In this document: piece by piece, positions 1 through 64,000 of the stretch | Layout of the letters: every line of letters starts with the position of its first letter | Numbering within the stretch: the first letter of the stretch is position 1 | Origin: Halomarina litorea | GTDB lineage: Archaea > Halobacteriota > Halobacteria > Halobacteriales > Haloarculaceae | Length of the DNA stretch: 64,000 nucleotides | Direction of reading: 5' to 3' | NCBI RefSeq assembly: GCF_024227715.1 | Contig: NZ_CP100448.1 | Location: 930,001 to 994,000, forward strand | Notes under the pieces: model-generated | What the model was told of the DNA's origin: nothing | Database searches by the model: none | What the model saw: the letters and a program-made list of their open reading frames with translations, nothing else | Program-made: the position numbers and the translations under genes

Positions 1-158
1 GCGTTCATCTCGTTGGTGCACGGCGGCGTGAACGCCCCGGGGAAGAACGCGAGGACGACGGGTGCCTCGTCGAGATGCTCCGAGAGCGTGAAGTCCTCGA
101 CGTCACCGTTCGCGACCTTCGCCTCGATGTCGGGCGCGCTGTCGCCTTCGGATACCAT
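1..158 (-). CDS. Peroxiredoxin (AhpC/TSA family), N-terminal part, cut by window edge
   Basis: Thiol peroxidase that would reduce hydroperoxides in the cytoplasm. Only the first 52 residues are inside the window; the rest lies to the left. The visible part begins with the usual haloarchaeal opening (MVSEGDSAPD) and contains FFPGAFTPPC, which is the family's Pro-x3-Thr-x2-Cys active-site signature, so Cys47 is the expected peroxidatic cysteine. The start is the ATG read from 158 down. Without the C-terminus I cannot say whether a resolving cysteine exists (1-Cys or 2-Cys type). Family assignment is firm from the active-site motif. Confidence 0.88.
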   Translation of the reverse strand, partial: MVSEGDSAPDIEAKVANGDVEDFTLSEHLDEAPVVLAFFPGAFTPPCTNEMN

Positions 159-263
159 ACCCGAGAGGAGGGGCGTCACACGGAAAAGTCCGGGTCCCCC
201 ACTTGAGTGTGGGCCTACCGGCGAAGGAATTGACGGGGCAGTTCGGCCCGTCCGCCCGTCCAG

Positions 264-1637
264 TCAGTCGTCCTGCGCGGCGGCCCGCCCCGGCGCGTCA
301 CCGGCGGTGATGGTGTCCTCGACCTGCGAGTAGACCAGCAGGAGGGCGAGGAAGGCGAGACCGGCACCGAACGTGAACGGCGCGGCGAAGCCGAACCGGA
401 CGAGGTATCCGGACGCCAGCGGCCCGATGGCGACGCCGAGGCCAAACGCCGTCGTCAGCACCGAGAGGGTGGTCCCCGACTGGCCCTTCCCCGCGAGGTC
501 CCCCGCGAGCGCCAGCGACGGGGCGAAGACGAGCGCGACGGCGATGCCCTGCAGGAGACGGAAGAGGAGCATCAGGCCGGGCGCGACGCTCCCTGCGAGG
601 ACGGCCGGAGCGCTCCCCTCCACGGCCGCCGCGATGCCGGGGACGTACCCCTGCAGGAGGACGGAGGGGACGAGGAGGACGAACCCCGCGACGATGAACG
701 GGCGGCGGCCGTACTCGTCGCTGGCCCGCCCGATGGGCACCTGGAAGAGGACGTTCGCGATGACGACGGCGGCGAACTGCACCGAGAAGAGGAACTCCTC
801 CTCGCCGAGTTGCGTCTTGATGGTCTCCTGTAGGGTGGCGAACAGGGCGATGGTGATGGCCATGAAGAGGGTGCAGACGCCGAGGACGAACACGGGGTCG
901 AGCAGTTTCGAGCCGTCACGGTCGAACACGCGAAAGGAGAGGTCGTCGCCCGCCTCCGCCCCGTCGCGCTCCGGGTCCTCGATGAGCAGACTGACGAGCG
1001 CGAAACTGACGACGGCTCCGAGGACGGCCACCGAGAAGGCGGCGTTGAACCCCGTGAGTTCGCCGAACGGCGTCGTGTACGGCCCGGCCTGCACGACGAG
1101 GCCGGCCACGATGGGACCGAACCCGAACCCGATGAGCCGGAACGTGTTGAACACGCCGAAGTTCCCCCCGCGTTCGGTGTCGCTGGCGGCGAACTCGTTG
1201 ACCAGCGCGATGGTCGCGGGGATGGTGAACGCCGCGCCGAGTCCCTGCAGGGCGCGGATGAGCAAGACGAGTTCGTAGCGATGGACGAACGGGTAGGCCG
1301 CGCTGGCGACGCCGAACAGCGCGAGGCCGAAGAGGACGAACACCCGACGCTTGCCCAGTCGGTCGGAGAACCGTCCGGTAAACGGCTGACCGAAGCTGTT
1401 CAGGAAGCCGAACAGCGAGAGGACGAGACCGACGAGGAAGGGGACGGTGAGTTCCAGCCCGAGGACGCTCGACCCCACGATGCCGTCGAGGACGATCTGA
1501 CCGCTCTCGATGTACAGCGGGAGGACGATGATGAGAAACGAGTTGCCGAGGGCATCGGCCATGCGGGCCAGCCCAAGCGTGAGTACACGGTTGTCCGTGC
1601 CCAGGACCATTGGTCTCCGTACGGCCGAACGCGCCAT
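264..1637 (-). CDS. Major facilitator superfamily transporter
   Basis: Membrane secondary transporter, probably a drug or metabolite exporter; the substrate cannot be read from sequence. About 457 residues with roughly a dozen hydrophobic segments. The loop after the second segment reads GRFSDRLGKRR, the MFS motif A between TM2 and TM3, and a related motif follows TM8 (GRASDEYGRR), showing the duplicated 6+6 architecture. It starts at ATG 1637 (MARSAVRRP) or at ATG 1610 (MVLGTDNRV); the second lies closer to TM1. Longer upstream extensions would run into unrelated sequence. It stands alone on this strand, and the 3' end faces the peroxiredoxin gene across about 100 bases. Confidence 0.88.
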   Translation of the reverse strand: MARSAVRRPMVLGTDNRVLTLGLARMADALGNSFLIIVLPLYIESGQIVLDGIVGSSVLGLELTVPFLVGLVLSLFGFLNSFGQPFTGRFSDRLGKRRVFVLFGLALFGVASAAYPFVHRYELVLLIRALQGLGAAFTIPATIALVNEFAASDTERGGNFGVFNTFRLIGFGFGPIVAGLVVQAGPYTTPFGELTGFNAAFSVAVLGAVVSFALVSLLIEDPERDGAEAGDDLSFRVFDRDGSKLLDPVFVLGVCTLFMAITIALFATLQETIKTQLGEEEFLFSVQFAAVVIANVLFQVPIGRASDEYGRRPFIVAGFVLLVPSVLLQGYVPGIAAAVEGSAPAVLAGSVAPGLMLLFRLLQGIAVALVFAPSLALAGDLAGKGQSGTTLSVLTTAFGLGVAIGPLASGYLVRFGFAAPFTFGAGLAFLALLLVYSQVEDTITAGDAPGRAAAQDD

Positions 1638-1736
1638 ACCACTTCGCATCACCCTCGAAATCGCGACTTTCGGGCCTCGCCTCCGGACCGCCAGTCGGCA
1701 GACAAGACCAAGCCCTCGGCGCGCGTCTGGTACGGC

Positions 1737-1994
1737 ATGACCCGAACAATCAAACTCAGCCGTGTCGAGTCGGTGCTCTCTGCCCTCGAGTACCCCATCT
1801 CCCGTACGGAGGCCGCGAACGGCTGCGACGACGTGACCGTCCTCCTCGCCGACGGGGAGATGAATCTCGGGGCGACCATCGAGGAACTGGGCAGCGACCG
1901 CTTCGAGACCGAGGAGGACCTCGAGATGGAGGTGTTCTCGCAGTTGCCCGTCGGCGCGGTGGGCGAACCCGGACAGTCCGAAGGCGACGCGTGA
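1737..1994 (+). CDS. Small conserved haloarchaeal protein, DUF5789-like
   Basis: 85-residue acidic soluble protein. The pattern of a short N-terminal strand, a YPISRTEAA segment, an Asp/Glu-rich turn with LGATIEELG, and a C-terminal helix resembles the DUF5789 family that is frequent in Halobacteria. That assignment is from memory of the family pattern and should be treated as probable. No function is known. The ATG at 1737 is the only start that keeps the domain and avoids the oppositely oriented MFS gene. It lies 49 bases upstream of the TFS gene but TFS has its own TATA element, so co-transcription is not required. Confidence 0.65.
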   Translation: MTRTIKLSRVESVLSALEYPISRTEAANGCDDVTVLLADGEMNLGATIEELGSDRFETEEDLEMEVFSQLPVGAVGEPGQSEGDA

Positions 1995-2013
1995 ACGGCC
2001 GGCGAACACGGCG

Positions 2014-2020
2014 CTTATAG
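2014..2020 (+). promoter_or_regulatory. TATA-like element of the TFS gene
   Basis: CTTATAG centred about 27 bases before the TFS ATG at 2044, the spacing expected for a leaderless haloarchaeal transcript. No Shine-Dalgarno sequence is seen before the ATG. Confidence 0.55.
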
Positions 2021-2043
2021 GCGTCGGGCCGATTGGGCCTGCT

Positions 2044-2367
2044 ATGGAATTCTGCGACGAGTGCGGTTCGATGATGAAGACCAACGACGAGGGGATGTGG
2101 GTCTGTGCCAGCTGCGGCTACGAGAAACCCCGCGACTCCGCGAACGAAGCCCAGATGACGACCACACAGGGACAGGAACACAGCGAGGTCATCGACGTGA
2201 GCGACGCCGAGGACAAGGGCCTGCCCACCACGACGGTCCACTGCCCCGAGTGCGGCAACGACCGCGCGTACTGGTACATGCAGCAGATTCGCTCGGCAGA
2301 CGAGTCCGAGACGCGCTTTTTCGTCTGTACCGAGTGCGAGCACAAGTGGCGCGAGGACGACCACTAG
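2044..2367 (+). CDS. tfs: Transcription factor S (TFIIS-like RNA cleavage factor)
   Basis: Binds archaeal RNA polymerase and stimulates cleavage of the nascent transcript in backtracked complexes; homologous to Rpb9/TFIIS. The 107-residue length is normal. Two zinc ribbons are visible: Cys4-Cys7-Cys21-Cys24 at the N-terminus and Cys67-Cys70-Cys95-Cys98 at the C-terminus. The acidic Asp-Glu pair at residues 86-87 (RSADESET) is the catalytic tip that enters the polymerase secondary channel, so this copy should be cleavage-competent. Start chosen at the ATG 27 bases after a TATA element. Confidence 0.95.
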   Translation: MEFCDECGSMMKTNDEGMWVCASCGYEKPRDSANEAQMTTTQGQEHSEVIDVSDAEDKGLPTTTVHCPECGNDRAYWYMQQIRSADESETRFFVCTECEHKWREDDH

Positions 2368-2653
2368 CTCCCGTCGAGACCGTCCGAACGTTCAAGACCG
2401 AGAGCGGGGCCACCCCCCGCATGGTCTGACGCTCGCCGCGAGGAGCCTCCGCGGGGACCTGCACCCCCCGACGCCGCGCCCGGTACCGCCGTGGTCGCGT
2501 GACGCCCCTCCTCGCGTCTGTCCCCTCGCGTCGCCTGCCCGCCCCCGCGGTATCCGAGACTCCCTCCGGTATCCGACGCCCTCCGCCACCCGGCGGTTCG
2601 CCGGTCGCCCGACGACACCACCACTGAAGAGCGGCGCGCCCGTACCACGGTCA

Positions 2654-3265
2654 ATGGCCGTCCCACCGTCCTCACTGCCCGACGTCCCCGAGCGACTGCT
2701 CGACGACGGCGGGTGGACGCTCGTCGAAGAGCGCGAGGAGACGCTGTTCCGCCTGCCGACCGCACGGGTCCGCGGCTACACCACCCTCTACGAGGACGGC
2801 GACCTGCGAGAGGGTATCGAGCGCGTCGCGGACGTCGACCGCCAGTGGCGCTTCTTCTTCGCCACCCGTCTCTCGTTCATCCCCCCGCTCGCACCGGGCG
2901 TCGGCCCGGCGATGCTCACGCCGACGGTCCAGTCAGAGGCGCGACGCCGGTTCGCCGACGACCTCCGGGAGCGTGGCTTCGAGGCCGTCTCGCGCGGTCG
3001 GACCGAGCGCATCCGCGTCCGCTCGGGCGGGCGGGCGTACCTCCAGTCCTTCGAGGCACGCCTCCCGGTCGGCGTTGCCGGCGTCGAGACGGTGGACGTA
3101 GAGGGGTGGCTCGGCGTCTGGACGACGACCGGCGAGTTCCGACTGGCGGGCGGGGCCTACCCCACCGACCTGCCGGGACTCGGCGACGCACTCGGCGTCC
3201 CCGACCTGCCGGACGCGAGCGAGTGTCGAGAGGAACTGTGGCGGCTGATACGGGCCGTCGAGTGA
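2654..3265 (+). CDS. Conserved haloarchaeal hypothetical protein
   Basis: 203-residue soluble protein with no signal peptide or membrane segment; I do not recognise a named family. It is Arg/Asp/Glu-rich with alternating short strands, for example TARVRGYTTLYEDGDL and GGRAYLQSFEARLPV, suggesting an alpha/beta fold. The codon usage is typical of the chromosome, which supports a real gene. The first ATG is used; no clear TATA element lies 27 bases upstream. The 286 bases between TFS and this gene contain a 10-base direct repeat (CGGTATCCGA at 2548-2557 and 2567-2576) and nothing else I can name. Confidence 0.7.
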   Translation: MAVPPSSLPDVPERLLDDGGWTLVEEREETLFRLPTARVRGYTTLYEDGDLREGIERVADVDRQWRFFFATRLSFIPPLAPGVGPAMLTPTVQSEARRRFADDLRERGFEAVSRGRTERIRVRSGGRAYLQSFEARLPVGVAGVETVDVEGWLGVWTTTGEFRLAGGAYPTDLPGLGDALGVPDLPDASECREELWRLIRAVE

Positions 3266-3280
3266 CTCCGACCGGCCCGC

Positions 3281-3622
3281 TCAACTGAAAAAGCGCATCG
3301 GCGCGGCGATTGCGGCCCTGAGCGCGCCGCTCGTGACGACTTCGACCGGCGCGAGGTCGGCGAACTGCGGGCGGGCGTCGGCACCGAGACGGGCGACTGG
3401 CGTCCCGTCGACCTGTATCACGACGGTCACGTCGAGGTCACGGAGCACGCGGTCGAGTTCCGCGAGGCGCGCCCCCTCGGTCCGCACGAGGGCGACGCCG
3501 ACCCGGACGGAGGGGAGGTCGACCAGCACCGTGTCCGTGTACGACTCGATGTTGATGGGCTGGCTGTCGATGGTGAGCGTCAGATCGGCCTCGACGTCGA
3601 CGGGTTCGCGCTCGCGGTTCAA
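3281..3622 (-). CDS. Conserved hypothetical protein, second gene of a two-gene unit
   Basis: 113-residue acidic protein of unknown function. It has a short beta-rich N-terminal half (LTLTIDSQPINIESYTDT) followed by an alpha/beta region (VRVGVALVRTEGARLAELD), with no membrane segment or metal-binding motif. Its ATG overlaps the stop of the upstream gene by 4 bases, so the two proteins are translationally coupled and probably act together. The spacing to the convergent gene at 3265 is only 15 bases. Confidence 0.65.
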   Translation of the reverse strand: MNREREPVDVEADLTLTIDSQPINIESYTDTVLVDLPSVRVGVALVRTEGARLAELDRVLRDLDVTVVIQVDGTPVARLGADARPQFADLAPVEVVTSGALRAAIAAPMRFFS

Positions 3623-3843
3623 TCCGACTTCTCCCGCGTGCTGATGGTGACGGTGCCGTCCACGCGCCAGTGTGCGTGGTCGGCCCCCTCACCGGCACGG
3701 CTCGGGACGAACACGTTCATGTCGTCGAACTCGTACTCGATGACGGCGTTCCGACCGGTCAGTCGGTCGTACAGCGCGATGCCGAGGTCCGGCCACGTCG
3801 TCGTCTCGTCGGTCCGCTCCGCTTTGGACTCTGTGTCGCTCAT
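3619..3843 (-). CDS. Conserved hypothetical protein, first gene of a two-gene unit
   Basis: 74-residue protein of unknown function, predicted soluble and beta-rich (NAVIEYEFDDMNVFVPS, then DGTVTISTREKSD). It begins with the common MSDTES haloarchaeal opening. A TATA-like GCCTTATGTG (reverse strand, about 3869-3878) lies near -30, fitting a leaderless transcript that also covers the downstream overlapping gene. Confidence 0.65.
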   Translation of the reverse strand: MSDTESKAERTDETTTWPDLGIALYDRLTGRNAVIEYEFDDMNVFVPSRAGEGADHAHWRVDGTVTISTREKSD

Positions 3844-3913
3844 GATACGCTATTGAACACGCCTGACTGACACATAAGGCTACTCGCTGGCAAGGGGTTT
3901 GCCGGATATCCCG

Positions 3914-4636
3914 CTACGCTCGGGCGAAGACGAGGTACCCCGTGTGTCCGACGCCCGCCGTCGACGGGCGCGACCCGCGCTCGTCGAAGTCCATCTCGCG
4001 CTGGATGGTCTCGAACGTCGTCACCTCCTGCAGGCCGGCCTCGGTGGCGGCCCGAACCACGTCGCGTGCACCCTCGACGAACGGGACGTACGCGGCGAGG
4101 TACCCGCCCGGGACCAGCAGGTCCGGCGCGCGGTCGACGATGCTCGGGGCGTCCTCCGTGTCGAGGGTCAGGACGTCGAAGGACTCCTCGACGAGCGCGT
4201 CGAGGTCCTCGGTGAGGTCGCCCGTCCTGACCTCGACGCGGTCGGCGACGCCGGCCAGTTCCATGTTCTCGCGGGCGACGTCGGCGAACTCGGCTTTGCG
4301 CTCGTAGGTGACGACCTCCGCGCCGGCACGCCCGAGGTACGCCGACAGGATGCCCGTCCCGGTGCCCGCGTCGAGGACCCGGTCGCCGCCGGTCGCTCCC
4401 GTGTGGCCCATCACGAGACCGATGTCGCGGGGCATCATCGGCGCGCCCGTCCGGTCGAGGTGGTTGAACAGGTCCGGGCCGCGCAGGGCGCGGACGTCGA
4501 ACGACTCGCCGAGGTGCGTCTCGACGGTGTCGCCCGGTTCGACGTTCTCTGGGACCTCCAGCACGCCGAGGTCCGTCTCCAGCGTCGCGCCGGGCGCGAG
4601 GAGGTACTCCCGGTTGCCTCGGACGAGAAGTATCAC
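3914..4636 (-). CDS. trmI: tRNA (adenine-N1)-methyltransferase TrmI (A57/A58)
   Basis: Class I SAM-dependent methyltransferase that forms m1A in the T-loop of tRNA; archaeal TrmI commonly modifies positions 57 and 58. The 240-residue length fits. Residues 1-60 form the small N-terminal beta domain, then the PMMPRDIG stretch and motif [11 protein letters not shown] (88-97) begin the Rossmann domain; a later TLDTED segment follows the motif IV region. It overlaps the NAC gene upstream by 4 bases, and the PUA-NAC-TrmI order is one I associate with haloarchaeal translation/RNA-modification clusters. Confidence in family is high; the exact target adenosine is inferred. Confidence 0.9.
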
Positions 4637-5040
4637 TCGAGGCGCGAGACGGCGGCCGCGAGGTCGCCGCCCTCCGCCTCGAGGGCTTCGCGCGCCTGCT
4701 CCTTCGTCGACCCCGTCCGCTGGGCGACGATCTCCACGTCCGCCTCGGGGATGTCGCCGTCACTGCCGGCGTCGGCCTCGGCGTCCGCCCCTCCGCTCTC
4801 GACCGCCGGGGCGTCGCTGCCGCCCGCACCGCGTGGCCGGGACTCCGGTTCCCCGACGATCTGGTAGGTCGCCTGTCCCTGTGCGTCCATCCGCTGGACG
4901 TCCGCACCCGTGAAGACGAGTTCCTCGTCGGGGGTCCGGATGATTACCTCCTCGGCATCGAGCTCCGTGATGTCGATACCCATCTGCTCCATCATCTGCT
5001 TCATCTTGCGCGGGTCGAGCCCGCCGCCTCCTCCGAACAT
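4633..5040 (-). CDS. nac: Nascent polypeptide-associated complex protein (archaeal NAC)
   Basis: Ribosome-bound homodimeric chaperone that contacts emerging polypeptides. 135 residues. The N-terminal [20 protein letters not shown] segment is the archaeal NAC signature for ribosome contact, followed by the NAC beta-barrel (about 20-65). An acidic, low-complexity linker (about 66-97) joins a C-terminal UBA domain (about 98-133, with [21 protein letters not shown]). The downstream TrmI gene overlaps by 4 bases. A TATA-like element sits in the short gap to the PUA gene, so NAC-TrmI may be transcribed separately. Confidence 0.93.
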
Positions 5041-5058
5041 AGGTGGACGGTGGTAATG

Positions 5059-5070
5059 CCTGCTAAAAAA
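5059..5070 (-). promoter_or_regulatory. TATA-like element of nac
   Basis: On the reverse strand the sequence GCTTTTTTAGC lies about 25 bases before the NAC ATG at 5040, in the gap between the PUA and NAC genes. The T/A run stands out against the GC-rich background. Confidence 0.5.
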
Positions 5071-5130
5071 GCCAGCGCACTTGGTGCAGGATTCGTCTCC
5101 AGATTCTCGGAGGTCGCGTCCCGCCCCGGG

Positions 5131-5592
5131 CTACGCGGGTGCTCCCTCGCGTACCTTCACGGCGACGCCCGTCTCGAAGTCGCGCATCCCCGCCGCGGGA
5201 AGTTCGGCGCGGCCGACGCCCAGCAGGTCGCCGTCGTAGGTCACGAGCACCTCGTCGCCGGGCCGGACGTCGCCGTCGACCTCGCGGACGAACTTCGCGA
5301 AGGCGTTCTTCCCGTCGCGGACGAACGGGCCGCTCTCGTCGCCCACCTCGACGCGGGGGCGGCCGAGGTCCGCGAGGAGCCGCCTTCCGCCGGCGATTCC
5401 GAGCGTGAACCTGCCCTCGACGGTGTAGGAGACCACCCTGGTGCCGTCGTCGGTCCGGACCTGCTGTGGACGGCCCGTCGAGGAGCGCAACACGTCGAGG
5501 GACTCGTCGTCGGGGAAGAGCGCGGCGCCCGCGCCGGCCCCGAACTGGTAGTCCGCGACGGTCCGCAGGCGCGCCCGCTCGTCGTCGTTCAT
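5131..5592 (-). CDS. PUA-domain RNA-binding protein
   Basis: 153-residue protein with a C-terminal PUA domain (about 73-150), recognisable from FVRDGKNAFAKFV, DGDVRPGDEVLV and LLGVGRAELPAAGM. PUA domains bind structured RNA, typically tRNA or rRNA. The N-terminal 70 residues (ADYQFGAGAGAALFP) form the companion domain usual in archaeal stand-alone PUA proteins. It precedes NAC and TrmI on the same strand with 90 bases between, consistent with a translation-related neighbourhood. No catalytic domain is present. Confidence 0.82.
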   Translation of the reverse strand: MNDDERARLRTVADYQFGAGAGAALFPDDESLDVLRSSTGRPQQVRTDDGTRVVSYTVEGRFTLGIAGGRRLLADLGRPRVEVGDESGPFVRDGKNAFAKFVREVDGDVRPGDEVLVTYDGDLLGVGRAELPAAGMRDFETGVAVKVREGAPA

Positions 5593-5645
5593 GTGCCCGC
5601 CTGCCGCCGGGCGGGTAAAGACACGTCGAAGCGCGGTCGGCGAGA

Positions 5646-6143
5646 CTACAGCAGGTAGCGCTCCGTGTCCTCGCTCAGGTCGATGAAGGAGTCGGCGGCG
5701 TCGATGAGTTCGCTCGCGGTGGACTGTCGGAAGCCCATCACCTCGATGCGCGTCCCCTCGTGGCGGACGTGCGAGCAGAGGCGGGCGAAGTCCCCGTCGC
5801 CCGTACAGAGGACGATGGCGTCGACGTGCCGGGCGAGGGTGACGGCGTCGAGACTGATACCGACGTCCCAGTCGGCCTTCTTCGTCCCGTCGCCGAAGGT
5901 CTTCAGGTCCTTGATCTTCGCCTCGAAGCCGATGTCGCGCAGGGCCTCGAAGAAGGACTCCTCTTCGGGAGCCTGCGCGCGGACGACGAAGGCGATGGCG
6001 CGCACGAGCCTGCGGTTCTGGACCGCGGAGTCGAGCAGCGACGCGTAGTCCACGTTCCGCGAGTAGAGGCTGTGAGAGGTGTGATAGAGGTTCCGCGCGT
6101 CGGCGAGGACCGCGACGCGCTGGTCGGGGTGCAGCGGTGGCAT
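5646..6143 (-). CDS. NYN-domain protein (LabA/DUF88-type PIN-like nuclease)
   Basis: 165-residue single-domain protein of the NYN superfamily, PIN-like folds that usually cleave RNA with a cluster of acidic residues. Visible acidic signature positions are VLADARNLYH near the N-terminus, KKADWDVGISLDA in the middle, and VLCTGDGDFARL toward the C-terminus, where three conserved Asp would bind the metal. The final helix (LIDAADSFIDLSED) is typical of the archaeal TIGR00288-like group. The start is ATG 6143; an earlier in-frame start would add an unconserved Lys/Pro-rich tail. RNA substrate unknown. Confidence 0.85.
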   Translation of the reverse strand: MPPLHPDQRVAVLADARNLYHTSHSLYSRNVDYASLLDSAVQNRRLVRAIAFVVRAQAPEEESFFEALRDIGFEAKIKDLKTFGDGTKKADWDVGISLDAVTLARHVDAIVLCTGDGDFARLCSHVRHEGTRIEVMGFRQSTASELIDAADSFIDLSEDTERYLL

Positions 6144-6255
6144 ACGCCCTCTCTGGTGGCCCGGCGGATAGCGCTTCGGCTTCGAGGCGCCGGGGCGCAC
6201 CGGCGCGCCGGGAACCGACGTGAAGCTTTTAGCTCGTCACTTGCTACCATCAGTC

Positions 6256-6438
6256 ATGAACGAGGTGAGACTCTACCGGTCGGCTCTGATGTGTCCGCTG
6301 TGTCACTGTGAACACGATGTCGAGGGCTCGCTCCGTGCGCACCTCGCCGGGGACCACTCGACGACCGACCTCGTGGACTTCGTCGTCGCCGCCGTCGACG
6401 CCGAGGAAGCGGGACCGCTCGCGGGTGTCGGACACTAA
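6256..6438 (+). CDS. Small C2H2-type zinc-finger protein
   Basis: 60-residue protein with one zinc-finger-like motif: Cys13-x2-Cys16, then His29-x4-His34 (CPLCHCEHDVEGSLRAHLAG). Haloarchaea encode many such mini-proteins and some influence motility, biofilm or lipid metabolism, but nothing in the sequence assigns a role here. TTTTAG at 6227-6232 lies about 27 bases before the ATG, so the mRNA is probably leaderless. It sits directly upstream of the lysine-operon leader but has its own stop and a separate TATA element follows, so I do not infer shared regulation. Confidence 0.75.
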   Translation: MNEVRLYRSALMCPLCHCEHDVEGSLRAHLAGDHSTTDLVDFVVAAVDAEEAGPLAGVGH

Positions 6439-6476
6439 AGTCGGACCGCTGGCAGGTATTGGTGCGGGTCACAACC

Positions 6477-6484
6477 CCTAAGTT
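6477..6484 (+). promoter_or_regulatory. Probable promoter of the dap operon leader
   Basis: CCTAAGTT is the only TATA-like element between the zinc-finger gene and dapA. It lies about 27 bases before ATG 6507 and about 190 bases before dapA, while the GC-rich bases just ahead of dapA contain no TATA-like sequence. This implies a transcript with a leader of roughly 165 bases. Confidence 0.4.
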
Positions 6485-6506
6485 CACGCGGTACCGTCGT
6501 TCGGCC

Positions 6507-6560
6507 ATGCACCCCATCGCCACGGTCGGGGGCGGCGCGACTTCTGCTAAACGCGCGTAG
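6507..6560 (+). CDS. Candidate 17-residue leader peptide upstream of dapA
   Basis: An ATG at leaderless distance from the only TATA-like element opens a 17-codon frame (MHPIATVGGGATSAKRA) ending in TAG. The final codons include AAA (Lys) and CGC (Arg), and 4 of 17 third positions are A/T, more than in neighbouring genes. The 3' half also forms a GC stem (GCGCG 6535-6539 with CGCGC 6552-6556). A leader peptide controlling the lysine operon by attenuation is one reading. A fortuitous short frame is the alternative. I know of no named family. Confidence 0.35.
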   Translation: MHPIATVGGGATSAKRA

Positions 6561-6563
6561 CGT

Positions 6564-6630
6564 CTGGTCCACGGCGGGGTGGCGTCCCGTCTCGGGCCTG
6601 TTCTCGGTACACGGACAGCGATGCGACCAG
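6564..6630 (+). promoter_or_regulatory. Potentially structured leader RNA before dapA
   Basis: CTGGTC (6564-6569) can pair with GACCAG (6625-6630), closing a domain of about 55 bases that contains a further CTGT/ACAG pairing. It lies between the candidate leader peptide and dapA. No known lysine riboswitch core is recognisable. Only base pairing supports this call. Confidence 0.25.
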
Positions 6631-6671
6631 CGTCCACGCGATACGACCCACGACCCACGACACACCACACG

Positions 6672-7583
6672 ATGACGTACGAACCCTACACCGGCGTGTT
6701 CCCGGCACTCACCACGCCCTTCGACGACGACGACGGTATCGACCACGAGACACTCGCGGCCAACGCCCGACGCCTGCAGGAGGCGGGCGTCGACGGCGTC
6801 GTGCCCGTCGGCACCACCGGCGAGAGCGCGACGATGACCCACGACGAACACATCGAGGTCATCGAGACGGTGGCCGACGCGGTGGACGTCCCCGTCGTCG
6901 CCGGGTCCGGGTCGAACTCGACGCGCGAGGCACTCGAACTCTCCCGGCGGGCGGCCGACGCGGGCGCGGACGGCCTCCTGCTCATCTCGCCGTACTACAA
7001 CATCCCCGAACCCGCGGGCATGGAGGAGCACTTCCGGACCGTCGCAGACGAAGTCGACCTCCCGCAGGTCATCTACAACGTCCCCGGGCGGACGGGACGG
7101 AACATCGCCGTCGAGACGGCGGCGTCCCTCGCCTCCCACCCGAACATCGTGGGCTACAAGGCCGCCAGCGGCGACCTGAACCGCGTCACGCAGGTCGTCG
7201 AACACACGCGCGACGAGGCGTTCTCGGTGCTCTCGGGCGACGACGCCCTCACGCTCCCCGTCATCGCCCTCGGCGGGGCGGGCTGTATCAGCGTCACCGC
7301 CAACGTCGAACCCGAGCGAGTCTGTGCGATGGTCGGCGCGGCACTGGAAGACGACTACGGCCGCGCCCGCGACCTCCACCACGAACTGGGGCCGCTCAAC
7401 CGCGCGCTGTTCGCCGAGACCAACCCCATCCCCATCAAGACGGCCCTCGGCATCCGCGGGCACATGTCCGACCGGATGCGTCCGCCGCTCTCGCCGCTCT
7501 CGGAGGCCAACCGGGAGGAGTTAGCGTCGATTCTTGCGGCCCTCGACAGCGCTACCACCCCCGAGGTCGAACCGCGACCATGA
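6672..7583 (+). CDS. dapA: 4-hydroxy-tetrahydrodipicolinate synthase
   Basis: Condenses pyruvate with aspartate semialdehyde, the first committed step to diaminopimelate and lysine. 303 residues, normal length, TIM-barrel aldolase. Key residues are visible: the Thr48-Thr49 pair in GTTGE, Tyr135 in the VIYNVPGRTG motif, and the Schiff-base lysine Lys163 in GYKAASGD. The start is ATG 6672, immediately before TYEPYTGVFPALTTPF. It is the first gene of a six-gene operon and its stop overlaps dapB by 4 bases. Other members of the DapA/NAL aldolase family are possible for an isolated gene, but the operon context settles the role. Confidence 0.96.
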   Translation: MTYEPYTGVFPALTTPFDDDDGIDHETLAANARRLQEAGVDGVVPVGTTGESATMTHDEHIEVIETVADAVDVPVVAGSGSNSTREALELSRRAADAGADGLLLISPYYNIPEPAGMEEHFRTVADEVDLPQVIYNVPGRTGRNIAVETAASLASHPNIVGYKAASGDLNRVTQVVEHTRDEAFSVLSGDDALTLPVIALGGAGCISVTANVEPERVCAMVGAALEDDYGRARDLHHELGPLNRALFAETNPIPIKTALGIRGHMSDRMRPPLSPLSEANREELASILAALDSATTPEVEPRP

Positions 7584-8329
7584 GGGTTGCTGTCACGGGC
7601 GCGACCGGCCGGATGGGCCAGGCGGTCATCGGCGCCGCCCGGGAACGCGGTACCGAAACGCTCCCCGTCTCGCGGGCGAGCGAACGAATCGAGGGGTTCG
7701 ACGCCTCCCCCGCCTCGAACCTCGCGGCTGTCCTGACTAGCGAGTCGCCGGACGCGCTGGTGGACTTCACCGCGCCGGGGGCGAGCGTCGAGTACGCCGC
7801 CGCCTGCGCCGAGGCGGGCGTGCCACTGGTGACGGGCACCACCGGCTTCTCCGAGGAACAGGTCGAGGCCCTGCGCCGGGCGAGCGACGAGGTTCCGGTC
7901 CTGTACGCGCCGAACTTCTCGCGGGGCGTGAGCGTCCTCGATTCGCTCGTCCGCGAGGCCGCCGAGTCGCTGCCGGGGTACGACATCGAGTTGACCGAGA
8001 CGCACCACAACGGCAAGCGAGACGCGCCAAGCGGAACCGCCGAACGCCTCCTCGAAACCGTCGAGGAAGCGGGTGAGACGACCGGTCGGACCCACGGTCG
8101 GGAGGGCATCCAGCCCCGGGAGGACGGCGAAATCGGCGTCCACGTCCGTCGCGCGGGCGACGTGCGCGGCGAACACGAACTGCTGTTCGCGGGCAACGAC
8201 GAGGTGCTCACGCTCACCCACCGCGCCGAGTCGCGAGGGGTGTTCGCGGCGGGCGCACTCGACGCCGCGGAGTGGGTCGCGGGTCGTGACGCCGGCTGGT
8301 ACGACTTCGGGGAGGTGCTCGCCGCGTGA
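7580..8329 (+). CDS. dapB: 4-hydroxy-tetrahydrodipicolinate reductase
   Basis: NAD(P)H-dependent reduction of hydroxy-tetrahydrodipicolinate to tetrahydrodipicolinate. 249 residues. N-terminal nucleotide-binding motif VTGATGRMGQ (5-14); substrate-domain motif ETHHNGKRDAPSGTA with His142-His143 and Lys146, the expected catalytic group. It is coupled by 4-base overlaps to dapA upstream and dapD downstream. Confidence 0.96.
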   Translation: MRVAVTGATGRMGQAVIGAARERGTETLPVSRASERIEGFDASPASNLAAVLTSESPDALVDFTAPGASVEYAAACAEAGVPLVTGTTGFSEEQVEALRRASDEVPVLYAPNFSRGVSVLDSLVREAAESLPGYDIELTETHHNGKRDAPSGTAERLLETVEEAGETTGRTHGREGIQPREDGEIGVHVRRAGDVRGEHELLFAGNDEVLTLTHRAESRGVFAAGALDAAEWVAGRDAGWYDFGEVLAA

Positions 8330-9159
8330 GCGCCCTCGAATCCGACGTCGCCGACCTGTGGGCGCGCCGCGAGGACGGCCTCACGGCGGCCGACGCCGGC
8401 CTCGACGATTTGACGACGCTCGACGCCTTCCTCGAAGCGCTGGAGGCGGGCGAGGTGCGTGCCGCCGAGAAGCGCGGCGGCGAGTGGGAGGCAAACGAGT
8501 GGGTCAAGCGGGGCATCCTGCTGAACTTCGCGCTCCGGGAGACCCGCGCCCGGGAGTACGGCGACGTGACCTACCACGACGTGCTCCCCCTCCGAGACAC
8601 CGCGGACCTCGGCCGTCGCGGCACGCGAAACACGCCCGACGGCACCGTCATCCGTCGAGGGGCGTACGTCGGGAGCGACGCCATCCTCATGTCGCCCGCC
8701 TTCGTCAACGTGGGTGCGCACGTCGGCGACGGCACCCTCGTGGACTCCTGCGACACCGTCGGGTCGTGTGCGCAGATAGGGAGCGACGTGAAACTCGGGG
8801 CGAACACGCTCATCGGCGGCGTCCTCGAACCGGTCGAGAGCGCGCCCGTCGTCGTCGAGGACGGCGTCTCGCTCGGTGCCGGCTGCCGGGTCACGAGCGG
8901 GTTCGTCGTCGGCGAGGACTCCATCGTGGGCGAGAACACCCTGCTCACGCCCCGCATCCCCGTCTACGACCTCGTCGAGGAGGAGGTCGTCTACGGGCAC
9001 TTGCCAGCAGAACGCCGGGCGTTCATCCGCTACGTGGAGTCGAGCGTCGGCGACCACGACCTGTTCGACGGCGGGGCGTACAAGCCGGCCGTCGTCGCCA
9101 CGCACATCGAGGACGAGACCCTCGAAGCCACGGAACGGGAGGGGGCGCTCCGGGAATGA
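8326..9159 (+). CDS. dapD: Tetrahydrodipicolinate N-succinyltransferase
   Basis: Transfers succinyl from succinyl-CoA to tetrahydrodipicolinate, which places this operon on the succinylase branch of lysine synthesis. 277 residues. After an alpha-helical N-terminal domain comes a left-handed beta-helix of hexapeptide repeats (about 105-230), including the family core VRRGAYVG-like and VGSCAQIGSDVKLG segments and IGGVLEPVESAP. Bacterial enzymes usually read VDTWATVGSCAQIG; here it is VDSCDTVGSCAQIG, a small local difference. ATGA overlaps on both sides. Confidence 0.93.
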   Translation: MSALESDVADLWARREDGLTAADAGLDDLTTLDAFLEALEAGEVRAAEKRGGEWEANEWVKRGILLNFALRETRAREYGDVTYHDVLPLRDTADLGRRGTRNTPDGTVIRRGAYVGSDAILMSPAFVNVGAHVGDGTLVDSCDTVGSCAQIGSDVKLGANTLIGGVLEPVESAPVVVEDGVSLGAGCRVTSGFVVGEDSIVGENTLLTPRIPVYDLVEEEVVYGHLPAERRAFIRYVESSVGDHDLFDGGAYKPAVVATHIEDETLEATEREGALRE

Positions 9160-10385
9160 GCGGCGACGTACGGCGGCTAGACGAGTGGGACGCCCCCCGA
9201 CTGCGGGGGCTCGCCGACGAGTTCGACACACCGCTGTACGTCCTCGACCCCGACCGCGTCCGGAAGAACTGCGACCGTCTCCTCGGGGCGTTCCCCGCAT
9301 CGGACGTGCACTACGCGGTGAAGGCCAACACGACCCGGACCGTCCTCGAAACCGTCCGCGAGGCGGGCCTCGGAGCGGAGTGCGCCTCCGCCGGGGAAGT
9401 CCGGCGCGCCCTCGACGCGGGCTTCCCCGCGAGCGAGGTGCGCTACACGGCCGTCAACCCGCCGGGGCGTGACCTCGACGCCGTCGTCGAGTGGGCCGAC
9501 GAGCACCCGGAACTGACCGTCACCGTCGACTCTCGCGACACGCTCGAACGAATCGCAGACCGGGGCTACGAGGGCCGCCTCTGTGTCCGGGTCAACCCCG
9601 GCGTCGGCGCAGGCCACCACGCGAAGGTGACGACCGGCGACGCCCCGCAGTTCGGCGTGCCCTACGACCGCGCGCCGGGGCTCTGCGAGGCCGCACGCGA
9701 CGTGGGCGACCTCGTCGGCCTCCACGCCCACGCGGGCAGCGGCATCATGGGCGAGGACCTCTCGGCCCACGAGGAACTCGTCCGGCGGATGTCGGCGCTC
9801 GCGGGCGAGGTGGGCGAGGATGGGTCCCTCGAATTCGTCGCCGTCGGCGGCGGCTTCGGCGTCCCCTACCGGCCCGAGGAACCGCCGCTGGACCTCGACT
9901 CGGTGGCGGAGACGACCCGCGAGGCGTTCGACTGCGACGCCCGCCTCGCCGTCGAACCCGGGCGCTACGTCGTCGCGGACGCGGGCGTCCTCCTGACACG
10001 GGTGACGGCGACCACGGAGACGCCCGAGACCACCGTCGTCGGGGCCGATGCGGGCATGACCGACCTGATTCGCCCGGCGCTGTACGGCGCGTACCACCAC
10101 ATCGACTGCCTCGCGCCGGACGCCGCCGACCGCGAGGCCACGACCTGCCTCGTCGCGGGGCCGGTCTGCGAGACGGCGGACATCCTCGGGGAGGGCCGTT
10201 CTCTCCCCGAACCACGACGCGGTGACCTCCTCGCGGTGGGCAACGCGGGAGCGTACGGCTACGAGATGGCGAGCCAGTACAACTCCCGGCCGCGACCGGC
10301 CGTCGTCACCGTCGACGGCGGGACGGTCGCCCGCCGCGAGACGCTCGCAGACCTCACGCGACTCGAACCCAACTACCACACATGA
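9156..10385 (+). CDS. lysA: Diaminopimelate decarboxylase
   Basis: PLP-dependent decarboxylation of meso-diaminopimelate to lysine, the last step. 409 residues, fold-type III barrel followed by a beta-domain. The PLP lysine is Lys56 in HYAVKANTT; the glycine-rich phosphate loop reads AVGGGFGVPY, and the C-terminal segment GPVCETADIL carries the catalytic Cys-Glu of the partner subunit. It starts at ATG 9156 overlapping dapD. It lies before dapF and dapE, so operon order does not follow pathway order. Confidence 0.96.
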   Translation: MSGDVRRLDEWDAPRLRGLADEFDTPLYVLDPDRVRKNCDRLLGAFPASDVHYAVKANTTRTVLETVREAGLGAECASAGEVRRALDAGFPASEVRYTAVNPPGRDLDAVVEWADEHPELTVTVDSRDTLERIADRGYEGRLCVRVNPGVGAGHHAKVTTGDAPQFGVPYDRAPGLCEAARDVGDLVGLHAHAGSGIMGEDLSAHEELVRRMSALAGEVGEDGSLEFVAVGGGFGVPYRPEEPPLDLDSVAETTREAFDCDARLAVEPGRYVVADAGVLLTRVTATTETPETTVVGADAGMTDLIRPALYGAYHHIDCLAPDAADREATTCLVAGPVCETADILGEGRSLPEPRRGDLLAVGNAGAYGYEMASQYNSRPRPAVVTVDGGTVARRETLADLTRLEPNYHT

Positions 10386-11233
10386 TTCCTGTAGAGAAGT
10401 ACCACGGCACCGGCAACGACTTCATCGTCGTCGACGCGAACGCATCCGTCCCCGACCGACGGGGCTTCGCCGTCGAGCACTGCGACCGCGAGACGGGCGT
10501 CGAGTACGGCTCCTCGGAGCGGGTCGGCGCGGACGGCGTCCTCTTTCTCGCGCTCGAAGACGCCTTCGACCCGCCGCGGGTCGTCATGACGCTCGTCCAG
10601 CCCGACGGCTCGACCGCCGCGATGTGCGGCAACGGCGCGCGGGTGGCCGCCCAGTGGGCCGCCGAGCGCACCGGGAGCCACGAGGTGATGATAGACACTC
10701 CGGCAGGGACCCGCTACGCCGTCCTCGACGGCGACTCCGTGCAAGTCGAGATGGGGCCACCGACGTTCACCCCGAAGGCCGTCCCGCTCGCCCCCGACCG
10801 CGAGGGGTCGCTCCTGGAGGAGGACGTGGAGGGCCTGACGGTCTCGGCCGTGAACACGGGCGTCCCGCACGCCGTCGCGTTCGTCGACGACGTGGACGCG
10901 GTCGACCTCGAGTCGGTCGCGCCGCCGGTCCGCCACGCCGACGTCTTCCCCGAGGGCGCGAACGTCACCCTCGCCAGCCCCGACGGTGACGGCGGGTTCC
11001 GCCAGCGCACCTTCGAACGCGGCGTCGAGGGCGAGACGGACGCCTGCGGCACCGGTGCGGTCGCCGTCGTCGCCGTCGCCCGCGAACTGGGGAAGGTCGC
11101 CGCCGGGGACGCCGTCACCGTCACCCCGCCGGGCGGCGAGTTGACGGTCACGCTGGACGGCGGCGTTGCCTACCTCCGCGGCCCCGTCGCCCGCGAGTTC
11201 GAGGGCGAACTCCCCGTTCCGCACACCCGATGA
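10382..11233 (+). CDS. dapF: Diaminopimelate epimerase
   Basis: Cofactor-independent racemase that converts LL- to meso-diaminopimelate with two cysteines acting as acid and base. 283 residues, two pseudo-symmetric domains. Both catalytic cysteines are present: Cys82 in MCGNGAR and Cys222 in DACGTGAVA. The N-terminal KYHGTGNDFIVVD signature is complete. ATGA overlaps with lysA and dapE. Confidence 0.96.
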   Translation: MIPVEKYHGTGNDFIVVDANASVPDRRGFAVEHCDRETGVEYGSSERVGADGVLFLALEDAFDPPRVVMTLVQPDGSTAAMCGNGARVAAQWAAERTGSHEVMIDTPAGTRYAVLDGDSVQVEMGPPTFTPKAVPLAPDREGSLLEEDVEGLTVSAVNTGVPHAVAFVDDVDAVDLESVAPPVRHADVFPEGANVTLASPDGDGGFRQRTFERGVEGETDACGTGAVAVVAVARELGKVAAGDAVTVTPPGGELTVTLDGGVAYLRGPVAREFEGELPVPHTR

Positions 11234-12282
11234 GCTTCGACCCGCTCGCCTTCCACGAGCGGGCGGTCCGGACGCCCTCTCACGAGTCGGTCGACGGGAT
11301 GCGCGACCTGCTGGTCGGAACCCTCGACGAGAACGGCGCGGACCCGCGGGTCGACGGCGCCGGGAACGTCCTCGCCTCGACGGGCGAGGGCGACTTCCAC
11401 CTCGTGTTGAACACGCACCTCGACACCGTCCCGCCGCACGTCCCGTTCTCCCGTGACGGCGACACGGTCCGCGGTCGCGGGGCCTGCGACGCGAAGGGAC
11501 CGCTCGCGACTCTCGTGGACGCCTTTCTCGCCGCCGACCCCGACTACCGCCTCACGCTCGCCGTCACGCCCGACGAGGAGACCACCTCCGCCGGAGCCGA
11601 CGCCCTCTCTCTCGACGGCGACGCTTACATCGTCGGCGAACCCACCGGTCTCGACGTCTGTACCGCCGCACGGGGGCGCTTCGAGGGGGCCGTCACGATA
11701 CGGGGCGAGGCGGGCCACGCCGCCCACCCCGAGTCGGGCGTCAACGCCGTCGCGGGCGCGGAGGGGGTCCTCCGGGCGCTCCGCACCTTCGACGCCGAAC
11801 ACGGACCCGGCACGCACGACCAGTTGGGCGGGCCGACGCTCACCCCCACGGGTATCGCCGGCGGCGAGGCCATCAACCAGATTCCCGCCGCGTGTCGGGT
11901 CGACGTCGACCGCCGGAGCGTCCCGCCCGAGACGGCAGAGGGGTTCGAGACGGCGCTGAACGACCACCTCGCCGCCACCGCACCCGACGTGGACGCGACG
12001 TTCGCGCTCACCGAACGCGAGACGCCCTTCCTCGAAGCGTTCGCCACCGACCCGGACGACTCCCTCGTGGCTGCCTTCGAGGGGGCCGGCGCGGGCGACG
12101 TGCGTCCCTTCGGGGCGGCGACGGAGGCGTCGTACTTCGCGCCCGCTCCAACCGTGGTGTTCGGGCCGGGGGTGCTCTCGGACGAGGTAGGACCCGTCGC
12201 GCACGCCGAACGGGAGTACGTCTCGCGGGCAGAGGTCGAGGAGGCGGCGACGATACTGGGCGACGTGCTGGCGGCGTTCTGA
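11230..12282 (+). CDS. dapE: Succinyl-diaminopimelate desuccinylase (M20 family)
   Basis: Zinc-dependent hydrolysis of N-succinyl-LL-DAP. 350 residues, M20 metallopeptidase. Metal-binding landmarks are LNTHLDTVPPH (His, Asp region), GRGACDAKGPLA (bridging Asp) and TPDEETTSAGA (catalytic Glu pair), with the dimerisation lid domain between about 155 and 265. M20 enzymes vary in substrate, but position at the end of the dap operon with dapD present makes desuccinylation the clear role. The TGA stop lies within a hairpin shared with the convergent gene. Confidence 0.92.
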   Translation: MSFDPLAFHERAVRTPSHESVDGMRDLLVGTLDENGADPRVDGAGNVLASTGEGDFHLVLNTHLDTVPPHVPFSRDGDTVRGRGACDAKGPLATLVDAFLAADPDYRLTLAVTPDEETTSAGADALSLDGDAYIVGEPTGLDVCTAARGRFEGAVTIRGEAGHAAHPESGVNAVAGAEGVLRALRTFDAEHGPGTHDQLGGPTLTPTGIAGGEAINQIPAACRVDVDRRSVPPETAEGFETALNDHLAATAPDVDATFALTERETPFLEAFATDPDDSLVAAFEGAGAGDVRPFGAATEASYFAPAPTVVFGPGVLSDEVGPVAHAEREYVSRAEVEEAATILGDVLAAF

Positions 12283-12301
12283 AAGGTATCGAACCTTTCA
12301 G
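12279..12301. terminator. Bidirectional hairpin between convergent genes
   Basis: CTGAAAGGT and ACCTTTCAG are perfect 9-base arms around a 5-base loop (ATCGA). The left arm contains the dapE stop TGA and the right arm contains the stop of the zinc-ribbon gene on the other strand. It is suited to end or protect both transcripts; there is no long U-tract. Confidence 0.55.
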
Positions 12302-12510
12302 CCGAAGAAGATGTCCGCGAGGTCGCTCCCGCCCGACCCCACGTCGCGGTACAGTTCCGAGTAGCCGCAGTTCGTACAGGAGACCACCTTGAACTTGTTC
12401 GTCTGGATGTCGAACATCTTGCTCAGGCCGCTTCCCGTCGTCGAAATCTCGCCGACGTCGACCTCGCCGTGTCCGCACTTCGGACAGCCGCTGTCGCTGT
12501 TGGAGGGCAT
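12298..12510 (-). CDS. Small zinc-ribbon protein
   Basis: 70-residue protein with two CxxC knuckles, Cys9-Cys12 (CPKC) and Cys45-Cys48 (CTNC), separated by KFKVVSCTNCGYSELY. This matches the nucleic-acid-binding zinc-ribbon mini-protein family found across archaea and bacteria. Its partner is unknown. A strong AT-rich element (TAAATATTTT) lies 26-35 bases before the ATG. Confidence 0.8.
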   Translation of the reverse strand: MPSNSDSGCPKCGHGEVDVGEISTTGSGLSKMFDIQTNKFKVVSCTNCGYSELYRDVGSGGSDLADIFFG

Positions 12511-12535
12511 ACACTCGCGGTTCGTGACAGGTCGG

Positions 12536-12545
12536 TAAATATTTT
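12536..12545 (-). promoter_or_regulatory. TATA-like element of the zinc-ribbon gene
   Basis: AAAATATTTA on the reverse strand, 26-35 bases upstream of ATG 12510. It lies between the 3' end of the phosphoribosyltransferase gene and the zinc-ribbon gene, giving the latter its own leaderless promoter. Confidence 0.6.
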
Positions 12546-12552
12546 CAGGTGG

Positions 12553-13194
12553 TCACGGGGCGGCCGGGTCGACCCGTCCGCGGTCGAGGTACGCACGCGC
12601 CTCGTCGTCCGAGACCTGCGGGAACGAGTCGTAGAACCGGGCGACGGCCCCGAAGACGAACGGCGTCTCGACGCAGACCACGTCGTCGGCGACCTGTCGC
12701 AACAGCGCCACGGACTCCGGCGGGGCGACGGGGACGGCGACGACGACGCGTCTCGCGCCCGCCGCCTCGACGGCCCGGACGCAGGCGATGGTCGTCGCGC
12801 CCGTCGCGATACCGTCGTCGACGATCAGCACCGACTTCCCCGCGAGGTCGACGGGCTCTGGCTGGTACGCCTCGCGTTTCTCGCGGGCGACCGCGGTCTG
12901 TCGCTCGCGCTCTCGTTCGACGTACCCCTCGCCGACGCCGAGGCGGTCGAGGAGGTCGTCGTTCAGCCACGTCGCGCCGTCAGCCCCCACCGCGCCGATG
13001 GCGAGTTCGGGGTTGCCGGGCGCGCCGAGTTTCCGGGCGACGACCACGTCCAGCGGGCGGCCGAGGGCGTCCGCGACGACCCGTCCGACCGGGAGGCCGC
13101 CGCGCGGCACCGCCAGGACGACGTCGGCCGTCACCCCTCGCTCCCGGAGGGTCTCGGCGAGGCGCTCACCTGCGTCGGTGCGGTCTCTGAACAT
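12553..13194 (-). CDS. Type I phosphoribosyltransferase-domain protein
   Basis: 213 residues. The PRPP-binding loop VLIVDDGIATGAT is at 122-134, and the N-terminal VLAVPRGGLPVG and VVARKLGAPGNPELAIGAVG segments match the stand-alone PRTase group of COG1926 type. A short hood-like insert rich in Glu/Arg (YVERERERQTAVAREKREAY) lies before the PRPP loop. Its base or other acceptor is unknown. The purine genes nearby make a nucleotide-salvage role attractive but this is inference only. Confidence 0.82.
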   Translation of the reverse strand: MFRDRTDAGERLAETLRERGVTADVVLAVPRGGLPVGRVVADALGRPLDVVVARKLGAPGNPELAIGAVGADGATWLNDDLLDRLGVGEGYVERERERQTAVAREKREAYQPEPVDLAGKSVLIVDDGIATGATTIACVRAVEAAGARRVVVAVPVAPPESVALLRQVADDVVCVETPFVFGAVARFYDSFPQVSDDEARAYLDRGRVDPAAP

Positions 13195-13272
13195 CGCGTC
13201 TCACGGTGGTACTAGCACACCCCGGCGGATGAACCCGCCGCGCGAACCCCTGACAGTCCCGAACGCGTGTGT

Positions 13273-13300
13273 GTCCGACCAGTCGTGTTTATCGTCGGAC
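13273..13300 (+). promoter_or_regulatory. Inverted repeat around a TATA-like element
   Basis: GTCCGAC (13273-13279) and GTCGGAC (13294-13300) are perfect 7-base arms with GTTTATC between them. The placement over the probable promoter of the exported protein at 13332 suggests a repressor site, but no regulator is identified. Confidence 0.3.
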
Positions 13301-13331
13301 ATGCTGTACCCCCACGCGAACGAGGGGACTC

Positions 13332-14411
13332 ATGGACACCACACACTCCACGACCGGCGGGACTTCGCGGCGCGCGCTCCTACGGGGGTCGGCGGCCGCG
13401 TGCGGCCTCCTGCTGGGCGGTCGAACGCTCGTCGGCGTCGGCTCCGGTGCGACGGGACCGGTCACGGCGATGACACGCAACTGCTACGTCGGCACCGACC
13501 TCTTTCGCCTGTTCGAGTCCGGCCTCGACCTCGACCCGCGGCGGGTCTACGAGCGCTACGCGGAACTGTCCGCGAGCGCCGTCGAGACGCGTCTCGCCGC
13601 CATCGCCGCCGAGATACTGGCGAACGGACCCTCCGTCGTCGGCCTGCAGGAGGTCGCACTCGTCCGGACGCAGGAGCCGAGCGACCACGCGGGCGGCGAC
13701 CCGAACGCCTCGCGGGTCGACTACGACTTCCTCGCGTCGCTCGAAGCGCGACTCGGAGGGGAGTACCACGTCGCCGCGAGCGTCGTCACCGCAGACGAGG
13801 AGTTCCCGGCGGAGGGCGAGGGCCGCCGGCTCGACGTGCGCCTGACCGACCGCGACGTCCTCCTCGTCAGACGGGGAGTCGACGTGCGCGCCACGGACGC
13901 CCGCCGCTACCGCTATCGACTCTCCTTCCGTGCGGGCGACGGGACGCTCGTGACGGTCCACAGGGGGTACTGTCTGGCCCGCCTCCAGTCGGGGGGCCTG
14001 CGCTTCACCGCGGTGAACACGCACCTCGAAGCCGCCTCCGCGGTCGTGCGCTACCTGCAGGCGTACGAACTCCGGCGGGACCTCGGGTCCACCGGCGACC
14101 CGACGATTCTCCTCGGTGACTTCAACGCCCCGCCGGGCGACGCGACCTACGGCCTGCTGACCCGGTCGTATCGGGACGCGTGGGCCGACGCCGACAGCGG
14201 CACGCCCGGTCCGACCTGCTGTCAGGCGGCGGACCTCAGGAACGAGGAGTCGCTGTTGAGCAGACGCGTCGACGGCGTGTTCTACCGGGCGGGAGACGCG
14301 CGGGAGGCGGCCCGCGTCGGGTCGCGGACGAGCGACCGGGTCGCGGCGGGCGACGGGACCCGCGTCTGGCCATCGGACCACGCGGGCGTGGTCGCCACGC
14401 TCGGCCTCTGA
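13332..14411 (+). CDS. Tat-exported endonuclease/exonuclease/phosphatase-family protein
   Basis: 359 residues. Residues 12-35 form a twin-arginine signal (SRRALLRG then a hydrophobic stretch), so the protein is exported folded. The remainder matches the EEP/DNase I-like fold: QEVALVR (metal-binding Glu), FTAVNTHLEA (catalytic His region), LLGDFNAPPGD (GDFN motif) and WPSDHAGVV near the C-terminus (catalytic Asp-His). An extracellular phosphodiesterase, lipid phosphatase or nuclease is likely; the substrate cannot be read. Start ATG 13332 places the Arg pair at the correct distance. Confidence 0.85.
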   Translation: MDTTHSTTGGTSRRALLRGSAAACGLLLGGRTLVGVGSGATGPVTAMTRNCYVGTDLFRLFESGLDLDPRRVYERYAELSASAVETRLAAIAAEILANGPSVVGLQEVALVRTQEPSDHAGGDPNASRVDYDFLASLEARLGGEYHVAASVVTADEEFPAEGEGRRLDVRLTDRDVLLVRRGVDVRATDARRYRYRLSFRAGDGTLVTVHRGYCLARLQSGGLRFTAVNTHLEAASAVVRYLQAYELRRDLGSTGDPTILLGDFNAPPGDATYGLLTRSYRDAWADADSGTPGPTCCQAADLRNEESLLSRRVDGVFYRAGDAREAARVGSRTSDRVAAGDGTRVWPSDHAGVVATLGL

Positions 14412-14424
14412 ACGGGAGACCCGC

Positions 14425-15786
14425 TCAGCAGTCGTCGACCAGTTCGCTCGCCAACCCGATGTACCCCTCGGGGGTGAGCGCGTACAGTTCCTCGCGGACG
14501 GACTCGTCCACGTCGAGGTCCTCGAACATGTCGTGGAAGTCCTCGATGGTGACCTCCCGGCCCCGGGTGGCGGCCTTGACGGACTCGTAGGCGTCGGCGT
14601 AGCCCTCCCGACGGAGGATGGTCTGGACCGCCTCGCCGACGACCGCCGGGTTCGATTCGAGGTCCTCGCGCATCACGTGCTCGTTCGGGACGACCTTCTC
14701 CAGTCCGTTCGCGGCCTTCTCGTAGCCGATGAGACAGTGGGCGAGTGCACTCCCGACGTTGCGCTTGACGGTCGAATCCGAGAGGTCACGCTGGAGGCGA
14801 GAGGTGGTGACGTACTCGCCGAGGAACGCGAGGTCCGCGTTGGCCTTCGAGAGGTTCCCCTCACTGTTCTCGAAGTCGATGGGGTTGACCTTGTGGGGCA
14901 TCGTCGAACTGCCCGTCTCCCCCTCGGTCGTCTCCTGTCCGAGGTAGCGATTCGAGACGTAGAGCCAGACGTCGCGGTCCATGTCCACCAGTATCTGGTT
15001 GGCCCGCCGGAAGGCGTCGAACAGCGCCGAGAGGTCGTCACACGGGTTGACCTGCGTGGCGAGGGGGACGTGCTCGAACCCGAGCGACTCGACGAACTCG
15101 TGGGAGAAGGTCCGCCAGTCCACGTCCGGGTAGGCGGCGGCGTGGGCCGCGTACGTCCCGGAGGCGCCGGCGAGTTTCCCGGCGAGGTCGGTCGACTCGA
15201 TGTCCGCGAGCGCCCGGCCCAGACGGGCGGCGTAGACGGCCATTTCCTTGCCGAACGTCGTGGGGGTCGCTGGCTGGCCGTGCGTGCGCGCGAGCATCGG
15301 CAGATCCCGGTACTCGCGGGCCATCTCGCTCAGCGTGTCCCGCAGGTCGCGCAGCGAGGGCACCAGCACCTCCTCGACGGCGTCTGCGACGAGGAGTCGC
15401 TGGGCGAGGTTGTTCACGTCCTCGCTCGTGAGGCCGAAGTGAATCCACGGCGCGTACTGCGGGAACGAGTCGCGGATGAAGTACTCGACGGCCTTCACGT
15501 CGTGGTTCGTCGCGGCGAACTGTTCGGTGCCCTCCGTCTCGATGGTCTTGACGAGAGCGGCGTCGTCGAAGTCGAACTCCTCGTACAGTCGGCGGAGGGC
15601 CGCACGCTCGTCGTCTGCGAGTTCGAGGGGCGTCGCGTCGAGGTCCGCGAGGGCGACGAGGTACTCCACCTCCACGTGGACCCGGGCACGCATGAGGCCC
15701 GCCTCGCTGGCGTACGGGGCGATGGGGGCGGTGTAGTCCGAGTACCGCCCGTCCAGCGGCGATACGGCGTCGAGTGCGGTACGCAT
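14425..15786 (-). CDS. purB: Adenylosuccinate lyase
   Basis: Cleaves SAICAR to AICAR and adenylosuccinate to AMP. 453 residues, aspartase/fumarase superfamily. The signature loop GSSTMPHKVNPIDFEN carries the catalytic serine; ARTHGQPATPTTFGKE and the HFGLTSEDVNN segment hold the substrate-binding His and Ser/Thr residues. AICAR made here is the substrate of the AICAR transformylase encoded by the divergent gene, so the pair are functionally linked. A TATA-like CTTTTTCAG (reverse strand, about 15811-15819) lies about 27 bases upstream. Confidence 0.95.
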   Translation of the reverse strand: MRTALDAVSPLDGRYSDYTAPIAPYASEAGLMRARVHVEVEYLVALADLDATPLELADDERAALRRLYEEFDFDDAALVKTIETEGTEQFAATNHDVKAVEYFIRDSFPQYAPWIHFGLTSEDVNNLAQRLLVADAVEEVLVPSLRDLRDTLSEMAREYRDLPMLARTHGQPATPTTFGKEMAVYAARLGRALADIESTDLAGKLAGASGTYAAHAAAYPDVDWRTFSHEFVESLGFEHVPLATQVNPCDDLSALFDAFRRANQILVDMDRDVWLYVSNRYLGQETTEGETGSSTMPHKVNPIDFENSEGNLSKANADLAFLGEYVTTSRLQRDLSDSTVKRNVGSALAHCLIGYEKAANGLEKVVPNEHVMREDLESNPAVVGEAVQTILRREGYADAYESVKAATRGREVTIEDFHDMFEDLDVDESVREELYALTPEGYIGLASELVDDC

Positions 15787-15923
15787 ACTCCGTCGTGCGG
15801 AAGGAGACTGAAAAAGCGTATCGAACCCCATCGGCGTCGCGGTGACAGGACGAACACACGACCCCTCGAATATGCTCGAACGTGCATCGTCCCACGTCTA
15901 AGTGCTGTTTCGGGGCCGATTCG

Positions 15924-15939
15924 ATACACGTACGTGTAT
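15924..15939. promoter_or_regulatory. 16-base perfect palindrome in the purB / purNH intergenic region
   Basis: ATACACGTACGTGTAT is a perfect palindrome. It overlaps the TATA-like TATACTA (15937-15943) that would serve the purine fusion gene, about 50 bases before its ATG. Position and symmetry suggest a dimeric repressor site. The regulator is not identified. Confidence 0.5.
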
Positions 15940-15992
15940 ACTAGCTCCGTCGGGATCGAACCGCTTTTGCCTCGCTGGCGGGAGGGGTGCAC

Positions 15993-17570
15993 ATGGTCAG
16001 GATTGCGGGCATGGCGAGCAATCGCGGGCGGAACCTGCTGAACGTCGCCGACCGTGTGGAGGCGGCGTCGTTCTCGGTGGTGCTCTCGGACCACGCGGAC
16101 GCGCCGGTCCTCGACGCCGCCGCCGAGCGCGGGATTCCGACGGAGACCGTCGAACGCGACGACGGAGGGTCCCGCGAGTCCCACGAGCACCGCGTGCTGG
16201 ACGCCCTCGCCGACTACGATGTCGACCTCGTCTGTCTCGACGGCTACATGCGCGTACTCACGCGCGAGTTCCTCGACGACGCGCCGCTGACGCTCAATGT
16301 CCACCCGAGCCTCCTCCCCGCGTTCCCGGGGATGGACGCCCACGAACAGGTCCTCGACGCCGGCGTCCGCGTGACGGGGTGTACGGTCCACGTCGTCACC
16401 GAGGACGTCGACGCCGGCCCCGTCGTCACGCAGGAACCCGTCCCCGTCTTCGAGGGCGACGACGCAGACTCCTTGAAGGCGCGCGTCCTCCACGAGGCGG
16501 AGTTCAGGGCGTACCCCCGCGCCGTGCGCTGGGTCGCCGAGGACCGCCTCTCCGTCTCCGACGGTTCCGTGAACGTCGAGGGCGACGACGGTGGGGAGTT
16601 CCCGACTCGCCGCCTCGACTCGACCGACCACGTCGAGACGCTCCGCTACGGCGAGAACCCCCATCAGGACGCCGCCCTCTACGCCGACCCGACCTGCGAG
16701 GAGGCTTCCGTCGTCCACGCCCGCCAGTTGAACGAGGGCGCGAAGGGGATGGGCTACAACAACTACAACGACGCCGATGGCGCACTCGACCTGATAAAGG
16801 AGTTCGAGGAACCCGCCGCCGCGGTCATCAAACACACCAACCCCGCCGGCTGTGCCACCACCGACTCCCTCGCGGAGGCGTACGAACGCGCCCTCGCGAC
16901 GGACCCCATGAGCGCCTTCGGCGGCATCGTCGCCCTCAACCGCGAGTGCGACGCCGCGACCGCCGAACTGGTGATCGACTCGTTCAAGGAAGTCGTCGTC
17001 GCGCCGGGGTACACCGAGGAGGCGCTCGCCACCCTCCGCGAGAAGGAGAACCTCCGCGTCCTCGACGTCGGAGATGCCCCCCTCGCCTTCGAGGAGCGCT
17101 TCGCCGAGAAGCCCATCACGGGCGGGCGACTCGTCCAGGAGCGCGACACCCAGCGAGTCACCCCTGAGGACCTCGACGTCGTCACGGAGCGTGAACCCAC
17201 CCGGGAGCAGTTGGAGACGATGTGCTTCGCGTGGCAGGTCGGCAAGCACGTCAAGTCCAACGCCATCGTCTTCGCCGACGGCACCGAGACGGTCGGTATC
17301 GGCATGGGACAGGTCTCGCGCGTGGACGCGGTCCGACTCGCCGCGATGAAGGCCGAGGAACACGCCGAGGGCAAGTCCGCGGAGGGCGCGGTGATGGCCT
17401 CGGACGCCTTCTTCCCGTTCCCGGACGGCATCGAGGCGGCCGCCGAGGCCGGTATCGAGGCCGTCGTCCAGCCCGGCGGGAGCGTCAACGACGACGACGT
17501 CGTCGAGGCCTGCGACGAACTGGGTATCGCGATGGCGTTCACCGGCCAGCGGAGCTTCAGACATGACTGA
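15993..17570 (+). CDS. Bifunctional GAR transformylase (PurN) - AICAR transformylase fusion
   Basis: 525 residues carrying both folate-dependent formyl transfers of purine synthesis. The PurN part (about 1-195) has Asn102 and His104 in LNVHPSLLP and Asp140 in EDVDAGPVV, the catalytic triad. The AICAR transformylase part (about 207-525) begins RYGENPHQDAALY and contains the catalytic Lys280-His281 in IKHTNPAGC. The N-terminal MGS-like IMP cyclohydrolase domain of ordinary PurH is absent; haloarchaea are expected to use a separate PurO. The start is ATG 15993 preceded by a GGAGG Shine-Dalgarno (about 15980-15985), unusual in this mostly leaderless window. Confidence 0.93.
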   Translation: MVRIAGMASNRGRNLLNVADRVEAASFSVVLSDHADAPVLDAAAERGIPTETVERDDGGSRESHEHRVLDALADYDVDLVCLDGYMRVLTREFLDDAPLTLNVHPSLLPAFPGMDAHEQVLDAGVRVTGCTVHVVTEDVDAGPVVTQEPVPVFEGDDADSLKARVLHEAEFRAYPRAVRWVAEDRLSVSDGSVNVEGDDGGEFPTRRLDSTDHVETLRYGENPHQDAALYADPTCEEASVVHARQLNEGAKGMGYNNYNDADGALDLIKEFEEPAAAVIKHTNPAGCATTDSLAEAYERALATDPMSAFGGIVALNRECDAATAELVIDSFKEVVVAPGYTEEALATLREKENLRVLDVGDAPLAFEERFAEKPITGGRLVQERDTQRVTPEDLDVVTEREPTREQLETMCFAWQVGKHVKSNAIVFADGTETVGIGMGQVSRVDAVRLAAMKAEEHAEGKSAEGAVMASDAFFPFPDGIEAAAEAGIEAVVQPGGSVNDDDVVEACDELGIAMAFTGQRSFRHD

Positions 17571-17666
17571 GCGAAGCGAAGGAGTGCCGGAAGCCAGCGA
17601 ACGAGCGAAGCGAGCTCGCGCGGCTTCAGACATGACTGAACGGTAGTGAGAGAACGTCTGAAGCTC
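17554..17666 (+). repeat. Direct and inverted repeats at the 3' end of the purine fusion gene
   Basis: GCTTCAGACATGACTGA occurs at 17554-17570, where it encodes the last residues and stop of the fusion protein, and again at 17623-17639. The complementary GTCTGAAGC occurs at 17656-17664 and can pair with the second copy. Between them lie GAGCGAAGCGAG-like tracts that are common downstream of haloarchaeal genes. The second copy plus inverted arm forms a possible terminator or 3'-end stem. Confidence 0.6.
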
Positions 17667-18046
17667 GGAGGACGTCTCACCCGAGGTTTCGCCCCTCGGC
17701 GGCCGACGGCGGCGTGCTCTATCGTCGACCACTCCCGGTCGTCACCGGTCGGCGGGCGGTCAGGACCGCCCCGTGGTCCGTTCGAGTTCCTGTCTCCCGT
17801 CGTCGCTCCCGGCGACGATTTGGTCTTTTCAGGCTACAACGCGACAATCGATCCAGACACTACTGACGACAGGTAACAGTAGCTTCAGCAGCAGTATCGG
17901 TGTCGCATCCCCGGCAAAAAGACCAACTTATCTCGTCGCTCGCATCGTCCGGGGGCCCCCCCGTCGAATCCGCGCCAACGCGAACGACGGCACTACACTC
18001 CAACCCGTCAACTCGTGTGGTCTCGGACGCGACTACGCTTTGGGTC
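17571..18046. other. Intergenic region without a recognisable gene
   Basis: 476 bases. The left part holds the repeat structure described separately. GGGCGGTC (17754-17761) and GACCGCCC (17764-17771) form a strong hairpin. Bases 17820-17940 are less GC-rich than the surroundings. I see no open frame with haloarchaeal codon usage, no tRNA-like fold and no transposase fragment. A small RNA is possible but unsupported. Confidence 0.5.
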
Positions 18047-18292
18047 TCACTCGCCGTTCCGCCCCTCTCGGTAGCCGACCCGACCCGCTAGGGCCGTCGT
18101 CTCGAGGAGGCTGAAGACGGCGACGAGTATCCGAACGGTGAGGACGACGCCACCGAGTGCCGCGAGGATGGCACCGAGGTCGGGTCCGGTCGTCGACGGG
18201 TCGGACAGGAGCGACCCGCCGAGGAGGAGCGCGAGACCGATCCAGAAGGCCTCGTCGCGCTGGGAGAGGGCCGTGAGCGTGTCGTCACTCAT
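18047..18292 (-). CDS. Small membrane protein
   Basis: 81 residues with two hydrophobic segments (about 16-33, and 41-64) and a short basic C-terminal tail (GRVGYREGRNGE). No family recognised. A TATA-like GGCTTATC (reverse strand, about 18319-18327) is placed for leaderless expression. The gene is followed only by the intergenic region, so it is probably monocistronic. Confidence 0.65.
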   Translation of the reverse strand: MSDDTLTALSQRDEAFWIGLALLLGGSLLSDPSTTGPDLGAILAALGGVVLTVRILVAVFSLLETTALAGRVGYREGRNGE

Positions 18293-18337
18293 GTCCGGTG
18301 TGTTTCTCGACTGACGTGATAAGCCTTCTGTGGCGAC

Positions 18338-18874
18338 CTACTCGACCCGACGGAAGGCCGTTCCCGCCCGCTCTGCGGTCACCCGGTCGCTGTCGGAGTC
18401 CCCAACGAACAGCGTCCGCTCCGGGGTCGAACCGAGTGCCTCGACGGCGGTGAGGAGCGGCCGCGGGTGGGGTTTCCGCTCCGCGACGGAGTCCCGACCG
18501 ACGATTGCCCCCACCTCCCGCGTCACTCCGTGGGTGTCCAGCGCCGCCCGACAGGCCGCCTCGCAGTTGAGCGAGCAGACGCCGACTGGTTTCTCGGAGT
18601 CGGCGAACTCGTCGAGCAGGGGGAGGCGTTCCGACCGACGCGCGCCCTCGCACTCGGCGGCCGCGAGGGAGGGTTCTATCTCGTCGGCGACACCGAGCTC
18701 TTCGGCGATGGGAAGCAAGTCGAGGGCGTCGTCGACGTCCGTCTCGGCGCCGTGGCTCCGGAGCACGGGTTCGATTCGCTCCGCGGTCTCGGCCCAGTCG
18801 ACGGCGAGGCGGACCAGCGTCCCGTCGAGGTCGTAGACGACGGCGTCGTACGCGTCGTCTTGCGTGTCGGTCAT
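18338..18874 (-). CDS. HAD-superfamily hydrolase (phosphatase-like)
   Basis: 178 residues. Motif I is VVYDLDGTLVRL (nucleophile Asp and acid/base Asp), motif II lies around GVCSLNCE, motif III is the Lys in ERKPHPRP, and motif IV is FVGDSDSD. This arrangement is of the phosphoglycolate phosphatase/beta-phosphoglucomutase type with a small helical cap. Substrate unknown. ATG 18874 is preferred over an upstream GTG at 18889 that would add five unconserved residues. Confidence 0.87.
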   Translation of the reverse strand: MTDTQDDAYDAVVYDLDGTLVRLAVDWAETAERIEPVLRSHGAETDVDDALDLLPIAEELGVADEIEPSLAAAECEGARRSERLPLLDEFADSEKPVGVCSLNCEAACRAALDTHGVTREVGAIVGRDSVAERKPHPRPLLTAVEALGSTPERTLFVGDSDSDRVTAERAGTAFRRVE

Positions 18875-18919
18875 CCCGCTGTCCGACACGGAACGGTGAG
18901 AAGAGCGTTCCGACCGCCG

Positions 18920-19273
18920 TTACAGGCTGCCGATGTCATCGTCCGTCGTCAGGTCGTGGTTCGGGAAGCACTCCCCGAGGTCGTGGATCATGTCGATGGT
19001 CTCGCGTTTCGTCTGCACGTCGATGTCGTCGAGGGTCTCGACCTTCTCCAGCGCCCGCTTGAGGAGGGGGAGGCTGAGGCGCTGGTCGATGTGTGCGACG
19101 GGGAGATGCAGGTCGTCGAACGACTCCGGCGGGATGTCGGACGTCGAGAGCAGGTAGTAGTCGTCTATCTCCGCGAAGTCGTCGGTCGGGAAGTCGTCCT
19201 CCTGGTAGGGAATATCGGGCGAGTCGACCGTCGCACCGCGAATCGACGGGACGTGGAGCGTGTAGTCGGTCAT
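18920..19273 (-). CDS. Conserved haloarchaeal hypothetical protein
   Basis: 117-residue very acidic protein without membrane segment or metal motif. The central helix LSLPLLKRALEKVETLDD and the C-terminal RETIDMIHDLGECFPNH segment suggest an alpha-helical protein. The function is not recognisable. It lies 45 bases upstream of the HAD gene on the same strand, so co-transcription is possible. Confidence 0.6.
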   Translation of the reverse strand: MTDYTLHVPSIRGATVDSPDIPYQEDDFPTDDFAEIDDYYLLSTSDIPPESFDDLHLPVAHIDQRLSLPLLKRALEKVETLDDIDVQTKRETIDMIHDLGECFPNHDLTTDDDIGSL

Positions 19274-19373
19274 TCCACTGCCCGGTGGGGCCGACGCGGG
19301 AGTGTCGCTGGTGCTTGCCGTGGCAGGGTCGTGAGATGCGTACGCTTACCGGCCTCGGGCGCGACTCCCCCGC

Positions 19374-19967
19374 GTGACCAGCACGTCGTTCCTCGTCTCG
19401 CTGGTGGCCGGAGCCGTGCTCCTCCCGTACGCCACGCTGTGGCTCTCGCGGAGCGGGCGGGTCCGTGAGCGGGCCGTCCGGTTCGCCCGCACCGGGTGGC
19501 ATCGGTGGCTGGCGGTGGGCGGGGCGGTGCTTGCGCTCTACACGCTCGCCGCGGGCGGCGGGCGGCTACTGCCCGCACCACCGATACCCCTCGCGTGGGC
19601 CGCCGTGACGCTGTCGCTGGTCACCGCCGCCCACGTCGAGGTGCTGGTCGCCGCCGAGGCGATGCGCGCGTACCCCGACGACCGGGCGTTGCACTACGAC
19701 CTGTCGCGGCCCTGCACGTGGGTGGCGACCAGTGCCCGCATCGTCTCGGCGTGGGGGTGGCTGATGCGCGAGCGACACCCGTGGCTCGCGCCCGGCTTCC
19801 TCGCCAGCAGCCTTTCGCTCGCGCTCGGCCCGCAGTTCGGTGTGGTCCCGGTCTCGGTGTGGTCAGCGCTCGCCGCCTCCACGCTCGTCCTCGGACTGTG
19901 TTGTCTCCCGTTCCCGCGACTCGTCGGTCTCCCCGGTGGGTTCCTCGACGGGGACCTCCCGCCGTAG
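19374..19967 (+). CDS. Polytopic membrane protein of unknown function
   Basis: 197 residues with about five hydrophobic segments, the first at the N-terminus (FLVSLVAGAVLLPYATLWL). Arg-rich cytoplasmic loops separate them. A GTG start at 19374 is used, with a TATA-like CGCTTACC about 27 bases upstream. The 3' end overlaps the convergent lipoprotein gene by 105 bases. No family recognised. Confidence 0.6.
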   Translation: MTSTSFLVSLVAGAVLLPYATLWLSRSGRVRERAVRFARTGWHRWLAVGGAVLALYTLAAGGGRLLPAPPIPLAWAAVTLSLVTAAHVEVLVAAEAMRAYPDDRALHYDLSRPCTWVATSARIVSAWGWLMRERHPWLAPGFLASSLSLALGPQFGVVPVSVWSALAASTLVLGLCCLPFPRLVGLPGGFLDGDLPP

Positions 19968-20753
19968 CCGCCCGTACCCCCAGTCGAACACGACGGGGAG
20001 CGTCTGCTGGTCGGTCACCCCGTGGGAGGAGAGTTGCGTGTCGTATCGCACGGACTCGCCGGCGGGCACGTCGAAGCGGATCTCGCTCACGTCGGAGATG
20101 GTCGCCACGCCCAGTTCCGCGAGGAACTCGCCGCCCCCCTCACCGCCGTTCTGGACGGTGACAGCGACGTCGATGGCGTTCGGGTTCGAGACCGTCTCGG
20201 GGAGGTCGAAGGACTCGACGGTGAATCGGGCCGGGTGAGCGAGCGCGCCGAGGACGTTCTCGTCCAGCGACCAGTCGGTCGGAGCGTCGGGCCCGTCCGT
20301 CAGGACGACTCTCCCTTCGGTCGGTGTGACGTCGAGCGGGACCGGTACGCCGACGGTCACCGGGTCGCCGAACGTGTCCACGACGGAGTCTGACCTCTTC
20401 GGGTAGCGGACGCCGTCGAGTTCGACCGTGAACCGCTCCGGGAGCTCACGAGCGCCGACGCCGTCAAGCGTTCCCTCGGCCGGCCGGACCGCGAATGTGA
20501 CGAACTGTTCCGTCTCGTCGCCCACGACGTCGAGGTGGGCTCCGCTGCGGAGGGCCATCCGTGCAGTCGAAACGTCGGAGACGACGAGCCGCGGCGGGTC
20601 GCCTTCCGGTGTGGGGTCGTCCGGATCCGTCGTGGTCGGTGATGCGGTGCCATCGTCCGTACGCGTCCCCGGTGAATCGGTGGTAGCGAGACAGCCGGTG
20701 AGCGCGTGGGTCGTTCCCGTGCCCGCGAGCGCGAGGAAGTGGCGGCGGTCCAT
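19863..20753 (-). CDS. Tat-type lipoprotein of unknown function
   Basis: 296 residues. The N-terminus MDRRHFLALAGTGTTHALTGC shows a twin-arginine signal ending in a lipobox cysteine (Cys21), so the protein should be exported folded and lipid-anchored on the outer face. A Thr/Asp/Pro linker (about 25-52) precedes a beta-rich domain resembling haloarchaeal CARDB-like or Ig-like ectodomains (ARFTVESFDLPETV, then VTVQNGGEGGGEF). The C-terminal acidic tail is encoded antisense to the neighbouring membrane protein. Role unknown. Confidence 0.72.
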   Translation of the reverse strand: MDRRHFLALAGTGTTHALTGCLATTDSPGTRTDDGTASPTTTDPDDPTPEGDPPRLVVSDVSTARMALRSGAHLDVVGDETEQFVTFAVRPAEGTLDGVGARELPERFTVELDGVRYPKRSDSVVDTFGDPVTVGVPVPLDVTPTEGRVVLTDGPDAPTDWSLDENVLGALAHPARFTVESFDLPETVSNPNAIDVAVTVQNGGEGGGEFLAELGVATISDVSEIRFDVPAGESVRYDTQLSSHGVTDQQTLPVVFDWGYGRLRREVPVEEPTGETDESRERETTQSEDERGGGER

Positions 20754-20832
20754 ATCTGCTGTTGTGACACTGGATATGAATCTATTCGCCAGCATCAAAC
20801 GGTCGTCTGAGCCTCACTCCCCACTTCGATAG

Positions 20833-20840
20833 GCTAAAAC
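20833..20840 (+). promoter_or_regulatory. TATA-like element of folCP
   Basis: GCTAAAAC centred 27 bases before ATG 20864, fitting a leaderless transcript. The divergent lipoprotein gene starts at 20753. Confidence 0.5.
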
Positions 20841-20863
20841 CGCCACCCGTCCCACGCCTCGGC

Positions 20864-23290
20864 ATGGAGTACCACGAGGCCGCGAACTTCCTCTTCGACC
20901 TGCGGCGGTACCCCTCGCGGCGGGGTATCGACGCGACGCGGGCCCTCCTCTCGTACGTCGGAGACCCCCACGAAGGGCTGGCCTGCGTGCAGGTCGCCGG
21001 GTCGAACGGGAAGGGGTCGACGGCGCGGATGGTCGAACGCGTCCTCCGCGAGGCGGGCCTCGACGTGGGGCTGTTCACCTCCCCGCACCTGGACGACGTC
21101 CGCGAGCGGGTCCGCATCAACGGGCGCAAGGTGACGAAACGGGCGCTGACCGAGTTCGTGGAGGCGACCCGCGAGCCGATTCTGGAAGCCGCCGCCGACG
21201 GCGACTGTCCGACGTTCTTCGAGGCGAACACCGTCCTCGCGCTGTGGGCGTTCGCGCGCGCCGACGTGGACGTGGCCGTCCTCGAAGTCGGTATCGGCGG
21301 GCGCTACGACGCGACGAGCGCCGTCTCGCCCGTCGCGAGTTGCGTCACGAGTGTCTCGCTCGAACACACCGAGATGCTCGGTGACACGGTCGAGGAGATC
21401 GCTCGCGACAAGGCGCAGGTCGCCGGCGACCACCCCCTCGTGACGGGCGCCGACGGGGACGCCCTCGCGGCCATCCGCGACGAGGTGGGCGAGGTCCTGA
21501 CGGTCGGTCCGTCGGGGGTGGACGTGACTGCCACCTACGGGGGCCGCGAGGGAGTCGAGGGACGCGTCTCGCTTTCGGGCCCAGACTGGTCGGTGGAGAC
21601 GACGCTCCCGCAACTGGGCGCGCATCAGGCGACGAACGCGGGCATCGCGGCCGCCCTGTGCCGACAGGTCGCGGACGTGGACGAGGCCACCGTCGCGCGG
21701 GGACTCGCGAGCGCCCACTGGCCGGGGCGCTTCGAGGTCATGTCCCGGTCGCCCCTCACGGTCCTCGACGGAGCGCACAACCCCGGCGCGTGCGCCACCG
21801 TCGCGGAGACGCTCTCGACGTTCGACTACGACGACCTGCACCTCGTCGTCGGCGCGATGCACGACAAGGACCACGGGGCGATGGCCGAGGCCCTCCCCGA
21901 CCCGGCGCACGTCTACACCTGCCGGGCGGACATCGACCGCGCGGAGTCCCCCGAGGTGCTGGCCCGCGTCTTCGAGAACCACGTGGGAGGGGCGGTCCAT
22001 CAGGAGGGGAACGTGACGGACGCCCTCGCGACGGCCCTCGACCGGGCCGGACCGGACGACTGCGTCCTCGTGACCGGGTCGCTGTACGTCGTCGCCGAGG
22101 CGCGCGAGCGATGGACCCGTCTCGACGTCCCCAAGCGCGTGACCGACCTCGACGAGGCCGAGGCGGTCCTCGCGGACGCGGACGTGACCGACGGGGGCAT
22201 CTGGCGGATGCGCGGGAAGGGGGTCCACCGGGTCGTGAAGACCCGCGTCCAACCGCGACAGGCCCAGTACCTGAAAGAGGAGCTGCTGTCGCTCGGCGGC
22301 GAGTGCGCCACCTCCGGGCTCTCCGCACAGGATAGCGAGCGCGTCGACGTGGTGCTGATGGGGACGCTGGCACAGTTCCGCCGCCTCACCGAGACGCTGG
22401 CCGACCAGCCCTACGGACTCTCGGAACTGGCGGCCACCCTCCGCGAGGCGCTCGAAATCGGCGTCGAGTCGGTCGAACGGGGCTACCCGTGGGAGGGTCG
22501 GACCGCCGTCATGGGGATCCTCAACGTGACGCCCGACTCCTTCCACGACGGCGGGGAGTTCGAAGAGCACGAGGCGGCCGTCGCGCGGGCCGAGGCGATG
22601 GTCGAAGCCGGGGTGGACGTCATCGACGTCGGCGGGGAGTCGACCCGCCCCGGCGCGGACCCGGTGCCCGACGAGGAGGAGATCGCCCGGGTCGTACCGG
22701 TCATCGAGACCCTCGCCGACCTCGACGTGTTGCTCTCTATCGACACGCGCAAGGCGGCGGTGGCCCGTGCTGCCCTCGAAGCGGGCGCGGACGTCCTCAA
22801 CGACGTCTCCGGGCTGGCTGACCCCGAGATGCGCCACCTCGCCGTCGAGTACGACGTGCCCGTCGTCGTGATGCACTCCATCGAGGCGCCCGTCGACCCG
22901 GACACCGAGGTGGAGTACGACGACGTGGTCGAGGACGTGTTAGAGGCCCTGAGCGAGCGAGTCCTCCTCGCAGAGAAGGCGGGACTGGACCGCTCGCAGG
23001 TCATCGTCGACCCCGGTCTCGGCTTCGGCAAGACGCGCCACGAGAACTTCGAACTGCTCGGCCGCCTCGACGAGTTCCACGCGCTGGGCTGTCCGGTCCT
23101 CGTCGGCCACTCGCACAAGTCGATGTTCGACCTCGTGGGGAGCGAGGCGGGCGAACGCCTCCCCGCCACCGTCGCCGCTACCGCCGTCGCCGCCGAACGG
23201 GGGGCCGACATCGTCCGCGTCCACGACGTCCCCGAGAACGTCGCCGCCGTCCGCACCCAGCGGGCGGCCTCCGACCCCGACGACCTGTAG
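20864..23290 (+). CDS. folCP: Folylpolyglutamate/dihydrofolate synthase - dihydropteroate synthase fusion (FolC-FolP)
   Basis: 808 residues joining two folate enzymes. The FolC part (about 1-415) is an ATP-dependent Mur-ligase-like enzyme with P-loop GSNGKGST (46-53) and FTSPHLDDVRERV. The FolP part (about 540-808) has GILNVTPDSFHDGG, VIDVGGESTRPGAD and NDVSGL, the pterin and p-aminobenzoate binding motifs; the canonical Ser-Arg-Lys stretch near the C-terminus reads VGHSHKSM here. A linker of about 120 residues (about 420-540) with MRGKGVHRVVKTR is the extra N-terminal region seen in haloarchaeal DHPS. The folate made supports the PurN/AICAR transformylase fusion. Confidence 0.93.
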   Translation: MEYHEAANFLFDLRRYPSRRGIDATRALLSYVGDPHEGLACVQVAGSNGKGSTARMVERVLREAGLDVGLFTSPHLDDVRERVRINGRKVTKRALTEFVEATREPILEAAADGDCPTFFEANTVLALWAFARADVDVAVLEVGIGGRYDATSAVSPVASCVTSVSLEHTEMLGDTVEEIARDKAQVAGDHPLVTGADGDALAAIRDEVGEVLTVGPSGVDVTATYGGREGVEGRVSLSGPDWSVETTLPQLGAHQATNAGIAAALCRQVADVDEATVARGLASAHWPGRFEVMSRSPLTVLDGAHNPGACATVAETLSTFDYDDLHLVVGAMHDKDHGAMAEALPDPAHVYTCRADIDRAESPEVLARVFENHVGGAVHQEGNVTDALATALDRAGPDDCVLVTGSLYVVAEARERWTRLDVPKRVTDLDEAEAVLADADVTDGGIWRMRGKGVHRVVKTRVQPRQAQYLKEELLSLGGECATSGLSAQDSERVDVVLMGTLAQFRRLTETLADQPYGLSELAATLREALEIGVESVERGYPWEGRTAVMGILNVTPDSFHDGGEFEEHEAAVARAEAMVEAGVDVIDVGGESTRPGADPVPDEEEIARVVPVIETLADLDVLLSIDTRKAAVARAALEAGADVLNDVSGLADPEMRHLAVEYDVPVVVMHSIEAPVDPDTEVEYDDVVEDVLEALSERVLLAEKAGLDRSQVIVDPGLGFGKTRHENFELLGRLDEFHALGCPVLVGHSHKSMFDLVGSEAGERLPATVAATAVAAERGADIVRVHDVPENVAAVRTQRAASDPDDL

Positions 23291-23334
23291 GACGAGGTCG
23301 GTCTCCGGTGCGAGTCGGAGTCGCACGACTTATG

Positions 23335-23350
23335 TTTAGGGCTGCCTAAA
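23335..23350 (+). promoter_or_regulatory. Metal-regulator-like operator (TTAGG...CCTAA inverted repeat)
   Basis: TTTAGGGCTGCCTAAA has perfect 6-base arms TTTAGG and CCTAAA around a 4-base centre. Half-sites TTAGG/CCTAA are those of DtxR/IdeR-type iron or manganese repressors. It lies 8 bases before the ATG at 23359, and it adjoins the TATA position, so bound protein would block initiation of a leaderless mRNA. Confidence 0.5.
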
Positions 23351-23358
23351 CCGTTCGT

Positions 23359-23508
23359 ATGACCTCCCGCGCCGCGCCCGCGGACGACGACGAGATTCGG
23401 GTGACTGCCTGCACGACCTGTCCCGGTCGGACCCTCATCGCGGAGGAGGGCAACACCGACGGCTGGCTCTCCTCTGACCTCGTCGTGGACGTCGAGGAGC
23501 ACCGCTGA
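23359..23508 (+). CDS. Small CxxC protein, probably metal-regulated
   Basis: 49-residue acidic protein with one CTTC motif (Cys18 and Cys21), then EEGNTDGWLSSDLVVDVEEH. One pair of cysteines could form half of a dimeric metal site or a redox pair. No named family is recognised. Only the upstream inverted repeat suggests function: expression linked to iron or manganese status. It is followed within 25 bases by the convergent glycosyltransferase gene, so it is a single-gene unit. Confidence 0.65.
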   Translation: MTSRAAPADDDEIRVTACTTCPGRTLIAEEGNTDGWLSSDLVVDVEEHR

Positions 23509-23533
23509 GCGTCTCGTTTCGACTCCTTTCCTC

Positions 23534-24583
23534 TTACGCGCCCAGCTCCCGGTAGAACTCGAGGTGTTCTGCCAGCACCCGCTCCCAGTCGTAGCGCTCG
23601 AAGGTGGGGTCGTAGTCCCGGCGCTCCCGGTCGCTCGCGCCCGCGATGACCGCCTCCAGTTCCTCCGGCGAGGTGACGCGCACCCCGCGCTCGCGGCGCT
23701 CGACCAGTTCGTGGGCACTCGACCCGCCCTGGTACTCCACGACGCCGACGCAGCCGGCGACGAGCACCCACAGCAGTTCGCGGGCGAACGATACGTGCCG
23801 GCGCGTCTGGACGAACACGTGCGCGCCGCGGTAGTACGCCAGTCGCTCGTCGCGGCTGAGGTCGCCCGCGAGCGTCACCCGGTCGGCGATTCGCAGGGAA
23901 TCGAGCTGGTCGGCCACGCCCGCCCGCCCCGCGCCGCTCCCGACGACGAGCGCCGACCAGTCGCGGTCCCTGAGTTCGGCGAGCGCCAGCAGGAGGCTGT
24001 CGAGGTTCGCGTCCTCGTCGAGGGGGGTGGCGGCGACCACGTCGTACGTCGGGTCCGGGTCGACCGCCCGCACCCGCTCGCAGTCGACGGCCTGCGGGAC
24101 CCGCCGGACCCGGTCGTCGGGCGTGCCGTACTCCATCACGCGCCGCCCGACGAGTTCCGAGGGGACGAGGGCCCCGTCGGGTGCCGTCGCGGCCCGGCGG
24201 GCGAGTCGCCCCCCGGGCGGCACCTCGTCGGTCCACCCGACCACGAGGGGCGAGCGCGCGAGTCTCGCCCCCGCCCGCGCCCCGAGGACGACGCTCGCCG
24301 GGCGAGGTGCCGTCTGGACCACGTCCGGGCCGTACCGGGCGAGCAGCGCGGGGAGCCGAGCGGTGAACGAGGTGCGGGCGGGGGCGACGGTGACGCCGTG
24401 GTAGGCGACGCCCTCGTGGCGCAACACCTGCTCGTAGCCGGGCCAGAACTGGGTGCAGAAGACGCGGACCTCGTGGCCGTCGGCGGCGAGTCGCTCGGCG
24501 AGCACACGCGACCGTTCGGACTCGCGGGCCGACCCCCGCGAGCGCCACCCCTGCGAGTCCGGCACCACGAGCGCGATTCGCAT
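23534..24583 (-). CDS. Glycosyltransferase family 4 protein
   Basis: 349 residues with the GT-B two-domain architecture. The N-terminal acceptor domain begins MRIALVVPDSQGW with ESERSRVLAERLAADGHEV typical of GT4. The C-terminal domain has VVAATPLDEDANLDSLL and VVGSGAGRAGVAD, the glycine-rich nucleotide-sugar loop, and ends with the helix EHLEFYREL. The usual E-x7-E motif reads ELLWVLVAGCVGVVEYQGG, where the second Glu is displaced. The sugar and acceptor are unknown; cell-surface glycan or glycolipid synthesis is the usual role. Confidence 0.83.
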   Translation of the reverse strand: MRIALVVPDSQGWRSRGSARESERSRVLAERLAADGHEVRVFCTQFWPGYEQVLRHEGVAYHGVTVAPARTSFTARLPALLARYGPDVVQTAPRPASVVLGARAGARLARSPLVVGWTDEVPPGGRLARRAATAPDGALVPSELVGRRVMEYGTPDDRVRRVPQAVDCERVRAVDPDPTYDVVAATPLDEDANLDSLLLALAELRDRDWSALVVGSGAGRAGVADQLDSLRIADRVTLAGDLSRDERLAYYRGAHVFVQTRRHVSFARELLWVLVAGCVGVVEYQGGSSAHELVERRERGVRVTSPEELEAVIAGASDRERRDYDPTFERYDWERVLAEHLEFYRELGA

Positions 24584-24678
24584 ACCGCGGGGTGCACCGC
24601 GGGGGTTATCAAACCTGACCTCTCGCCCCGCCGGCCGCCTTCCGAACGACTATCACGCGGTGCGACCTCACACGTCTC

Positions 24679-26490
24679 ATGCGCGACATCGAGCGGTATC
24701 TCAACGTCCGGAGCGCCTACGGCGCTTCTTTCTCCCCCGGAGGCACCCTCGCCTTCCTGTACGACGCAACCGGCGTCTCGCAGGTGTGGACGCTAGCGGA
24801 ACCCCGAGCGTGGCCGGAACAGCGCACTTTCTACGACGAGTCGGTCGGCTTCGTCGACTGCTCGCCCACCCGCGAGGAACTGGTCTTCGGGATGGACGAG
24901 GGGGGCAACGAACGCACACAACTCCACCGCCTCGACCTCGCGGGCGGCGTCGACGACGTGACGAACCTCACCGACCGCCCCGGCGCGAAACACCGCTGGG
25001 GGGGCTGGAGCCACGACGGCGACCGGTTCGCCTTCGCCTCGAACCGCCGCGACGAGTCGGTCTTCGACGTCTACGTGCAGGACAGGGACGCCGTCGGCGG
25101 CGACACCGACCTCGTCCACGAGGGCAGCGGGTGGCTCACCGTCCAGGGCTGGTCGCCCGACGATTCTCGACTCCTCGTCTCGGAGGCCTACTCCAACTTC
25201 GACCAGGACGTGTACGTCCTCGACCTCGAATCGGGCGAGTTCGTCCACCTCACGCCCCACGAGGGCACCGCGCGGTTCGTCAGCGCCACGTGGGGGCCGG
25301 ACGGCGGCGTCTACCTCGCGACCGACCACGACCGGGACACCCTCTCGCTGGTCCGGTTCGCCCCCGAGGACCTCGGGGCGGGCCTCGACGCGATGGACCC
25401 CGTCGTCGAGGATTCGGAGTGGAACGTCGAGGGCATCGCCGTCGACCACGACACCCGACGGGCGGTGTACTCGAAGAACGTCGACGGCTACACCGAACTC
25501 ACGGTCGGTGATATCGACGGCACCGAGTTCACCGAGCGTTCGGCGCCCGCGCTCCCGAAGGGGGTCGCCGGTGGGGTGAGCTTCGACGCCGACGCGACGT
25601 CGATGGCGCTGACGGCGACGGGGAGTTCGGCGAACACGAACGTCTACGGCGTGGACGTGGACACGGGCGAGGCCGACCGCTGGACCTGCGCCTCGACGGC
25701 GGGCATCCCCCGCGAGTCGTTCGTCGAACCGGACCTCGTGCGCTTCGAGTCGTTCGACGGGCTGGCGGTCCCCGCGTTCTTCTCGCTCCCCCACGAGGTG
25801 CCCGAGGGCGGCGCGCCCGTCGTCGTGGACATCCACGGCGGCCCCGAGAGCCAGCGCCGGCCGTCGTTCAACTCCCTCAAGCAGTACTTCCTCGCACACG
25901 GCTACGCCGTCTTCGAACCCAACGTTCGCGGGTCGACGGGGTACGGGACGACCTATACCCACCTCGACGATGTGGAGAAGCGCATGGACTCGGTGCGGGA
26001 CGTGGAGGCCGGCGTGGAATGGCTCCACGCCCAGGACACCGTCGACCCGGACCGCATCGTCGCCTTCGGCGGCTCGTACGGCGGGTTCATGGTGCTCGCC
26101 GCACTCACCGAGTATCCCGACCGCTGGGCCGCCGGGGTGGACGTCGTCGGCATCGCCAACTTCGTCACGTTCCTCGAGAACACCGGGTCGTGGCGGCGCG
26201 AACTCCGCGAGGCCGAGTACGGGTCGCTCGCCGAGGACCGCGAGTTCCTGGAGTCCATCTCGCCCATCAACAACATCGAGAAGATCCGCGCGCCGCTGTT
26301 CGTCCTCCACGGCGCGAACGACCCGCGCGTCCCCCTCGGGGAGGCCGAACAGATCGTCGAGGAGGCCCGCGAGCAGGGGGTCCCCGTCGAGGAGTTGATA
26401 TTCGAGGACGAGGGCCACGGCATCGCGAAACGCGAGAACCGCATCGAGGCGTACTCCCGCGTGGTCGCGTTCCTCGACGACCACGTCTGA
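24679..26490 (+). CDS. S9-family serine peptidase (prolyl oligopeptidase / acylaminoacyl-peptidase type)
   Basis: 603 residues. The N-terminal beta-propeller (about 1-340) shows repeats such as RWGGWSHDGDRFAFASN. The C-terminal alpha/beta-hydrolase domain has Ser466 in GGSYGGFM, Asp548 in HGANDPRVP and His580 in DEGHGI, the catalytic triad. The oxyanion region HGGPESQRRP is intact. Predicted cytoplasmic (no signal), cleaving short peptides. The stop lies about 18 bases from the end of a truncated glycosyltransferase remnant on the other strand. Confidence 0.92.
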   Translation: MRDIERYLNVRSAYGASFSPGGTLAFLYDATGVSQVWTLAEPRAWPEQRTFYDESVGFVDCSPTREELVFGMDEGGNERTQLHRLDLAGGVDDVTNLTDRPGAKHRWGGWSHDGDRFAFASNRRDESVFDVYVQDRDAVGGDTDLVHEGSGWLTVQGWSPDDSRLLVSEAYSNFDQDVYVLDLESGEFVHLTPHEGTARFVSATWGPDGGVYLATDHDRDTLSLVRFAPEDLGAGLDAMDPVVEDSEWNVEGIAVDHDTRRAVYSKNVDGYTELTVGDIDGTEFTERSAPALPKGVAGGVSFDADATSMALTATGSSANTNVYGVDVDTGEADRWTCASTAGIPRESFVEPDLVRFESFDGLAVPAFFSLPHEVPEGGAPVVVDIHGGPESQRRPSFNSLKQYFLAHGYAVFEPNVRGSTGYGTTYTHLDDVEKRMDSVRDVEAGVEWLHAQDTVDPDRIVAFGGSYGGFMVLAALTEYPDRWAAGVDVVGIANFVTFLENTGSWRRELREAEYGSLAEDREFLESISPINNIEKIRAPLFVLHGANDPRVPLGEAEQIVEEAREQGVPVEELIFEDEGHGIAKRENRIEAYSRVVAFLDDHV

Positions 26491-26507
26491 GGACCCTTTC
26501 GAGCGGT

Positions 26508-26753
26508 CAGTTCCCGTCGGACCGCACCGAGGACCGCCGCCGCGGGGACGGCGAACAGGAGCTTGTGGTCGATGACGTCGACGTACAGCGTCGAGCCCTC
26601 GAGCAGTTCCCGGCCCACGACGAGGAAGGTGGACTCGTCGACGTGGAGCGGCTGGCGAAGGTAGGCGAGCGGTGCGAGGACTCCGAGGAGGATGACCACG
26701 ACGGTGGCGACGGCGAAGCGCGCGTCCCCCCGCAGGGAGTCGCGCTCGATCAC
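26508..26753 (-). pseudogene. N-terminal remnant of a GT39-type membrane glycosyltransferase
   Basis: From a GTG at 26753, about 82 residues resemble the start of dolichyl-phosphate-sugar glycosyltransferases: a TM segment (VATVVVILLGVLAPLAYL), the luminal loop motif LHVDESTFLVVGRELLEGS with the catalytic-type Asp-Glu, VDVIDHK, and the beginning of TM2. The frame then enters sequence antisense to the S9 peptidase with no further similarity, so about 80 percent of a normal 500-residue protein is missing. A TATA-like ACTATAAAGG (reverse strand, about 26773-26782) is still present. Likely a decayed gene; a short membrane peptide may still be made. Confidence 0.6.
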
Positions 26754-27056
26754 AGGTCGGTGTCTGATATTCCTTTATAGTTGTGACTGTCGGGGAACGG
26801 TGAGTTCAGTATTACCATACTTCCCAGATGAAATTTCCCGATTTGGGGTGCGTTAGTGGTTCGCTCACCGCGAGGAGGGGTCCTCCGCTCCGAACTCGAC
26901 CGGTCGGGGCGACGACCCACACGACATGTGGGTCACGGGTGCTCCCGGGACACGACTGTTTCACGCTCGACGCACCGTTTAACACGACATTTACGGCCGG
27001 TCCGGCCCGCGAAAGGTCCCCCCTGCTTATAGTACTGTCCGGTGTGGTCGGGGTAG
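26754..27056. other. Intergenic region, AT-richer left half
   Basis: 303 bases between the glycosyltransferase remnant and the Nudix gene. Bases 26761-26860 are clearly less GC-rich than the genome, and contain the remnant's promoter. GAGGA/TCCTC (26872-26885) makes a weak hairpin. No frame with chromosomal codon usage and no transposase motif are seen. Confidence 0.5.
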
Positions 27057-27533
27057 ATGGCGGGCGACACCTACGACCGCGTCACGGCGCATCTGGCGTC
27101 CCTCCGTGGGGCGTACAGCGAGTTCGCCGTCCAGCAGACGAGCGTCTCGGTCTCGTCGGCCGACTACGACCGCCTCCGACGGGAGACGGAGTGTGGCGTC
27201 GTCGAGGCGGGCGCGCGCGTCCGCGACGACTCGGGGCGGGCGCTCGCGGTCAGGCAGGACGGCCTCTGGTGTGACCCGCTGGGATGCGTCGGACCCGAGG
27301 AGACCGTCGAGGAGGCCGCTCACCGCGTCCTCCGGGAGGCGACGGGCGTGGAGTGTCGCATCGTCGACCTCCTCGGGGTGCGCATCGTCGCCGCCACCGA
27401 CCGCGCCGACCCGGACCGCGAGGCGCTCTACCGACTCTCGGCACTGTTCACCGCGGAGTACCGCACCGGCGACCCGCGGGAGGGGTGCGCGTGGCGGACC
27501 GCCCCGCCGGGTGCGCTCCCCGTCGACCCCTGA
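27057..27533 (+). CDS. Nudix-fold protein with degenerate Nudix box
   Basis: 158 residues. The Nudix fold is recognisable from VEAGARVRDDSGRALAVRQDG and the box-like segment beginning GCVGPEETVEEAAHRVLREA. The canonical box G-x5-E-x7-R-E-U-x-E-E-x-G-U has here Arg-Val in place of Arg-Glu and Glu-Ala in place of Glu-Glu, so metal-binding glutamates are partly lost. Several haloarchaeal Nudix-like proteins are similar. Enzymatic activity is uncertain; a binding or regulatory role is possible. Confidence 0.75.
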   Translation: MAGDTYDRVTAHLASLRGAYSEFAVQQTSVSVSSADYDRLRRETECGVVEAGARVRDDSGRALAVRQDGLWCDPLGCVGPEETVEEAAHRVLREATGVECRIVDLLGVRIVAATDRADPDREALYRLSALFTAEYRTGDPREGCAWRTAPPGALPVDP

Positions 27534-27551
27534 TTCTCGACTCGCGTCGGG

Positions 27552-28598
27552 TCAGATGACGCCCGTCACCGTCGCGGCCTCGATGGCCGCCTCCTCGCTC
27601 ACCCCGTCGCCGAGGATGGTGTAGCGGTCGCGAATCTCGTGGGCCGTCGTCATCGCCTGCACGAAGTCCTCGGGAGCGATGCCGAGGGCGTCGGCGTCCG
27701 TCGGCGCGCCGATGCGGTCGAGAGCGTCGCGGACGTTCCGCCAGCGCCCGTCGCTCCCCGAGTGGAGGTACTCGGTGACGACGCTCGCGACGCCGACCTG
27801 GTGTCCGTGGAGGGCCACGCCCGGCGCGATGCGGTCCAACTGGTGGGAGATGAGGTGTTCCGCGCCCGAGGCGGGCCGCGAGGACCCGGCGATGGACATC
27901 GCCACGCCCGAGGAGACGAGGGCCTTCATGACGATCCACGCCGACTCCTCCAGTCCCTGCTTGATGGAGTCGGCGCTGTTCACGAGCATCTCGGCGGTCA
28001 TCCGGGAGAGTGCGCCGGCGTACTCGCTGTACTCGACGTTCTTCAGGCGGTGGGCGAGTTCCCAGTCCCTGACCGCCGTGTAGTTCGAGATGATGTCCGC
28101 GCACCCGGCGGTGGTGAGTCGCCACGGCGCGTCGGCGATGAGGTCCGTGTCCGCGACGACGGCCAGCGGGGGTTCTGCCGCCACCGAGTGGCGGGTGTCG
28201 CCCTCGGGGACCGACCCGCGCCCGGAGACGATGCCGTCGTGACTCGCCGCGGTGGGGACGCTCACGAAGCCGATGCCGACCTCGTCGGAGGCCATCTTCG
28301 CGATGTCGATTGCCTTGCCGCCGCCGACGCCGACGAGGAAGCCCGCGTCCACGGCCTCGGCGCGCGCGATGACCTCCTTCACGGCGGCGAACGAGGCCTC
28401 CTCGACGGTGATGACGTCGCTGTCGTCGAACTGGTCCGCCACCCGGCCCGCCGCAATCTCACGCGGGGTGGGGCTGGTGACGATGAGGGGCGTCCCGCCG
28501 AGGCGGAGTTCCTCGACGGCCGTCGCCGTCTCGTCCAGCACGCCGTGGCCGATGACGACGTTGCGTGGCAGGCGAATCCACGCCCGTTTGTCGAACAT
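27552..28598 (-). CDS. egsA: sn-Glycerol-1-phosphate dehydrogenase
   Basis: NAD(P)H-dependent reduction of dihydroxyacetone phosphate to sn-glycerol-1-phosphate, the step that sets archaeal lipid stereochemistry. 348 residues. Nucleotide-binding GVGGGKAIDIAK and VPTAASHDGIVS are characteristic; the zinc ligands are expected from the conserved Asp and His residues in ADIISN, SGAEHLISH and LHGHQVGV. It starts 22 bases after the MaoC-like gene ends, so the two are probably co-transcribed. Confidence 0.96.
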   Translation of the reverse strand: MFDKRAWIRLPRNVVIGHGVLDETATAVEELRLGGTPLIVTSPTPREIAAGRVADQFDDSDVITVEEASFAAVKEVIARAEAVDAGFLVGVGGGKAIDIAKMASDEVGIGFVSVPTAASHDGIVSGRGSVPEGDTRHSVAAEPPLAVVADTDLIADAPWRLTTAGCADIISNYTAVRDWELAHRLKNVEYSEYAGALSRMTAEMLVNSADSIKQGLEESAWIVMKALVSSGVAMSIAGSSRPASGAEHLISHQLDRIAPGVALHGHQVGVASVVTEYLHSGSDGRWRNVRDALDRIGAPTDADALGIAPEDFVQAMTTAHEIRDRYTILGDGVSEEAAIEAATVTGVI

Positions 28599-28620
28599 AC
28601 ACCCTCTCCCGGTCGGCGGG

Positions 28621-29082
28621 TCAAATAGCTTCGTTCTCGGCCGACTTGCGGCACTTCACCATGCCGAGGCCCTCCATCGTACACACCGTCTCGCCGTCGC
28701 CGTTAGTCGTCGTCACGCCGACGCGGGTGTGGCCGAACGCGCCCCGGTCGTCGGGGCGCTTCTCGAGGACCTCCAGCTCCACCGAGAGCGTATCGCCCGG
28801 CCTGACCGGCGCGTGCCAGCGCAGGGCGTCGATGCCTCGTCCGCCCGCGCTCGCCGTCTCGTTCATGTAGGACTCGACCAGCAGGCGGGCCGTCAGCGCC
28901 GCGGTCTGCCAGCCGCTGGCGATGAGTCCGCCGTACATCGTCTCCGAGGCGGCCTCCTCGCTCAGGTGGAACGGCTGGGGGTCGTAGCGCTCGGCGAACC
29001 GGACGATGTCCTCGCGCGTGACGGTCACGCTCCCGCAGTCGCGAGTGTGACCCACCTCGATGTCCTCGAAGTACAGCGTCAT
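28621..29082 (-). CDS. MaoC-like hot-dog-fold dehydratase/hydratase
   Basis: 153 residues, single hot-dog domain. It begins MTLYFEDIEVGHTRDCGSV and has the hydratase motif region FAERYDPQPFHL (Asp and His) followed by YGGLIASGWQ. Such proteins act on enoyl-CoA or similar thioesters, in PHA or fatty-acid metabolism, but substrate is not readable. A T-rich TATA element (reverse strand, about 29107-29116) sits about 27 bases upstream and would also drive egsA. Confidence 0.85.
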   Translation of the reverse strand: MTLYFEDIEVGHTRDCGSVTVTREDIVRFAERYDPQPFHLSEEAASETMYGGLIASGWQTAALTARLLVESYMNETASAGGRGIDALRWHAPVRPGDTLSVELEVLEKRPDDRGAFGHTRVGVTTTNGDGETVCTMEGLGMVKCRKSAENEAI

Positions 29083-29152
29083 GCCACGACGCTGATTGGG
29101 GCGGTGACAAAAAACTACGGCTGGGCGGTCGGACGAGTTCGACACTCGGACC

Positions 29153-29232
29153 GTCGAGAGCACGTCCACCCCATCGGCCACGACGCGATTCGGGAGGTCC
29201 TCGGGGAGGCGTTCCCCGACAGACGCGGGTGA
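29153..29232 (+). pseudogene. Possible C-terminal remnant of a lost gene
   Basis: In one frame this stretch reads REHVHPIGHDAIREVLGEA and continues to a TGA at 29230-29232, with nearly every third base G or C as in real genes here. Upstream the frame loses coding character and no start is available. The HP-x2-H pattern is reminiscent of the C-terminus of GDSL/SGNH-type hydrolases, but the match is weak. It may be the tail of a gene removed by deletion, or chance. Confidence 0.25.
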
Positions 29233-29254
29233 GCGGTTCGAGGGCGGGCAGCCG

Positions 29255-30226
29255 TCAGAACGTCGAGAGGACGTCTAGCACGCGCTCTTCTGCCTCCCGA
29301 GCAGGACCGTTCTCCCGCCCGGTCCGGTCGCTCTCGCGGTGTTCCTCGACCGTCGCCGGGACCGTCTCCTCGTGGGGGGTCGCCTCCCACCCGAGGGCTT
29401 CGAGTTTCGACGTGTCGAGGACGTGCGGGTAGTCCCGGTAGAGCGGGAAGTCGGCGGGCGAGAGGTCGCCCGCGGCCAGTTCGCGCTCGCCGGCCTCGAC
29501 CACCTCGACGTCCTCGCCGACTTCCTCCGCCAGCAGGTCCACCCACTCCGTGAGGACGGGCAGGGTGTGGTCGGCGACGTTGTACGCCTCGCCGGCCTCG
29601 CCCGCCTCGGCGACGACGCGGAGGGCGCTGGCCACGTCGCCGGCGTAGACGAGGTGTCGAAGGTGGGTGTAGGGGACGACGAGTCGGTCGTGGTTGAGGA
29701 CGCGGTCGATCCAGTAGTCGAACCGTTCGGTGTAGTCGTACGGACCGTAGACGACCGGCGGGCGAATCGACGTGGCGCGGACGCCACGCTCAGCGGCCTC
29801 GAAGACCGCACGGTCGCCCTCGGCCTTCCGCGGACCGTAGCTCTCCGGGGAGTCGTCGCGGGCCTGTTCAGGCGTGCAGTCGTGGAGCGGGGTCTCGTCC
29901 TCGCGCTTGGGGATGACCTCCTCGCCGTAAGCGCTCCCGGAGGAGACGTAGACGTAGGCCTCGCAGTCCCGGAATATCTCGGTCGCGGCGCGGACGTCCT
30001 TCGGCTGATAGGCCACGCAGTCGACGACGACGTCGGGTTCGGTCTCCTCGCGGGCGCGTTCGAGTGCCGAGTCGTTCGTCCGGTCCCCTTCGACGTGTCG
30101 GACGCCGTCGGGCACGTCGTGGTTCCCTCGGTTGAACACCGTCACGTCGTAGTCGTGGTCGCGGAACTCGGTGACGGCGTGGCGGCCGATGAAACGCGTG
30201 CCGCCGATGACGAGTACGGAATCCAT
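29255..30226 (-). CDS. NAD-dependent epimerase/dehydratase-family protein (paralogue A)
   Basis: 323 residues, atypical SDR. The Rossmann motif is LVIGGTRFIGRHAV (GxxxxIG-type) and the active-site region reads YVYVSSGSAYGEEV with SYGPRKAEGD supplying the Tyr-x3-Lys-like element (YGPRK). This group resembles the RNA-associated chloroplast CSP41-type and sugar epimerases; haloarchaeal members have no proven substrate. It lies 149 bases downstream of a paralogue with blocks of identical DNA. The intervening region has two strong hairpins. Confidence 0.85.
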   Translation of the reverse strand: MDSVLVIGGTRFIGRHAVTEFRDHDYDVTVFNRGNHDVPDGVRHVEGDRTNDSALERAREETEPDVVVDCVAYQPKDVRAATEIFRDCEAYVYVSSGSAYGEEVIPKREDETPLHDCTPEQARDDSPESYGPRKAEGDRAVFEAAERGVRATSIRPPVVYGPYDYTERFDYWIDRVLNHDRLVVPYTHLRHLVYAGDVASALRVVAEAGEAGEAYNVADHTLPVLTEWVDLLAEEVGEDVEVVEAGERELAAGDLSPADFPLYRDYPHVLDTSKLEALGWEATPHEETVPATVEEHRESDRTGRENGPAREAEERVLDVLSTF

Positions 30227-30279
30227 GTCCGGGGGTCGGGTGGGGATTCGAAAGGTGTGGTGGTTCACCGAGCGACCTA

Positions 30280-30326
30280 CGTGGGACCTCCGGTCCCACG
30301 AGCGACCAGAACCCTCCGCGTTCTGG
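30280..30326. terminator. Two consecutive hairpins between the epimerase paralogues
   Basis: CGTGGGACC/GGTCCCACG (30280-30288 and 30292-30300) make a 9-base stem, and CCAGAAC/GTTCTGG (30306-30312 and 30320-30326) a 7-base stem. GAGCGACC occurs just before each stem and again near 30362. They are placed to terminate or stabilise the transcript of the upstream paralogue, or to act as leader structure of the downstream one. Confidence 0.45.
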
Positions 30327-30374
30327 TAACGAACGCGAACGGGATGGGGTTCGATTCGAGAGGAGCGACCGTCC

Positions 30375-31361
30375 CTACTCCGTCAGCGCGTCGATGACGC
30401 CCGCCTCGCGTTCCCGGCCGGGGTCGTGGTCGGCACCCGTACGGTCGCTGTCGAGGTGGGCGCGCGCGGTGGTCGTGACGGCCTCGTCGACGGGCGTGGA
30501 CTCCCACCCGAGGGCGGTGAGTTTCCCCGTGTCGGCCAGCAGAGGGTCGGGGGTGTAGAGAACGAACTCCTCCGGCGAGAGGTCCCCGCGTTCGAGGTCG
30601 TACTCGCTCGCGTGGACCGCCTCCACCTCGGTGTCGATGGCGTCGGCGACGAGGTCCAGCGAGCGTTCGAGGGTCATCGCGTCGCGGTCGGCGACGTTGT
30701 ACGCCTCGCCGGCCTCGCCCGCCTCGGCGACGACGCGGAGGGCGCTGGCCACGTCACCGACGTACGCGCGGTGGAACAGGCTCCCACCGTCCCCGGGGAC
30801 GAGGACGTGGTCGTACTCGCTGACCCGGTTCACCCAGTACGCGAAGCGCTCGGTGTAGTCGTGGGGACCGTAGACGAGCATCGGCCGGACGCTCATCGCG
30901 TTCGTCCCCGACTCGGCGGCCTCGAAGACCGCACGGTCGCCCTCGGCCTTCCGCGGGCCGTACGTCTCCATCGATTCGTCGCGGGCCTGTTCGGGCGTGC
31001 ACTCACACAGCGGTGTCTCGTCCTCGCGCATCGGGACGGACTGCTCGGCGTAGGCGCTCCCCGAGGAGACGTAGACGTAGGCCTCGCAGTCGGTGAACAC
31101 CGTACACGCCTCGCGGACCTGCTCCGGGTGGTACGCACAGAGGTCCACGACCACGTCCGGGTTCACCTGTCCCCGGGCGCGTTCGAGGTCCCTCCGGTCG
31201 TTCCGGTCGCCCTGAACGTGCGAGACGTCCTCGCGGTCGGCGAAGGGATTCTCGCTCTCCCCGCGCGTGAGGAGCGTCACGTCGTAGTCGTGCGCGAGGA
31301 ACTCCTCGACGGTGTGGCGGCCGATGAAGCGCGTGCCACCGATGGTGAGCAGGGTCGGCAT
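30375..31361 (-). CDS. NAD-dependent epimerase/dehydratase-family protein (paralogue B)
   Basis: 328 residues with the same architecture as its neighbour: LTIGGTRFIGRHTVEEFL, YVYVSSGSAYAEQS and ETYGPRKAEGD. The C-terminal substrate half differs more (VNRVSEYDHVLVPGDGGSLF against IDRVLNHDRLVVPYTHL), suggesting different substrates or specialisation after duplication. A 70-base stretch (30686-30755) is identical to 29569-29638 in the paralogue. It probably heads the two-gene unit. Confidence 0.85.
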   Translation of the reverse strand: MPTLLTIGGTRFIGRHTVEEFLAHDYDVTLLTRGESENPFADREDVSHVQGDRNDRRDLERARGQVNPDVVVDLCAYHPEQVREACTVFTDCEAYVYVSSGSAYAEQSVPMREDETPLCECTPEQARDESMETYGPRKAEGDRAVFEAAESGTNAMSVRPMLVYGPHDYTERFAYWVNRVSEYDHVLVPGDGGSLFHRAYVGDVASALRVVAEAGEAGEAYNVADRDAMTLERSLDLVADAIDTEVEAVHASEYDLERGDLSPEEFVLYTPDPLLADTGKLTALGWESTPVDEAVTTTARAHLDSDRTGADHDPGREREAGVIDALTE

Positions 31362-31396
31362 AATTCGTGTCCGGGAGCCAGCGACAAAAGCGTGGG

Positions 31397-32143
31397 TTAC
31401 GGTCTGCCGAGGTCGACCGTCTCCCCGTCCTCGGGCACCACCACCTGTTCGGCGTGACTCCCCTCGGCTAGCGCCTGCGCGAGGTCCCCGCGGGTCTGCA
31501 GGCAGTGGTTGATGGCGTCCACGTGGTCCGCGAGGACGGGCGCGTCGGTGTGTTCACAGACCGAAATCACGTCCTCGGCGGTCATCGTGATGGGTCGCCC
31601 TTCGGTGAACTGCGCCGCGCCCGCGTTGACGACGACGGCGTCGGGGTCGTACGCCGAGAGCGTCTCGCCCACCGCGTCGTACCAGACGGTGTCCCCCGCG
31701 TGGTAGAGCGTGGTCGACCCGTCGTCCAGCACGAACCCCGAGACGGGGGCCATCTGCTCGGCGAGTTCGCCGTGCCCGTGGCGCGCCGGGACGCGGTCGA
31801 CGTCGATGCCCTCGAACGCCAGCGAGTCCGTGACGGGGCGCACGTCCTCGAACGTCTCCTCCAGTTCGGACTCGTCTTCGGGTTGGCAGAGCACCGGAAT
31901 ATCGGCGGGCAACTGCTCGCGGGCCGCGTCGTCAAGGTGGTCGCGGTGGAGGTGCGTCACCAGCATCCCGTCCGCCTCAAGCGAGACGTCCGGCAGGGCC
32001 ACGAGCGGGTTCCGGCGGTCGTTCGGCGAGTTCGGGATGGGCGGCATGGCTCCCCGTTCGGCGAGCATCGGGTCCACGAGGAGGCGCGTGCCGTCGAAGT
32101 CGAGAAGCAGGGTGGCGTGGCGAACGAGCGTGATCGAGACCAT
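31397..32143 (-). CDS. Metallo-beta-lactamase-fold hydrolase (UlaG-like)
   Basis: 248 residues. Metal ligands are in VTHLHRDHLDD (H-x-H-x-D-H), RHGHGE and YHAGDTVW, with a final His in ADHVDAINH. The early LVRHATLLLDFDGTRLLVDP segment is typical of L-ascorbate-6-phosphate-lactonase-like (UlaG/YycJ relative) proteins that are stand-alone MBL hydrolases. Substrate is unknown. Start ATG 32143; a GTG five codons upstream is less likely. Confidence 0.85.
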   Translation of the reverse strand: MVSITLVRHATLLLDFDGTRLLVDPMLAERGAMPPIPNSPNDRRNPLVALPDVSLEADGMLVTHLHRDHLDDAAREQLPADIPVLCQPEDESELEETFEDVRPVTDSLAFEGIDVDRVPARHGHGELAEQMAPVSGFVLDDGSTTLYHAGDTVWYDAVGETLSAYDPDAVVVNAGAAQFTEGRPITMTAEDVISVCEHTDAPVLADHVDAINHCLQTRGDLAQALAEGSHAEQVVVPEDGETVDLGRP

Positions 32144-32194
32144 GTTCGTCCGTCGCACGCCGAGGACGTAGCCGTTGGGACGGCGGCAGTCTAC

Positions 32195-36724
<4,530 letters not shown>

Positions 36725-36750
36725 ACCTAGGTGCGGCGGGCCGCCCCCTA

Positions 36751-36800
36751 TGAGGGTTATCCTCAAGGGGGTTTGGGCATATTAATGCTATATTAAGGCA
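36751..36800 (-). promoter_or_regulatory. AT-rich promoter and inverted repeat upstream of gltB
   Basis: On the reverse strand, CTTAATATAGC and TTAATATGC (36770-36800) are the only TATA-like elements, giving a leader of about 25-35 bases. TGAGG/CCTCA (36751-36755 and 36761-36765) are 5-base arms lying between promoter and ATG, which may be an operator or a small RNA stem. Nitrogen control is plausible for gltB but nothing identifies the regulator. Confidence 0.4.
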
Positions 36801-36874
36801 TAGTTTGCGGCTAAGGATTTAGTATCCTCCTAGAGGTTCATGAGGGATACCGGGCCGGGGGCGAGGGACCGGCC

Positions 36875-38332
36875 TCAGTAGGACTTCGCGAAGTACGCCG
36901 TCGTGACGCTCTCCTCCTCGCAGACCCCGCAGGTGTCGTGGACGGGTTCTTCGTCCTCGTCCATGGGGACCATGACGATCTCGGCGGCGATTTCGTCCTT
37001 GATGGCCGTCTCGCAGGCCTCCTCGCCGCACCAGCCGGTCTTGACGTAGCCGCCGTGCTGACCGATGGTGCCGAGAATCTGCCCGCGGCCGTGGGCCTCC
37101 CGGACGTTCTCCTCCAGTCGCTCCTCGCTCGCGGCGTACAGCTTCGCGTACACTGTGTCGAGGGCGTCCTCGACGGTGCTCGTGATGTCCTCGCGGGTCG
37201 CCACCTCGTTCTCGCCGTCGGGGCGGTGGACGAGGGTAGCCTCGCCGTCTTCGACCTCGTGGGGACCCACCTCGATGCGGAGGGGGACGCCCTTCAGCTC
37301 CCACTCGTTGTACTTGAAGCCGGGGTTTCGCTCGTCCCGGTCGTCGAGGTGGACGCGGACGCCCGCCTCGTCAAGTTCCTCGGTCAGGCCCTCGGCGTAC
37401 TCCAGCACCTCGTCGCGGGTGTCCTCCTGCCAGATGGGGACGACGACGACCTGTTCGGGCGCGAGCGTGGGAGGCAGGACGAGGCCCTGGTCGTCGGAGT
37501 GGCTCATCACGAGTGCGCCGATGGCGCGCCACGAGAGGCCCCACGAGGTGGTGTGGGCTAACTGGTCCTCCTCGCCCTCGTCGGCGTAGGTCACGTCGTA
37601 GGCCTCCGCGAAGGAAGTGCCGAGGTGGTGGGAGGTGCCGCCCTGCACGCTCTTCCCGTCGGGCATCAGGGCCTCGACGGTGGTGGTGGTGTCCGCGCCG
37701 GGGAACTTGTCGTGGTCGGGCTTGCGCCCGCGCATGACCGAGAGGGCGAGGACGTCCGTGTAGAGCCGTTCGTACTGGTCGAGGCGGGTCATCGTCTCCT
37801 CCCACGCGTCCTCGTGGCTCTTGTGGGCGGTGTGGCCCTCCTGCCAGAGGAACTCCTTCGTCCGGAAGAAGGGCTTCGTGTCGGTGGCCTCCCAGCGCAC
37901 GACCGAACACCACTGGTTCAGGCGCAGGGGGAGGTCACGGTGCGAGCGGACCCACTGGGACATGTAGGGGGTGATGATGGACTCGCTGGTGGGGCGGACA
38001 GCGAGTCGCTCCTCCAGTTCCTCGTGGCCGCCCTGCGTGACCCACGCCACCTCGGGGTCGAACCCCTCGACGATGTCCTTCTCGCGTTCGAGGTAGGACT
38101 CGGGAATCATGAGGGGGAAGTAGGCGTTCTGGACGCCGGTGTTCTTGAACTCGCCGTCGAGGTAGCTCTGGATGCCCTCCCAGATGGCGTACCCACGGGG
38201 GCGGGTGACGATGAACCCGCCCATGGGGGCGTAGTCGGCGAGGCCGGCTTTCTGGACGACTTCGGCGTACCAGTCGCCGGGGCTGTGCTGTTTCGACTCG
38301 GTGATTCCGAGTTCCTGGTCGGTGTCGCTCAT
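36875..38332 (-). CDS. proS: Prolyl-tRNA synthetase, archaeal/eukaryotic type
   Basis: 485 residues, class II synthetase. Motif 2 region reads RWEATDTKPFFRTKEFLWQEGHTAH and motif 3 lies near the HTTSWGLSWRAIGALVM segment. The anticodon-binding domain follows (about 275-385), then the C-terminal zinc domain (CGEEAC and CGVCEEE supply cysteines) that ends in the conserved Tyr-terminal tail AYFAKSY, which is the feature of the archaeal type without a bacterial editing insertion. TATA-like GTTTAAAT (reverse strand, 38355-38362) is 25 bases upstream of the ATG. Confidence 0.96.
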   Translation of the reverse strand: MSDTDQELGITESKQHSPGDWYAEVVQKAGLADYAPMGGFIVTRPRGYAIWEGIQSYLDGEFKNTGVQNAYFPLMIPESYLEREKDIVEGFDPEVAWVTQGGHEELEERLAVRPTSESIITPYMSQWVRSHRDLPLRLNQWCSVVRWEATDTKPFFRTKEFLWQEGHTAHKSHEDAWEETMTRLDQYERLYTDVLALSVMRGRKPDHDKFPGADTTTTVEALMPDGKSVQGGTSHHLGTSFAEAYDVTYADEGEEDQLAHTTSWGLSWRAIGALVMSHSDDQGLVLPPTLAPEQVVVVPIWQEDTRDEVLEYAEGLTEELDEAGVRVHLDDRDERNPGFKYNEWELKGVPLRIEVGPHEVEDGEATLVHRPDGENEVATREDITSTVEDALDTVYAKLYAASEERLEENVREAHGRGQILGTIGQHGGYVKTGWCGEEACETAIKDEIAAEIVMVPMDEDEEPVHDTCGVCEEESVTTAYFAKSY

Positions 38333-38780
38333 GTCTAGTGCTGTCTGCGGGACGATTTAAACGCGGTGCGTTTCGGTCGGCGGGGGAGAAGTGGTGGTGG
38401 CGCGCGGGCCACCCGGTGTCGGCCGGCGGCGGGACCCGTCGGCTCGCCAGGCGGCGAATCGCGAGTGGGTCCGTCGGTCCATATCCGAGAGCGGGCCGGC
38501 GAGACGGATAAACCGTCCGAAGCCGTGTCACGCGTTCGCATTGTGACCGACGAGGCGACACGCCGGGGTGTGGGGTGATGGTTGGCAGGGGGACGCGACG
38601 GAGGCTCGGATACCGGCACGCCGGAGGGGAGGCGTGTGTTCGACCCTCGGGGCCTCCTCACCATGCCACAGTACCCCGACAGGTCGTGGCGACGATGGGC
38701 GGACGACCGAGGGCGGCTCTCACAGTCGGTGACCTGCGACACCGACACACGGATATGGCTCTCGGCCGATTGGGTGAGCG
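38333..38780. other. Long intergenic region upstream of proS and an HTH-10 regulator
   Basis: 448 bases. The left end holds the proS promoter. GACGG-ATAAA-CCGTC (38503-38517) is an inverted repeat around a TATA-like core that could serve the regulator gene with a leader of over 200 bases. A frame at 38578-38784 overlaps the regulator start but has poor codon usage, so I do not call it. Nothing else is recognisable. Confidence 0.45.
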
Positions 38781-39497
38781 ATGAGTGGCGCCGCGACACC
38801 GTTTGCGGGGACCCGACTGACGCTGGACCTCTGGCACCCGAACTGCTGGGCCATCGAAGCGACCGAGCGAGCGGGTGGCGGGGTGCTCGCCCACGCCATC
38901 TACACCGCGCCGACCGCGGGCGAGGCGGTCAACGGCCTGTTCACCGCCTACGGCGACTCCGAGCGGGAGGTCGAAGCCCTCCTCGGCGCCGTCCGCGAGT
39001 CGTCGTACGCCGGCGAGGTCCAGGAACTCCAGACGCGCTTCGGGGGCAACACCGAGGACGCCGCGCCGGGCAACGTCGTCCGCGAGTTCTTCCTCGAGTA
39101 CGACCCCGGCGACATGATCTGCCCCACCCTGCTCGAACACGGCTTCGTCCACAGCGCCCCCGTCCGCATCGAGGCGGGCCGGGAGTACTGGCAGGTCTGC
39201 TTCGCCGGCGAGCGTTCGGACATCGAGTCTCGACTGGAGAGAGTCCGCGAGGAGGGCCCCGCCGAGGTGTGCGTCTCGCGCATCACGGCCACCGACACCG
39301 CGGCCACCGAGCGCCAGCACCGGACGGGCACCCTCACGGCCGCCCAGCGCGAGGTGTTCGAACACGCCCGCGAACAGGGCTACTACGAGTGGCCCCGACA
39401 GGCCTCGACGCGGGAACTCGCCGCCGACCTCGGCGTCTCGAAGACCACGCTCCTCGAACACCTGCGCAAGGCAGAGGCGAAACTGCTCGACCCCTGA
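38781..39497 (+). CDS. HTH-10 (bacterio-opsin-activator-type) transcription regulator
   Basis: 238 residues. The C-terminal domain (about 180-235) has LTAAQREVFEHAREQGYYEWPRQ, then the helix-turn-helix TRELAADLGVSKTTLLEHLRKAEAKLL, the PF04967 signature. The N-terminal domain (about 10-165), a bacterio-opsin-activator-like effector region, has no known ligand motif. DNA target unknown. It is followed by a hairpin (39558-39581) and then by gene remnants, so its original partner gene may have been lost. Confidence 0.88.
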   Translation: MSGAATPFAGTRLTLDLWHPNCWAIEATERAGGGVLAHAIYTAPTAGEAVNGLFTAYGDSEREVEALLGAVRESSYAGEVQELQTRFGGNTEDAAPGNVVREFFLEYDPGDMICPTLLEHGFVHSAPVRIEAGREYWQVCFAGERSDIESRLERVREEGPAEVCVSRITATDTAATERQHRTGTLTAAQREVFEHAREQGYYEWPRQASTRELAADLGVSKTTLLEHLRKAEAKLLDP

Positions 39498-39557
39498 CCA
39501 CGACCGGCGGTCCGCCACGTCACCTCCTCCCGACGAGCGCCCGACGAGCGACGCGAC

Positions 39558-39581
39558 CCCCGCAGACGGTTGTTTGCGGGG
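39558..39581 (+). terminator. Hairpin after the HTH-10 gene
   Basis: CCCCGCA (39558-39564) and TGCGGGG (39575-39581) are perfect 7-base arms with a 10-base loop, 60 bases after the stop. No poly-T tract. Confidence 0.35.
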
Positions 39582-39677
39582 CTACAGGCGGTGAATCATG
39601 ACGACATCCGACCATGGACAGGTCACGGTATTTCGTGTGGCTCGCTAACGTGGCAGTAGTGCTCGACATGAGAGGGG

Positions 39678-39968
39678 ATGACACGACGTGGGCGGACGTT
39701 CCAGACCCCTCGCAGACTGGAGGGGATGACCGTCAGCGAGGCGATGCTCGTCGGCCCCCGACCGCAGGCGGGCGAGTCGGTCCTCCCTCTCTTCTTCCGG
39801 TCCGACACGGTGGCCGAGGAGGTGCGGGCGAACCTCGCTCGCGCCGAGGCGTTGCTCGAACGCTTCGAGATCGAACACCTCATCGACCAGCCCTCGACGG
39901 ACCTCTCGGGCGGGCAGTTGAAACTCGTCGAACTGGCGCGGGCCATCACGATGGACCCGGAATCCGAG
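39678..39968 (+). pseudogene. Internal fragment of an ABC transporter ATPase (LivG/LivF-like)
   Basis: 97 codons match the middle of a branched-chain amino-acid ABC ATPase. The Q-loop context RTFQTPRRLEGMTV is at the left, the helical subdomain follows, and the signature LSGGQLKLVELARAI is followed by MDPE. The Walker A region upstream and the Walker B (LLLDEP) and H-loop downstream are missing, so it cannot hydrolyse ATP. After about 39968 the frame becomes an Arg/Asp-rich non-homologous sequence. A decayed remnant of a liv-type operon. It neighbours azlCD, another branched-chain amino-acid transporter, which may be chance. Confidence 0.75.
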
Positions 39969-40003
39969 CGAGGAGCGCGAGCGACCCGCGAGGCACGCGG
40001 TGA

Positions 40004-40195
40004 CGATGGGAGGAACTGTACCCACTCCCGAGAGAACGCACCACACGCGTACTGTCCTGTCGCGAGGGACCGGTGCCGTTCCACGAGCGCTGCGGGTTCG
40101 GGGCGTTCCCCGACACGACCACGACACCCGAGGGGAGGGAGGAGGACCTCCGCTGGATGGTGTACGCCCGTCAGACCGGCAGCGGGAGCGACTGA
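40004..40195 (+). pseudogene. C-terminal fragment resembling an acetyltransferase
   Basis: Open frame after a TGA at 40001-40003, reading WEELYPLPRERTTRVLSC, then VPFHERCGFGAFPD, and RWMVYARQ before TGA 40193-40195. PF-x-ERCGF followed by RW-x-VY resembles the C-terminal motif B area of GNAT acetyltransferases. No start codon or N-terminal acetyl-CoA loop is present and the preceding sequence belongs to the ABC fragment, so it is a second remnant fused by deletion. The identification is tentative. Confidence 0.4.
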
Positions 40196-40521
40196 AGCGC
40201 TACCAGCGCGGCCATCCCGACGACGATGGTCCAGAGGACGCTCTCGGTGCGCCACGCGACGCCGGCAGCGACGGCTCCGGCGAGCAGTTGTGCGGGCGCG
40301 ACGCTCGCCAGCAGGTGGGCCGTCGTGCCGCCGGCATCGCTCAGGGCGAACTCGGGGAGGACCAGCGCCGCCAGCACCGCCGCCGGAACGTATCTGAGGA
40401 CTCGCTGGACGCGTGGAGGGATGCCGTCGACCTGTTCGAACACCAGCAGGAACGAGACGCGGATGAGGAACGTCCCGATTCCGGCGGCGAGGATGACTGC
40501 CCAGAGAGTCGCCTCACGCAT
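40171..40521 (-). CDS. azlD: AzlD-family branched-chain amino-acid transport subunit
   Basis: 116 residues with about four membrane segments. AzlD is the small partner of AzlC; the pair exports branched-chain amino acids and analogues. The first segment WAVILAAGIGTFLIRVSFL and the RYVPAAVLAALVLPEFAL stretch are typical. It overlaps azlC by 8 bases (40514-40521), and its 3' end overlaps the acetyltransferase-like remnant on the other strand by 25 bases. Confidence 0.88.
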   Translation of the reverse strand: MREATLWAVILAAGIGTFLIRVSFLLVFEQVDGIPPRVQRVLRYVPAAVLAALVLPEFALSDAGGTTAHLLASVAPAQLLAGAVAAGVAWRTESVLWTIVVGMAALVALQSLPLPV

Positions 40522-41233
40522 CGTCGACCCCCCAGCGGCGTTCGGCGACAGCCCCGCCCGCGATGCCGGCCGTCGCGCCCGCGAGCAGGCCGAGGTTGAA
40601 CGGGAGCCACGTCAGCGCGAGGGCGACGCAGCCGCCGACGACGGCCGCCGTGCCCGTCGACCGCCCCTTCAGGGCGGGCACCAGTACCGCGAGGAACGTC
40701 AGCGGGACGGCGAAGCCGAGCGGGACGGATTCGGGGACGCTCGCGCCCGCCACCGCGCCAACGACGGTGCAGATTTGCCAGACGACCCACAGGGGGGCGG
40801 CGGTGCCGAGGTAGTACCACGGTCGGGAGACGTCCCTGCTCTCGCGGTCGACCTCCTCGAAGCGTGCCACCGAGAGGGCGTACGCCTGGTCGGTGAGGAG
40901 GTACGCGAGGGGGAAGCGCCGCGCGAGGCCGAGGCGGTCCATGTACTGGGCGAGCGAGGCGCTGTACATCATCATCCGGAGGTTGATGACGAGGACGGTG
41001 GCGACGACGACGAGGCCCGGCGCGCCCGCCTCGATGAGTTCGACGGCGGCCAACTGGGAGGCGCCGGCGAAGATGACGACGGACATCCCGAGGGCGATGC
41101 GCGGCGGGAGGCCCGCGGCCACCACCGCCGCGCCGGCCACGAGGCCGAACGGGACGATGCCGAGCATGATGGGAGCGACGGCCCGCACGCCGGCGAGGAA
41201 GGAGGCGCGGCGCGGGACACGATTGGCTGCCAT
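40514..41233 (-). CDS. azlC: AzlC-family branched-chain amino-acid exporter
   Basis: 239 residues, about seven hydrophobic segments. Motifs match AzlC: VRAVAPIMLGIVPFGLVAGA, MSVVIFAGASQLAAVELI and INLRMMMYSASLAQYM, then LLTDQAYALS. Functions with AzlD in the cytoplasmic membrane. ATG 41233 is chosen because the upstream residues (MSRRERSR) lie outside the conserved region. First gene of the azlCD unit. Confidence 0.9.
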   Translation of the reverse strand: MAANRVPRRASFLAGVRAVAPIMLGIVPFGLVAGAAVVAAGLPPRIALGMSVVIFAGASQLAAVELIEAGAPGLVVVATVLVINLRMMMYSASLAQYMDRLGLARRFPLAYLLTDQAYALSVARFEEVDRESRDVSRPWYYLGTAAPLWVVWQICTVVGAVAGASVPESVPLGFAVPLTFLAVLVPALKGRSTGTAAVVGGCVALALTWLPFNLGLLAGATAGIAGGAVAERRWGVDDA

Positions 41234-41285
41234 ACGACTCCGTTCACGGCGGGACACAAACCGGCCCCGGTTCCGGCCAGCGTGC

Positions 41286-41759
41286 TCAGTCTATCGCGAA
41301 CGGACTCGGCGACTCGCGCCACTCCCACCCGGGGAGGCGGGTCTGGAAGCCCGCCGCGAGCGCCGCATCGAGGTCGTCGAGGCCCGCCTCGCCCTCCGGG
41401 CTGTCGGTGTGGACGTCAGCGAAGTGGAACGTGGCCTCGGCGAGGAGGGCGAGCGGCTGGCCGCCCGCGATGGTCGCCGCGAGCTGCCGTCCCAGCAACT
41501 CGTCGACGACGAACCCCGGGTAGTCGCCCTCCACGTCGAGTTCGCGGAGGATGGCGACGAACGCCGCGACGTTCACCGCCCGGTCGCCGTCGGCGAACAC
41601 GGCGTCCACCTCCGCGCGGTACTCCTCGTCGCTGACGGGCGCGACGGTGGTGTCGAACTGTTCGCCGAGAGCCGCCCTGACCTCCGTGATGTGGGGGGCG
41701 ATGGGGCGCTCGCGGACGAACTCGTAGTGCTCGCGGACGGTCCCGGGCGTGAGACGCAT
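41286..41759 (-). CDS. Conserved haloarchaeal hypothetical protein
   Basis: 157-residue acidic, mostly helical protein (TPGTVREHYEFVRERP, then AAFVAILRELDVEGDYPG). No transmembrane segment, no metal motif. I do not recognise a family. It is divergent from aCPSF1 and shares the same short AT-rich promoter block (TTTTATAA at 41801-41808 read in reverse is TTATAAAA), so the two may be expressed from back-to-back promoters. Confidence 0.65.
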   Translation of the reverse strand: MRLTPGTVREHYEFVRERPIAPHITEVRAALGEQFDTTVAPVSDEEYRAEVDAVFADGDRAVNVAAFVAILRELDVEGDYPGFVVDELLGRQLAATIAGGQPLALLAEATFHFADVHTDSPEGEAGLDDLDAALAAGFQTRLPGWEWRESPSPFAID

Positions 41760-41800
41760 GGGGGAAGCTGTCGGGCGAACGACGTGGTCTTTGCGAAGGC

Positions 41801-41808
41801 TTTTATAA
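41801..41808 (+). promoter_or_regulatory. Strong TATA element upstream of aCPSF1
   Basis: TTTTATAA is the best TATA match in the region. It lies about 175 bases before the aCPSF1 ATG, and no closer element has correct spacing, so the mRNA should carry a leader of about 150 bases. This contrasts with the leaderless pattern of most genes here. Confidence 0.6.
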
Positions 41809-41874
41809 CCGTGGGGGTATAGCCACGGATAACGCGGGTTTTCCGGACCGTCTCAACGGTCACGACTCCCTAGC

Positions 41875-41982
41875 ATGACCTACTCTTTCGTCACTGGGTT
41901 GGTTCCCGAGGTCCGGCACCGGGCCGGACGGGCGAGTGCCATCGGCGTGTCCCGGAACCCCGCCTTTTCGAGCCAGATATGA
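41875..41982 (+). other. Upstream open frame in the aCPSF1 leader
   Basis: An ATG at 41875 opens a 35-codon frame (starting MTYSFVTGLVPEV) that ends with TGA overlapping the aCPSF1 ATG (ATGA at 41979-41982), the same coupling seen in operons here. Seven of 35 third positions are A/T, somewhat more than in genes. A perfect 7-base stem, GTCCGGC (41911-41917) and GCCGGAC (41923-41929) with a 5-base loop, lies inside it. Either a regulatory upstream frame or a chance frame over a structured leader. Confidence 0.35.
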
Positions 41983-43898
41983 GCACGGTAGAGAAGCAAC
42001 TCGACGAACTCAAAGCACAGATCACCGAGGAAGTCCCCGACGACATTTCCATCTCCGACGTCACCTACGAGGGCCCGGAACTGGTCATCTACACGCGCGA
42101 CCCGAAGAAGTTCGCGCAGAACGGCGACCTCATCCGCACCCTCGCGGGCAAACTCAGGAAGCGCATCACGGTCCGGCCCGACCCGGACGTGCTCTCGCGA
42201 CCGACCGACGCGGAGGCGGAGATTCGCGGGGTTATCCCCGAGGAGGCGGGCGTCACGGACCTCGACTTCCACGCCGACACCGGCGAGGTCGTCATCGAGG
42301 CCCAGAAACCCGGGATGGTCATCGGCCGTCACGGCTCGACCCTCCGTGAGATAACCCAGCGCGTCGGCTGGACGCCCGAAGTCGTCCGGACGCCGCCCAT
42401 CGAGTCCTCCACGGTGTCGAACGTCCGGAACTTCCTCAAGCAGGAACGCGAGGAGCGCCGGGACATCCTCGAACGCGTCGGCAGACAGATCCACCGCAAG
42501 GAGATGTCCGACGACGAGTGGGTGCGTATCACCACCCTCGGCTGCTGTCGCGAGGTCGGTCGCGCCTCGTTCATCCTCTCGACGCCCGAGACGCGCATCC
42601 TCATCGACTGCGGGGACAAACCGGGTGCGGAGGGCGAGGTACCCTACTTGCAGGTGCCCGAGGCCCTCGGAGCGGGCGCGAACACCATCGACGCCGTCGT
42701 CCTGACCCACGCCCACCTCGACCACTCGGCGCTCATCCCCCTCCTGTTCAAGTACGGCTACGACGGTCCCATCTACTGTACGGAACCAACGCGGGACCTG
42801 ATGGGCCTGCTGACGCTGGACTACCTCGACGTCGCGGCCAAGGAGGGGCGGACGCCGCCCTACGAGTCCGAGATGGTGCGCGAGGCCATCAAGCACACCA
42901 TCCCCCTCGAATACGGCGACGTCACCGACATCGCGCCGGACGTCAAACTCACCTTCCACAACGCGGGGCACATCCTCGGGTCGGCGGTGAGTCACTTCCA
43001 CATCGGCGATGGCCTCTACAACGTGGCGTTCTCCGGCGACATCCACTACGACGACACCCGCCTGTTCAACGGCGCGGTCAACGAGTTCCCCCGCGTCGAG
43101 ACGCTGGTCCTCGAATCGACCTACGGCGGACGGAACGACTACCAGACCGACCAGGAGGACTCCGAGCGGAGACTCGTCGAGGTCATCAACGAGACCTACG
43201 AGAAGGGCGGGAAGGTCGTCATCCCCGCCTTCGCGGTCGGTCGGTCACAGGAGATCATGCTCGTCCTCGAGGAGGCGATGCGCTCGGGCAAGATTCCCGA
43301 GATGCCCGTCCACCTCGACGGGATGATCTGGGAGGCGACGGCCATCCACACAACCTACCCCGAGTACCTGCGCGACGACCTGCGCGACCGCATCTTCCAC
43401 GAGGACGAGAACCCGTTCCTCGCGCCGCAGTTCAACCACATCGACCGCGGCGAGGAGGAACGACAGGAGGTCGCCGACGGCGACCAGTGTATCATCCTCT
43501 CGACGTCCGGGATGGTCACGGGCGGCCCCATCATGTCGTGGCTCGAACACATCGGGCCCGACCCCAAGTCGCGCATGGTGTTCGTCGGCTACCAGGCGCA
43601 GGGGACCCTCGGCCGCCGCATCCAGAACGGCTGGGACGAGATTCCGATGAACGGCCGCGGCGGGCGGTCGAACACGCTCACGCTGAAACTCGACGTGGAG
43701 ACGGTCGACGGCTTCTCCGGCCACGCCGACCGGCAGGGCCTGGAGAACTTCGTGCGCACGATGAACCCGCGCCCGGAGAAGGTGCTCTGCGTCCACGGCG
43801 ACGAGTCGAGCGTGCAGGACCTCTCTAGCGCGCTCTACCACGAGTTCAACATGCGGACGTTCGCGCCGAAGAACCTCGAGACGTTCCGGTTCCGATAG
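41979..43898 (+). CDS. Beta-CASP ribonuclease / transcription termination factor aCPSF1 (FttA)
   Basis: 639 residues, universal in archaea, homologous to CPSF73. It cleaves nascent RNA 3' ends and drives factor-dependent transcription termination. Domains: two KH-like RNA-binding domains (about 1-70 and 75-145, with VIGRHGSTLREI at 114-125), metallo-beta-lactamase domain with THAHLDH (243-249), the beta-CASP insertion with ESTYGG and the LSTSGMVTGGP region, and the C-terminal GFSGHADR and VHGDESS segments that complete the zinc site. All catalytic motifs are intact. ATG 41979 begins the conserved MSTVEKQLDELK. Confidence 0.95.
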   Translation: MSTVEKQLDELKAQITEEVPDDISISDVTYEGPELVIYTRDPKKFAQNGDLIRTLAGKLRKRITVRPDPDVLSRPTDAEAEIRGVIPEEAGVTDLDFHADTGEVVIEAQKPGMVIGRHGSTLREITQRVGWTPEVVRTPPIESSTVSNVRNFLKQEREERRDILERVGRQIHRKEMSDDEWVRITTLGCCREVGRASFILSTPETRILIDCGDKPGAEGEVPYLQVPEALGAGANTIDAVVLTHAHLDHSALIPLLFKYGYDGPIYCTEPTRDLMGLLTLDYLDVAAKEGRTPPYESEMVREAIKHTIPLEYGDVTDIAPDVKLTFHNAGHILGSAVSHFHIGDGLYNVAFSGDIHYDDTRLFNGAVNEFPRVETLVLESTYGGRNDYQTDQEDSERRLVEVINETYEKGGKVVIPAFAVGRSQEIMLVLEEAMRSGKIPEMPVHLDGMIWEATAIHTTYPEYLRDDLRDRIFHEDENPFLAPQFNHIDRGEEERQEVADGDQCIILSTSGMVTGGPIMSWLEHIGPDPKSRMVFVGYQAQGTLGRRIQNGWDEIPMNGRGGRSNTLTLKLDVETVDGFSGHADRQGLENFVRTMNPRPEKVLCVHGDESSVQDLSSALYHEFNMRTFAPKNLETFRFR

Positions 43899-43976
43899 GT
43901 CCGCACGTCCGTCGAATCGGGTTCGGCTCGTCCGCCGTGGCGGGGCTTCATTACCCGGCCGCGCCTTCTGGTAGGT

Positions 43977-44123
43977 ATGAGTGAATCCGACGCAGCGGTC
44001 CAGCAGTTCATCCGGAAGGCAGACGAGGTGTTCCACGAGTACGAACGCGGCTACATGGACGCCGACGCGGCGATGAACGCGATGGAACTCTACGTCGACG
44101 AACTGAAAGCGGAGACGCAGTAG
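43977..44123 (+). CDS. Small conserved haloarchaeal helical protein
   Basis: 48-residue acidic protein, probably a single helical hairpin (SDAAVQQFIRKADEVFHEYE, then DADAAMNAMELYVDEL). No cysteine or membrane segment. The codon usage supports coding. It is 78 bases after aCPSF1 and 58 bases before the thiolase gene, so it may belong to either unit. Function unknown. Confidence 0.6.
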   Translation: MSESDAAVQQFIRKADEVFHEYERGYMDADAAMNAMELYVDELKAETQ

Positions 44124-44181
44124 CCGGTCGTTCTGCGAAACGTGAGCAAACCACATAGCCAGCGCTGCCGTACGCCGGGCC

Positions 44182-45336
44182 ATGGACGTCTTCCTCGTCG
44201 ACGGCGCTCGCACGCCCCACGGCGCACTGCTCGGGTCGCTCGCGGGCCACACGGCGGTCGAACTCGGGACGGTGGCCCTCGACGGCCTCCTTGACCGCGT
44301 CCCGGTCCCCCCCGACGCCGTCGACTGGGTCTGCCTCGGCAACGCCATCCAGGCGGGACTGGGGCAGGTCCCCGGCCGACAGGCCGTCGTCGCCTCCCGC
44401 CTCCCCGAGACGACACCCGCGACCACCGTCAACGAGGCGTCCGGGTCGGGCCTGCGGGCCATCGCCCTCGGCACCGACCGCATTCTGGCGGGACGGAGCG
44501 AGGTGGCCATCGCCGGCGGGATGGAGTCGATGACGAACGCGCCCTTCCTCGTCCCCGACCACCGGCGGGGGCGACGGCACGGCGACAGTAGACTGGTCGA
44601 CTCGATGGTCCGCGACGCCCTCTGGGACGAGAGCTACGACGCCCACATGGGCGAACTGACCGAGGCGCTGGTCGAGCGGGAGGGCATCTCGCGGGAGCGA
44701 CAGGACGAGTACGCCGTCGAGAGCAACCGGAAGGCGCTGGCGGCCATCGAGTCGGGGCGGTTCGCCGACGAGACGGTCACGGTGGAGACGCGCGACGGGC
44801 CAGTCGACACCGACGAGGGCCCCCGGGACACCTCGATGGAGCGACTGGGCGACCTGCCGGCCGCCTTCGGCGGGACCATCACGGCGGGCAACGCCTCGAA
44901 ACTGAGCGACGGGGCGGGGGTCGTCCTGCTGGCCTCCGGCGACGCGGTCGAGGACCACGGGGTCGACCCCCTCGCGCGCGTCGTGGACTACGTGGTGACC
45001 TACCGCGACCCGAAGTGGTTCAACGACGCCGTCCCGGACGCCGTGGAGGCGTTGCTCTCGAAGACGGGCCTCGACGTGGCAGACGTGGGCCTGTACGAGT
45101 TGAACGAGGCGTTCGCCGCCCAGATGGTCCACACGAGCGACCGTCTGGGTATCCCCGCCGACCGCCTGAACACGCGCGGCGGGGCCGTCGCCTTCGGTCA
45201 CCCCATCGGCGCCAGCGGCGGGATGCTCGCCGCCTCGCTCGCGTACGCCATGCGAGACGACGACGTGCGCTACGGGATGGTCGGGATGAGCATCGGCGGG
45301 GGCGGCGGCATCATGCTCCTCCTCGAACGCGCGTGA
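44182..45336 (+). CDS. Thiolase-fold protein with both catalytic cysteines replaced by serine
   Basis: 384 residues, full-length classical thiolase (acetyl-CoA acyltransferase) fold: N-terminal VFLVDGARTPHGALLGSL, middle GRDxx-like region, NEAFAAQ, and GGAVAFGHPIGASGG with His340. The nucleophile position, normally Cys in VN-x2-C-x-SG, is Ser87 (TVNEASGSGLRA), and the second catalytic Cys, normally C-x-GGG-x-G, is Ser370 (MSIGGGGG). Normal Claisen or thiolytic chemistry through Cys is therefore unlikely. Serine-type beta-ketothiolases are known in haloarchaeal PHA synthesis, but the second change is also present here. It may be a regulatory or altered enzyme; family identity is firm, function is not. 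Confidence 0.88.
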   Translation: MDVFLVDGARTPHGALLGSLAGHTAVELGTVALDGLLDRVPVPPDAVDWVCLGNAIQAGLGQVPGRQAVVASRLPETTPATTVNEASGSGLRAIALGTDRILAGRSEVAIAGGMESMTNAPFLVPDHRRGRRHGDSRLVDSMVRDALWDESYDAHMGELTEALVEREGISRERQDEYAVESNRKALAAIESGRFADETVTVETRDGPVDTDEGPRDTSMERLGDLPAAFGGTITAGNASKLSDGAGVVLLASGDAVEDHGVDPLARVVDYVVTYRDPKWFNDAVPDAVEALLSKTGLDVADVGLYELNEAFAAQMVHTSDRLGIPADRLNTRGGAVAFGHPIGASGGMLAASLAYAMRDDDVRYGMVGMSIGGGGGIMLLLERA

Positions 45337-45340
45337 GGAT

Positions 45341-45580
45341 TCAGTCGTCTCGGTCGTCCGGGTCGTCGAGGTTCAGGCGCGCCCCGGGGTCGGTGCCGTC
45401 CCACGGTTCCATGAGGTAGGTGTCGAAGAGGTGGCCGACGGCGAAGATGGTGAGGGGCAGGCCGACCATCGCGAGGACGGCGACGAGGAACGACTCGACG
45501 CCGCCCGGCATCGAGAGTGCGATCGGTGACGTCACGTGGTGACAGTACGCACCCGACGGACATGAGTGTTCGTCGCACAT
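45341..45580 (-). CDS. Small single-span membrane protein
   Basis: 79 residues from ATG 45580, or 56 residues from the internal ATG at 45511 (MPGGVESFL). One hydrophobic segment (SFLVAVLAMVGLPLTIFAV) precedes a polar acidic tail (NLDDPDDRDD). The longer form adds a Cys/His-rich N-terminus (MCDEHSCPSGAYCHH), which may not be real. Function unknown; the 3' end lies only 5 bases from the thiolase stop. Confidence 0.55.
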   Translation of the reverse strand: MCDEHSCPSGAYCHHVTSPIALSMPGGVESFLVAVLAMVGLPLTIFAVGHLFDTYLMEPWDGTDPGARLNLDDPDDRDD

Positions 45581-45584
45581 GAAG

Positions 45585-45593
45585 GGTTATACC
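45585..45593 (+). promoter_or_regulatory. TATA-like element of the aminotransferase at 45615
   Basis: GGTTATACC, centred 26 bases before ATG 45615, fitting leaderless transcription. It is itself a 9-base near-palindrome. Confidence 0.5.
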
Positions 45594-45614
45594 CCATCGC
45601 TCCGGGGTAGGGGT

Positions 45615-46736
45615 ATGACCGGCTTCTCACGGCGAATCGAGGAGATCTCCATCAGCGGCATCCGGAAGGTGTTCGAGGCGGCGGGCGAGGACGCCATCAA
45701 CCTCGGCCTCGGGCAACCCGACTTCCCGACGCCGGCACACGCGAAGCGAGCGGCCATCGACGCCATCGAGTCGGGGCGCGCCGACGGCTACACCTCGAAC
45801 AAGGGCACGCTCGAACTCCGGGAGGCCATCGCCGCCAAACACGACCGGGACAACGACTTCTCGGTGGACCCCGAGGATGTCATCGCCACCGCGGGCGGGA
45901 GCGAGGCCCTCCACATCGCCATGGAGGCCCACGTCGAGGACGGTCAGGAAGTACTCTTTCCGGACCCCGGATTCGTCTCCTACGACGCCCTCACCCGACT
46001 GGCCGGCGGGACGCCGAAACCCGTCGAACTCCGCGAGGACCTGACGATGGACCCCGCCGCCGTCGAGGCGGCAATCACCGAGGACACCGCCGCGTTCGTC
46101 GTCAACTCCCCGTCGAACCCGACCGGCGCGGTCCAGTCCGAGGAGGACATGCGCGAGTTCGCCCGCATCGCGGACGACCACGACGTGCTCTGTATCACCG
46201 ACGAGGTGTACGAGCGCATCACGTTCGGGCGGGACCACCACTCGCCGATGGCGTTCGCCGAGACGGACAACGTCGTCGTCGTCAACGCCTGCTCGAAGAC
46301 CTACTCCATGACCGGGTGGCGACTCGGGTGGGTCGCCGGCAGCGAACGACGCATCGAGCGGATGCTCCGCGCCCACCAGTACGTGCAAGCGTGCGCCAGC
46401 GCCCCGGCGCAGTTCGCGGCCGAGGCCGCCCTCTCCGGCCCGCAGGACGTCGTCGGCCAGATGGTCGAGACGTTCGAGGAGCGCCGCGACATCCTGCTGG
46501 ACGGACTGGAGGAGATGGGACTGGACACCCCCACGCCGCAGGGGGCGTTCTACGCGATGCCCCGCGTGCCCGACGGGTGGGTCGACGCGGTCATCGACCG
46601 CGGCGTCGTCGTCGTCCCCGGCGACGCCTTCGGGCAGGGCGGCGCGGGCCACGCCCGCATCTCCTACGCCGCCAGCACCGAGCAGTTGAAACAGGCCGTC
46701 GAAATCATGCGCGAGGCGACCGACGCGGTCCGCTGA
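45615..46736 (+). CDS. Class I/II PLP-dependent aminotransferase
   Basis: 373 residues, fold type I. Internal aldimine lysine is Lys228 in NACSKTYSMTGWRLGW; the NSPSNPTGA (Asn of the PLP pyridine contact), DEVYERITF (Asp-x-x-Tyr) and C-terminal RISYA (substrate carboxylate Arg) motifs are present. This is the aspartate/aromatic/alanine aminotransferase type. The substrate is not decidable from sequence. One of the two aminotransferases in this window could provide the missing succinyl-DAP aminotransferase step, though nothing links them except the gap in the pathway. Confidence 0.92.
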   Translation: MTGFSRRIEEISISGIRKVFEAAGEDAINLGLGQPDFPTPAHAKRAAIDAIESGRADGYTSNKGTLELREAIAAKHDRDNDFSVDPEDVIATAGGSEALHIAMEAHVEDGQEVLFPDPGFVSYDALTRLAGGTPKPVELREDLTMDPAAVEAAITEDTAAFVVNSPSNPTGAVQSEEDMREFARIADDHDVLCITDEVYERITFGRDHHSPMAFAETDNVVVVNACSKTYSMTGWRLGWVAGSERRIERMLRAHQYVQACASAPAQFAAEAALSGPQDVVGQMVETFEERRDILLDGLEEMGLDTPTPQGAFYAMPRVPDGWVDAVIDRGVVVVPGDAFGQGGAGHARISYAASTEQLKQAVEIMREATDAVR

Positions 46737-46788
46737 GTCCTCGAACCACGAACGCGCACCACTTCCCCCTCGAACTCGTAGTGTCGAC

Positions 46789-47160
46789 GTGGACTCACTC
46801 GCACCCGCACACGTCCCGTTCTACGAGACGCCCGCCGAACAGCGTCGGGTCTGGGAGCGATGTGCCGACCGCGACCTGCCGGTCGTCGCGGTCCGCGACG
46901 CCGAACGCGGTTTCGTCGTCAGATACGACCTCCAGCACCTCGACCGGGAACTCTCCCCGGACGCCCTCCAGCGACTCCGCGACCGACTTCTGGCCCACCG
47001 CGACCGCGACCCCCTCGACGCCCGAATCTCGCAGGTCGAGCAACTGGGCGGGGAGACGGGACCGGTCTCCGGCGAACTGCACGAGGGGACCGAGAAGCGA
47101 GCGCGGACGCTCGCCTCGCACCTCGCGGAGACGGTCCTCGACGAGCGCAACTGGGCCTGA
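46789..47160 (+). CDS. Conserved hypothetical protein
   Basis: 123 residues, soluble and strongly charged. The N-terminal part (AHVPFYETPAEQRRVWERC, then DLPVVAVRDAERGFVVRYD) and a helical C-terminus (EKRARTLASHLAETVLDE) give no recognisable family. Uses GTG 46789; no ATG is available in frame near it. It follows the aminotransferase by 52 bases on the same strand. Confidence 0.55.
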   Translation: MDSLAPAHVPFYETPAEQRRVWERCADRDLPVVAVRDAERGFVVRYDLQHLDRELSPDALQRLRDRLLAHRDRDPLDARISQVEQLGGETGPVSGELHEGTEKRARTLASHLAETVLDERNWA

Positions 47161-47383
47161 CCGTACCGTGCGACCGTTCGTCACACCACCCTGACACTTT
47201 TTACTCCCCGCGGGTCTCGGAACGAGTGAGGACAATGAACCCCGTTATCCGCTTCGATTGACCCCGGTCCCACCGGCCCTCGTCTCCCGTGGACGAGTCC
47301 TCGCCGTGTCGGGACCCCCGTCTCGGCACGACTGCTCCTGCCGAGTGCCGCATCGCTCACGAGTGCCCACCCCCCGCAGTCAG

Positions 47384-47710
47384 ATGTCACGACAGCACTC
47401 ACCCCGTTCCCGACGTACCGCCCCTGAACCCGCCGCCCTCGACCGGCCCCGCGCCCTCGCTGGCACGTCCGGTCACCGCCGCGTCCCCGCCGACGCCCGG
47501 TCGCTGACCGCGACGCTGGCGATGACGCTCCTCGCGCCTCTCGCCGTCGCCGTCGTCGCCTACCCGCTGACCGCCCTCGCGGCCCTCCTGACGCTGGCCG
47601 CCCTCGCGGCCGTCGCTCGCGCCGCCGCACGACGGGTCGCCGGCCGGCAGGCCTCGCTGGCCGTCCCCGGCCTCGGCCTGCGCCTCGACGTCGGCCTCGC
47701 CGAACGCTGA
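47384..47710 (+). CDS. Small membrane protein
   Basis: 108 residues. An Arg/Pro-rich N-terminus (RQHSPRSRRTAPEP) is followed by two hydrophobic helices (about 45-85) and a basic, Arg-rich linker. The upstream 220 bases contain a T-rich TATA element at 47194-47201 and a nine-codon frame (MNPVIRFD, 47235-47261) that could be a chance frame. Codon bias supports the main gene; function unknown. Confidence 0.5.
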   Translation: MSRQHSPRSRRTAPEPAALDRPRALAGTSGHRRVPADARSLTATLAMTLLAPLAVAVVAYPLTALAALLTLAALAAVARAAARRVAGRQASLAVPGLGLRLDVGLAER

Positions 47711-47773
47711 CCGCTCCCCGGTCGGCGTGAAAGCAGCCTGACGTTTTATTGCCGTGTCACGCTACCGTTCAGC

Positions 47774-48628
47774 ATGGCTATCGCCAGACACGGAGACGGC
47801 GTCCGCGCCGACCTCGCGGCACTCGCCTCGCAGGTCCACCCGGTGTTCATGCTCCCGCCCGTCGCCGCGAGCGCGTTCGGCGCGGTGCTCGCCGGGGAGT
47901 TCTCCGTCCCACTGGCGCTCTTGCACATGGTGACGGCGTTCTTCGCGCTGTACACCGCCCACGTCAAGGACGGCTACGTCGACTTCCACGTCCGCGGCGA
48001 GGACAACGACCATCCCCTGAGCGCGGCGGGGTGTCGCCGCACCCTCGCCGGGTCCTCCGTCCTCTTTTTCCTCGGGACGACGGCCATCGCCGTCCTCGTC
48101 GGCCCCACCGCCGCCCTGCTCACCCTCCCGGGGTGGGTCATCGGCTATCTCCACGCCCCGCAACTGGACATGAACCCCGTCACCGCGACGACAGGCTACC
48201 CGCTGGGAATCGGGTTCGCCCTCGTCAGCGGCCACTACGTCCAAGCCGAGTCCGTCTCGCCGACCGTCCTCGGCTTCGCCGTCGTCTTCGTGGCCGTCCT
48301 CTCGGGCATCAAGGTCATTGACGACGCGAAGGACTACGAGTACGACCGCTCCATCTCCAAACGCACCGTCGCCGTCGTCCTCGGGCGCGAGCGCGCGCGC
48401 ACGACGGCCTACCTCCTCATGGCGACGGGGATGGTCGTCGTCTGTGCGCTCGCCGTCCTCACGCCCGTCTTCCCGCCGGGGAGCGTCCTCGCCGTCGCCG
48501 CCTTCGCCGCCATCGCCCTCCTCACCCGCCGGATGGACGCCGAACACACCACGATGGTGCTCATCCGCGGGTCGTACGTCTTCCTCGCTCTCCTCGTCGT
48601 CGCGGTGTGGTTCCGGCCGTTCCAGTGA
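47774..48628 (+). CDS. UbiA-family prenyltransferase
   Basis: 284 residues with about eight hydrophobic segments. The second Asp-rich motif, DDAKDYEYD, is typical of the UbiA superfamily; the first is reduced to KDGYVDFHVRGED, still offering Asp residues for Mg-diphosphate binding. Members attach isoprenoid chains to quinones, haems, lipids or carotenoids; the lack of close neighbours prevents choosing one. A TATA-like GTTTTATTG (about 47743-47751) lies 27 bases upstream. Confidence 0.86.
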   Translation: MAIARHGDGVRADLAALASQVHPVFMLPPVAASAFGAVLAGEFSVPLALLHMVTAFFALYTAHVKDGYVDFHVRGEDNDHPLSAAGCRRTLAGSSVLFFLGTTAIAVLVGPTAALLTLPGWVIGYLHAPQLDMNPVTATTGYPLGIGFALVSGHYVQAESVSPTVLGFAVVFVAVLSGIKVIDDAKDYEYDRSISKRTVAVVLGRERARTTAYLLMATGMVVVCALAVLTPVFPPGSVLAVAAFAAIALLTRRMDAEHTTMVLIRGSYVFLALLVVAVWFRPFQ

Positions 48629-48671
48629 GGGCGTCGGGGGGCTTTTTCACGGCACACGGCGAGTGACGGCC

Positions 48672-49463
48672 ATGACCGACTGGTTCGACGACCGGGAGGC
48701 CCTCGCAGAGCAGTACGCCGACGCCGCCAACCTCTCCGACCGCGTCGCCCTCCACGAACGGTTCTCGACAGCCGAGGTGGACCTCCACCCGTGGCTGTTC
48801 GACCGCCTCGACCTCCCGTCGGACGCCCGCGTCCTCACCCTCGGCGGCGGGCCGGGCGACCTCTGGGCGGCCGTCCCCGACCGCGTTCCCGAGGGCTGGT
48901 CGGTCCTCCACACCGACGCCTCGCCGGGGATGGTCGAGGAGGCACGCGAGACCCTCCGCGACGCGAACGGCGGGTTCGGCTTCGGCGTCGTCGACGCCGC
49001 CTCGCTCCCCTTCGCTTCGAACTCCTTCGACGCCGTCACCGCGAACCACATGCTCTACCACGTCGCCGAGCGCCGCCGTGCGCTCCGCGAGGTTCGTCGG
49101 GTTCTCCGGCCCGGCGGGCGACTGTACGCGACCACGAACGGCGAGCGGGCGCTGAAGGAGGTGTACGAGGTCGCGGAGGGGGTCCACGGGGGCCCCCTCG
49201 CTCGAATCGACGGGTTCAGACTGGAGAACGGGCGCGAGCAACTCGCCGACGTCTTCGAGTCCGTCACGCTGCACCGTCACGACAACGCCCTCGCCGTGAC
49301 GGAGGTGGAACCCGTCGTGCGCTACCTCTGCTCGCGCGAGGAGTTCGGCCCCGAGGACGCCCCCGACCTCCACGCGGCGTTCGTCGACCGGTTCGAGGAC
49401 GGCGTCCTCCACGTCGAGAAGGACACCGGCGTCCTCGTCGCCCGGAAGGAGGGAGGTCGATGA
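48672..49463 (+). CDS. Class I SAM-dependent methyltransferase
   Basis: 263 residues. Motif I reads VLTLGGGPGDLWAAV, motif II is HTDASPGM, and the DAASLPFASNSFDAVTANHMLYHV stretch is the motif III/IV area of UbiE/Methyltransf_11-type enzymes. Short N-terminal helical extension. The acceptor is unknown. The 3' end overlaps the next gene by 4 bases, so the two form one operon. Confidence 0.88.
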   Translation: MTDWFDDREALAEQYADAANLSDRVALHERFSTAEVDLHPWLFDRLDLPSDARVLTLGGGPGDLWAAVPDRVPEGWSVLHTDASPGMVEEARETLRDANGGFGFGVVDAASLPFASNSFDAVTANHMLYHVAERRRALREVRRVLRPGGRLYATTNGERALKEVYEVAEGVHGGPLARIDGFRLENGREQLADVFESVTLHRHDNALAVTEVEPVVRYLCSREEFGPEDAPDLHAAFVDRFEDGVLHVEKDTGVLVARKEGGR

Positions 49464-50383
49464 GCGCTCCGACCCTCACCGACGGCGACGTCTTCGCCGC
49501 CGACACCGAGAGGGTGGTCGCGGCGATGGAGTCGGCGTTCCGCGAACACGCCGCCGGAACGCTCGTCGCGCCCCCGCGCTGGTCGCTGGACGTTCCCGCT
49601 GGAGAACTCGTGTTCACGGCGGGCGCGGCCCTCGGCCGGGGCGCGATGGGCTTTCGCGTGTACGAGACGCTCGGGACGGGTGACGACCACACGCAACTCG
49701 TGGCCGTCTTCGACAGCGAGTCAGGGGCCTACCGGGGGCAGTGCGTCGGACACGCCGTCGGCCTCCTGCGCACGGGCGGCATCGGCGGCGTCGCCATCGA
49801 CCACCTCGCACCCCGCGACGCGTCGACGGTGGGCGTCCTCGGGTCTGGCGCGCAGGCCCGGTCGCAACTGGAGGCGGCCTGTGCGGTCCGGGATGTCGAG
49901 GCGGCACTGGTTTACTCGCCGACGAGGGAGCACCGCGAGTCGTTCGCCGCGACCCTCCGGGAGTCCACGGGGGTGCCCGTCGAAGCCGTCGAGAGCGCCG
50001 AGGCGGCGGTCCGCGACTGCGAGGTGCTGGTGTGTGCGACGGACAGCGACTCGCCCGTCTTCGACCCGGAGTGGCTAGCGCCGGGCGCGCACGTCACCAC
50101 CCTCGGCCCGAAGTTCGCGGGAGCGCACGAACTCCCCCTCGCGATGGCCGAGGCCGCCGACTGCATCGCGACGGACTCGCTGGCGCAGGTCGAGGGGTAC
50201 GCGGAGTACCGCGACCCGTTCTTCCTCGACTCGCCCCGGGACGAGATGGTCGAGTTGAGCGCCGTCGTCGCGGGCGACGAGGTCGGACGCGAGAGCGATG
50301 ACGACCTGACGCTGTTCTGTTCGGTCGGCCTCGCGGGGACGGAGGTCGTCCTCGCGGACGCCTTGCTCTCGGGGCGGGAGTAG
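49460..50383 (+). CDS. Ornithine cyclodeaminase / mu-crystallin family protein
   Basis: 307 residues. Substrate half begins LTDGDVFAADTERVVAAMESAF; the Rossmann half has VGVLGSGAQARSQLEAA, the dinucleotide motif, and APGAHVTTLGPKFAGAHEL. The family includes ornithine cyclodeaminase, alanine dehydrogenase and ketimine reductases; the residues that discriminate these are not clear here. Translationally coupled to the upstream methyltransferase. Confidence 0.85.
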   Translation: MSAPTLTDGDVFAADTERVVAAMESAFREHAAGTLVAPPRWSLDVPAGELVFTAGAALGRGAMGFRVYETLGTGDDHTQLVAVFDSESGAYRGQCVGHAVGLLRTGGIGGVAIDHLAPRDASTVGVLGSGAQARSQLEAACAVRDVEAALVYSPTREHRESFAATLRESTGVPVEAVESAEAAVRDCEVLVCATDSDSPVFDPEWLAPGAHVTTLGPKFAGAHELPLAMAEAADCIATDSLAQVEGYAEYRDPFFLDSPRDEMVELSAVVAGDEVGRESDDDLTLFCSVGLAGTEVVLADALLSGRE

Positions 50384-50465
50384 TCGGGCGGGATCGGACG
50401 GGGTCGGGCGAATCGAGTCGCGTCGGGTGGGGGCTTCATGGCCCGTCCGCGAGTAGGCCCCGGCG

Positions 50466-50861
50466 ATGACCGACGACACCGACGACACGCCGACCGGCGA
50501 GACGGCCATCGACGCGGGAATCTGCGAGCGCGTCGCCGCCGAACGCGACGTGGACGCGGACGACCTCGCGGGCGCGTTGGACGTGGTCGCCGCCGACCTG
50601 ACCGACGAGCACTCGCGGTTCGAACGCGAGTACGACCACACCACCGTCGAGGGGTCTCGAATCTACTTCGTCGACGGCGAGGAGTGGGCCGACATCGGCG
50701 ACCGACTGGACCTCTCGGAGTCGACGCTCGGGGCGGTCCGGGCCGCCCACGAGGAACAGGCCGAGCGACTGCTCTCGGAGGCGACGACGGGCTACCGGGA
50801 GAAACTGGCCGAGGGGACGGCGGTCGTCGCGGGCGTCGACACGGCAGAGGAGATGGTCTGA
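50466..50861 (+). CDS. Conserved haloarchaeal hypothetical protein
   Basis: 131-residue acidic, helical protein. Central FVDGEEWADIGDRLDLSE followed by STLGAVRAAHEEQAERLL has a helix-turn-helix flavour (a phage/transposon-type HTH would need confirmation). N-terminal low-complexity Asp/Thr stretch is typical of haloarchaea. Possibly a DNA-binding mini-protein; no other clue. It is convergent with YchF, 6 bases away. Confidence 0.6.
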   Translation: MTDDTDDTPTGETAIDAGICERVAAERDVDADDLAGALDVVAADLTDEHSRFEREYDHTTVEGSRIYFVDGEEWADIGDRLDLSESTLGAVRAAHEEQAERLLSEATTGYREKLAEGTAVVAGVDTAEEMV

Positions 50862-50867
50862 GCGCCC

Positions 50868-52049
50868 TCAGGAGGCCGTACTGACGATCTTCACCACGTC
50901 GCCCTCCGCCAGTTCGTAGGCGTCGCCGATGCGGCGGTTCTCCTTCGCGTTCACGGCGTGGAGGTAGCCGTCGCCGATGTCGGAGTGGACGGCGTACGCG
51001 AGGTCCTTCGGCGTCGAGCCTCGGGGTAAGAGAAAGGCGTCGGGGAGGACGTTCTCCTGCCCGTCGGTCCACTTCCCCTCGTTCTGGACCGGGTAGGCGG
51101 TGACGTGGTCGAGGAAGTCGTAGACCGCGGTGTCGAGGGCTTCCTGTACGCCCGTCCCGCCCCACGCCTCCATGACCGTCCGGATGCGTTCGAGGCCCGC
51201 CTCCTGCTTCTCGGAGACGTCGCCAGTGACGGTGAAGTCCGGGTCGCCGGGGTCGTAGTCGATGACGCCCGCCTTCGCCGCCTGTCGGAGGGCGAGTTCC
51301 CCCTCGGCGGTGGCCGGTACCACGACCTCTGCGGCCTCCCGGAGGCGGTCGAGGTTCTCCTCGCTCGCGGCGTCGGCCTTGTTCGCGACGACGATGATGG
51401 GCTTCGAGCGCTCGCGGAGGTCACGCGCGAGTCGCCTGCGGTCCTCGTCGGTCCACTGCTTGGGGTCGGTCGGGTACTCGACGGTGCGGAGGGTGGCGGC
51501 CACATCGGCCTCGCTCGCGCCGATGCCGGTGAGCATCTCGGTGAGGGCGTCTTCGAGGTCGAAGTTCGGGGAGCGAGACTGGCGCTCGACGGACTCCCAG
51601 TTGCGGTCGACGATGCCCGCCATCCAGAGGTCCATCTCCTCCTCGATGAAGTCGACGTCCTGTACGGGGTCGTAGCTCCCCGGTTCGACGGGTTCGCCCT
51701 CGGCGTTCGTCCCGCCGGAGGCGTCGACGACGTTGAGGATGACGTCGGCGTTCGAGAGCGCGTCGAGGAACTGGTTGCCGAGGCCGCGCCCCTCGTGGGC
51801 GCCGGGGACCAGTCCCGCCACGTCAAGCAGTTCGATGGGGACGTACCGTTTCCCGTCGTGGCAGTGTTCGTCGCCACAGCGCTCCTCGCGTTCGAGACAG
51901 GGACACTCGGTCCGGACGTGGCTCACCCCCCGGTTCGGGTCGATGGTCGTGAAGGGGTAGTTGCCGATGTCCACGTCCGCGAGCGTCGCGGCGCGGTAGA
52001 AGGTGGACTTGCCCGCGTTGGGCTTGCCCGCGAGCGCGACTGAGAGCAT
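50868..52049 (-). CDS. ychF: YchF/Obg-family P-loop GTPase/ATPase
   Basis: 393 residues. G1 motif GKPNAGKSTF (8-17), G2/switch YPFTTIDPN, G3 LLDVAGLV and G4-like VVANKADA are all present, with the YchF coiled-coil/insert and the C-terminal TGS domain (about 315-393, starting LPRGSTPKDLA). A Cys-rich insert (CPCLEREERCGDEHC) between G2 and G3 is the archaeal form and may bind zinc. YchF proteins associate with ribosomes and stress responses; in many, ATP is preferred over GTP. The G4 motif NKAD suggests that guanine recognition is possible. Confidence 0.92.
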   Translation of the reverse strand: MLSVALAGKPNAGKSTFYRAATLADVDIGNYPFTTIDPNRGVSHVRTECPCLEREERCGDEHCHDGKRYVPIELLDVAGLVPGAHEGRGLGNQFLDALSNADVILNVVDASGGTNAEGEPVEPGSYDPVQDVDFIEEEMDLWMAGIVDRNWESVERQSRSPNFDLEDALTEMLTGIGASEADVAATLRTVEYPTDPKQWTDEDRRRLARDLRERSKPIIVVANKADAASEENLDRLREAAEVVVPATAEGELALRQAAKAGVIDYDPGDPDFTVTGDVSEKQEAGLERIRTVMEAWGGTGVQEALDTAVYDFLDHVTAYPVQNEGKWTDGQENVLPDAFLLPRGSTPKDLAYAVHSDIGDGYLHAVNAKENRRIGDAYELAEGDVVKIVSTAS

Positions 52050-52153
52050 ACCGCACCCCTCGCGGGGGGACCGGGTGTGCCTTTCGGTCGCGCGACTCTC
52101 GCGTCCCGCGCTCGTCCGAACCAGTTATCATCGAACCGCCGGTAGCCGGGGAC

Positions 52154-52909
52154 GTGTCGAGCGAGGAGTTCCGCGTCGATATGCACGTCAAGATACTCGA
52201 CGAGCGAGTCGTCGAGCGAGCGAAGGCGCGCGGCCTCGACGCGCTGGTGTACGCCCCCCACTTCGTCCGGTTGCCGAACATCGCGGCGAAGGCCGAGGCG
52301 TTCTCCGACGAGGATCTGCGGGTGTTCCCCGCCCGCGAGATATTCACCGGGTCGTGGCGCGACCGGAAGCACGTCCTCGCCGTCGGCCTCACCGACCCCG
52401 TCCCCGACTTCGTCACGCTCGAGGGGGCCATGCGGGAACTCGACCGGCAGGACGCCGCCGTCCTCGCCCCCCACCCCGAGTTCCTCACCGTCAGCCTGGA
52501 GGAGTCCGACATCCGGAAGTACGACGTGGACGCCGTGGAGGTGTACAACCCGAAGCACTTCCCCGAGCAGAACGACCGCGCGCTCGAAATCGCCCGCGAG
52601 ACGGGTCTGCCGGGCTTTACCTCCTCGTACGCCCACCTCCGGGGGACCATCGGCGAGGCGTGGACCACCTTCGAGGAGCCCGTCACGGACGCTTCGGGTC
52701 TCGCCGACCTGCTCAAGGAACGCGCCCCGCGCCGGGTCTGTCACCGCGACGGCCTCGAACACCGCCTGCGCTGTACGGTGGAGGCCGCCCACCTCGTCTA
52801 CGAGAACACCTGGGGGAAGATAGACCGCGTCCTCCTGTCGGCGACGGAGGCGACCCACCCGGGGCACATCGCGTACGACGGTCGATTCGACGACGTCCGC
52901 GTCTACTGA
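52154..52909 (+). CDS. PHP-domain-like protein
   Basis: 251 residues with the PHP (polymerase and histidinol phosphatase) fold inferred from VDMHVKILDERVVERAKARG, APHFV, PAREIFTGSW, LAPHPEFLT and the DAVEVYNPKHF segment. The usual opening DLHxHTxxSDG is reduced to DMHVKILD, so some metal ligands are absent; His and Asp residues later in the chain could compensate. Function and substrate unknown. Uses GTG 52154. Confidence 0.72.
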   Translation: MSSEEFRVDMHVKILDERVVERAKARGLDALVYAPHFVRLPNIAAKAEAFSDEDLRVFPAREIFTGSWRDRKHVLAVGLTDPVPDFVTLEGAMRELDRQDAAVLAPHPEFLTVSLEESDIRKYDVDAVEVYNPKHFPEQNDRALEIARETGLPGFTSSYAHLRGTIGEAWTTFEEPVTDASGLADLLKERAPRRVCHRDGLEHRLRCTVEAAHLVYENTWGKIDRVLLSATEATHPGHIAYDGRFDDVRVY

Positions 52910-52961
52910 GCGCGTCGGCTGGCGGGCGCGGGGTTTTCCGAGAAGTGACGATCCGACGCGC

Positions 52962-53309
52962 TTACAGGAGGGCGGCGATGTCCGCGGTGTTCGGGTGGAC
53001 GAACACGCGTTCGCCGCGGCGGTCGACCTCCAGCAGGTCGCAGTCGGCCAGCATCGGCAGGTGGTTGTGGTACAGCGAGACGAGCACGCGGTCGGTGCGC
53101 TCGTCGTCGCCCTCGTCCTCGAACTCCTCGCCGACGACGGCCTCGGCCAGCGCGTCTATTTCTATCGCGTCGTCGTGCGTGGCCAGGACGCGCAGGGTGG
53201 CGCGACGGCGGGCGTTCGCGAAGACGCGACACAGCGCGTCGCGGGACTGTTCGCTCGTCTCGAACTGGGGCGGTCGGGCGGCGGCGATGGAAGTGGTCTG
53301 ACTCTCCAT
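52962..53309 (-). CDS. Winged-helix (ArsR-like) transcription regulator, DUF7344-type
   Basis: 115 residues. The pattern ALCRVFANARRRATLRVLATH, then IEIDALAEAVVG and VSLYHNHLPMLADCDLLEVDRRGERVFVHPN is the haloarchaeal winged-helix family in which the recognition helix is near the LYHNHLPML stretch. Such genes often sit beside KaiC or bat-like genes, as here (the KaiC gene is divergent, 173 bases away). Target unknown. Confidence 0.78.
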   Translation of the reverse strand: MESQTTSIAAARPPQFETSEQSRDALCRVFANARRRATLRVLATHDDAIEIDALAEAVVGEEFEDEGDDERTDRVLVSLYHNHLPMLADCDLLEVDRRGERVFVHPNTADIAALL

Positions 53310-53450
53310 ACGAACAGTCTCAAGATTGTACGCATTAGCTCAGCACCCCCAAGGATTTGGGACCGGGTCAGTCCGGCCCGGTGGTGGCGACGGGCTGATA
53401 GTTTCTCGAGGATGTCGGGGTCGACCCCGCGGCACCTCCCCGGTCGTAAC

Positions 53451-53460
53451 AGATATTACT
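53451..53460 (+). promoter_or_regulatory. TATA-like element of the KaiC-like gene
   Basis: AGATATTACT centred 27 bases before ATG 53483; GCCTCC-like sequence between is not a Shine-Dalgarno. Confidence 0.45.
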
Positions 53461-53482
53461 ACCTCCTGTCTCGGTTGGTTTC

Positions 53483-55057
53483 ATGAGTGAGGCGCTGGAA
53501 CGTGTCTCGACGGGTATCGACGGGCTCGACGAGGTGCTCTACGGGGGGTTCATCCAGAACCGGACGTACATGATTCGGGGAGAACCGGGCGCGGGCAAGA
53601 GCATCCTCGGACTCCACTTCCTCGTGGAGGGGGTCGCCGCGGGCGAGGACGTCATGTACGTGAACATGGAGGAACCCGTCCGCGAGATACGCGAGAACGC
53701 GGCGTCGCTCGGCGTCGACGTCTCGGACATCGACTTCCTCGATATGAGTCCCGACTCGGAGTTCTTCACCGAGGACCTCTCGTACGACATCTTCAGCCCC
53801 GACGAGGTAGAAGGCGACGTCCTCACCGACCGCATCACCGAACGGGTCCGGGAGGAGTCGCCGACGCGCATCTTCGTCGACCCCATCACGCAGATGCGAC
53901 AGCTCTCGCCGGACGAGTTCCAGTTCCGCAAGGAGGTGCTGTCGTTCATGCGGTTCCTGAAAGAGCAGGGGGCGACGGTGGTGTTCACCTCGCAGGCGAC
54001 GCAGGCGACGCCGGACGACGACCTGCAGTTCATGTGCGACGGCGTGGTCGAACTCGACCGCACCTCGCGCGGCCGGACCGTCTCGGTATCGAAGTTCCGC
54101 GGGTCCGGCGTCGAGAACGGCGACCACGCCCTCAGCATCTCCGACGAGGGGATGACCGTCTACCCGCGTATCGTCCCACGCGACTACGAGAAGGAGTTCT
54201 TCGCCGAGTCCATCCCGTCGGGGGTGCCGGAACTCGACCAACTGCTCAACGGCGGCCTCGAGCGTGGCACCGTCACCATCGTCTCCGGGTCGCCCGGCGT
54301 CGGCAAGACGACCACCGGCCTCCAGTACATGAAGGAGGCCGCGGGTCGCGGCGAGCGCTCCGTCGTGTATTCCTTCGAGGAGGCCCGGAGCACGCTCGTC
54401 CACCGCTGTGAGTCCATCAACATGCCCATCACGGACATGATGGACCGCGGGACGCTCGCCATCGAGGAGGTGGAGGCGCTCCAGCTCTCGGCGACCGAGT
54501 TCGCTCACGCCGTCCGCGAGGAGGTCGAAGAGCGTGACGCCCGCATCGTCATGATCGACGGCGTCGAGGGGTACAAGCAGGCCCTGCGCGACGAGAACGA
54601 CAACCTGACGCGCGAACTCCACTCGCTCTGTCGCTTCCTCAAGAACATGGGAGTGACCGTCATCCTCATGAACGAGATACGCACCATCACGGGCGACTTC
54701 ACGCTCACCCAGGAGGGGCTGTCGTACCTCTCGGACACCATCGTCTTCATCCAGCACATCGAGATGGACTCGCGGATGCGGAAGGTCATCGGCGTCCTGA
54801 AGAAACGCACGAGCGACTTCGAGCGGACCGTCCGTGAGTTCCGCATCACCGAGTACGGCATCCGTATCGGCGAACCGCTGACGGGTCTCGACGGCATCCT
54901 CACCGGGAACCCGACGCGCGCGCCAGGTGACGACGCTTTCGCCCACGACTCTGCGGCCGAATCGTTCCCTCCAAGGGCTGACCAGATCCCCGACGGCCAC
55001 GGCGGACCTGACGGGTCGTCACGCTGGCTCGACGCCGACCGAGACCGATCGCAGTGA
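53483..55057 (+). CDS. KaiC-like RecA-superfamily ATPase with two KaiC domains
   Basis: 524 residues. First domain (about 1-230) has Walker A GEPGAGKSI and TRIFVDPITQM as Walker B region; second (about 240-485) has GSPGVGKTT and IVMIDGVEGY. A proline/acid-rich tail of about 40 residues follows. Haloarchaeal KaiC-like proteins are signalling ATPases rather than clock proteins in most cases. The stop overlaps the start of the downstream sensor/regulator (GTGA), so ATPase and regulator are co-translated, strongly suggesting a signalling pair. Confidence 0.9.
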   Translation: MSEALERVSTGIDGLDEVLYGGFIQNRTYMIRGEPGAGKSILGLHFLVEGVAAGEDVMYVNMEEPVREIRENAASLGVDVSDIDFLDMSPDSEFFTEDLSYDIFSPDEVEGDVLTDRITERVREESPTRIFVDPITQMRQLSPDEFQFRKEVLSFMRFLKEQGATVVFTSQATQATPDDDLQFMCDGVVELDRTSRGRTVSVSKFRGSGVENGDHALSISDEGMTVYPRIVPRDYEKEFFAESIPSGVPELDQLLNGGLERGTVTIVSGSPGVGKTTTGLQYMKEAAGRGERSVVYSFEEARSTLVHRCESINMPITDMMDRGTLAIEEVEALQLSATEFAHAVREEVEERDARIVMIDGVEGYKQALRDENDNLTRELHSLCRFLKNMGVTVILMNEIRTITGDFTLTQEGLSYLSDTIVFIQHIEMDSRMRKVIGVLKKRTSDFERTVREFRITEYGIRIGEPLTGLDGILTGNPTRAPGDDAFAHDSAAESFPPRADQIPDGHGGPDGSSRWLDADRDRSQ

Positions 55058-57153
55058 CCGACCCGTCATCGGGGGACGACGGGACACACGCGGTCGCGGC
55101 CGAACGCTGCGGCGACCGGCAGCGACCCCTCCTCGGGGGACCGACGGGGACGCCGCGCGTCGTCGTCTTCGTCGCCCACGACGAGAACCGGCGGCTCCTC
55201 GCGGAGTGGCTGGCGACCGACTACGACGTGGTGACGGCGTCGTCGCCCGACGACCTCGACGGGTCGTTCGACCTCGCCGTCGTCGACCGGGTCGCCCTCG
55301 CCCACCACGAGGAACCGCTGATGGAGCGAAAGCGCCGCGAACGACCCGTCCTGTTGCCCTTCCTGTTCGTCGTCTCCCAGCAGGAACTCGACCGTCTCGG
55401 GCCGGGCGTCTGGGAACAGATCGACGGCGTCGTCCGCGAACGGGTGGACGAACTCATCACCACGCCCATTAAGAAGGCGGAACTGGAGGGTCGGCTCTCA
55501 AACCTGCTCAACTCGCGGGAGCTCTCCCTGCGACTCCGTGACCAGCGCGAGCAGTACCGCCGCCTGCTGTCCGTCGCGCCGGAGACCATCACCACCGTCG
55601 ACTCCGACGGGACCGTCCGGTACCTCAACAGCCGCGGGGCGGAACTGTTCGGCGTCGACGACCCCGAGGCGCTCTACGGCGAGTCGCTGTTCGACGCGAT
55701 TCACGAGGCGGACCGCGAGGCGGTGCGGTCGCTCGTCGGTGGCGTCGGCGACTCCGACGAGTGCGCCCCGGGCGAGGCGACCGGGGACGACGGTCCCCGC
55801 GGGGCCATCGAGGCGCGCGTGGTGACGGACGGCGAGGTCAGCCACGCGGAACTCATCGCCGCGGCCATCACCTACGATCGCCGGCCAGCCGTCCAACTCG
55901 TCGTCCGCGACGTCACCGAGCGCCACCTCCGCGAACAGGAGATAACCCGCCAGCGCGACGCGCTGCGGACGCTCGACCGGTTGAACGCCCTCATCCGCGA
56001 CATCGACCAGGGGCTCGTCAGGGCGACGGACCGCGCGGAGATAGAGCACACCGTCTGCGACCGCCTCGTCGGGAGCGGGCGGTACGTCGCCGCGTGGATC
56101 GGGACCGACAGCGCGACGCGACACGCCGTCACCCCGCACGCCGCGACGGGGGCGGCCGACGACTACCTCGACGAGGTGGTCATCTCGACGGGTGGCGGCG
56201 ACGGCGTCCGCGACCCCGTCGGACAGGCCCTCGCCACGCGGTCGGTCGTCGTCGTGGACGACCTGCAGGCGACGGAGGGGGGCCGGTGGCAGGCGGCCGC
56301 CGCAGCCCAGGGATTCGGCGCGGCCATCGCCGTTCCGCTCACCTACGAGGACACGCAGTACGGGGCGCTCGGCCTGTTCGCCGACCGCCCCGGCGCGTTC
56401 GAGGACGCGGACGAGGTGTCGGTCCTCGAGGAACTGGGCGAGACCATCGGCCACGCGGTCAACGCCGCCGAGAGCCGCCGCGCCCTGCTGGCGGACCGGG
56501 TCGTCGAACTGGAGTTCGCCATCGATCAACCCGACTCCGCGCTCCACCACATCTCGGCGGACATCGACTGCCAGTTCCGCTTGGAGGGCGTCGTCGCCGC
56601 GACCAACGGGTCGTTCTTGGAGTACTTCGCCGTCGTGGACTGCGACCCCGAGGCGGTGCTGGAACAGGCCGAGACCGAACCCGCCATCAGCTACGCCCGG
56701 TTCGTGGGCGAACACGGGGGGGAGGCGCTCTTCGAGTTCGTCTTCGACGAGGAGCAGGTAGTACAGGCGTTCGGCCGACTCGGCGCGCGCGTCGTGGACC
56801 TCGTCGTCGAGGACGGGCGCTACGAGGTGACCGTCGAACTCCCCTTCGAGAGCGATATCCACGCCATCACGACGGGGCTCCAGGAACGCTACGAGGCGGC
56901 GAGCCTCCTCGCCCAGCGCGAGACGGAACACGCGCTCACCTCGCGCCATGAGCTCTGGGCGTCGTTTCAGGAACGGCTCACCGACCGCCAGTGGGAGGTC
57001 GTCCAGACGGCGTTCTTCGCGGGGTTCTTCGACTGGCCCCGCTCCAGCACCGGCGAGGAAGTCGCGGAGTCCCTCGACGTCTCGCCGTCGACGTTCCACG
57101 AGCACCTCCGGGCCGCCGAGCGGAAACTGCTCGAGGCACTGCTGGAGGGCTAG
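55054..57153 (+). CDS. Multidomain sensor/regulator: receiver-HalX-PAS-GAF-bacterio-opsin-activator with HTH-10
   Basis: 699 residues. Order by sequence: degenerate response-receiver (about 33-130, phospho-acceptor region LAVVDRVALAH) with a HalX-like helix pair (KKAELEGRLSNLLNSREL), PAS (about 165-290), GAF (about 300-475, containing IAVPLTYEDTQYGALGL), a bacterio-opsin-activator N-terminal domain (about 500-635) and HTH-10 at the end (LTDRQWEVVQTAFFAGFFDWPR, then VSPSTFHEHLRAAERKLL). It is a one-protein sensor and DNA-binding regulator that probably takes signal from KaiC. GTG start overlapping the upstream stop. Confidence 0.88.
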   Translation: MTDPSSGDDGTHAVAAERCGDRQRPLLGGPTGTPRVVVFVAHDENRRLLAEWLATDYDVVTASSPDDLDGSFDLAVVDRVALAHHEEPLMERKRRERPVLLPFLFVVSQQELDRLGPGVWEQIDGVVRERVDELITTPIKKAELEGRLSNLLNSRELSLRLRDQREQYRRLLSVAPETITTVDSDGTVRYLNSRGAELFGVDDPEALYGESLFDAIHEADREAVRSLVGGVGDSDECAPGEATGDDGPRGAIEARVVTDGEVSHAELIAAAITYDRRPAVQLVVRDVTERHLREQEITRQRDALRTLDRLNALIRDIDQGLVRATDRAEIEHTVCDRLVGSGRYVAAWIGTDSATRHAVTPHAATGAADDYLDEVVISTGGGDGVRDPVGQALATRSVVVVDDLQATEGGRWQAAAAAQGFGAAIAVPLTYEDTQYGALGLFADRPGAFEDADEVSVLEELGETIGHAVNAAESRRALLADRVVELEFAIDQPDSALHHISADIDCQFRLEGVVAATNGSFLEYFAVVDCDPEAVLEQAETEPAISYARFVGEHGGEALFEFVFDEEQVVQAFGRLGARVVDLVVEDGRYEVTVELPFESDIHAITTGLQERYEAASLLAQRETEHALTSRHELWASFQERLTDRQWEVVQTAFFAGFFDWPRSSTGEEVAESLDVSPSTFHEHLRAAERKLLEALLEG

Positions 57154-57156
57154 GGG

Positions 57157-57636
57157 TCAGAGTCCGAGCGCCGCCCCCGCCGTCGCGAGCGCAGACGGCC
57201 CGTACCAGACGACGCCCGCGGCGACGGCCAGTTCGACCGCCGTCACCGCGAGTGTCACCGCGTTGGCGAACCGACTGCTCGTCGCCACGCCTGTCGGGAG
57301 GCTGTACTCCTTCGGGAAGGGATAGAACAGGGCGATACCCCGCTTGCTCCCCACCACGTCGAGGACGTAGTGGGTGAGGACGCCCACCCAGACCCAGTGG
57401 AGGTTGTCGAAGGCGAACGGGAACGCGAGGAACACCCCCAGCGTGAGGAGGTTGTGGAGGGTCTTGCGGTGGCTCCCGAAGGCGGTGTCGACGTCGGGGA
57501 ACAGCGCACCGAGGACAACGGGGACGGTCACCGCGGCGACGGTCCGCAGGGTCTCCGTTCCGCCGGACGGTTCGAGGATGAACCCCAACCCGACGCCGAG
57601 GAGGAGGCCGTTGATGACGTGTCCGTCCTTGTTCAC
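57157..57636 (-). CDS. YdjM-like membrane-bound metal-dependent hydrolase (DUF457)
   Basis: 159 residues, three or four hydrophobic segments. The GALFPDVDTAF and SHRKTLHNLL motifs (Asp, and H-R-x2-x-H-N) are the PF04307 metal-site signature, and HYVLDVVGSK a further conserved segment. Starts at GTG 57636 with a TATA-like GTTTTAGG 25 bases upstream. Substrate and biological role are not known for the archaeal members. Confidence 0.8.
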   Translation of the reverse strand: MNKDGHVINGLLLGVGLGFILEPSGGTETLRTVAAVTVPVVLGALFPDVDTAFGSHRKTLHNLLTLGVFLAFPFAFDNLHWVWVGVLTHYVLDVVGSKRGIALFYPFPKEYSLPTGVATSSRFANAVTLAVTAVELAVAAGVVWYGPSALATAGAALGL

Positions 57637-57689
57637 GCCCGTCGGTGGCGCGAGCGCGCCTAAAACGTTGTCTCTCTCCGGGTGGCGAC

Positions 57690-58214
57690 TCAACCGGACT
57701 CGATTCGCTCCAGCAGGTCCGTGAGCGCCCGGTCGACGAACCCCGCCTTCACCTCCTCGCGTGTGCCCTCCACGACGTGCCGTTTCACCGTGGTCCGCGA
57801 CTCGCCGGTCCCCCACGGCGCGGCGTTCGCGACGCCGACGTACACCGTCCCGACCGGGTCCTCGTCGGTGCCGCCGTCGGGCCCCGCGATGCCCGTCGTC
57901 GCCAGCCCCCACGTCGCGTCGGCGGTGTCACAGACCGCGCGGGCCATCTGCCGGGCGACGGGTTCGCTCACCGCGCCGTGGTCGTCCAGCGTCTCCCGCG
58001 AGATGGCCAGCAGGTCCCGTTTGGCGTCGTAGGAGTACGAGACCACGCTCCGGTCGAAGTAGTCGCTCGCCCCCGACACGTCCGTGATGCGGGACCCGAC
58101 GAGACCGCCCGTACACGACTCGGCGATAGCGAGCGTGGCGTCTCGTTCGCGGAGGACCTCGCCGACCCGCTTCTCGATGGGTTCGTCGTCGCCGTCACCG
58201 CTCTCGTCGCTCAT
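57690..58214 (-). CDS. CinA-family (nicotinamide-nucleotide amidohydrolase-like) protein
   Basis: 174 residues, CinA C-terminal domain only. Signature AIAESCTGGLVGSRITDVSGASDYF is followed by SYSYDAKRDLLAIS, then ATTGIAGPDGGT. The stand-alone domain is NMN amidohydrolase in bacteria (deamidation of nicotinamide mononucleotide); this is the likely role here but not proved for archaea. The 13-residue acidic N-terminal extension is haloarchaeal. Confidence 0.88.
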   Translation of the reverse strand: MSDESGDGDDEPIEKRVGEVLRERDATLAIAESCTGGLVGSRITDVSGASDYFDRSVVSYSYDAKRDLLAISRETLDDHGAVSEPVARQMARAVCDTADATWGLATTGIAGPDGGTDEDPVGTVYVGVANAAPWGTGESRTTVKRHVVEGTREEVKAGFVDRALTDLLERIESG

Positions 58215-58298
58215 ACCCCACCCTCGCCTGGACGGGGAAAGAATCGTTCGCCCCTACGTGTACAGAAGACCTATACCTCGGTTCCGACCGCACTCCCC

Positions 58299-58847
58299 AT
58301 GCCCGGCGCACGCGTCACCCGCGGCGAGCGAGTCGCCCTCCGAACCCTCGAACGCGGGGACCTGTCGTTCGTCCAGCGCGCCTGTACCGACCCCGACCTC
58401 AGATACCCCCTCGGGACTCCCGTCAAGAACCGGACGGAACTGGAGGAGGGCTTCGAAGACCGCTCGGACGACCGTTTCGTCGTCTGTCTCGACGCGCCGG
58501 ACGCCCCACCCGGCGCGCCCGACGAGGGCGACACGGAGCCAATCGGCGTCGTGAGCGTTCAGGACGCCGACTGGAAGCGCCCGGAACTGGGCTACTGGCT
58601 CGTCCCGTCGGTCCACGGCGAAGGATACGGCACGGAGGCCGTCTCGCTGGCCGTCGACTACACCTTTCGGACCTACGACGTGCCCGCAATCGGCGCCGGG
58701 GCGTTCGCCTCGAACGACGCCTCGCGGGGCCTGCTCGAATCGCTCGGGTTCACCGAGGAGGGCTGTCGTCGGAAGTTCATGTACGTCGACGGGGAGTACC
58801 GCGACATGGTCCAGTACGGCCTGCTCCGCGAGGAGTGGCGCGGGTAG
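58299..58847 (+). CDS. GNAT-family acetyltransferase (RimJ/RimL-type)
   Basis: 182 residues. VALRTLERGDLSFVQRACTDP is the N-terminal RimJ/RimL signature, ELGYWLVPSVHGEGYGTEAV contains motif A (Q/R-x2-G-x-G/A, here HGEGYGTEA), and SRGLLESLGFTEEGCRRKFM is motif B. Acts on an unknown amine, possibly a ribosomal protein N-terminus or small metabolite. TATA-like ACCTATACC at 58270-58278 precedes the ATG by about 25 bases. Confidence 0.88.
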   Translation: MPGARVTRGERVALRTLERGDLSFVQRACTDPDLRYPLGTPVKNRTELEEGFEDRSDDRFVVCLDAPDAPPGAPDEGDTEPIGVVSVQDADWKRPELGYWLVPSVHGEGYGTEAVSLAVDYTFRTYDVPAIGAGAFASNDASRGLLESLGFTEEGCRRKFMYVDGEYRDMVQYGLLREEWRG

Positions 58848-58905
58848 GTCGCGGGGGTAGGTGAGAGAGCGAAAGAACGACGACGCCCCGTGTACCACTC
58901 GCGGC

Positions 58906-60006
58906 ATGGACTTCGACCGGCCCGTCTTCTTCGACGTGATGGCCTACGCCGACGCCGCCGAGGGCGACGTGGTTGACATGGTCAGCGGCAACCCCGACTG
59001 GGAGCCACCCGAGGCCCTGCGGGAGGGCCTCCGCGAGTACGCCGACGGCCCGCCCGCCGACTTCCAGTACCCGCCGAGCGAGGGCCTCGGCGACCTCCGC
59101 GAGGAGATAGCGACGCGGCGCGGGGTGGACGTCGACCGCGTGGTCGTCACGAACGGCGGCGGCGAGGCGAACTACCTCGCGATGGCCTGCGGGCTGGACG
59201 CCTTCTCGGGGACCGAGACGCTCCTCACGGACCCCACCTACCCCTACTACCCGGACCGCGCGGCGATGCTCGGCTCCGAGGTGCGGTACGTCCCCGTCGG
59301 CCCGACGGGAGACCTCGACCCCGCGGACGTGCGCGAACGCGCCAGCGAGGACACCGCCCTCGTCGTCGTCAACTCGCCGAACAACCCGACCGGGGCGGTG
59401 TACGACGCCGACACCGTCGCGGAACTCGTCGGAATCGCCGAGGAGCACGACGCCCTCCTCGTGAGCGACGAGGTGTACGACCACTTCGACTACTCCGGGC
59501 GCTTCGCCAGCGCACTCGCCGTCGAATCCGAGAACCGCGTCGTCACCGGGTCGTTCTCGAAGTCGATGGCCATCACGGGCCTCCGGGTGGGCTACGCGAT
59601 TCTCCCCGAGGCGCTGGTAGGACCGGCGCGCGCCCGCCACATGCTCGTGAACGTCGCTGGGAGCCACCCGGGGCAGCGTGCCGTCCTCTCCGCGCTTCGC
59701 GACACCGGGCCGGAGTACTACGAGGCCAACCGGGACCTGCTCCGCGAGCGAGTCCGCGTGTTCACCGACGCCCTCGACAGGGCGGGCGCGGAGTACGTCG
59801 TCCCCGACGGCGCGTTCTACGTCCTCGCGCGCTTCGAGGGGATGGAGGGCACCCTCGACAACGCGAAACGGCTCGTCGACGAGACGGGCGTGGCGGGGAT
59901 GCCCGGCGACGCGTTCGGCGAGACGACCAGCGGGTGGTTCCGCTACGCGCTCGTGACCGACCGGGTGGAGGAGGCCGCCGAGCGACTGGCCGAGTCGATG
60001 GGCTGA
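58906..60006 (+). CDS. Class I/II PLP-dependent aminotransferase
   Basis: 366 residues. PLP lysine Lys219 in GSFSKSMAITGLRVGYA, NSPNNPTGAVYD, and DEVYDHFDYSGRF motifs, substrate Arg in FRYALV near the C-terminus. Smaller than typical AspC; the opening VVDMVSGNPDWEPPEALR resembles the archaeal/bacterial aromatic or alanine-type group. It lies 58 bases after the GNAT gene. Substrate not decidable; DapC activity is one of several possibilities for each aminotransferase in the window. Confidence 0.9.
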   Translation: MDFDRPVFFDVMAYADAAEGDVVDMVSGNPDWEPPEALREGLREYADGPPADFQYPPSEGLGDLREEIATRRGVDVDRVVVTNGGGEANYLAMACGLDAFSGTETLLTDPTYPYYPDRAAMLGSEVRYVPVGPTGDLDPADVRERASEDTALVVVNSPNNPTGAVYDADTVAELVGIAEEHDALLVSDEVYDHFDYSGRFASALAVESENRVVTGSFSKSMAITGLRVGYAILPEALVGPARARHMLVNVAGSHPGQRAVLSALRDTGPEYYEANRDLLRERVRVFTDALDRAGAEYVVPDGAFYVLARFEGMEGTLDNAKRLVDETGVAGMPGDAFGETTSGWFRYALVTDRVEEAAERLAESMG

Positions 60007-60078
60007 CCGTGACCCCCGCTGACAGGAGGTGCAACGCGCTACCAACGAGTACACAAGCCTCGGTCGGGTAGCGCCGGT

Positions 60079-61185
60079 ATGAGCTCCATCGAGGTCGAGG
60101 CGGTCGACTCTCTCGACGCCGACGAGGTGACGCCGGAGGGCCTCGACGCCCCCGAGTACGTCCTCTACGGCGGGAAGGGCGGCGTCGGGAAGACGACGAT
60201 GGCCGCGGCGTCGGCGCTCGCCAGCGCCAACGACGGGACGGCGACGCTGGCCATCTCGACCGACCCAGCCCACTCGCTGTCGGACGTCCTGGAAACCGAC
60301 ATTCCGAGCGAACCGACCAGAATCCGGGAGGACATGCCGCTCTACGCGGTCGAAATCGACCCCGAGGCGGCGGACTCGCCGCTGGAGAGTGCCGGTCTCG
60401 GGATGGGGGCGGGCGGTGCGGGTGGACCGGGCGGCGCGGGTTCGGACGACGGTGGCGACGGCCCCCTCGGCGGCATGGGCGTCGGCGAGGGACTGGGACA
60501 GGCCGACGCGATGTTCGGCGGGATGAACCCCATGTCGGCGGGCGCGATGCCCGGCGCGGACGAGACGGCGGCGATGCAGTTGCTCCTCGAGTACCTCGAC
60601 GACGACCGGTTCGACCGCGTCGTCGTGGACACCGCGCCGACGGGCCACACGCTCCGCCTCCTCCAGCTCCCGGAGGCGCTCGACTCGATGATGGGTCGCG
60701 TCCTCCAGTTCCGCGAGCAGATGAGCGGGATGCTCGGCGACATGCCCGGTCCGTTCGGGGACGGGGACGCTGCCGACGTGGACGGCCTGCGCGAGTTCGC
60801 CGACAGAATCGAACGCCTCCGCGCCGCGTTGCAGGACCCCGAACGGACCGACTTCCGAGTCGTGATGGTCCCCGAGCGCCTGAGCGTCGTCGAGTCCGAA
60901 CGCCTCATCCGGGAGCTGGACGACTTCGGCATCCCCGTCTCGACGGTGGTGGTAAACCGGGTGACGGAGGACCTCGAGAACGTCGTCGACGTGGAGAGCG
61001 GGTGGGTCGTCAGCCCGAACCCCGAGAACTGCGAGTTCTGTGCGAAGCGCTGGGAGAGCCAGCAGGAGGCGCTCTCGCGGGCGCAGGAGGTGTTCCGGGG
61101 CCACGATGTGAAGCGGGTCCCGCTGTTCGCCGAGGAGGTCAGCGGCGAGACGATGCTGCGCGTCGTCGCGGCCTGCCTCGCCTGA
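60079..61185 (+). CDS. ArsA/Get3-family ATPase
   Basis: 368 residues. P-loop GGKGGVGKTT (31-40), switch I STDPAHSLSDVL, switch II DTAPTGHTLRLL, and CxxC (CEFC in NPENCEFCAKRW), which in Get3/TRC40 binds zinc at the dimer interface. Between switch I and II, residues about 105-160 form a Gly/Met-rich region, the place where Get3 has its hydrophobic client-binding helices. Function as a tail-anchored-protein targeting or metal-related ATPase is inferred from family; arsenite export is unlikely without ArsB. Confidence 0.9.
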   Translation: MSSIEVEAVDSLDADEVTPEGLDAPEYVLYGGKGGVGKTTMAAASALASANDGTATLAISTDPAHSLSDVLETDIPSEPTRIREDMPLYAVEIDPEAADSPLESAGLGMGAGGAGGPGGAGSDDGGDGPLGGMGVGEGLGQADAMFGGMNPMSAGAMPGADETAAMQLLLEYLDDDRFDRVVVDTAPTGHTLRLLQLPEALDSMMGRVLQFREQMSGMLGDMPGPFGDGDAADVDGLREFADRIERLRAALQDPERTDFRVVMVPERLSVVESERLIRELDDFGIPVSTVVVNRVTEDLENVVDVESGWVVSPNPENCEFCAKRWESQQEALSRAQEVFRGHDVKRVPLFAEEVSGETMLRVVAACLA

Positions 61186-61186
61186 C

Positions 61187-62551
61187 CTACTCGACGAGCA
61201 CGAGTCGCAGGTCGTTGACGTTCGTGGTGCTCTCGACGTCGAGCAACGCGTCCCGCTCCCGGAGGAACGGGAGGGCGTCGTTGTCCGCGAGGGCCTCGCG
61301 GGCGGCGTCCGCGTCGTCCCCGACGGTCCCCGAATCGACGACGGCCCCCGCCACGTCCGTCCCGCCGTCGTGGCCGTCGGTGTCCACGCTGGCGAGCGTG
61401 ACACCCTCGGGCAGGTCGAGGGCCGCCGCCAGCGCGAGTTCGAGGTTCGGGCCGCCCTCGCCGTCGCCCGCGACGGTGACGGTCACCTCGCCGCCCGAGA
61501 GGACGGCGGCGGGCGGCGCCACGGGGTCGCCCGCCGCGCCCACCTCCTCGGCGACGGCGACGTGCGCCAGGGCGATCTCCCGGGCCTCCCCGCGCATCGA
61601 CGAGGAGAGCACGAGCGGGTCGTACCCCGACTCGAAGGCGAGGTCGGCGGCCGCGTCGATGGCCGTCCGCGTGTTCACGAGGAGGTGCGTGTGGACGTGG
61701 TCGAGGTCGGTGGCCGCCTCGCCGCCCGTCCGGAGTGCCTCCCGCACCGACTCGTCGGCCTCGATGCCGTAGCGGTCGAGGACGGCGAGCGCCTCCTCCG
61801 CGCTCGATTCGTCGGGCGCGAACGGCCCGCTGGCGATGACGCCGGGGTCGTCGCCCACCACGTCGCTGACGAGGAGGGCGAGGGCGGTTGCGGGGGCGGC
61901 GGCGGCCGCCAGCCCCCCGCCTTTCACCCGCGAGAGGCGCTTGCGAACGGCGTTTATCTCGTGGATGTCCGCGCCGCTCTCGACCAGCGCCTCGGTCAGT
62001 TCGCGGAAGGCGTCGAGGGGCACGGTCGGCGCGGCCAGCAGAGCGCTCCCGCCGCCCGTGACCGGCGCGACGACGAGCGTTCGCTCGTCACAGCGCTCCA
62101 ACAGGTCCAGCACCCGCTCGGTGGCATCGACGTTCCGCTCGCTCGGGACGGGGTGGTCGCCGACGAGCGCCTCGACGCGCGGAGGGACGTTCTCCTCGTC
62201 CTCCGCGTCGTCTCTAGCGCTCTCGTCGTCTCCCGTGACGTCCTCCGCGCCGTCCCCCTCCTCGTCCGTGTCGTCGCCCTCGACGGGTCGCAGTCCCTCG
62301 GTGTCCCCGTCGGTGACGACCACGCCCTCGGTGATTCGCTGCCCGAGGACCGCACCGAGGCCGCGGACGACGGCGGCCGCCGCCTTCCCGCCGCCCGCGA
62401 CGACGATGCGGTCGTAGTCCGCGAAGTCGAACGTCTCGCCGCCGACGTGGAGCCGCTCGGCCTCGACGTGCAGTTGCTCGCGGACCGCCCGCTCGGGGTC
62501 GGCGGCGGCGACGCCCGCCTCGATACACGCCTCCGCGACGTCACGTGACAT
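61187..62551 (-). CDS. Glycerate 2-kinase (type II, DUF4147/MOFRL)
   Basis: 454 residues. N-terminal DUF4147 domain with IVVAGGGKAA, GDHPVPSERN and VTGGGSALLAAP, and C-terminal MOFRL domain with LSGGEVTVTV, GGPNLELALA and DTDGHDGGTD. Phosphorylates D-glycerate, typically to 2-phosphoglycerate in the semi-phosphorylative Entner-Doudoroff route. An acidic insertion (about 91-122, over half Asp/Glu) sits between the first two motifs. The stop is 1 base from the convergent ArsA stop. Confidence 0.9.
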   Translation of the reverse strand: MSRDVAEACIEAGVAAADPERAVREQLHVEAERLHVGGETFDFADYDRIVVAGGGKAAAAVVRGLGAVLGQRITEGVVVTDGDTEGLRPVEGDDTDEEGDGAEDVTGDDESARDDAEDEENVPPRVEALVGDHPVPSERNVDATERVLDLLERCDERTLVVAPVTGGGSALLAAPTVPLDAFRELTEALVESGADIHEINAVRKRLSRVKGGGLAAAAAPATALALLVSDVVGDDPGVIASGPFAPDESSAEEALAVLDRYGIEADESVREALRTGGEAATDLDHVHTHLLVNTRTAIDAAADLAFESGYDPLVLSSSMRGEAREIALAHVAVAEEVGAAGDPVAPPAAVLSGGEVTVTVAGDGEGGPNLELALAAALDLPEGVTLASVDTDGHDGGTDVAGAVVDSGTVGDDADAAREALADNDALPFLRERDALLDVESTTNVNDLRLVLVE

Positions 62552-62554
62552 GGT

Positions 62555-63376
62555 TCAGAGCAGGCGGTTGAGCAGCCCGTAGGCGGTGTCCTGCAGTCGG
62601 TCGGGCAGGTAGCGGGCCTTCAGTGTCAGGTCGGCGAACGCCCCGACCGGGTAGCGCGGTTCCGGATCCGGCGTGAGGCCGGCCTCGAGGATGACCTCCG
62701 CCACCTGGTCGGGCGTCACCGCGACGGGGCTCTGCCCGCCGAAGACGGTGCTGTCCTCGTAGAGGCGGTAGATGGTCTCGTAGGCCCCCGAGCGGTCGAG
62801 GGGGGCGAACTGGTCGTCCGTCCGGTCGGCGAACGCCGTCTCGACCGGCCCGGGTTCGACGAGGACGGCCTCCACGTCGTACGGTTCGACCTCGTTGCGG
62901 AGCGCGTCGGTCAGCGCCTCCAGCGAGAACTTCGAGGCGCAGTAGACGCCCATCCCGGGCGTGGAGACACGCCCGGCGACGCTGGAGACGTTGACGATGC
63001 GCCCCGACTCGCGTTCGCGCATGTGCGGGAGGACGGCCCGGATGAGCCGGTGGGGGCCGTAGAGGTTCACGTCGAACTGTCGGTGGAGCACGTCGGTCGG
63101 GACGTCCTCGACGGGGCCGAACTGCCCGTAGCCGGCGTTGTTGACGAGGCAGTCGATGCGGCCCTGTTCCTCCACGATGCGGTCGACGACGCCCTCCACC
63201 TGCGTCGCGTCGGTCACGTCGAGCGCCGCCGTCTCACAGCCGATGTCGGCGAGGTCCTGCACGTCGGCCGTGTCGCGGGCCGTCGCGTAGACCGTCCACT
63301 CCTCCTCGCGGAACGCCCGGGCGGTCGCCCGACCGATACCGGACGAGCACCCTGTAATCAGCACGGTCTTTGCCAT
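62555..63376 (-). CDS. Short-chain dehydrogenase/reductase
   Basis: 273 residues, classical SDR. Cofactor motif ITGCSSGIGRATA, DVTDATQVEG, NNAGYGQFG, and catalytic Ser-Tyr-Lys in NVSSVAGRVSTPGMGVYCASKFSLE. NADP-type preference is suggested by the Arg in the second strand, not proved. Four bases separate it from the glycerate kinase gene downstream on the same strand, so they are likely one operon. The substrate is unknown. Confidence 0.92.
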   Translation of the reverse strand: MAKTVLITGCSSGIGRATARAFREEEWTVYATARDTADVQDLADIGCETAALDVTDATQVEGVVDRIVEEQGRIDCLVNNAGYGQFGPVEDVPTDVLHRQFDVNLYGPHRLIRAVLPHMRERESGRIVNVSSVAGRVSTPGMGVYCASKFSLEALTDALRNEVEPYDVEAVLVEPGPVETAFADRTDDQFAPLDRSGAYETIYRLYEDSTVFGGQSPVAVTPDQVAEVILEAGLTPDPEPRYPVGAFADLTLKARYLPDRLQDTAYGLLNRLL

Positions 63377-63549
63377 GTCCGCGAGTCTCGCGCCCCGCAC
63401 TTAAGGGTCGCCGGTCGAGGGGCGGCGGCGTTCGCAAGCCAAAGCAGTTCCCTCTGGAGGCCCCACTATTCGATAGACGAAATGACGGGTCCGGACCCGC
63501 GCCCGGTCGTCGGGTGCGCCGTCCCGCCCCGTCCGTTCACAGACTATCC

Positions 63550-63870
63550 ATGAGCACGAACGACTCGGACGCCCCCGACCGAATCGACCAGACCCGCCGG
63601 AGCGACGCCATCAGACGCGTCGGCGAGGAGTACGTGATGCCGAAGAGCGTCGTCGAGGGACAGCTCCACCCCTCCGAGCACCGTCTGGTCCCGGACCAGT
63701 CGCGCGCGCCGGCCAGCGACGCGCTGCTCGATGCGCTCATCGACGCCTTCAGCACGGTGGCCCCGACGACGCCGACGGATCAGATCCGGGCCGCCGAGGA
63801 GGTCGCCGACCTGCTACGGGAACTGCGCGACAGCGACCGGCCGCTGATCGTCGTCCGCGAGTCGCGCTGA
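63550..63870 (+). CDS. Conserved haloarchaeal hypothetical protein
   Basis: 106 residues, soluble, helical C-terminal half (DALLDALIDAFSTVAP, then RAAEEVADLLRELRDSD). No motif I recognise. ATG 63550 is preceded by GACTATCC, not a clear TATA. Typical codon bias. It is convergent with the endonuclease V gene, 3 bases away. Confidence 0.6.
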   Translation: MSTNDSDAPDRIDQTRRSDAIRRVGEEYVMPKSVVEGQLHPSEHRLVPDQSRAPASDALLDALIDAFSTVAPTTPTDQIRAAEEVADLLRELRDSDRPLIVVRESR

Positions 63871-63873
63871 CGG

Positions 63874-64000
63874 TCAGGCTCGGTCGCCGGCCACCTCGGC
63901 CTTCGCCGCGTCGGCGTACTCGTCGGCCAGCCGCGTCGGTTCGGGGAGCTTGTACCCGCCCCGGAAGCGGTCGACGAGGTCGGCGGCGGTCTCCGCGCTC
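63874..64000 (-). CDS. nfi: Endonuclease V, C-terminal part, cut by window edge
   Basis: The last 41 residues are visible, including FRGGYKLPEPTRLADEY, which matches the conserved C-terminal GYRLPEPTR-x-AD of endonuclease V. The enzyme cuts DNA (or RNA) next to inosine and other deaminated bases. The catalytic core is outside the window. Confidence 0.72.
   Translation of the reverse strand, partial: SAETAADLVDRFRGGYKLPEPTRLADEYADAAKAEVAGDRA

What the first reader, a model, noticed from the sequence alone, without database searches (positions are those of the whole stretch)
44182..45336. Thiolase with both catalytic cysteines changed to serine
The Cys-nucleophile site reads VNEASGSG (Ser87) and the second C-x-GGG-x-G cysteine reads MSIGGGGG (Ser370), while the NEAF and GHPIGASGG (His340) motifs and overall length are intact. 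Loss of only one cysteine would suggest decay or a known serine-type variant; loss of both with everything else conserved suggests selection for a different chemistry, such as a hydrolase, a ligand-binding or a partner-dependent enzyme. Serine-type beta-ketothiolases have been described in haloarchaeal PHA synthesis, but I cannot say that this one belongs to them.
Basis: partly seen in the sequence, partly recalled or inferred. Interest (0 to 1): 0.6.

Follow-up and report, generated by a model that had tools for sequence, protein, structure and literature searches.

The report
Haloarchaeal thiolase with two catalytic serines
A family of thiolase enzymes found only in salt-loving archaea so far has swapped both of its supposedly essential catalytic cysteines for serines in every member examined, which suggests that the enzyme works by a different, cysteine-free chemistry rather than being broken.

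Summary
The ORF at 44182-45336 (384 aa) is a classical (TIGR01930-type) thiolase with Ser87 in place of the nucleophilic Cys and Ser370 in place of the second catalytic Cys. Asn308 (NEAF) and His340 (GHP) are kept.

It is not local decay. All 72 distinct orthologues compared read Ser/Ser; all 114 other thiolases compared are Cys/Cys; none is mixed. The Ser/Ser proteins form one clade (support 100 with the trait columns masked), found in 75 of 392 sampled genomes of the order and under purifying selection (median dN/dS 0.17). About half of the members contain no cysteine at all. Further active-site changes are fixed in the clade. In its own genus the gene is present (Ser/Ser) or absent at the same site.

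It is not the known serine-type haloarchaeal PHA thiolase (BktB/PhaA alpha), a different subfamily with an adjacent second subunit.

Most likely it is a working, neofunctionalised acyl-CoA enzyme with Ser87 as acyl acceptor. In some Natrialbaceae it sits with acyl-CoA ligase, acyl-CoA dehydrogenase, MaoC hydratase, CoA-transferase and MmgE/PrpD genes, but not in this window. The reaction is untested. I rate it a new variant of a known kind.

The parts
44182..45336 (+). Ser/Ser thiolase ORF, 384 aa
   Evidence: TIGR01930 365.5 bits over a cut-off of 240.55; Pfam Thiolase_N and Thiolase_C
44440..44442 (+). Ser87 codon (TCC) at the position of the nucleophilic Cys
   Evidence: Ser in 72/72 clade members, Cys in 114/114 others; codon TCN in 60/60
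45289..45291 (+). Ser370 codon (AGC) at the position of the second catalytic Cys
   Evidence: Ser in 72/72, Cys in 114/114 others; AGY in 59/60, TCG in 1
45103..45105 (+). Asn308 of NEAF, conserved oxyanion-hole residue
45199..45201 (+). His340 of GHPIGASG, conserved catalytic His
45001..45003 (+). Tyr274, invariant in the Ser/Ser clade and Ala/Gly/Ser in most Cys/Cys thiolases; in the region corresponding to the loop that becomes disordered in oxidised C. acetobutylicum thiolase
43977..44123 (+). upstream 48-aa conserved small ORF; marks the presence/absence site in sister genomes, not part of the enzyme
45579..46736 (+). downstream aminotransferase, neighbour in many Haloferacaceae; not shown to be functionally linked

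Best explanation
A functional, neofunctionalised clade of classical thiolases in haloarchaea that works without cysteine. Proposed mechanism: Ser87, at the start of the helix at 86-102, with His340 nearby, takes the acyl group from an acyl-CoA or 3-ketoacyl-CoA as an O-acyl enzyme. Asn308/His340 stabilise the enolate and the Gly loop after Ser370 stabilises the acyl oxyanion. Ser370 replaces the base Cys as a hydrogen-bonding proton relay. The most likely physiological role is C-C cleavage or acyl transfer on a short or branched acyl-CoA in organic-acid catabolism. Shown: the residues, their strict conservation, one clade, purifying selection, predicted thiolase fold, linkage to acyl-CoA genes in some Natrialbaceae. 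Inferred: that Ser87 is the nucleophile, the role of Ser370, the substrate and the direction.
For: Ser/Ser in 72/72 against Cys/Cys in 114/114, none mixed. One clade with SH-aLRT 100 when columns 85, 86, 87 and 370 are masked. dN/dS median 0.17, range 0.07-0.26, over 335 pairs. Asn308, Glu309 and His340 invariant in both groups. AlphaFold2 model with pLDDT 96.5, TM 0.97-0.98 to PhaA, E. coli and Clostridium thiolases. Coordinated fixed changes H13, E85, A86, G246, Y274, V284, G368, M369, G375, and loss of Arg348. In some Natrialbaceae, including two Natronorubrum species: acyl-CoA ligase (some), acyl-CoA dehydrogenase, MaoC hydratase, CoA-transferase III, Ser/Ser thiolase, MmgE/PrpD on one strand. 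Precedents for Ser at the nucleophile site in the superfamily: haloarchaeal BktB/PhaA alpha Ser-His-His and DpsC Ser-His-His.
Against: No biochemical data. In PhlC of the Friedel-Crafts acylase, Cys-to-Ser at the nucleophile abolishes activity, so Ser is not automatically competent. Ser370 is a poor base by ordinary chemistry. The operon context is confined to part of Natrialbaceae and is absent in the window and in most other loci. A C378S Clostridium thiolase was used as the non-disulfide form for crystallography; the passages read give no activity for it.
Confidence: 0.45

Rival explanations
1. Retro-aldolase or lyase: it cleaves a 3-hydroxyacyl-CoA (made by the MaoC hydratase) without a covalent acyl enzyme, like the thiolase-fold steroid aldolases Ltp2 and Sal, so the cysteines are not needed.
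For: The linked Natrialbaceae clusters contain acyl-CoA dehydrogenase and MaoC hydratase, and the annotated ones show no 3-hydroxyacyl-CoA dehydrogenase in the stretch. An acyl-CoA dehydrogenase/MaoC/thiolase-like trio is the arrangement described for these aldolases. A new invariant Tyr274 could be an acid/base.
Against: Sal has Gly at the nucleophile position and needs a YDCY motif; Ltp2 has YDHF; both work with a DUF35 domain. Here NEAF is intact, no DUF35 gene was seen in the named annotated neighbourhoods, and Ser is kept strictly. Those aldolases belong to the SCP2-type branch.
Confidence: 0.2
2. Ser-dependent acyl-CoA or 3-ketoacyl-CoA hydrolase, or acyltransferase: Ser87 is acylated and the ester is passed to water or another acceptor instead of CoA.
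For: Two strictly conserved Ser hydroxyls with His340; thiolase-fold KSIII-like acyltransferases exist.
Against: No acceptor or partner gene is conserved next to it; no assay.
Confidence: 0.2
3. Catalytically dead CoA-ester-binding or structural protein, like mycobacterial TLP1.
For: TLP1 shows that the fold can lose the Cys and thiolase activity.
Against: In TLP1 none of the catalytic residues is kept; here Asn308 and His340 stay invariant, the Ser residues never drift to Ala or Gly, and purifying selection is strong.
Confidence: 0.1
4. A true biosynthetic acetoacetyl-CoA/3-ketovaleryl-CoA thiolase for polyhydroxyalkanoate, made insensitive to oxidation by removing both cysteines.
For: 73 of 75 carriers in the order sample have PHA synthase (TIGR01836), against 157 of 317 non-carriers; in one family 44/44 against 61/81. 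E. coli and Zoogloea thiolases are irreversibly inactivated by H2O2.
Against: The association is confounded by phylogeny: PHA-negative genomes of that family fall mostly in four genera. Most PHA-positive genomes lack this gene. H. mediterranei makes its PHBV precursors with PhaA and BktB alpha/beta.
Confidence: 0.05

Closest known systems
Classical thiolases of the Cys-His-Cys type (Clostridium acetobutylicum ThlA, Ralstonia PhaA, E. coli and Zoogloea thiolases; TIGR01930)
   Same: Fold (TM 0.97-0.98), about 38-44% identity, NEAF and GHP motifs, length, HMG motif
   Different: Both catalytic Cys are Ser; changed residues before the nucleophile (EA for KV), in the 272-284 loop, Arg348 lost, GMS before the Gly loop
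Haloarchaeal two-subunit beta-ketothiolases BktB/PhaA (catalytic residues Ser-His-His)
   Same: Haloarchaeal; Ser at the nucleophile position
   Different: BktB alpha is of the SCP2-like branch with HDxF, BLASTP finds only the GHP region in common, and it has an adjacent small subunit gene. The present protein is a single gene with NEAF
Thiolase-fold steroid aldolases Ltp2 and Sal
   Same: Thiolase fold that lost the nucleophilic Cys; acyl-CoA dehydrogenase and MaoC hydratase as neighbours in part of the carriers
   Different: SCP2-type, YDxF/Y motif, DUF35 partner, Gly at the nucleophile position (Sal)
DpsC-type KSIII enzymes with Ser-His-His
   Same: Ser in place of the Cys nucleophile in a thiolase-superfamily enzyme
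   Different: KSIII family, polyketide biosynthesis
Mycobacterial thiolase-like protein TLP1
   Same: Annotated as a thiolase, lacks the catalytic Cys
   Different: Gly at the nucleophile site, no catalytic residue kept, extra C-terminal domain, monomer

Membership tests
TIGR01930 acetyl-CoA C-acyltransferase (classical thiolase) | Score over the curated cut-off | tested here: met
   365.5 bits against 240.55
TIGR01930 acetyl-CoA C-acyltransferase (classical thiolase) | Thiolase fold | tested here: met
   AlphaFold2 pLDDT 96.5, TM 0.97-0.98 to solved thiolases
TIGR01930 acetyl-CoA C-acyltransferase (classical thiolase) | Nucleophilic Cys (Cys88/89) | tested here: not met
   Ser87 in 72/72
TIGR01930 acetyl-CoA C-acyltransferase (classical thiolase) | Second catalytic Cys (Cys378) | tested here: not met
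   Ser370 in 72/72
TIGR01930 acetyl-CoA C-acyltransferase (classical thiolase) | NEAF Asn and GHP His | tested here: met
   Asn308 and His340 72/72
TIGR01930 acetyl-CoA C-acyltransferase (classical thiolase) | Thiolase activity | not testable with these tools
   Needs an assay
Haloarchaeal BktB/PhaA two-subunit thiolase | Ser at the nucleophile position | tested here: met
   family residues
Haloarchaeal BktB/PhaA two-subunit thiolase | Same sequence subfamily as BktB alpha | tested here: not met
   BLASTP of the window protein with the own-genome BktB-alpha-like protein: 28.9 bits, GHP region only; that protein is 78% identical to the pHME505 gene at 97865-99016
Haloarchaeal BktB/PhaA two-subunit thiolase | Adjacent small OB-fold subunit gene | tested here: not met
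   None beside the window gene or beside the named carriers
Ltp2/Sal thiolase-fold aldolase | YDxF/Y motif in place of NEAF | tested here: not met
   NEAF kept
Ltp2/Sal thiolase-fold aldolase | DUF35 partner domain | tested here: inconclusive
   None among annotated neighbours of named carriers; a distant gene cannot be excluded
Ltp2/Sal thiolase-fold aldolase | Retro-aldol activity | not testable with these tools
   Needs an assay

The most novel reading that the evidence does not exclude
A separate, Cys-free catalytic class within the classical thiolases: a Ser/Ser/His/Asn active site that performs a reaction other than thiolysis (for example hydrolytic or retro-aldol cleavage of a branched acyl-CoA) in haloarchaeal organic-acid catabolism.
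Probability: 0.35. Interest if true: 0.7.

Novelty: new variant of a known kind. Interest (0 to 1): 0.5.

Why it matters
Thiolase catalysis is taught as needing two cysteines. Here is a natural family, in dozens of species including Haloferax mediterranei (which, as I recall, has working genetics), where both were replaced together by serine and kept. It allows a direct test of what the sulfur atoms are for, and whether Ser can do Claisen-type chemistry or forces another reaction. These genes are annotated as 'thiolase family protein' with a fatty-acid beta-oxidation GO term, which may be wrong.

Tried and rejected
Local decay: rejected; 72/72 orthologues keep Ser/Ser and the clade is under purifying selection. 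Sequencing error: rejected for the same reason. Hidden replacement Cys: rejected; no Cys column exceeds 9 of 60 and 31 members have none. Membership in BktB/PhaA: rejected. Conserved operon partner: rejected as a general feature; the downstream aminotransferase (Haloferacaceae) and dihydroorotate dehydrogenase (Natrialbaceae) are lineage-specific neighbours without a clear link. The primary paper on BktB (PMC3753943) is not held; its content is cited through a review. No AlphaFold coordinate file was available to scripts, so active-site distances were not measured. One search used a wrong column offset for the residue pair (only its printed motif contexts are valid); it was redone. One search ignored strand and was redone.

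Full report
What was checked. The ORF at 44182-45336 encodes 384 aa. It scores 365.5 bits on TIGR01930 (cut-off 240.55) and matches Pfam Thiolase_N and Thiolase_C. Its closest solved relatives are the classical bacterial thiolases such as Clostridium acetobutylicum 4wyr; Ser87 and Ser370 align with the two catalytic Cys.

A conserved clade, not decay. In the family sample, 13 further genomes carry an orthologue at 61-70% identity; the next matches are near 40%. All orthologues read Ser/Ser. In the order sample 75 of 392 genomes, in 27 of 95 genera, carry one. In the phylum sample the matches outside the order are at 38-46% identity, and those examined are Cys/Cys. In total 72 distinct sequences are Ser/Ser, 114 are Cys/Cys and none is mixed. 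A maximum-likelihood tree with columns 85, 86, 87 and 370 masked puts the Ser/Ser rows on one side of one branch (SH-aLRT 100, stem length 0.76). The Ser87 codon is TCN in 60 of 60, the Ser370 codon AGY in 59 of 60 and TCG in one, which fits one origin for each change, each one base away from TGY. dN/dS over 335 pairs with dS below 1.2 is 0.07 to 0.26, median 0.17.

Own genus. In eight genomes of the genus, two others (loci L249, L250) have the Ser/Ser gene between the same small upstream ORF and the same aminotransferase. In five (L244-L248) the small ORF stands beside the aminotransferase with no thiolase between. Four of those five were also negative in the whole-genome search. So sister genomes have the Ser/Ser gene or an empty site, never a Cys version at that site.

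No hidden cysteine. 31 of 60 clade members have no Cys at all, and no column has Cys in more than 9 of 60; the Cys/Cys proteins have at least three each. The window protein's Cys51 is not conserved.

Other fixed changes. Invariant or nearly invariant in the clade and rare elsewhere: H13, E85, A86, G246, Y274, V284 (Pro in 114 of 114 others), G347, G368, M369, G375. Arg348 (Arg or Lys in 112 of 114 others) is Met or Ile. Residues 272-284 correspond to the loop 280-292 that becomes disordered in oxidised C. acetobutylicum thiolase (correspondence from the alignment), and include the position of the VMG fingerprint said to set substrate size. This points to a changed active site, not loss of it. 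The AlphaFold2 model has pLDDT 96.5 and pTM 0.94 and matches solved thiolases at TM 0.97-0.98.

Not the known serine thiolase. The haloarchaeal PHA thiolases BktB and PhaA have catalytic Ser-His-His and two subunits (review PMC7137286). The own genome has a relative of BktB alpha (L145, TSSSGG and HDMF motifs), 78% identical to the H. mediterranei pHME505 gene at 97865-99016, which I take to be BktB alpha; it overlaps a 363-base gene downstream. BLASTP between it and the window protein finds only the GHP region. H. mediterranei carries both kinds on the same plasmid.

Context. In the window the gene stands between an aCPSF1 gene plus a small ORF, and an aminotransferase; nothing suggests an operon. 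Neighbours vary across 42 loci. In Natrialbaceae a dihydroorotate dehydrogenase follows in nearly all loci. About a dozen also hold part or all of a same-strand set: acyl-CoA ligase, acyl-CoA dehydrogenase, MaoC hydratase (RipB/Ich-like), CoA-transferase III, thiolase, MmgE/PrpD; most of it is confirmed in the annotated records of Natronorubrum bangense and N. aibiense. No 3-hydroxyacyl-CoA dehydrogenase is annotated in those two stretches. This makes acyl-CoA catabolism the best guess for the role, at least there.

PHA. 73 of 75 carriers have PHA synthase against 157 of 317 non-carriers (tallied by hand), and 44/44 against 61/81 in one family. The PHA-negative genomes of that family fall mostly in four genera, so this is weak evidence after allowing for kinship.

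Mechanism. Because Ser never drifts to Ala or Gly at either site, a role for both hydroxyls is more likely than mere loss. The preferred model is an O-acyl-Ser87 intermediate with His340 and Asn308 in their usual roles and Ser370 as proton relay. Against: Cys-to-Ser in the PhlC acylase kills activity. Retro-aldol cleavage as in Ltp2 and Sal is the main rival, but those enzymes have another motif in place of NEAF, a DUF35 partner and (Sal) Gly at the nucleophile position. None of this has been assayed.

Limits. A bacterial or intermediate form may exist. Whether any experimental paper has already examined this protein could not be settled, since the key papers on haloarchaeal thiolases are not in the library.

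Noticed in passing
L181, L227, L228 (Natrialbaceae) and L217, L218 (Natronorubrum): Acyl-CoA ligase, acyl-CoA dehydrogenase, RipB/Ich-like MaoC hydratase, CoA-transferase III, Ser/Ser thiolase and MmgE/PrpD lie on one strand (the ligase is missing in L217 and L218); pathway unknown. L182 and L222 show remnants (short MaoC pieces).
   Followed up: partly
window 43977-44123 and 45579-46736; L244-L248: The Ser/Ser thiolase gene is present or cleanly absent between the same small ORF and aminotransferase within one genus, a presence/absence site.
   Followed up: yes
L173 10601-11671 and most Natrialbaceae loci: A quinone-dependent dihydroorotate dehydrogenase follows the thiolase on the same strand in nearly all Natrialbaceae carriers, without an obvious metabolic link.
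   Followed up: no
Ser/Ser clade position 306: Glu before NEAF is Trp in 43 of 72 clade members and Glu in all 114 Cys/Cys thiolases; a possible split into two subtypes.
   Followed up: no
L145 (own genome, C1 near 1555437): A BktB-alpha-like thiolase with TSSSGG at the nucleophile site coexists with the Ser/Ser thiolase in the same genome.
   Followed up: partly
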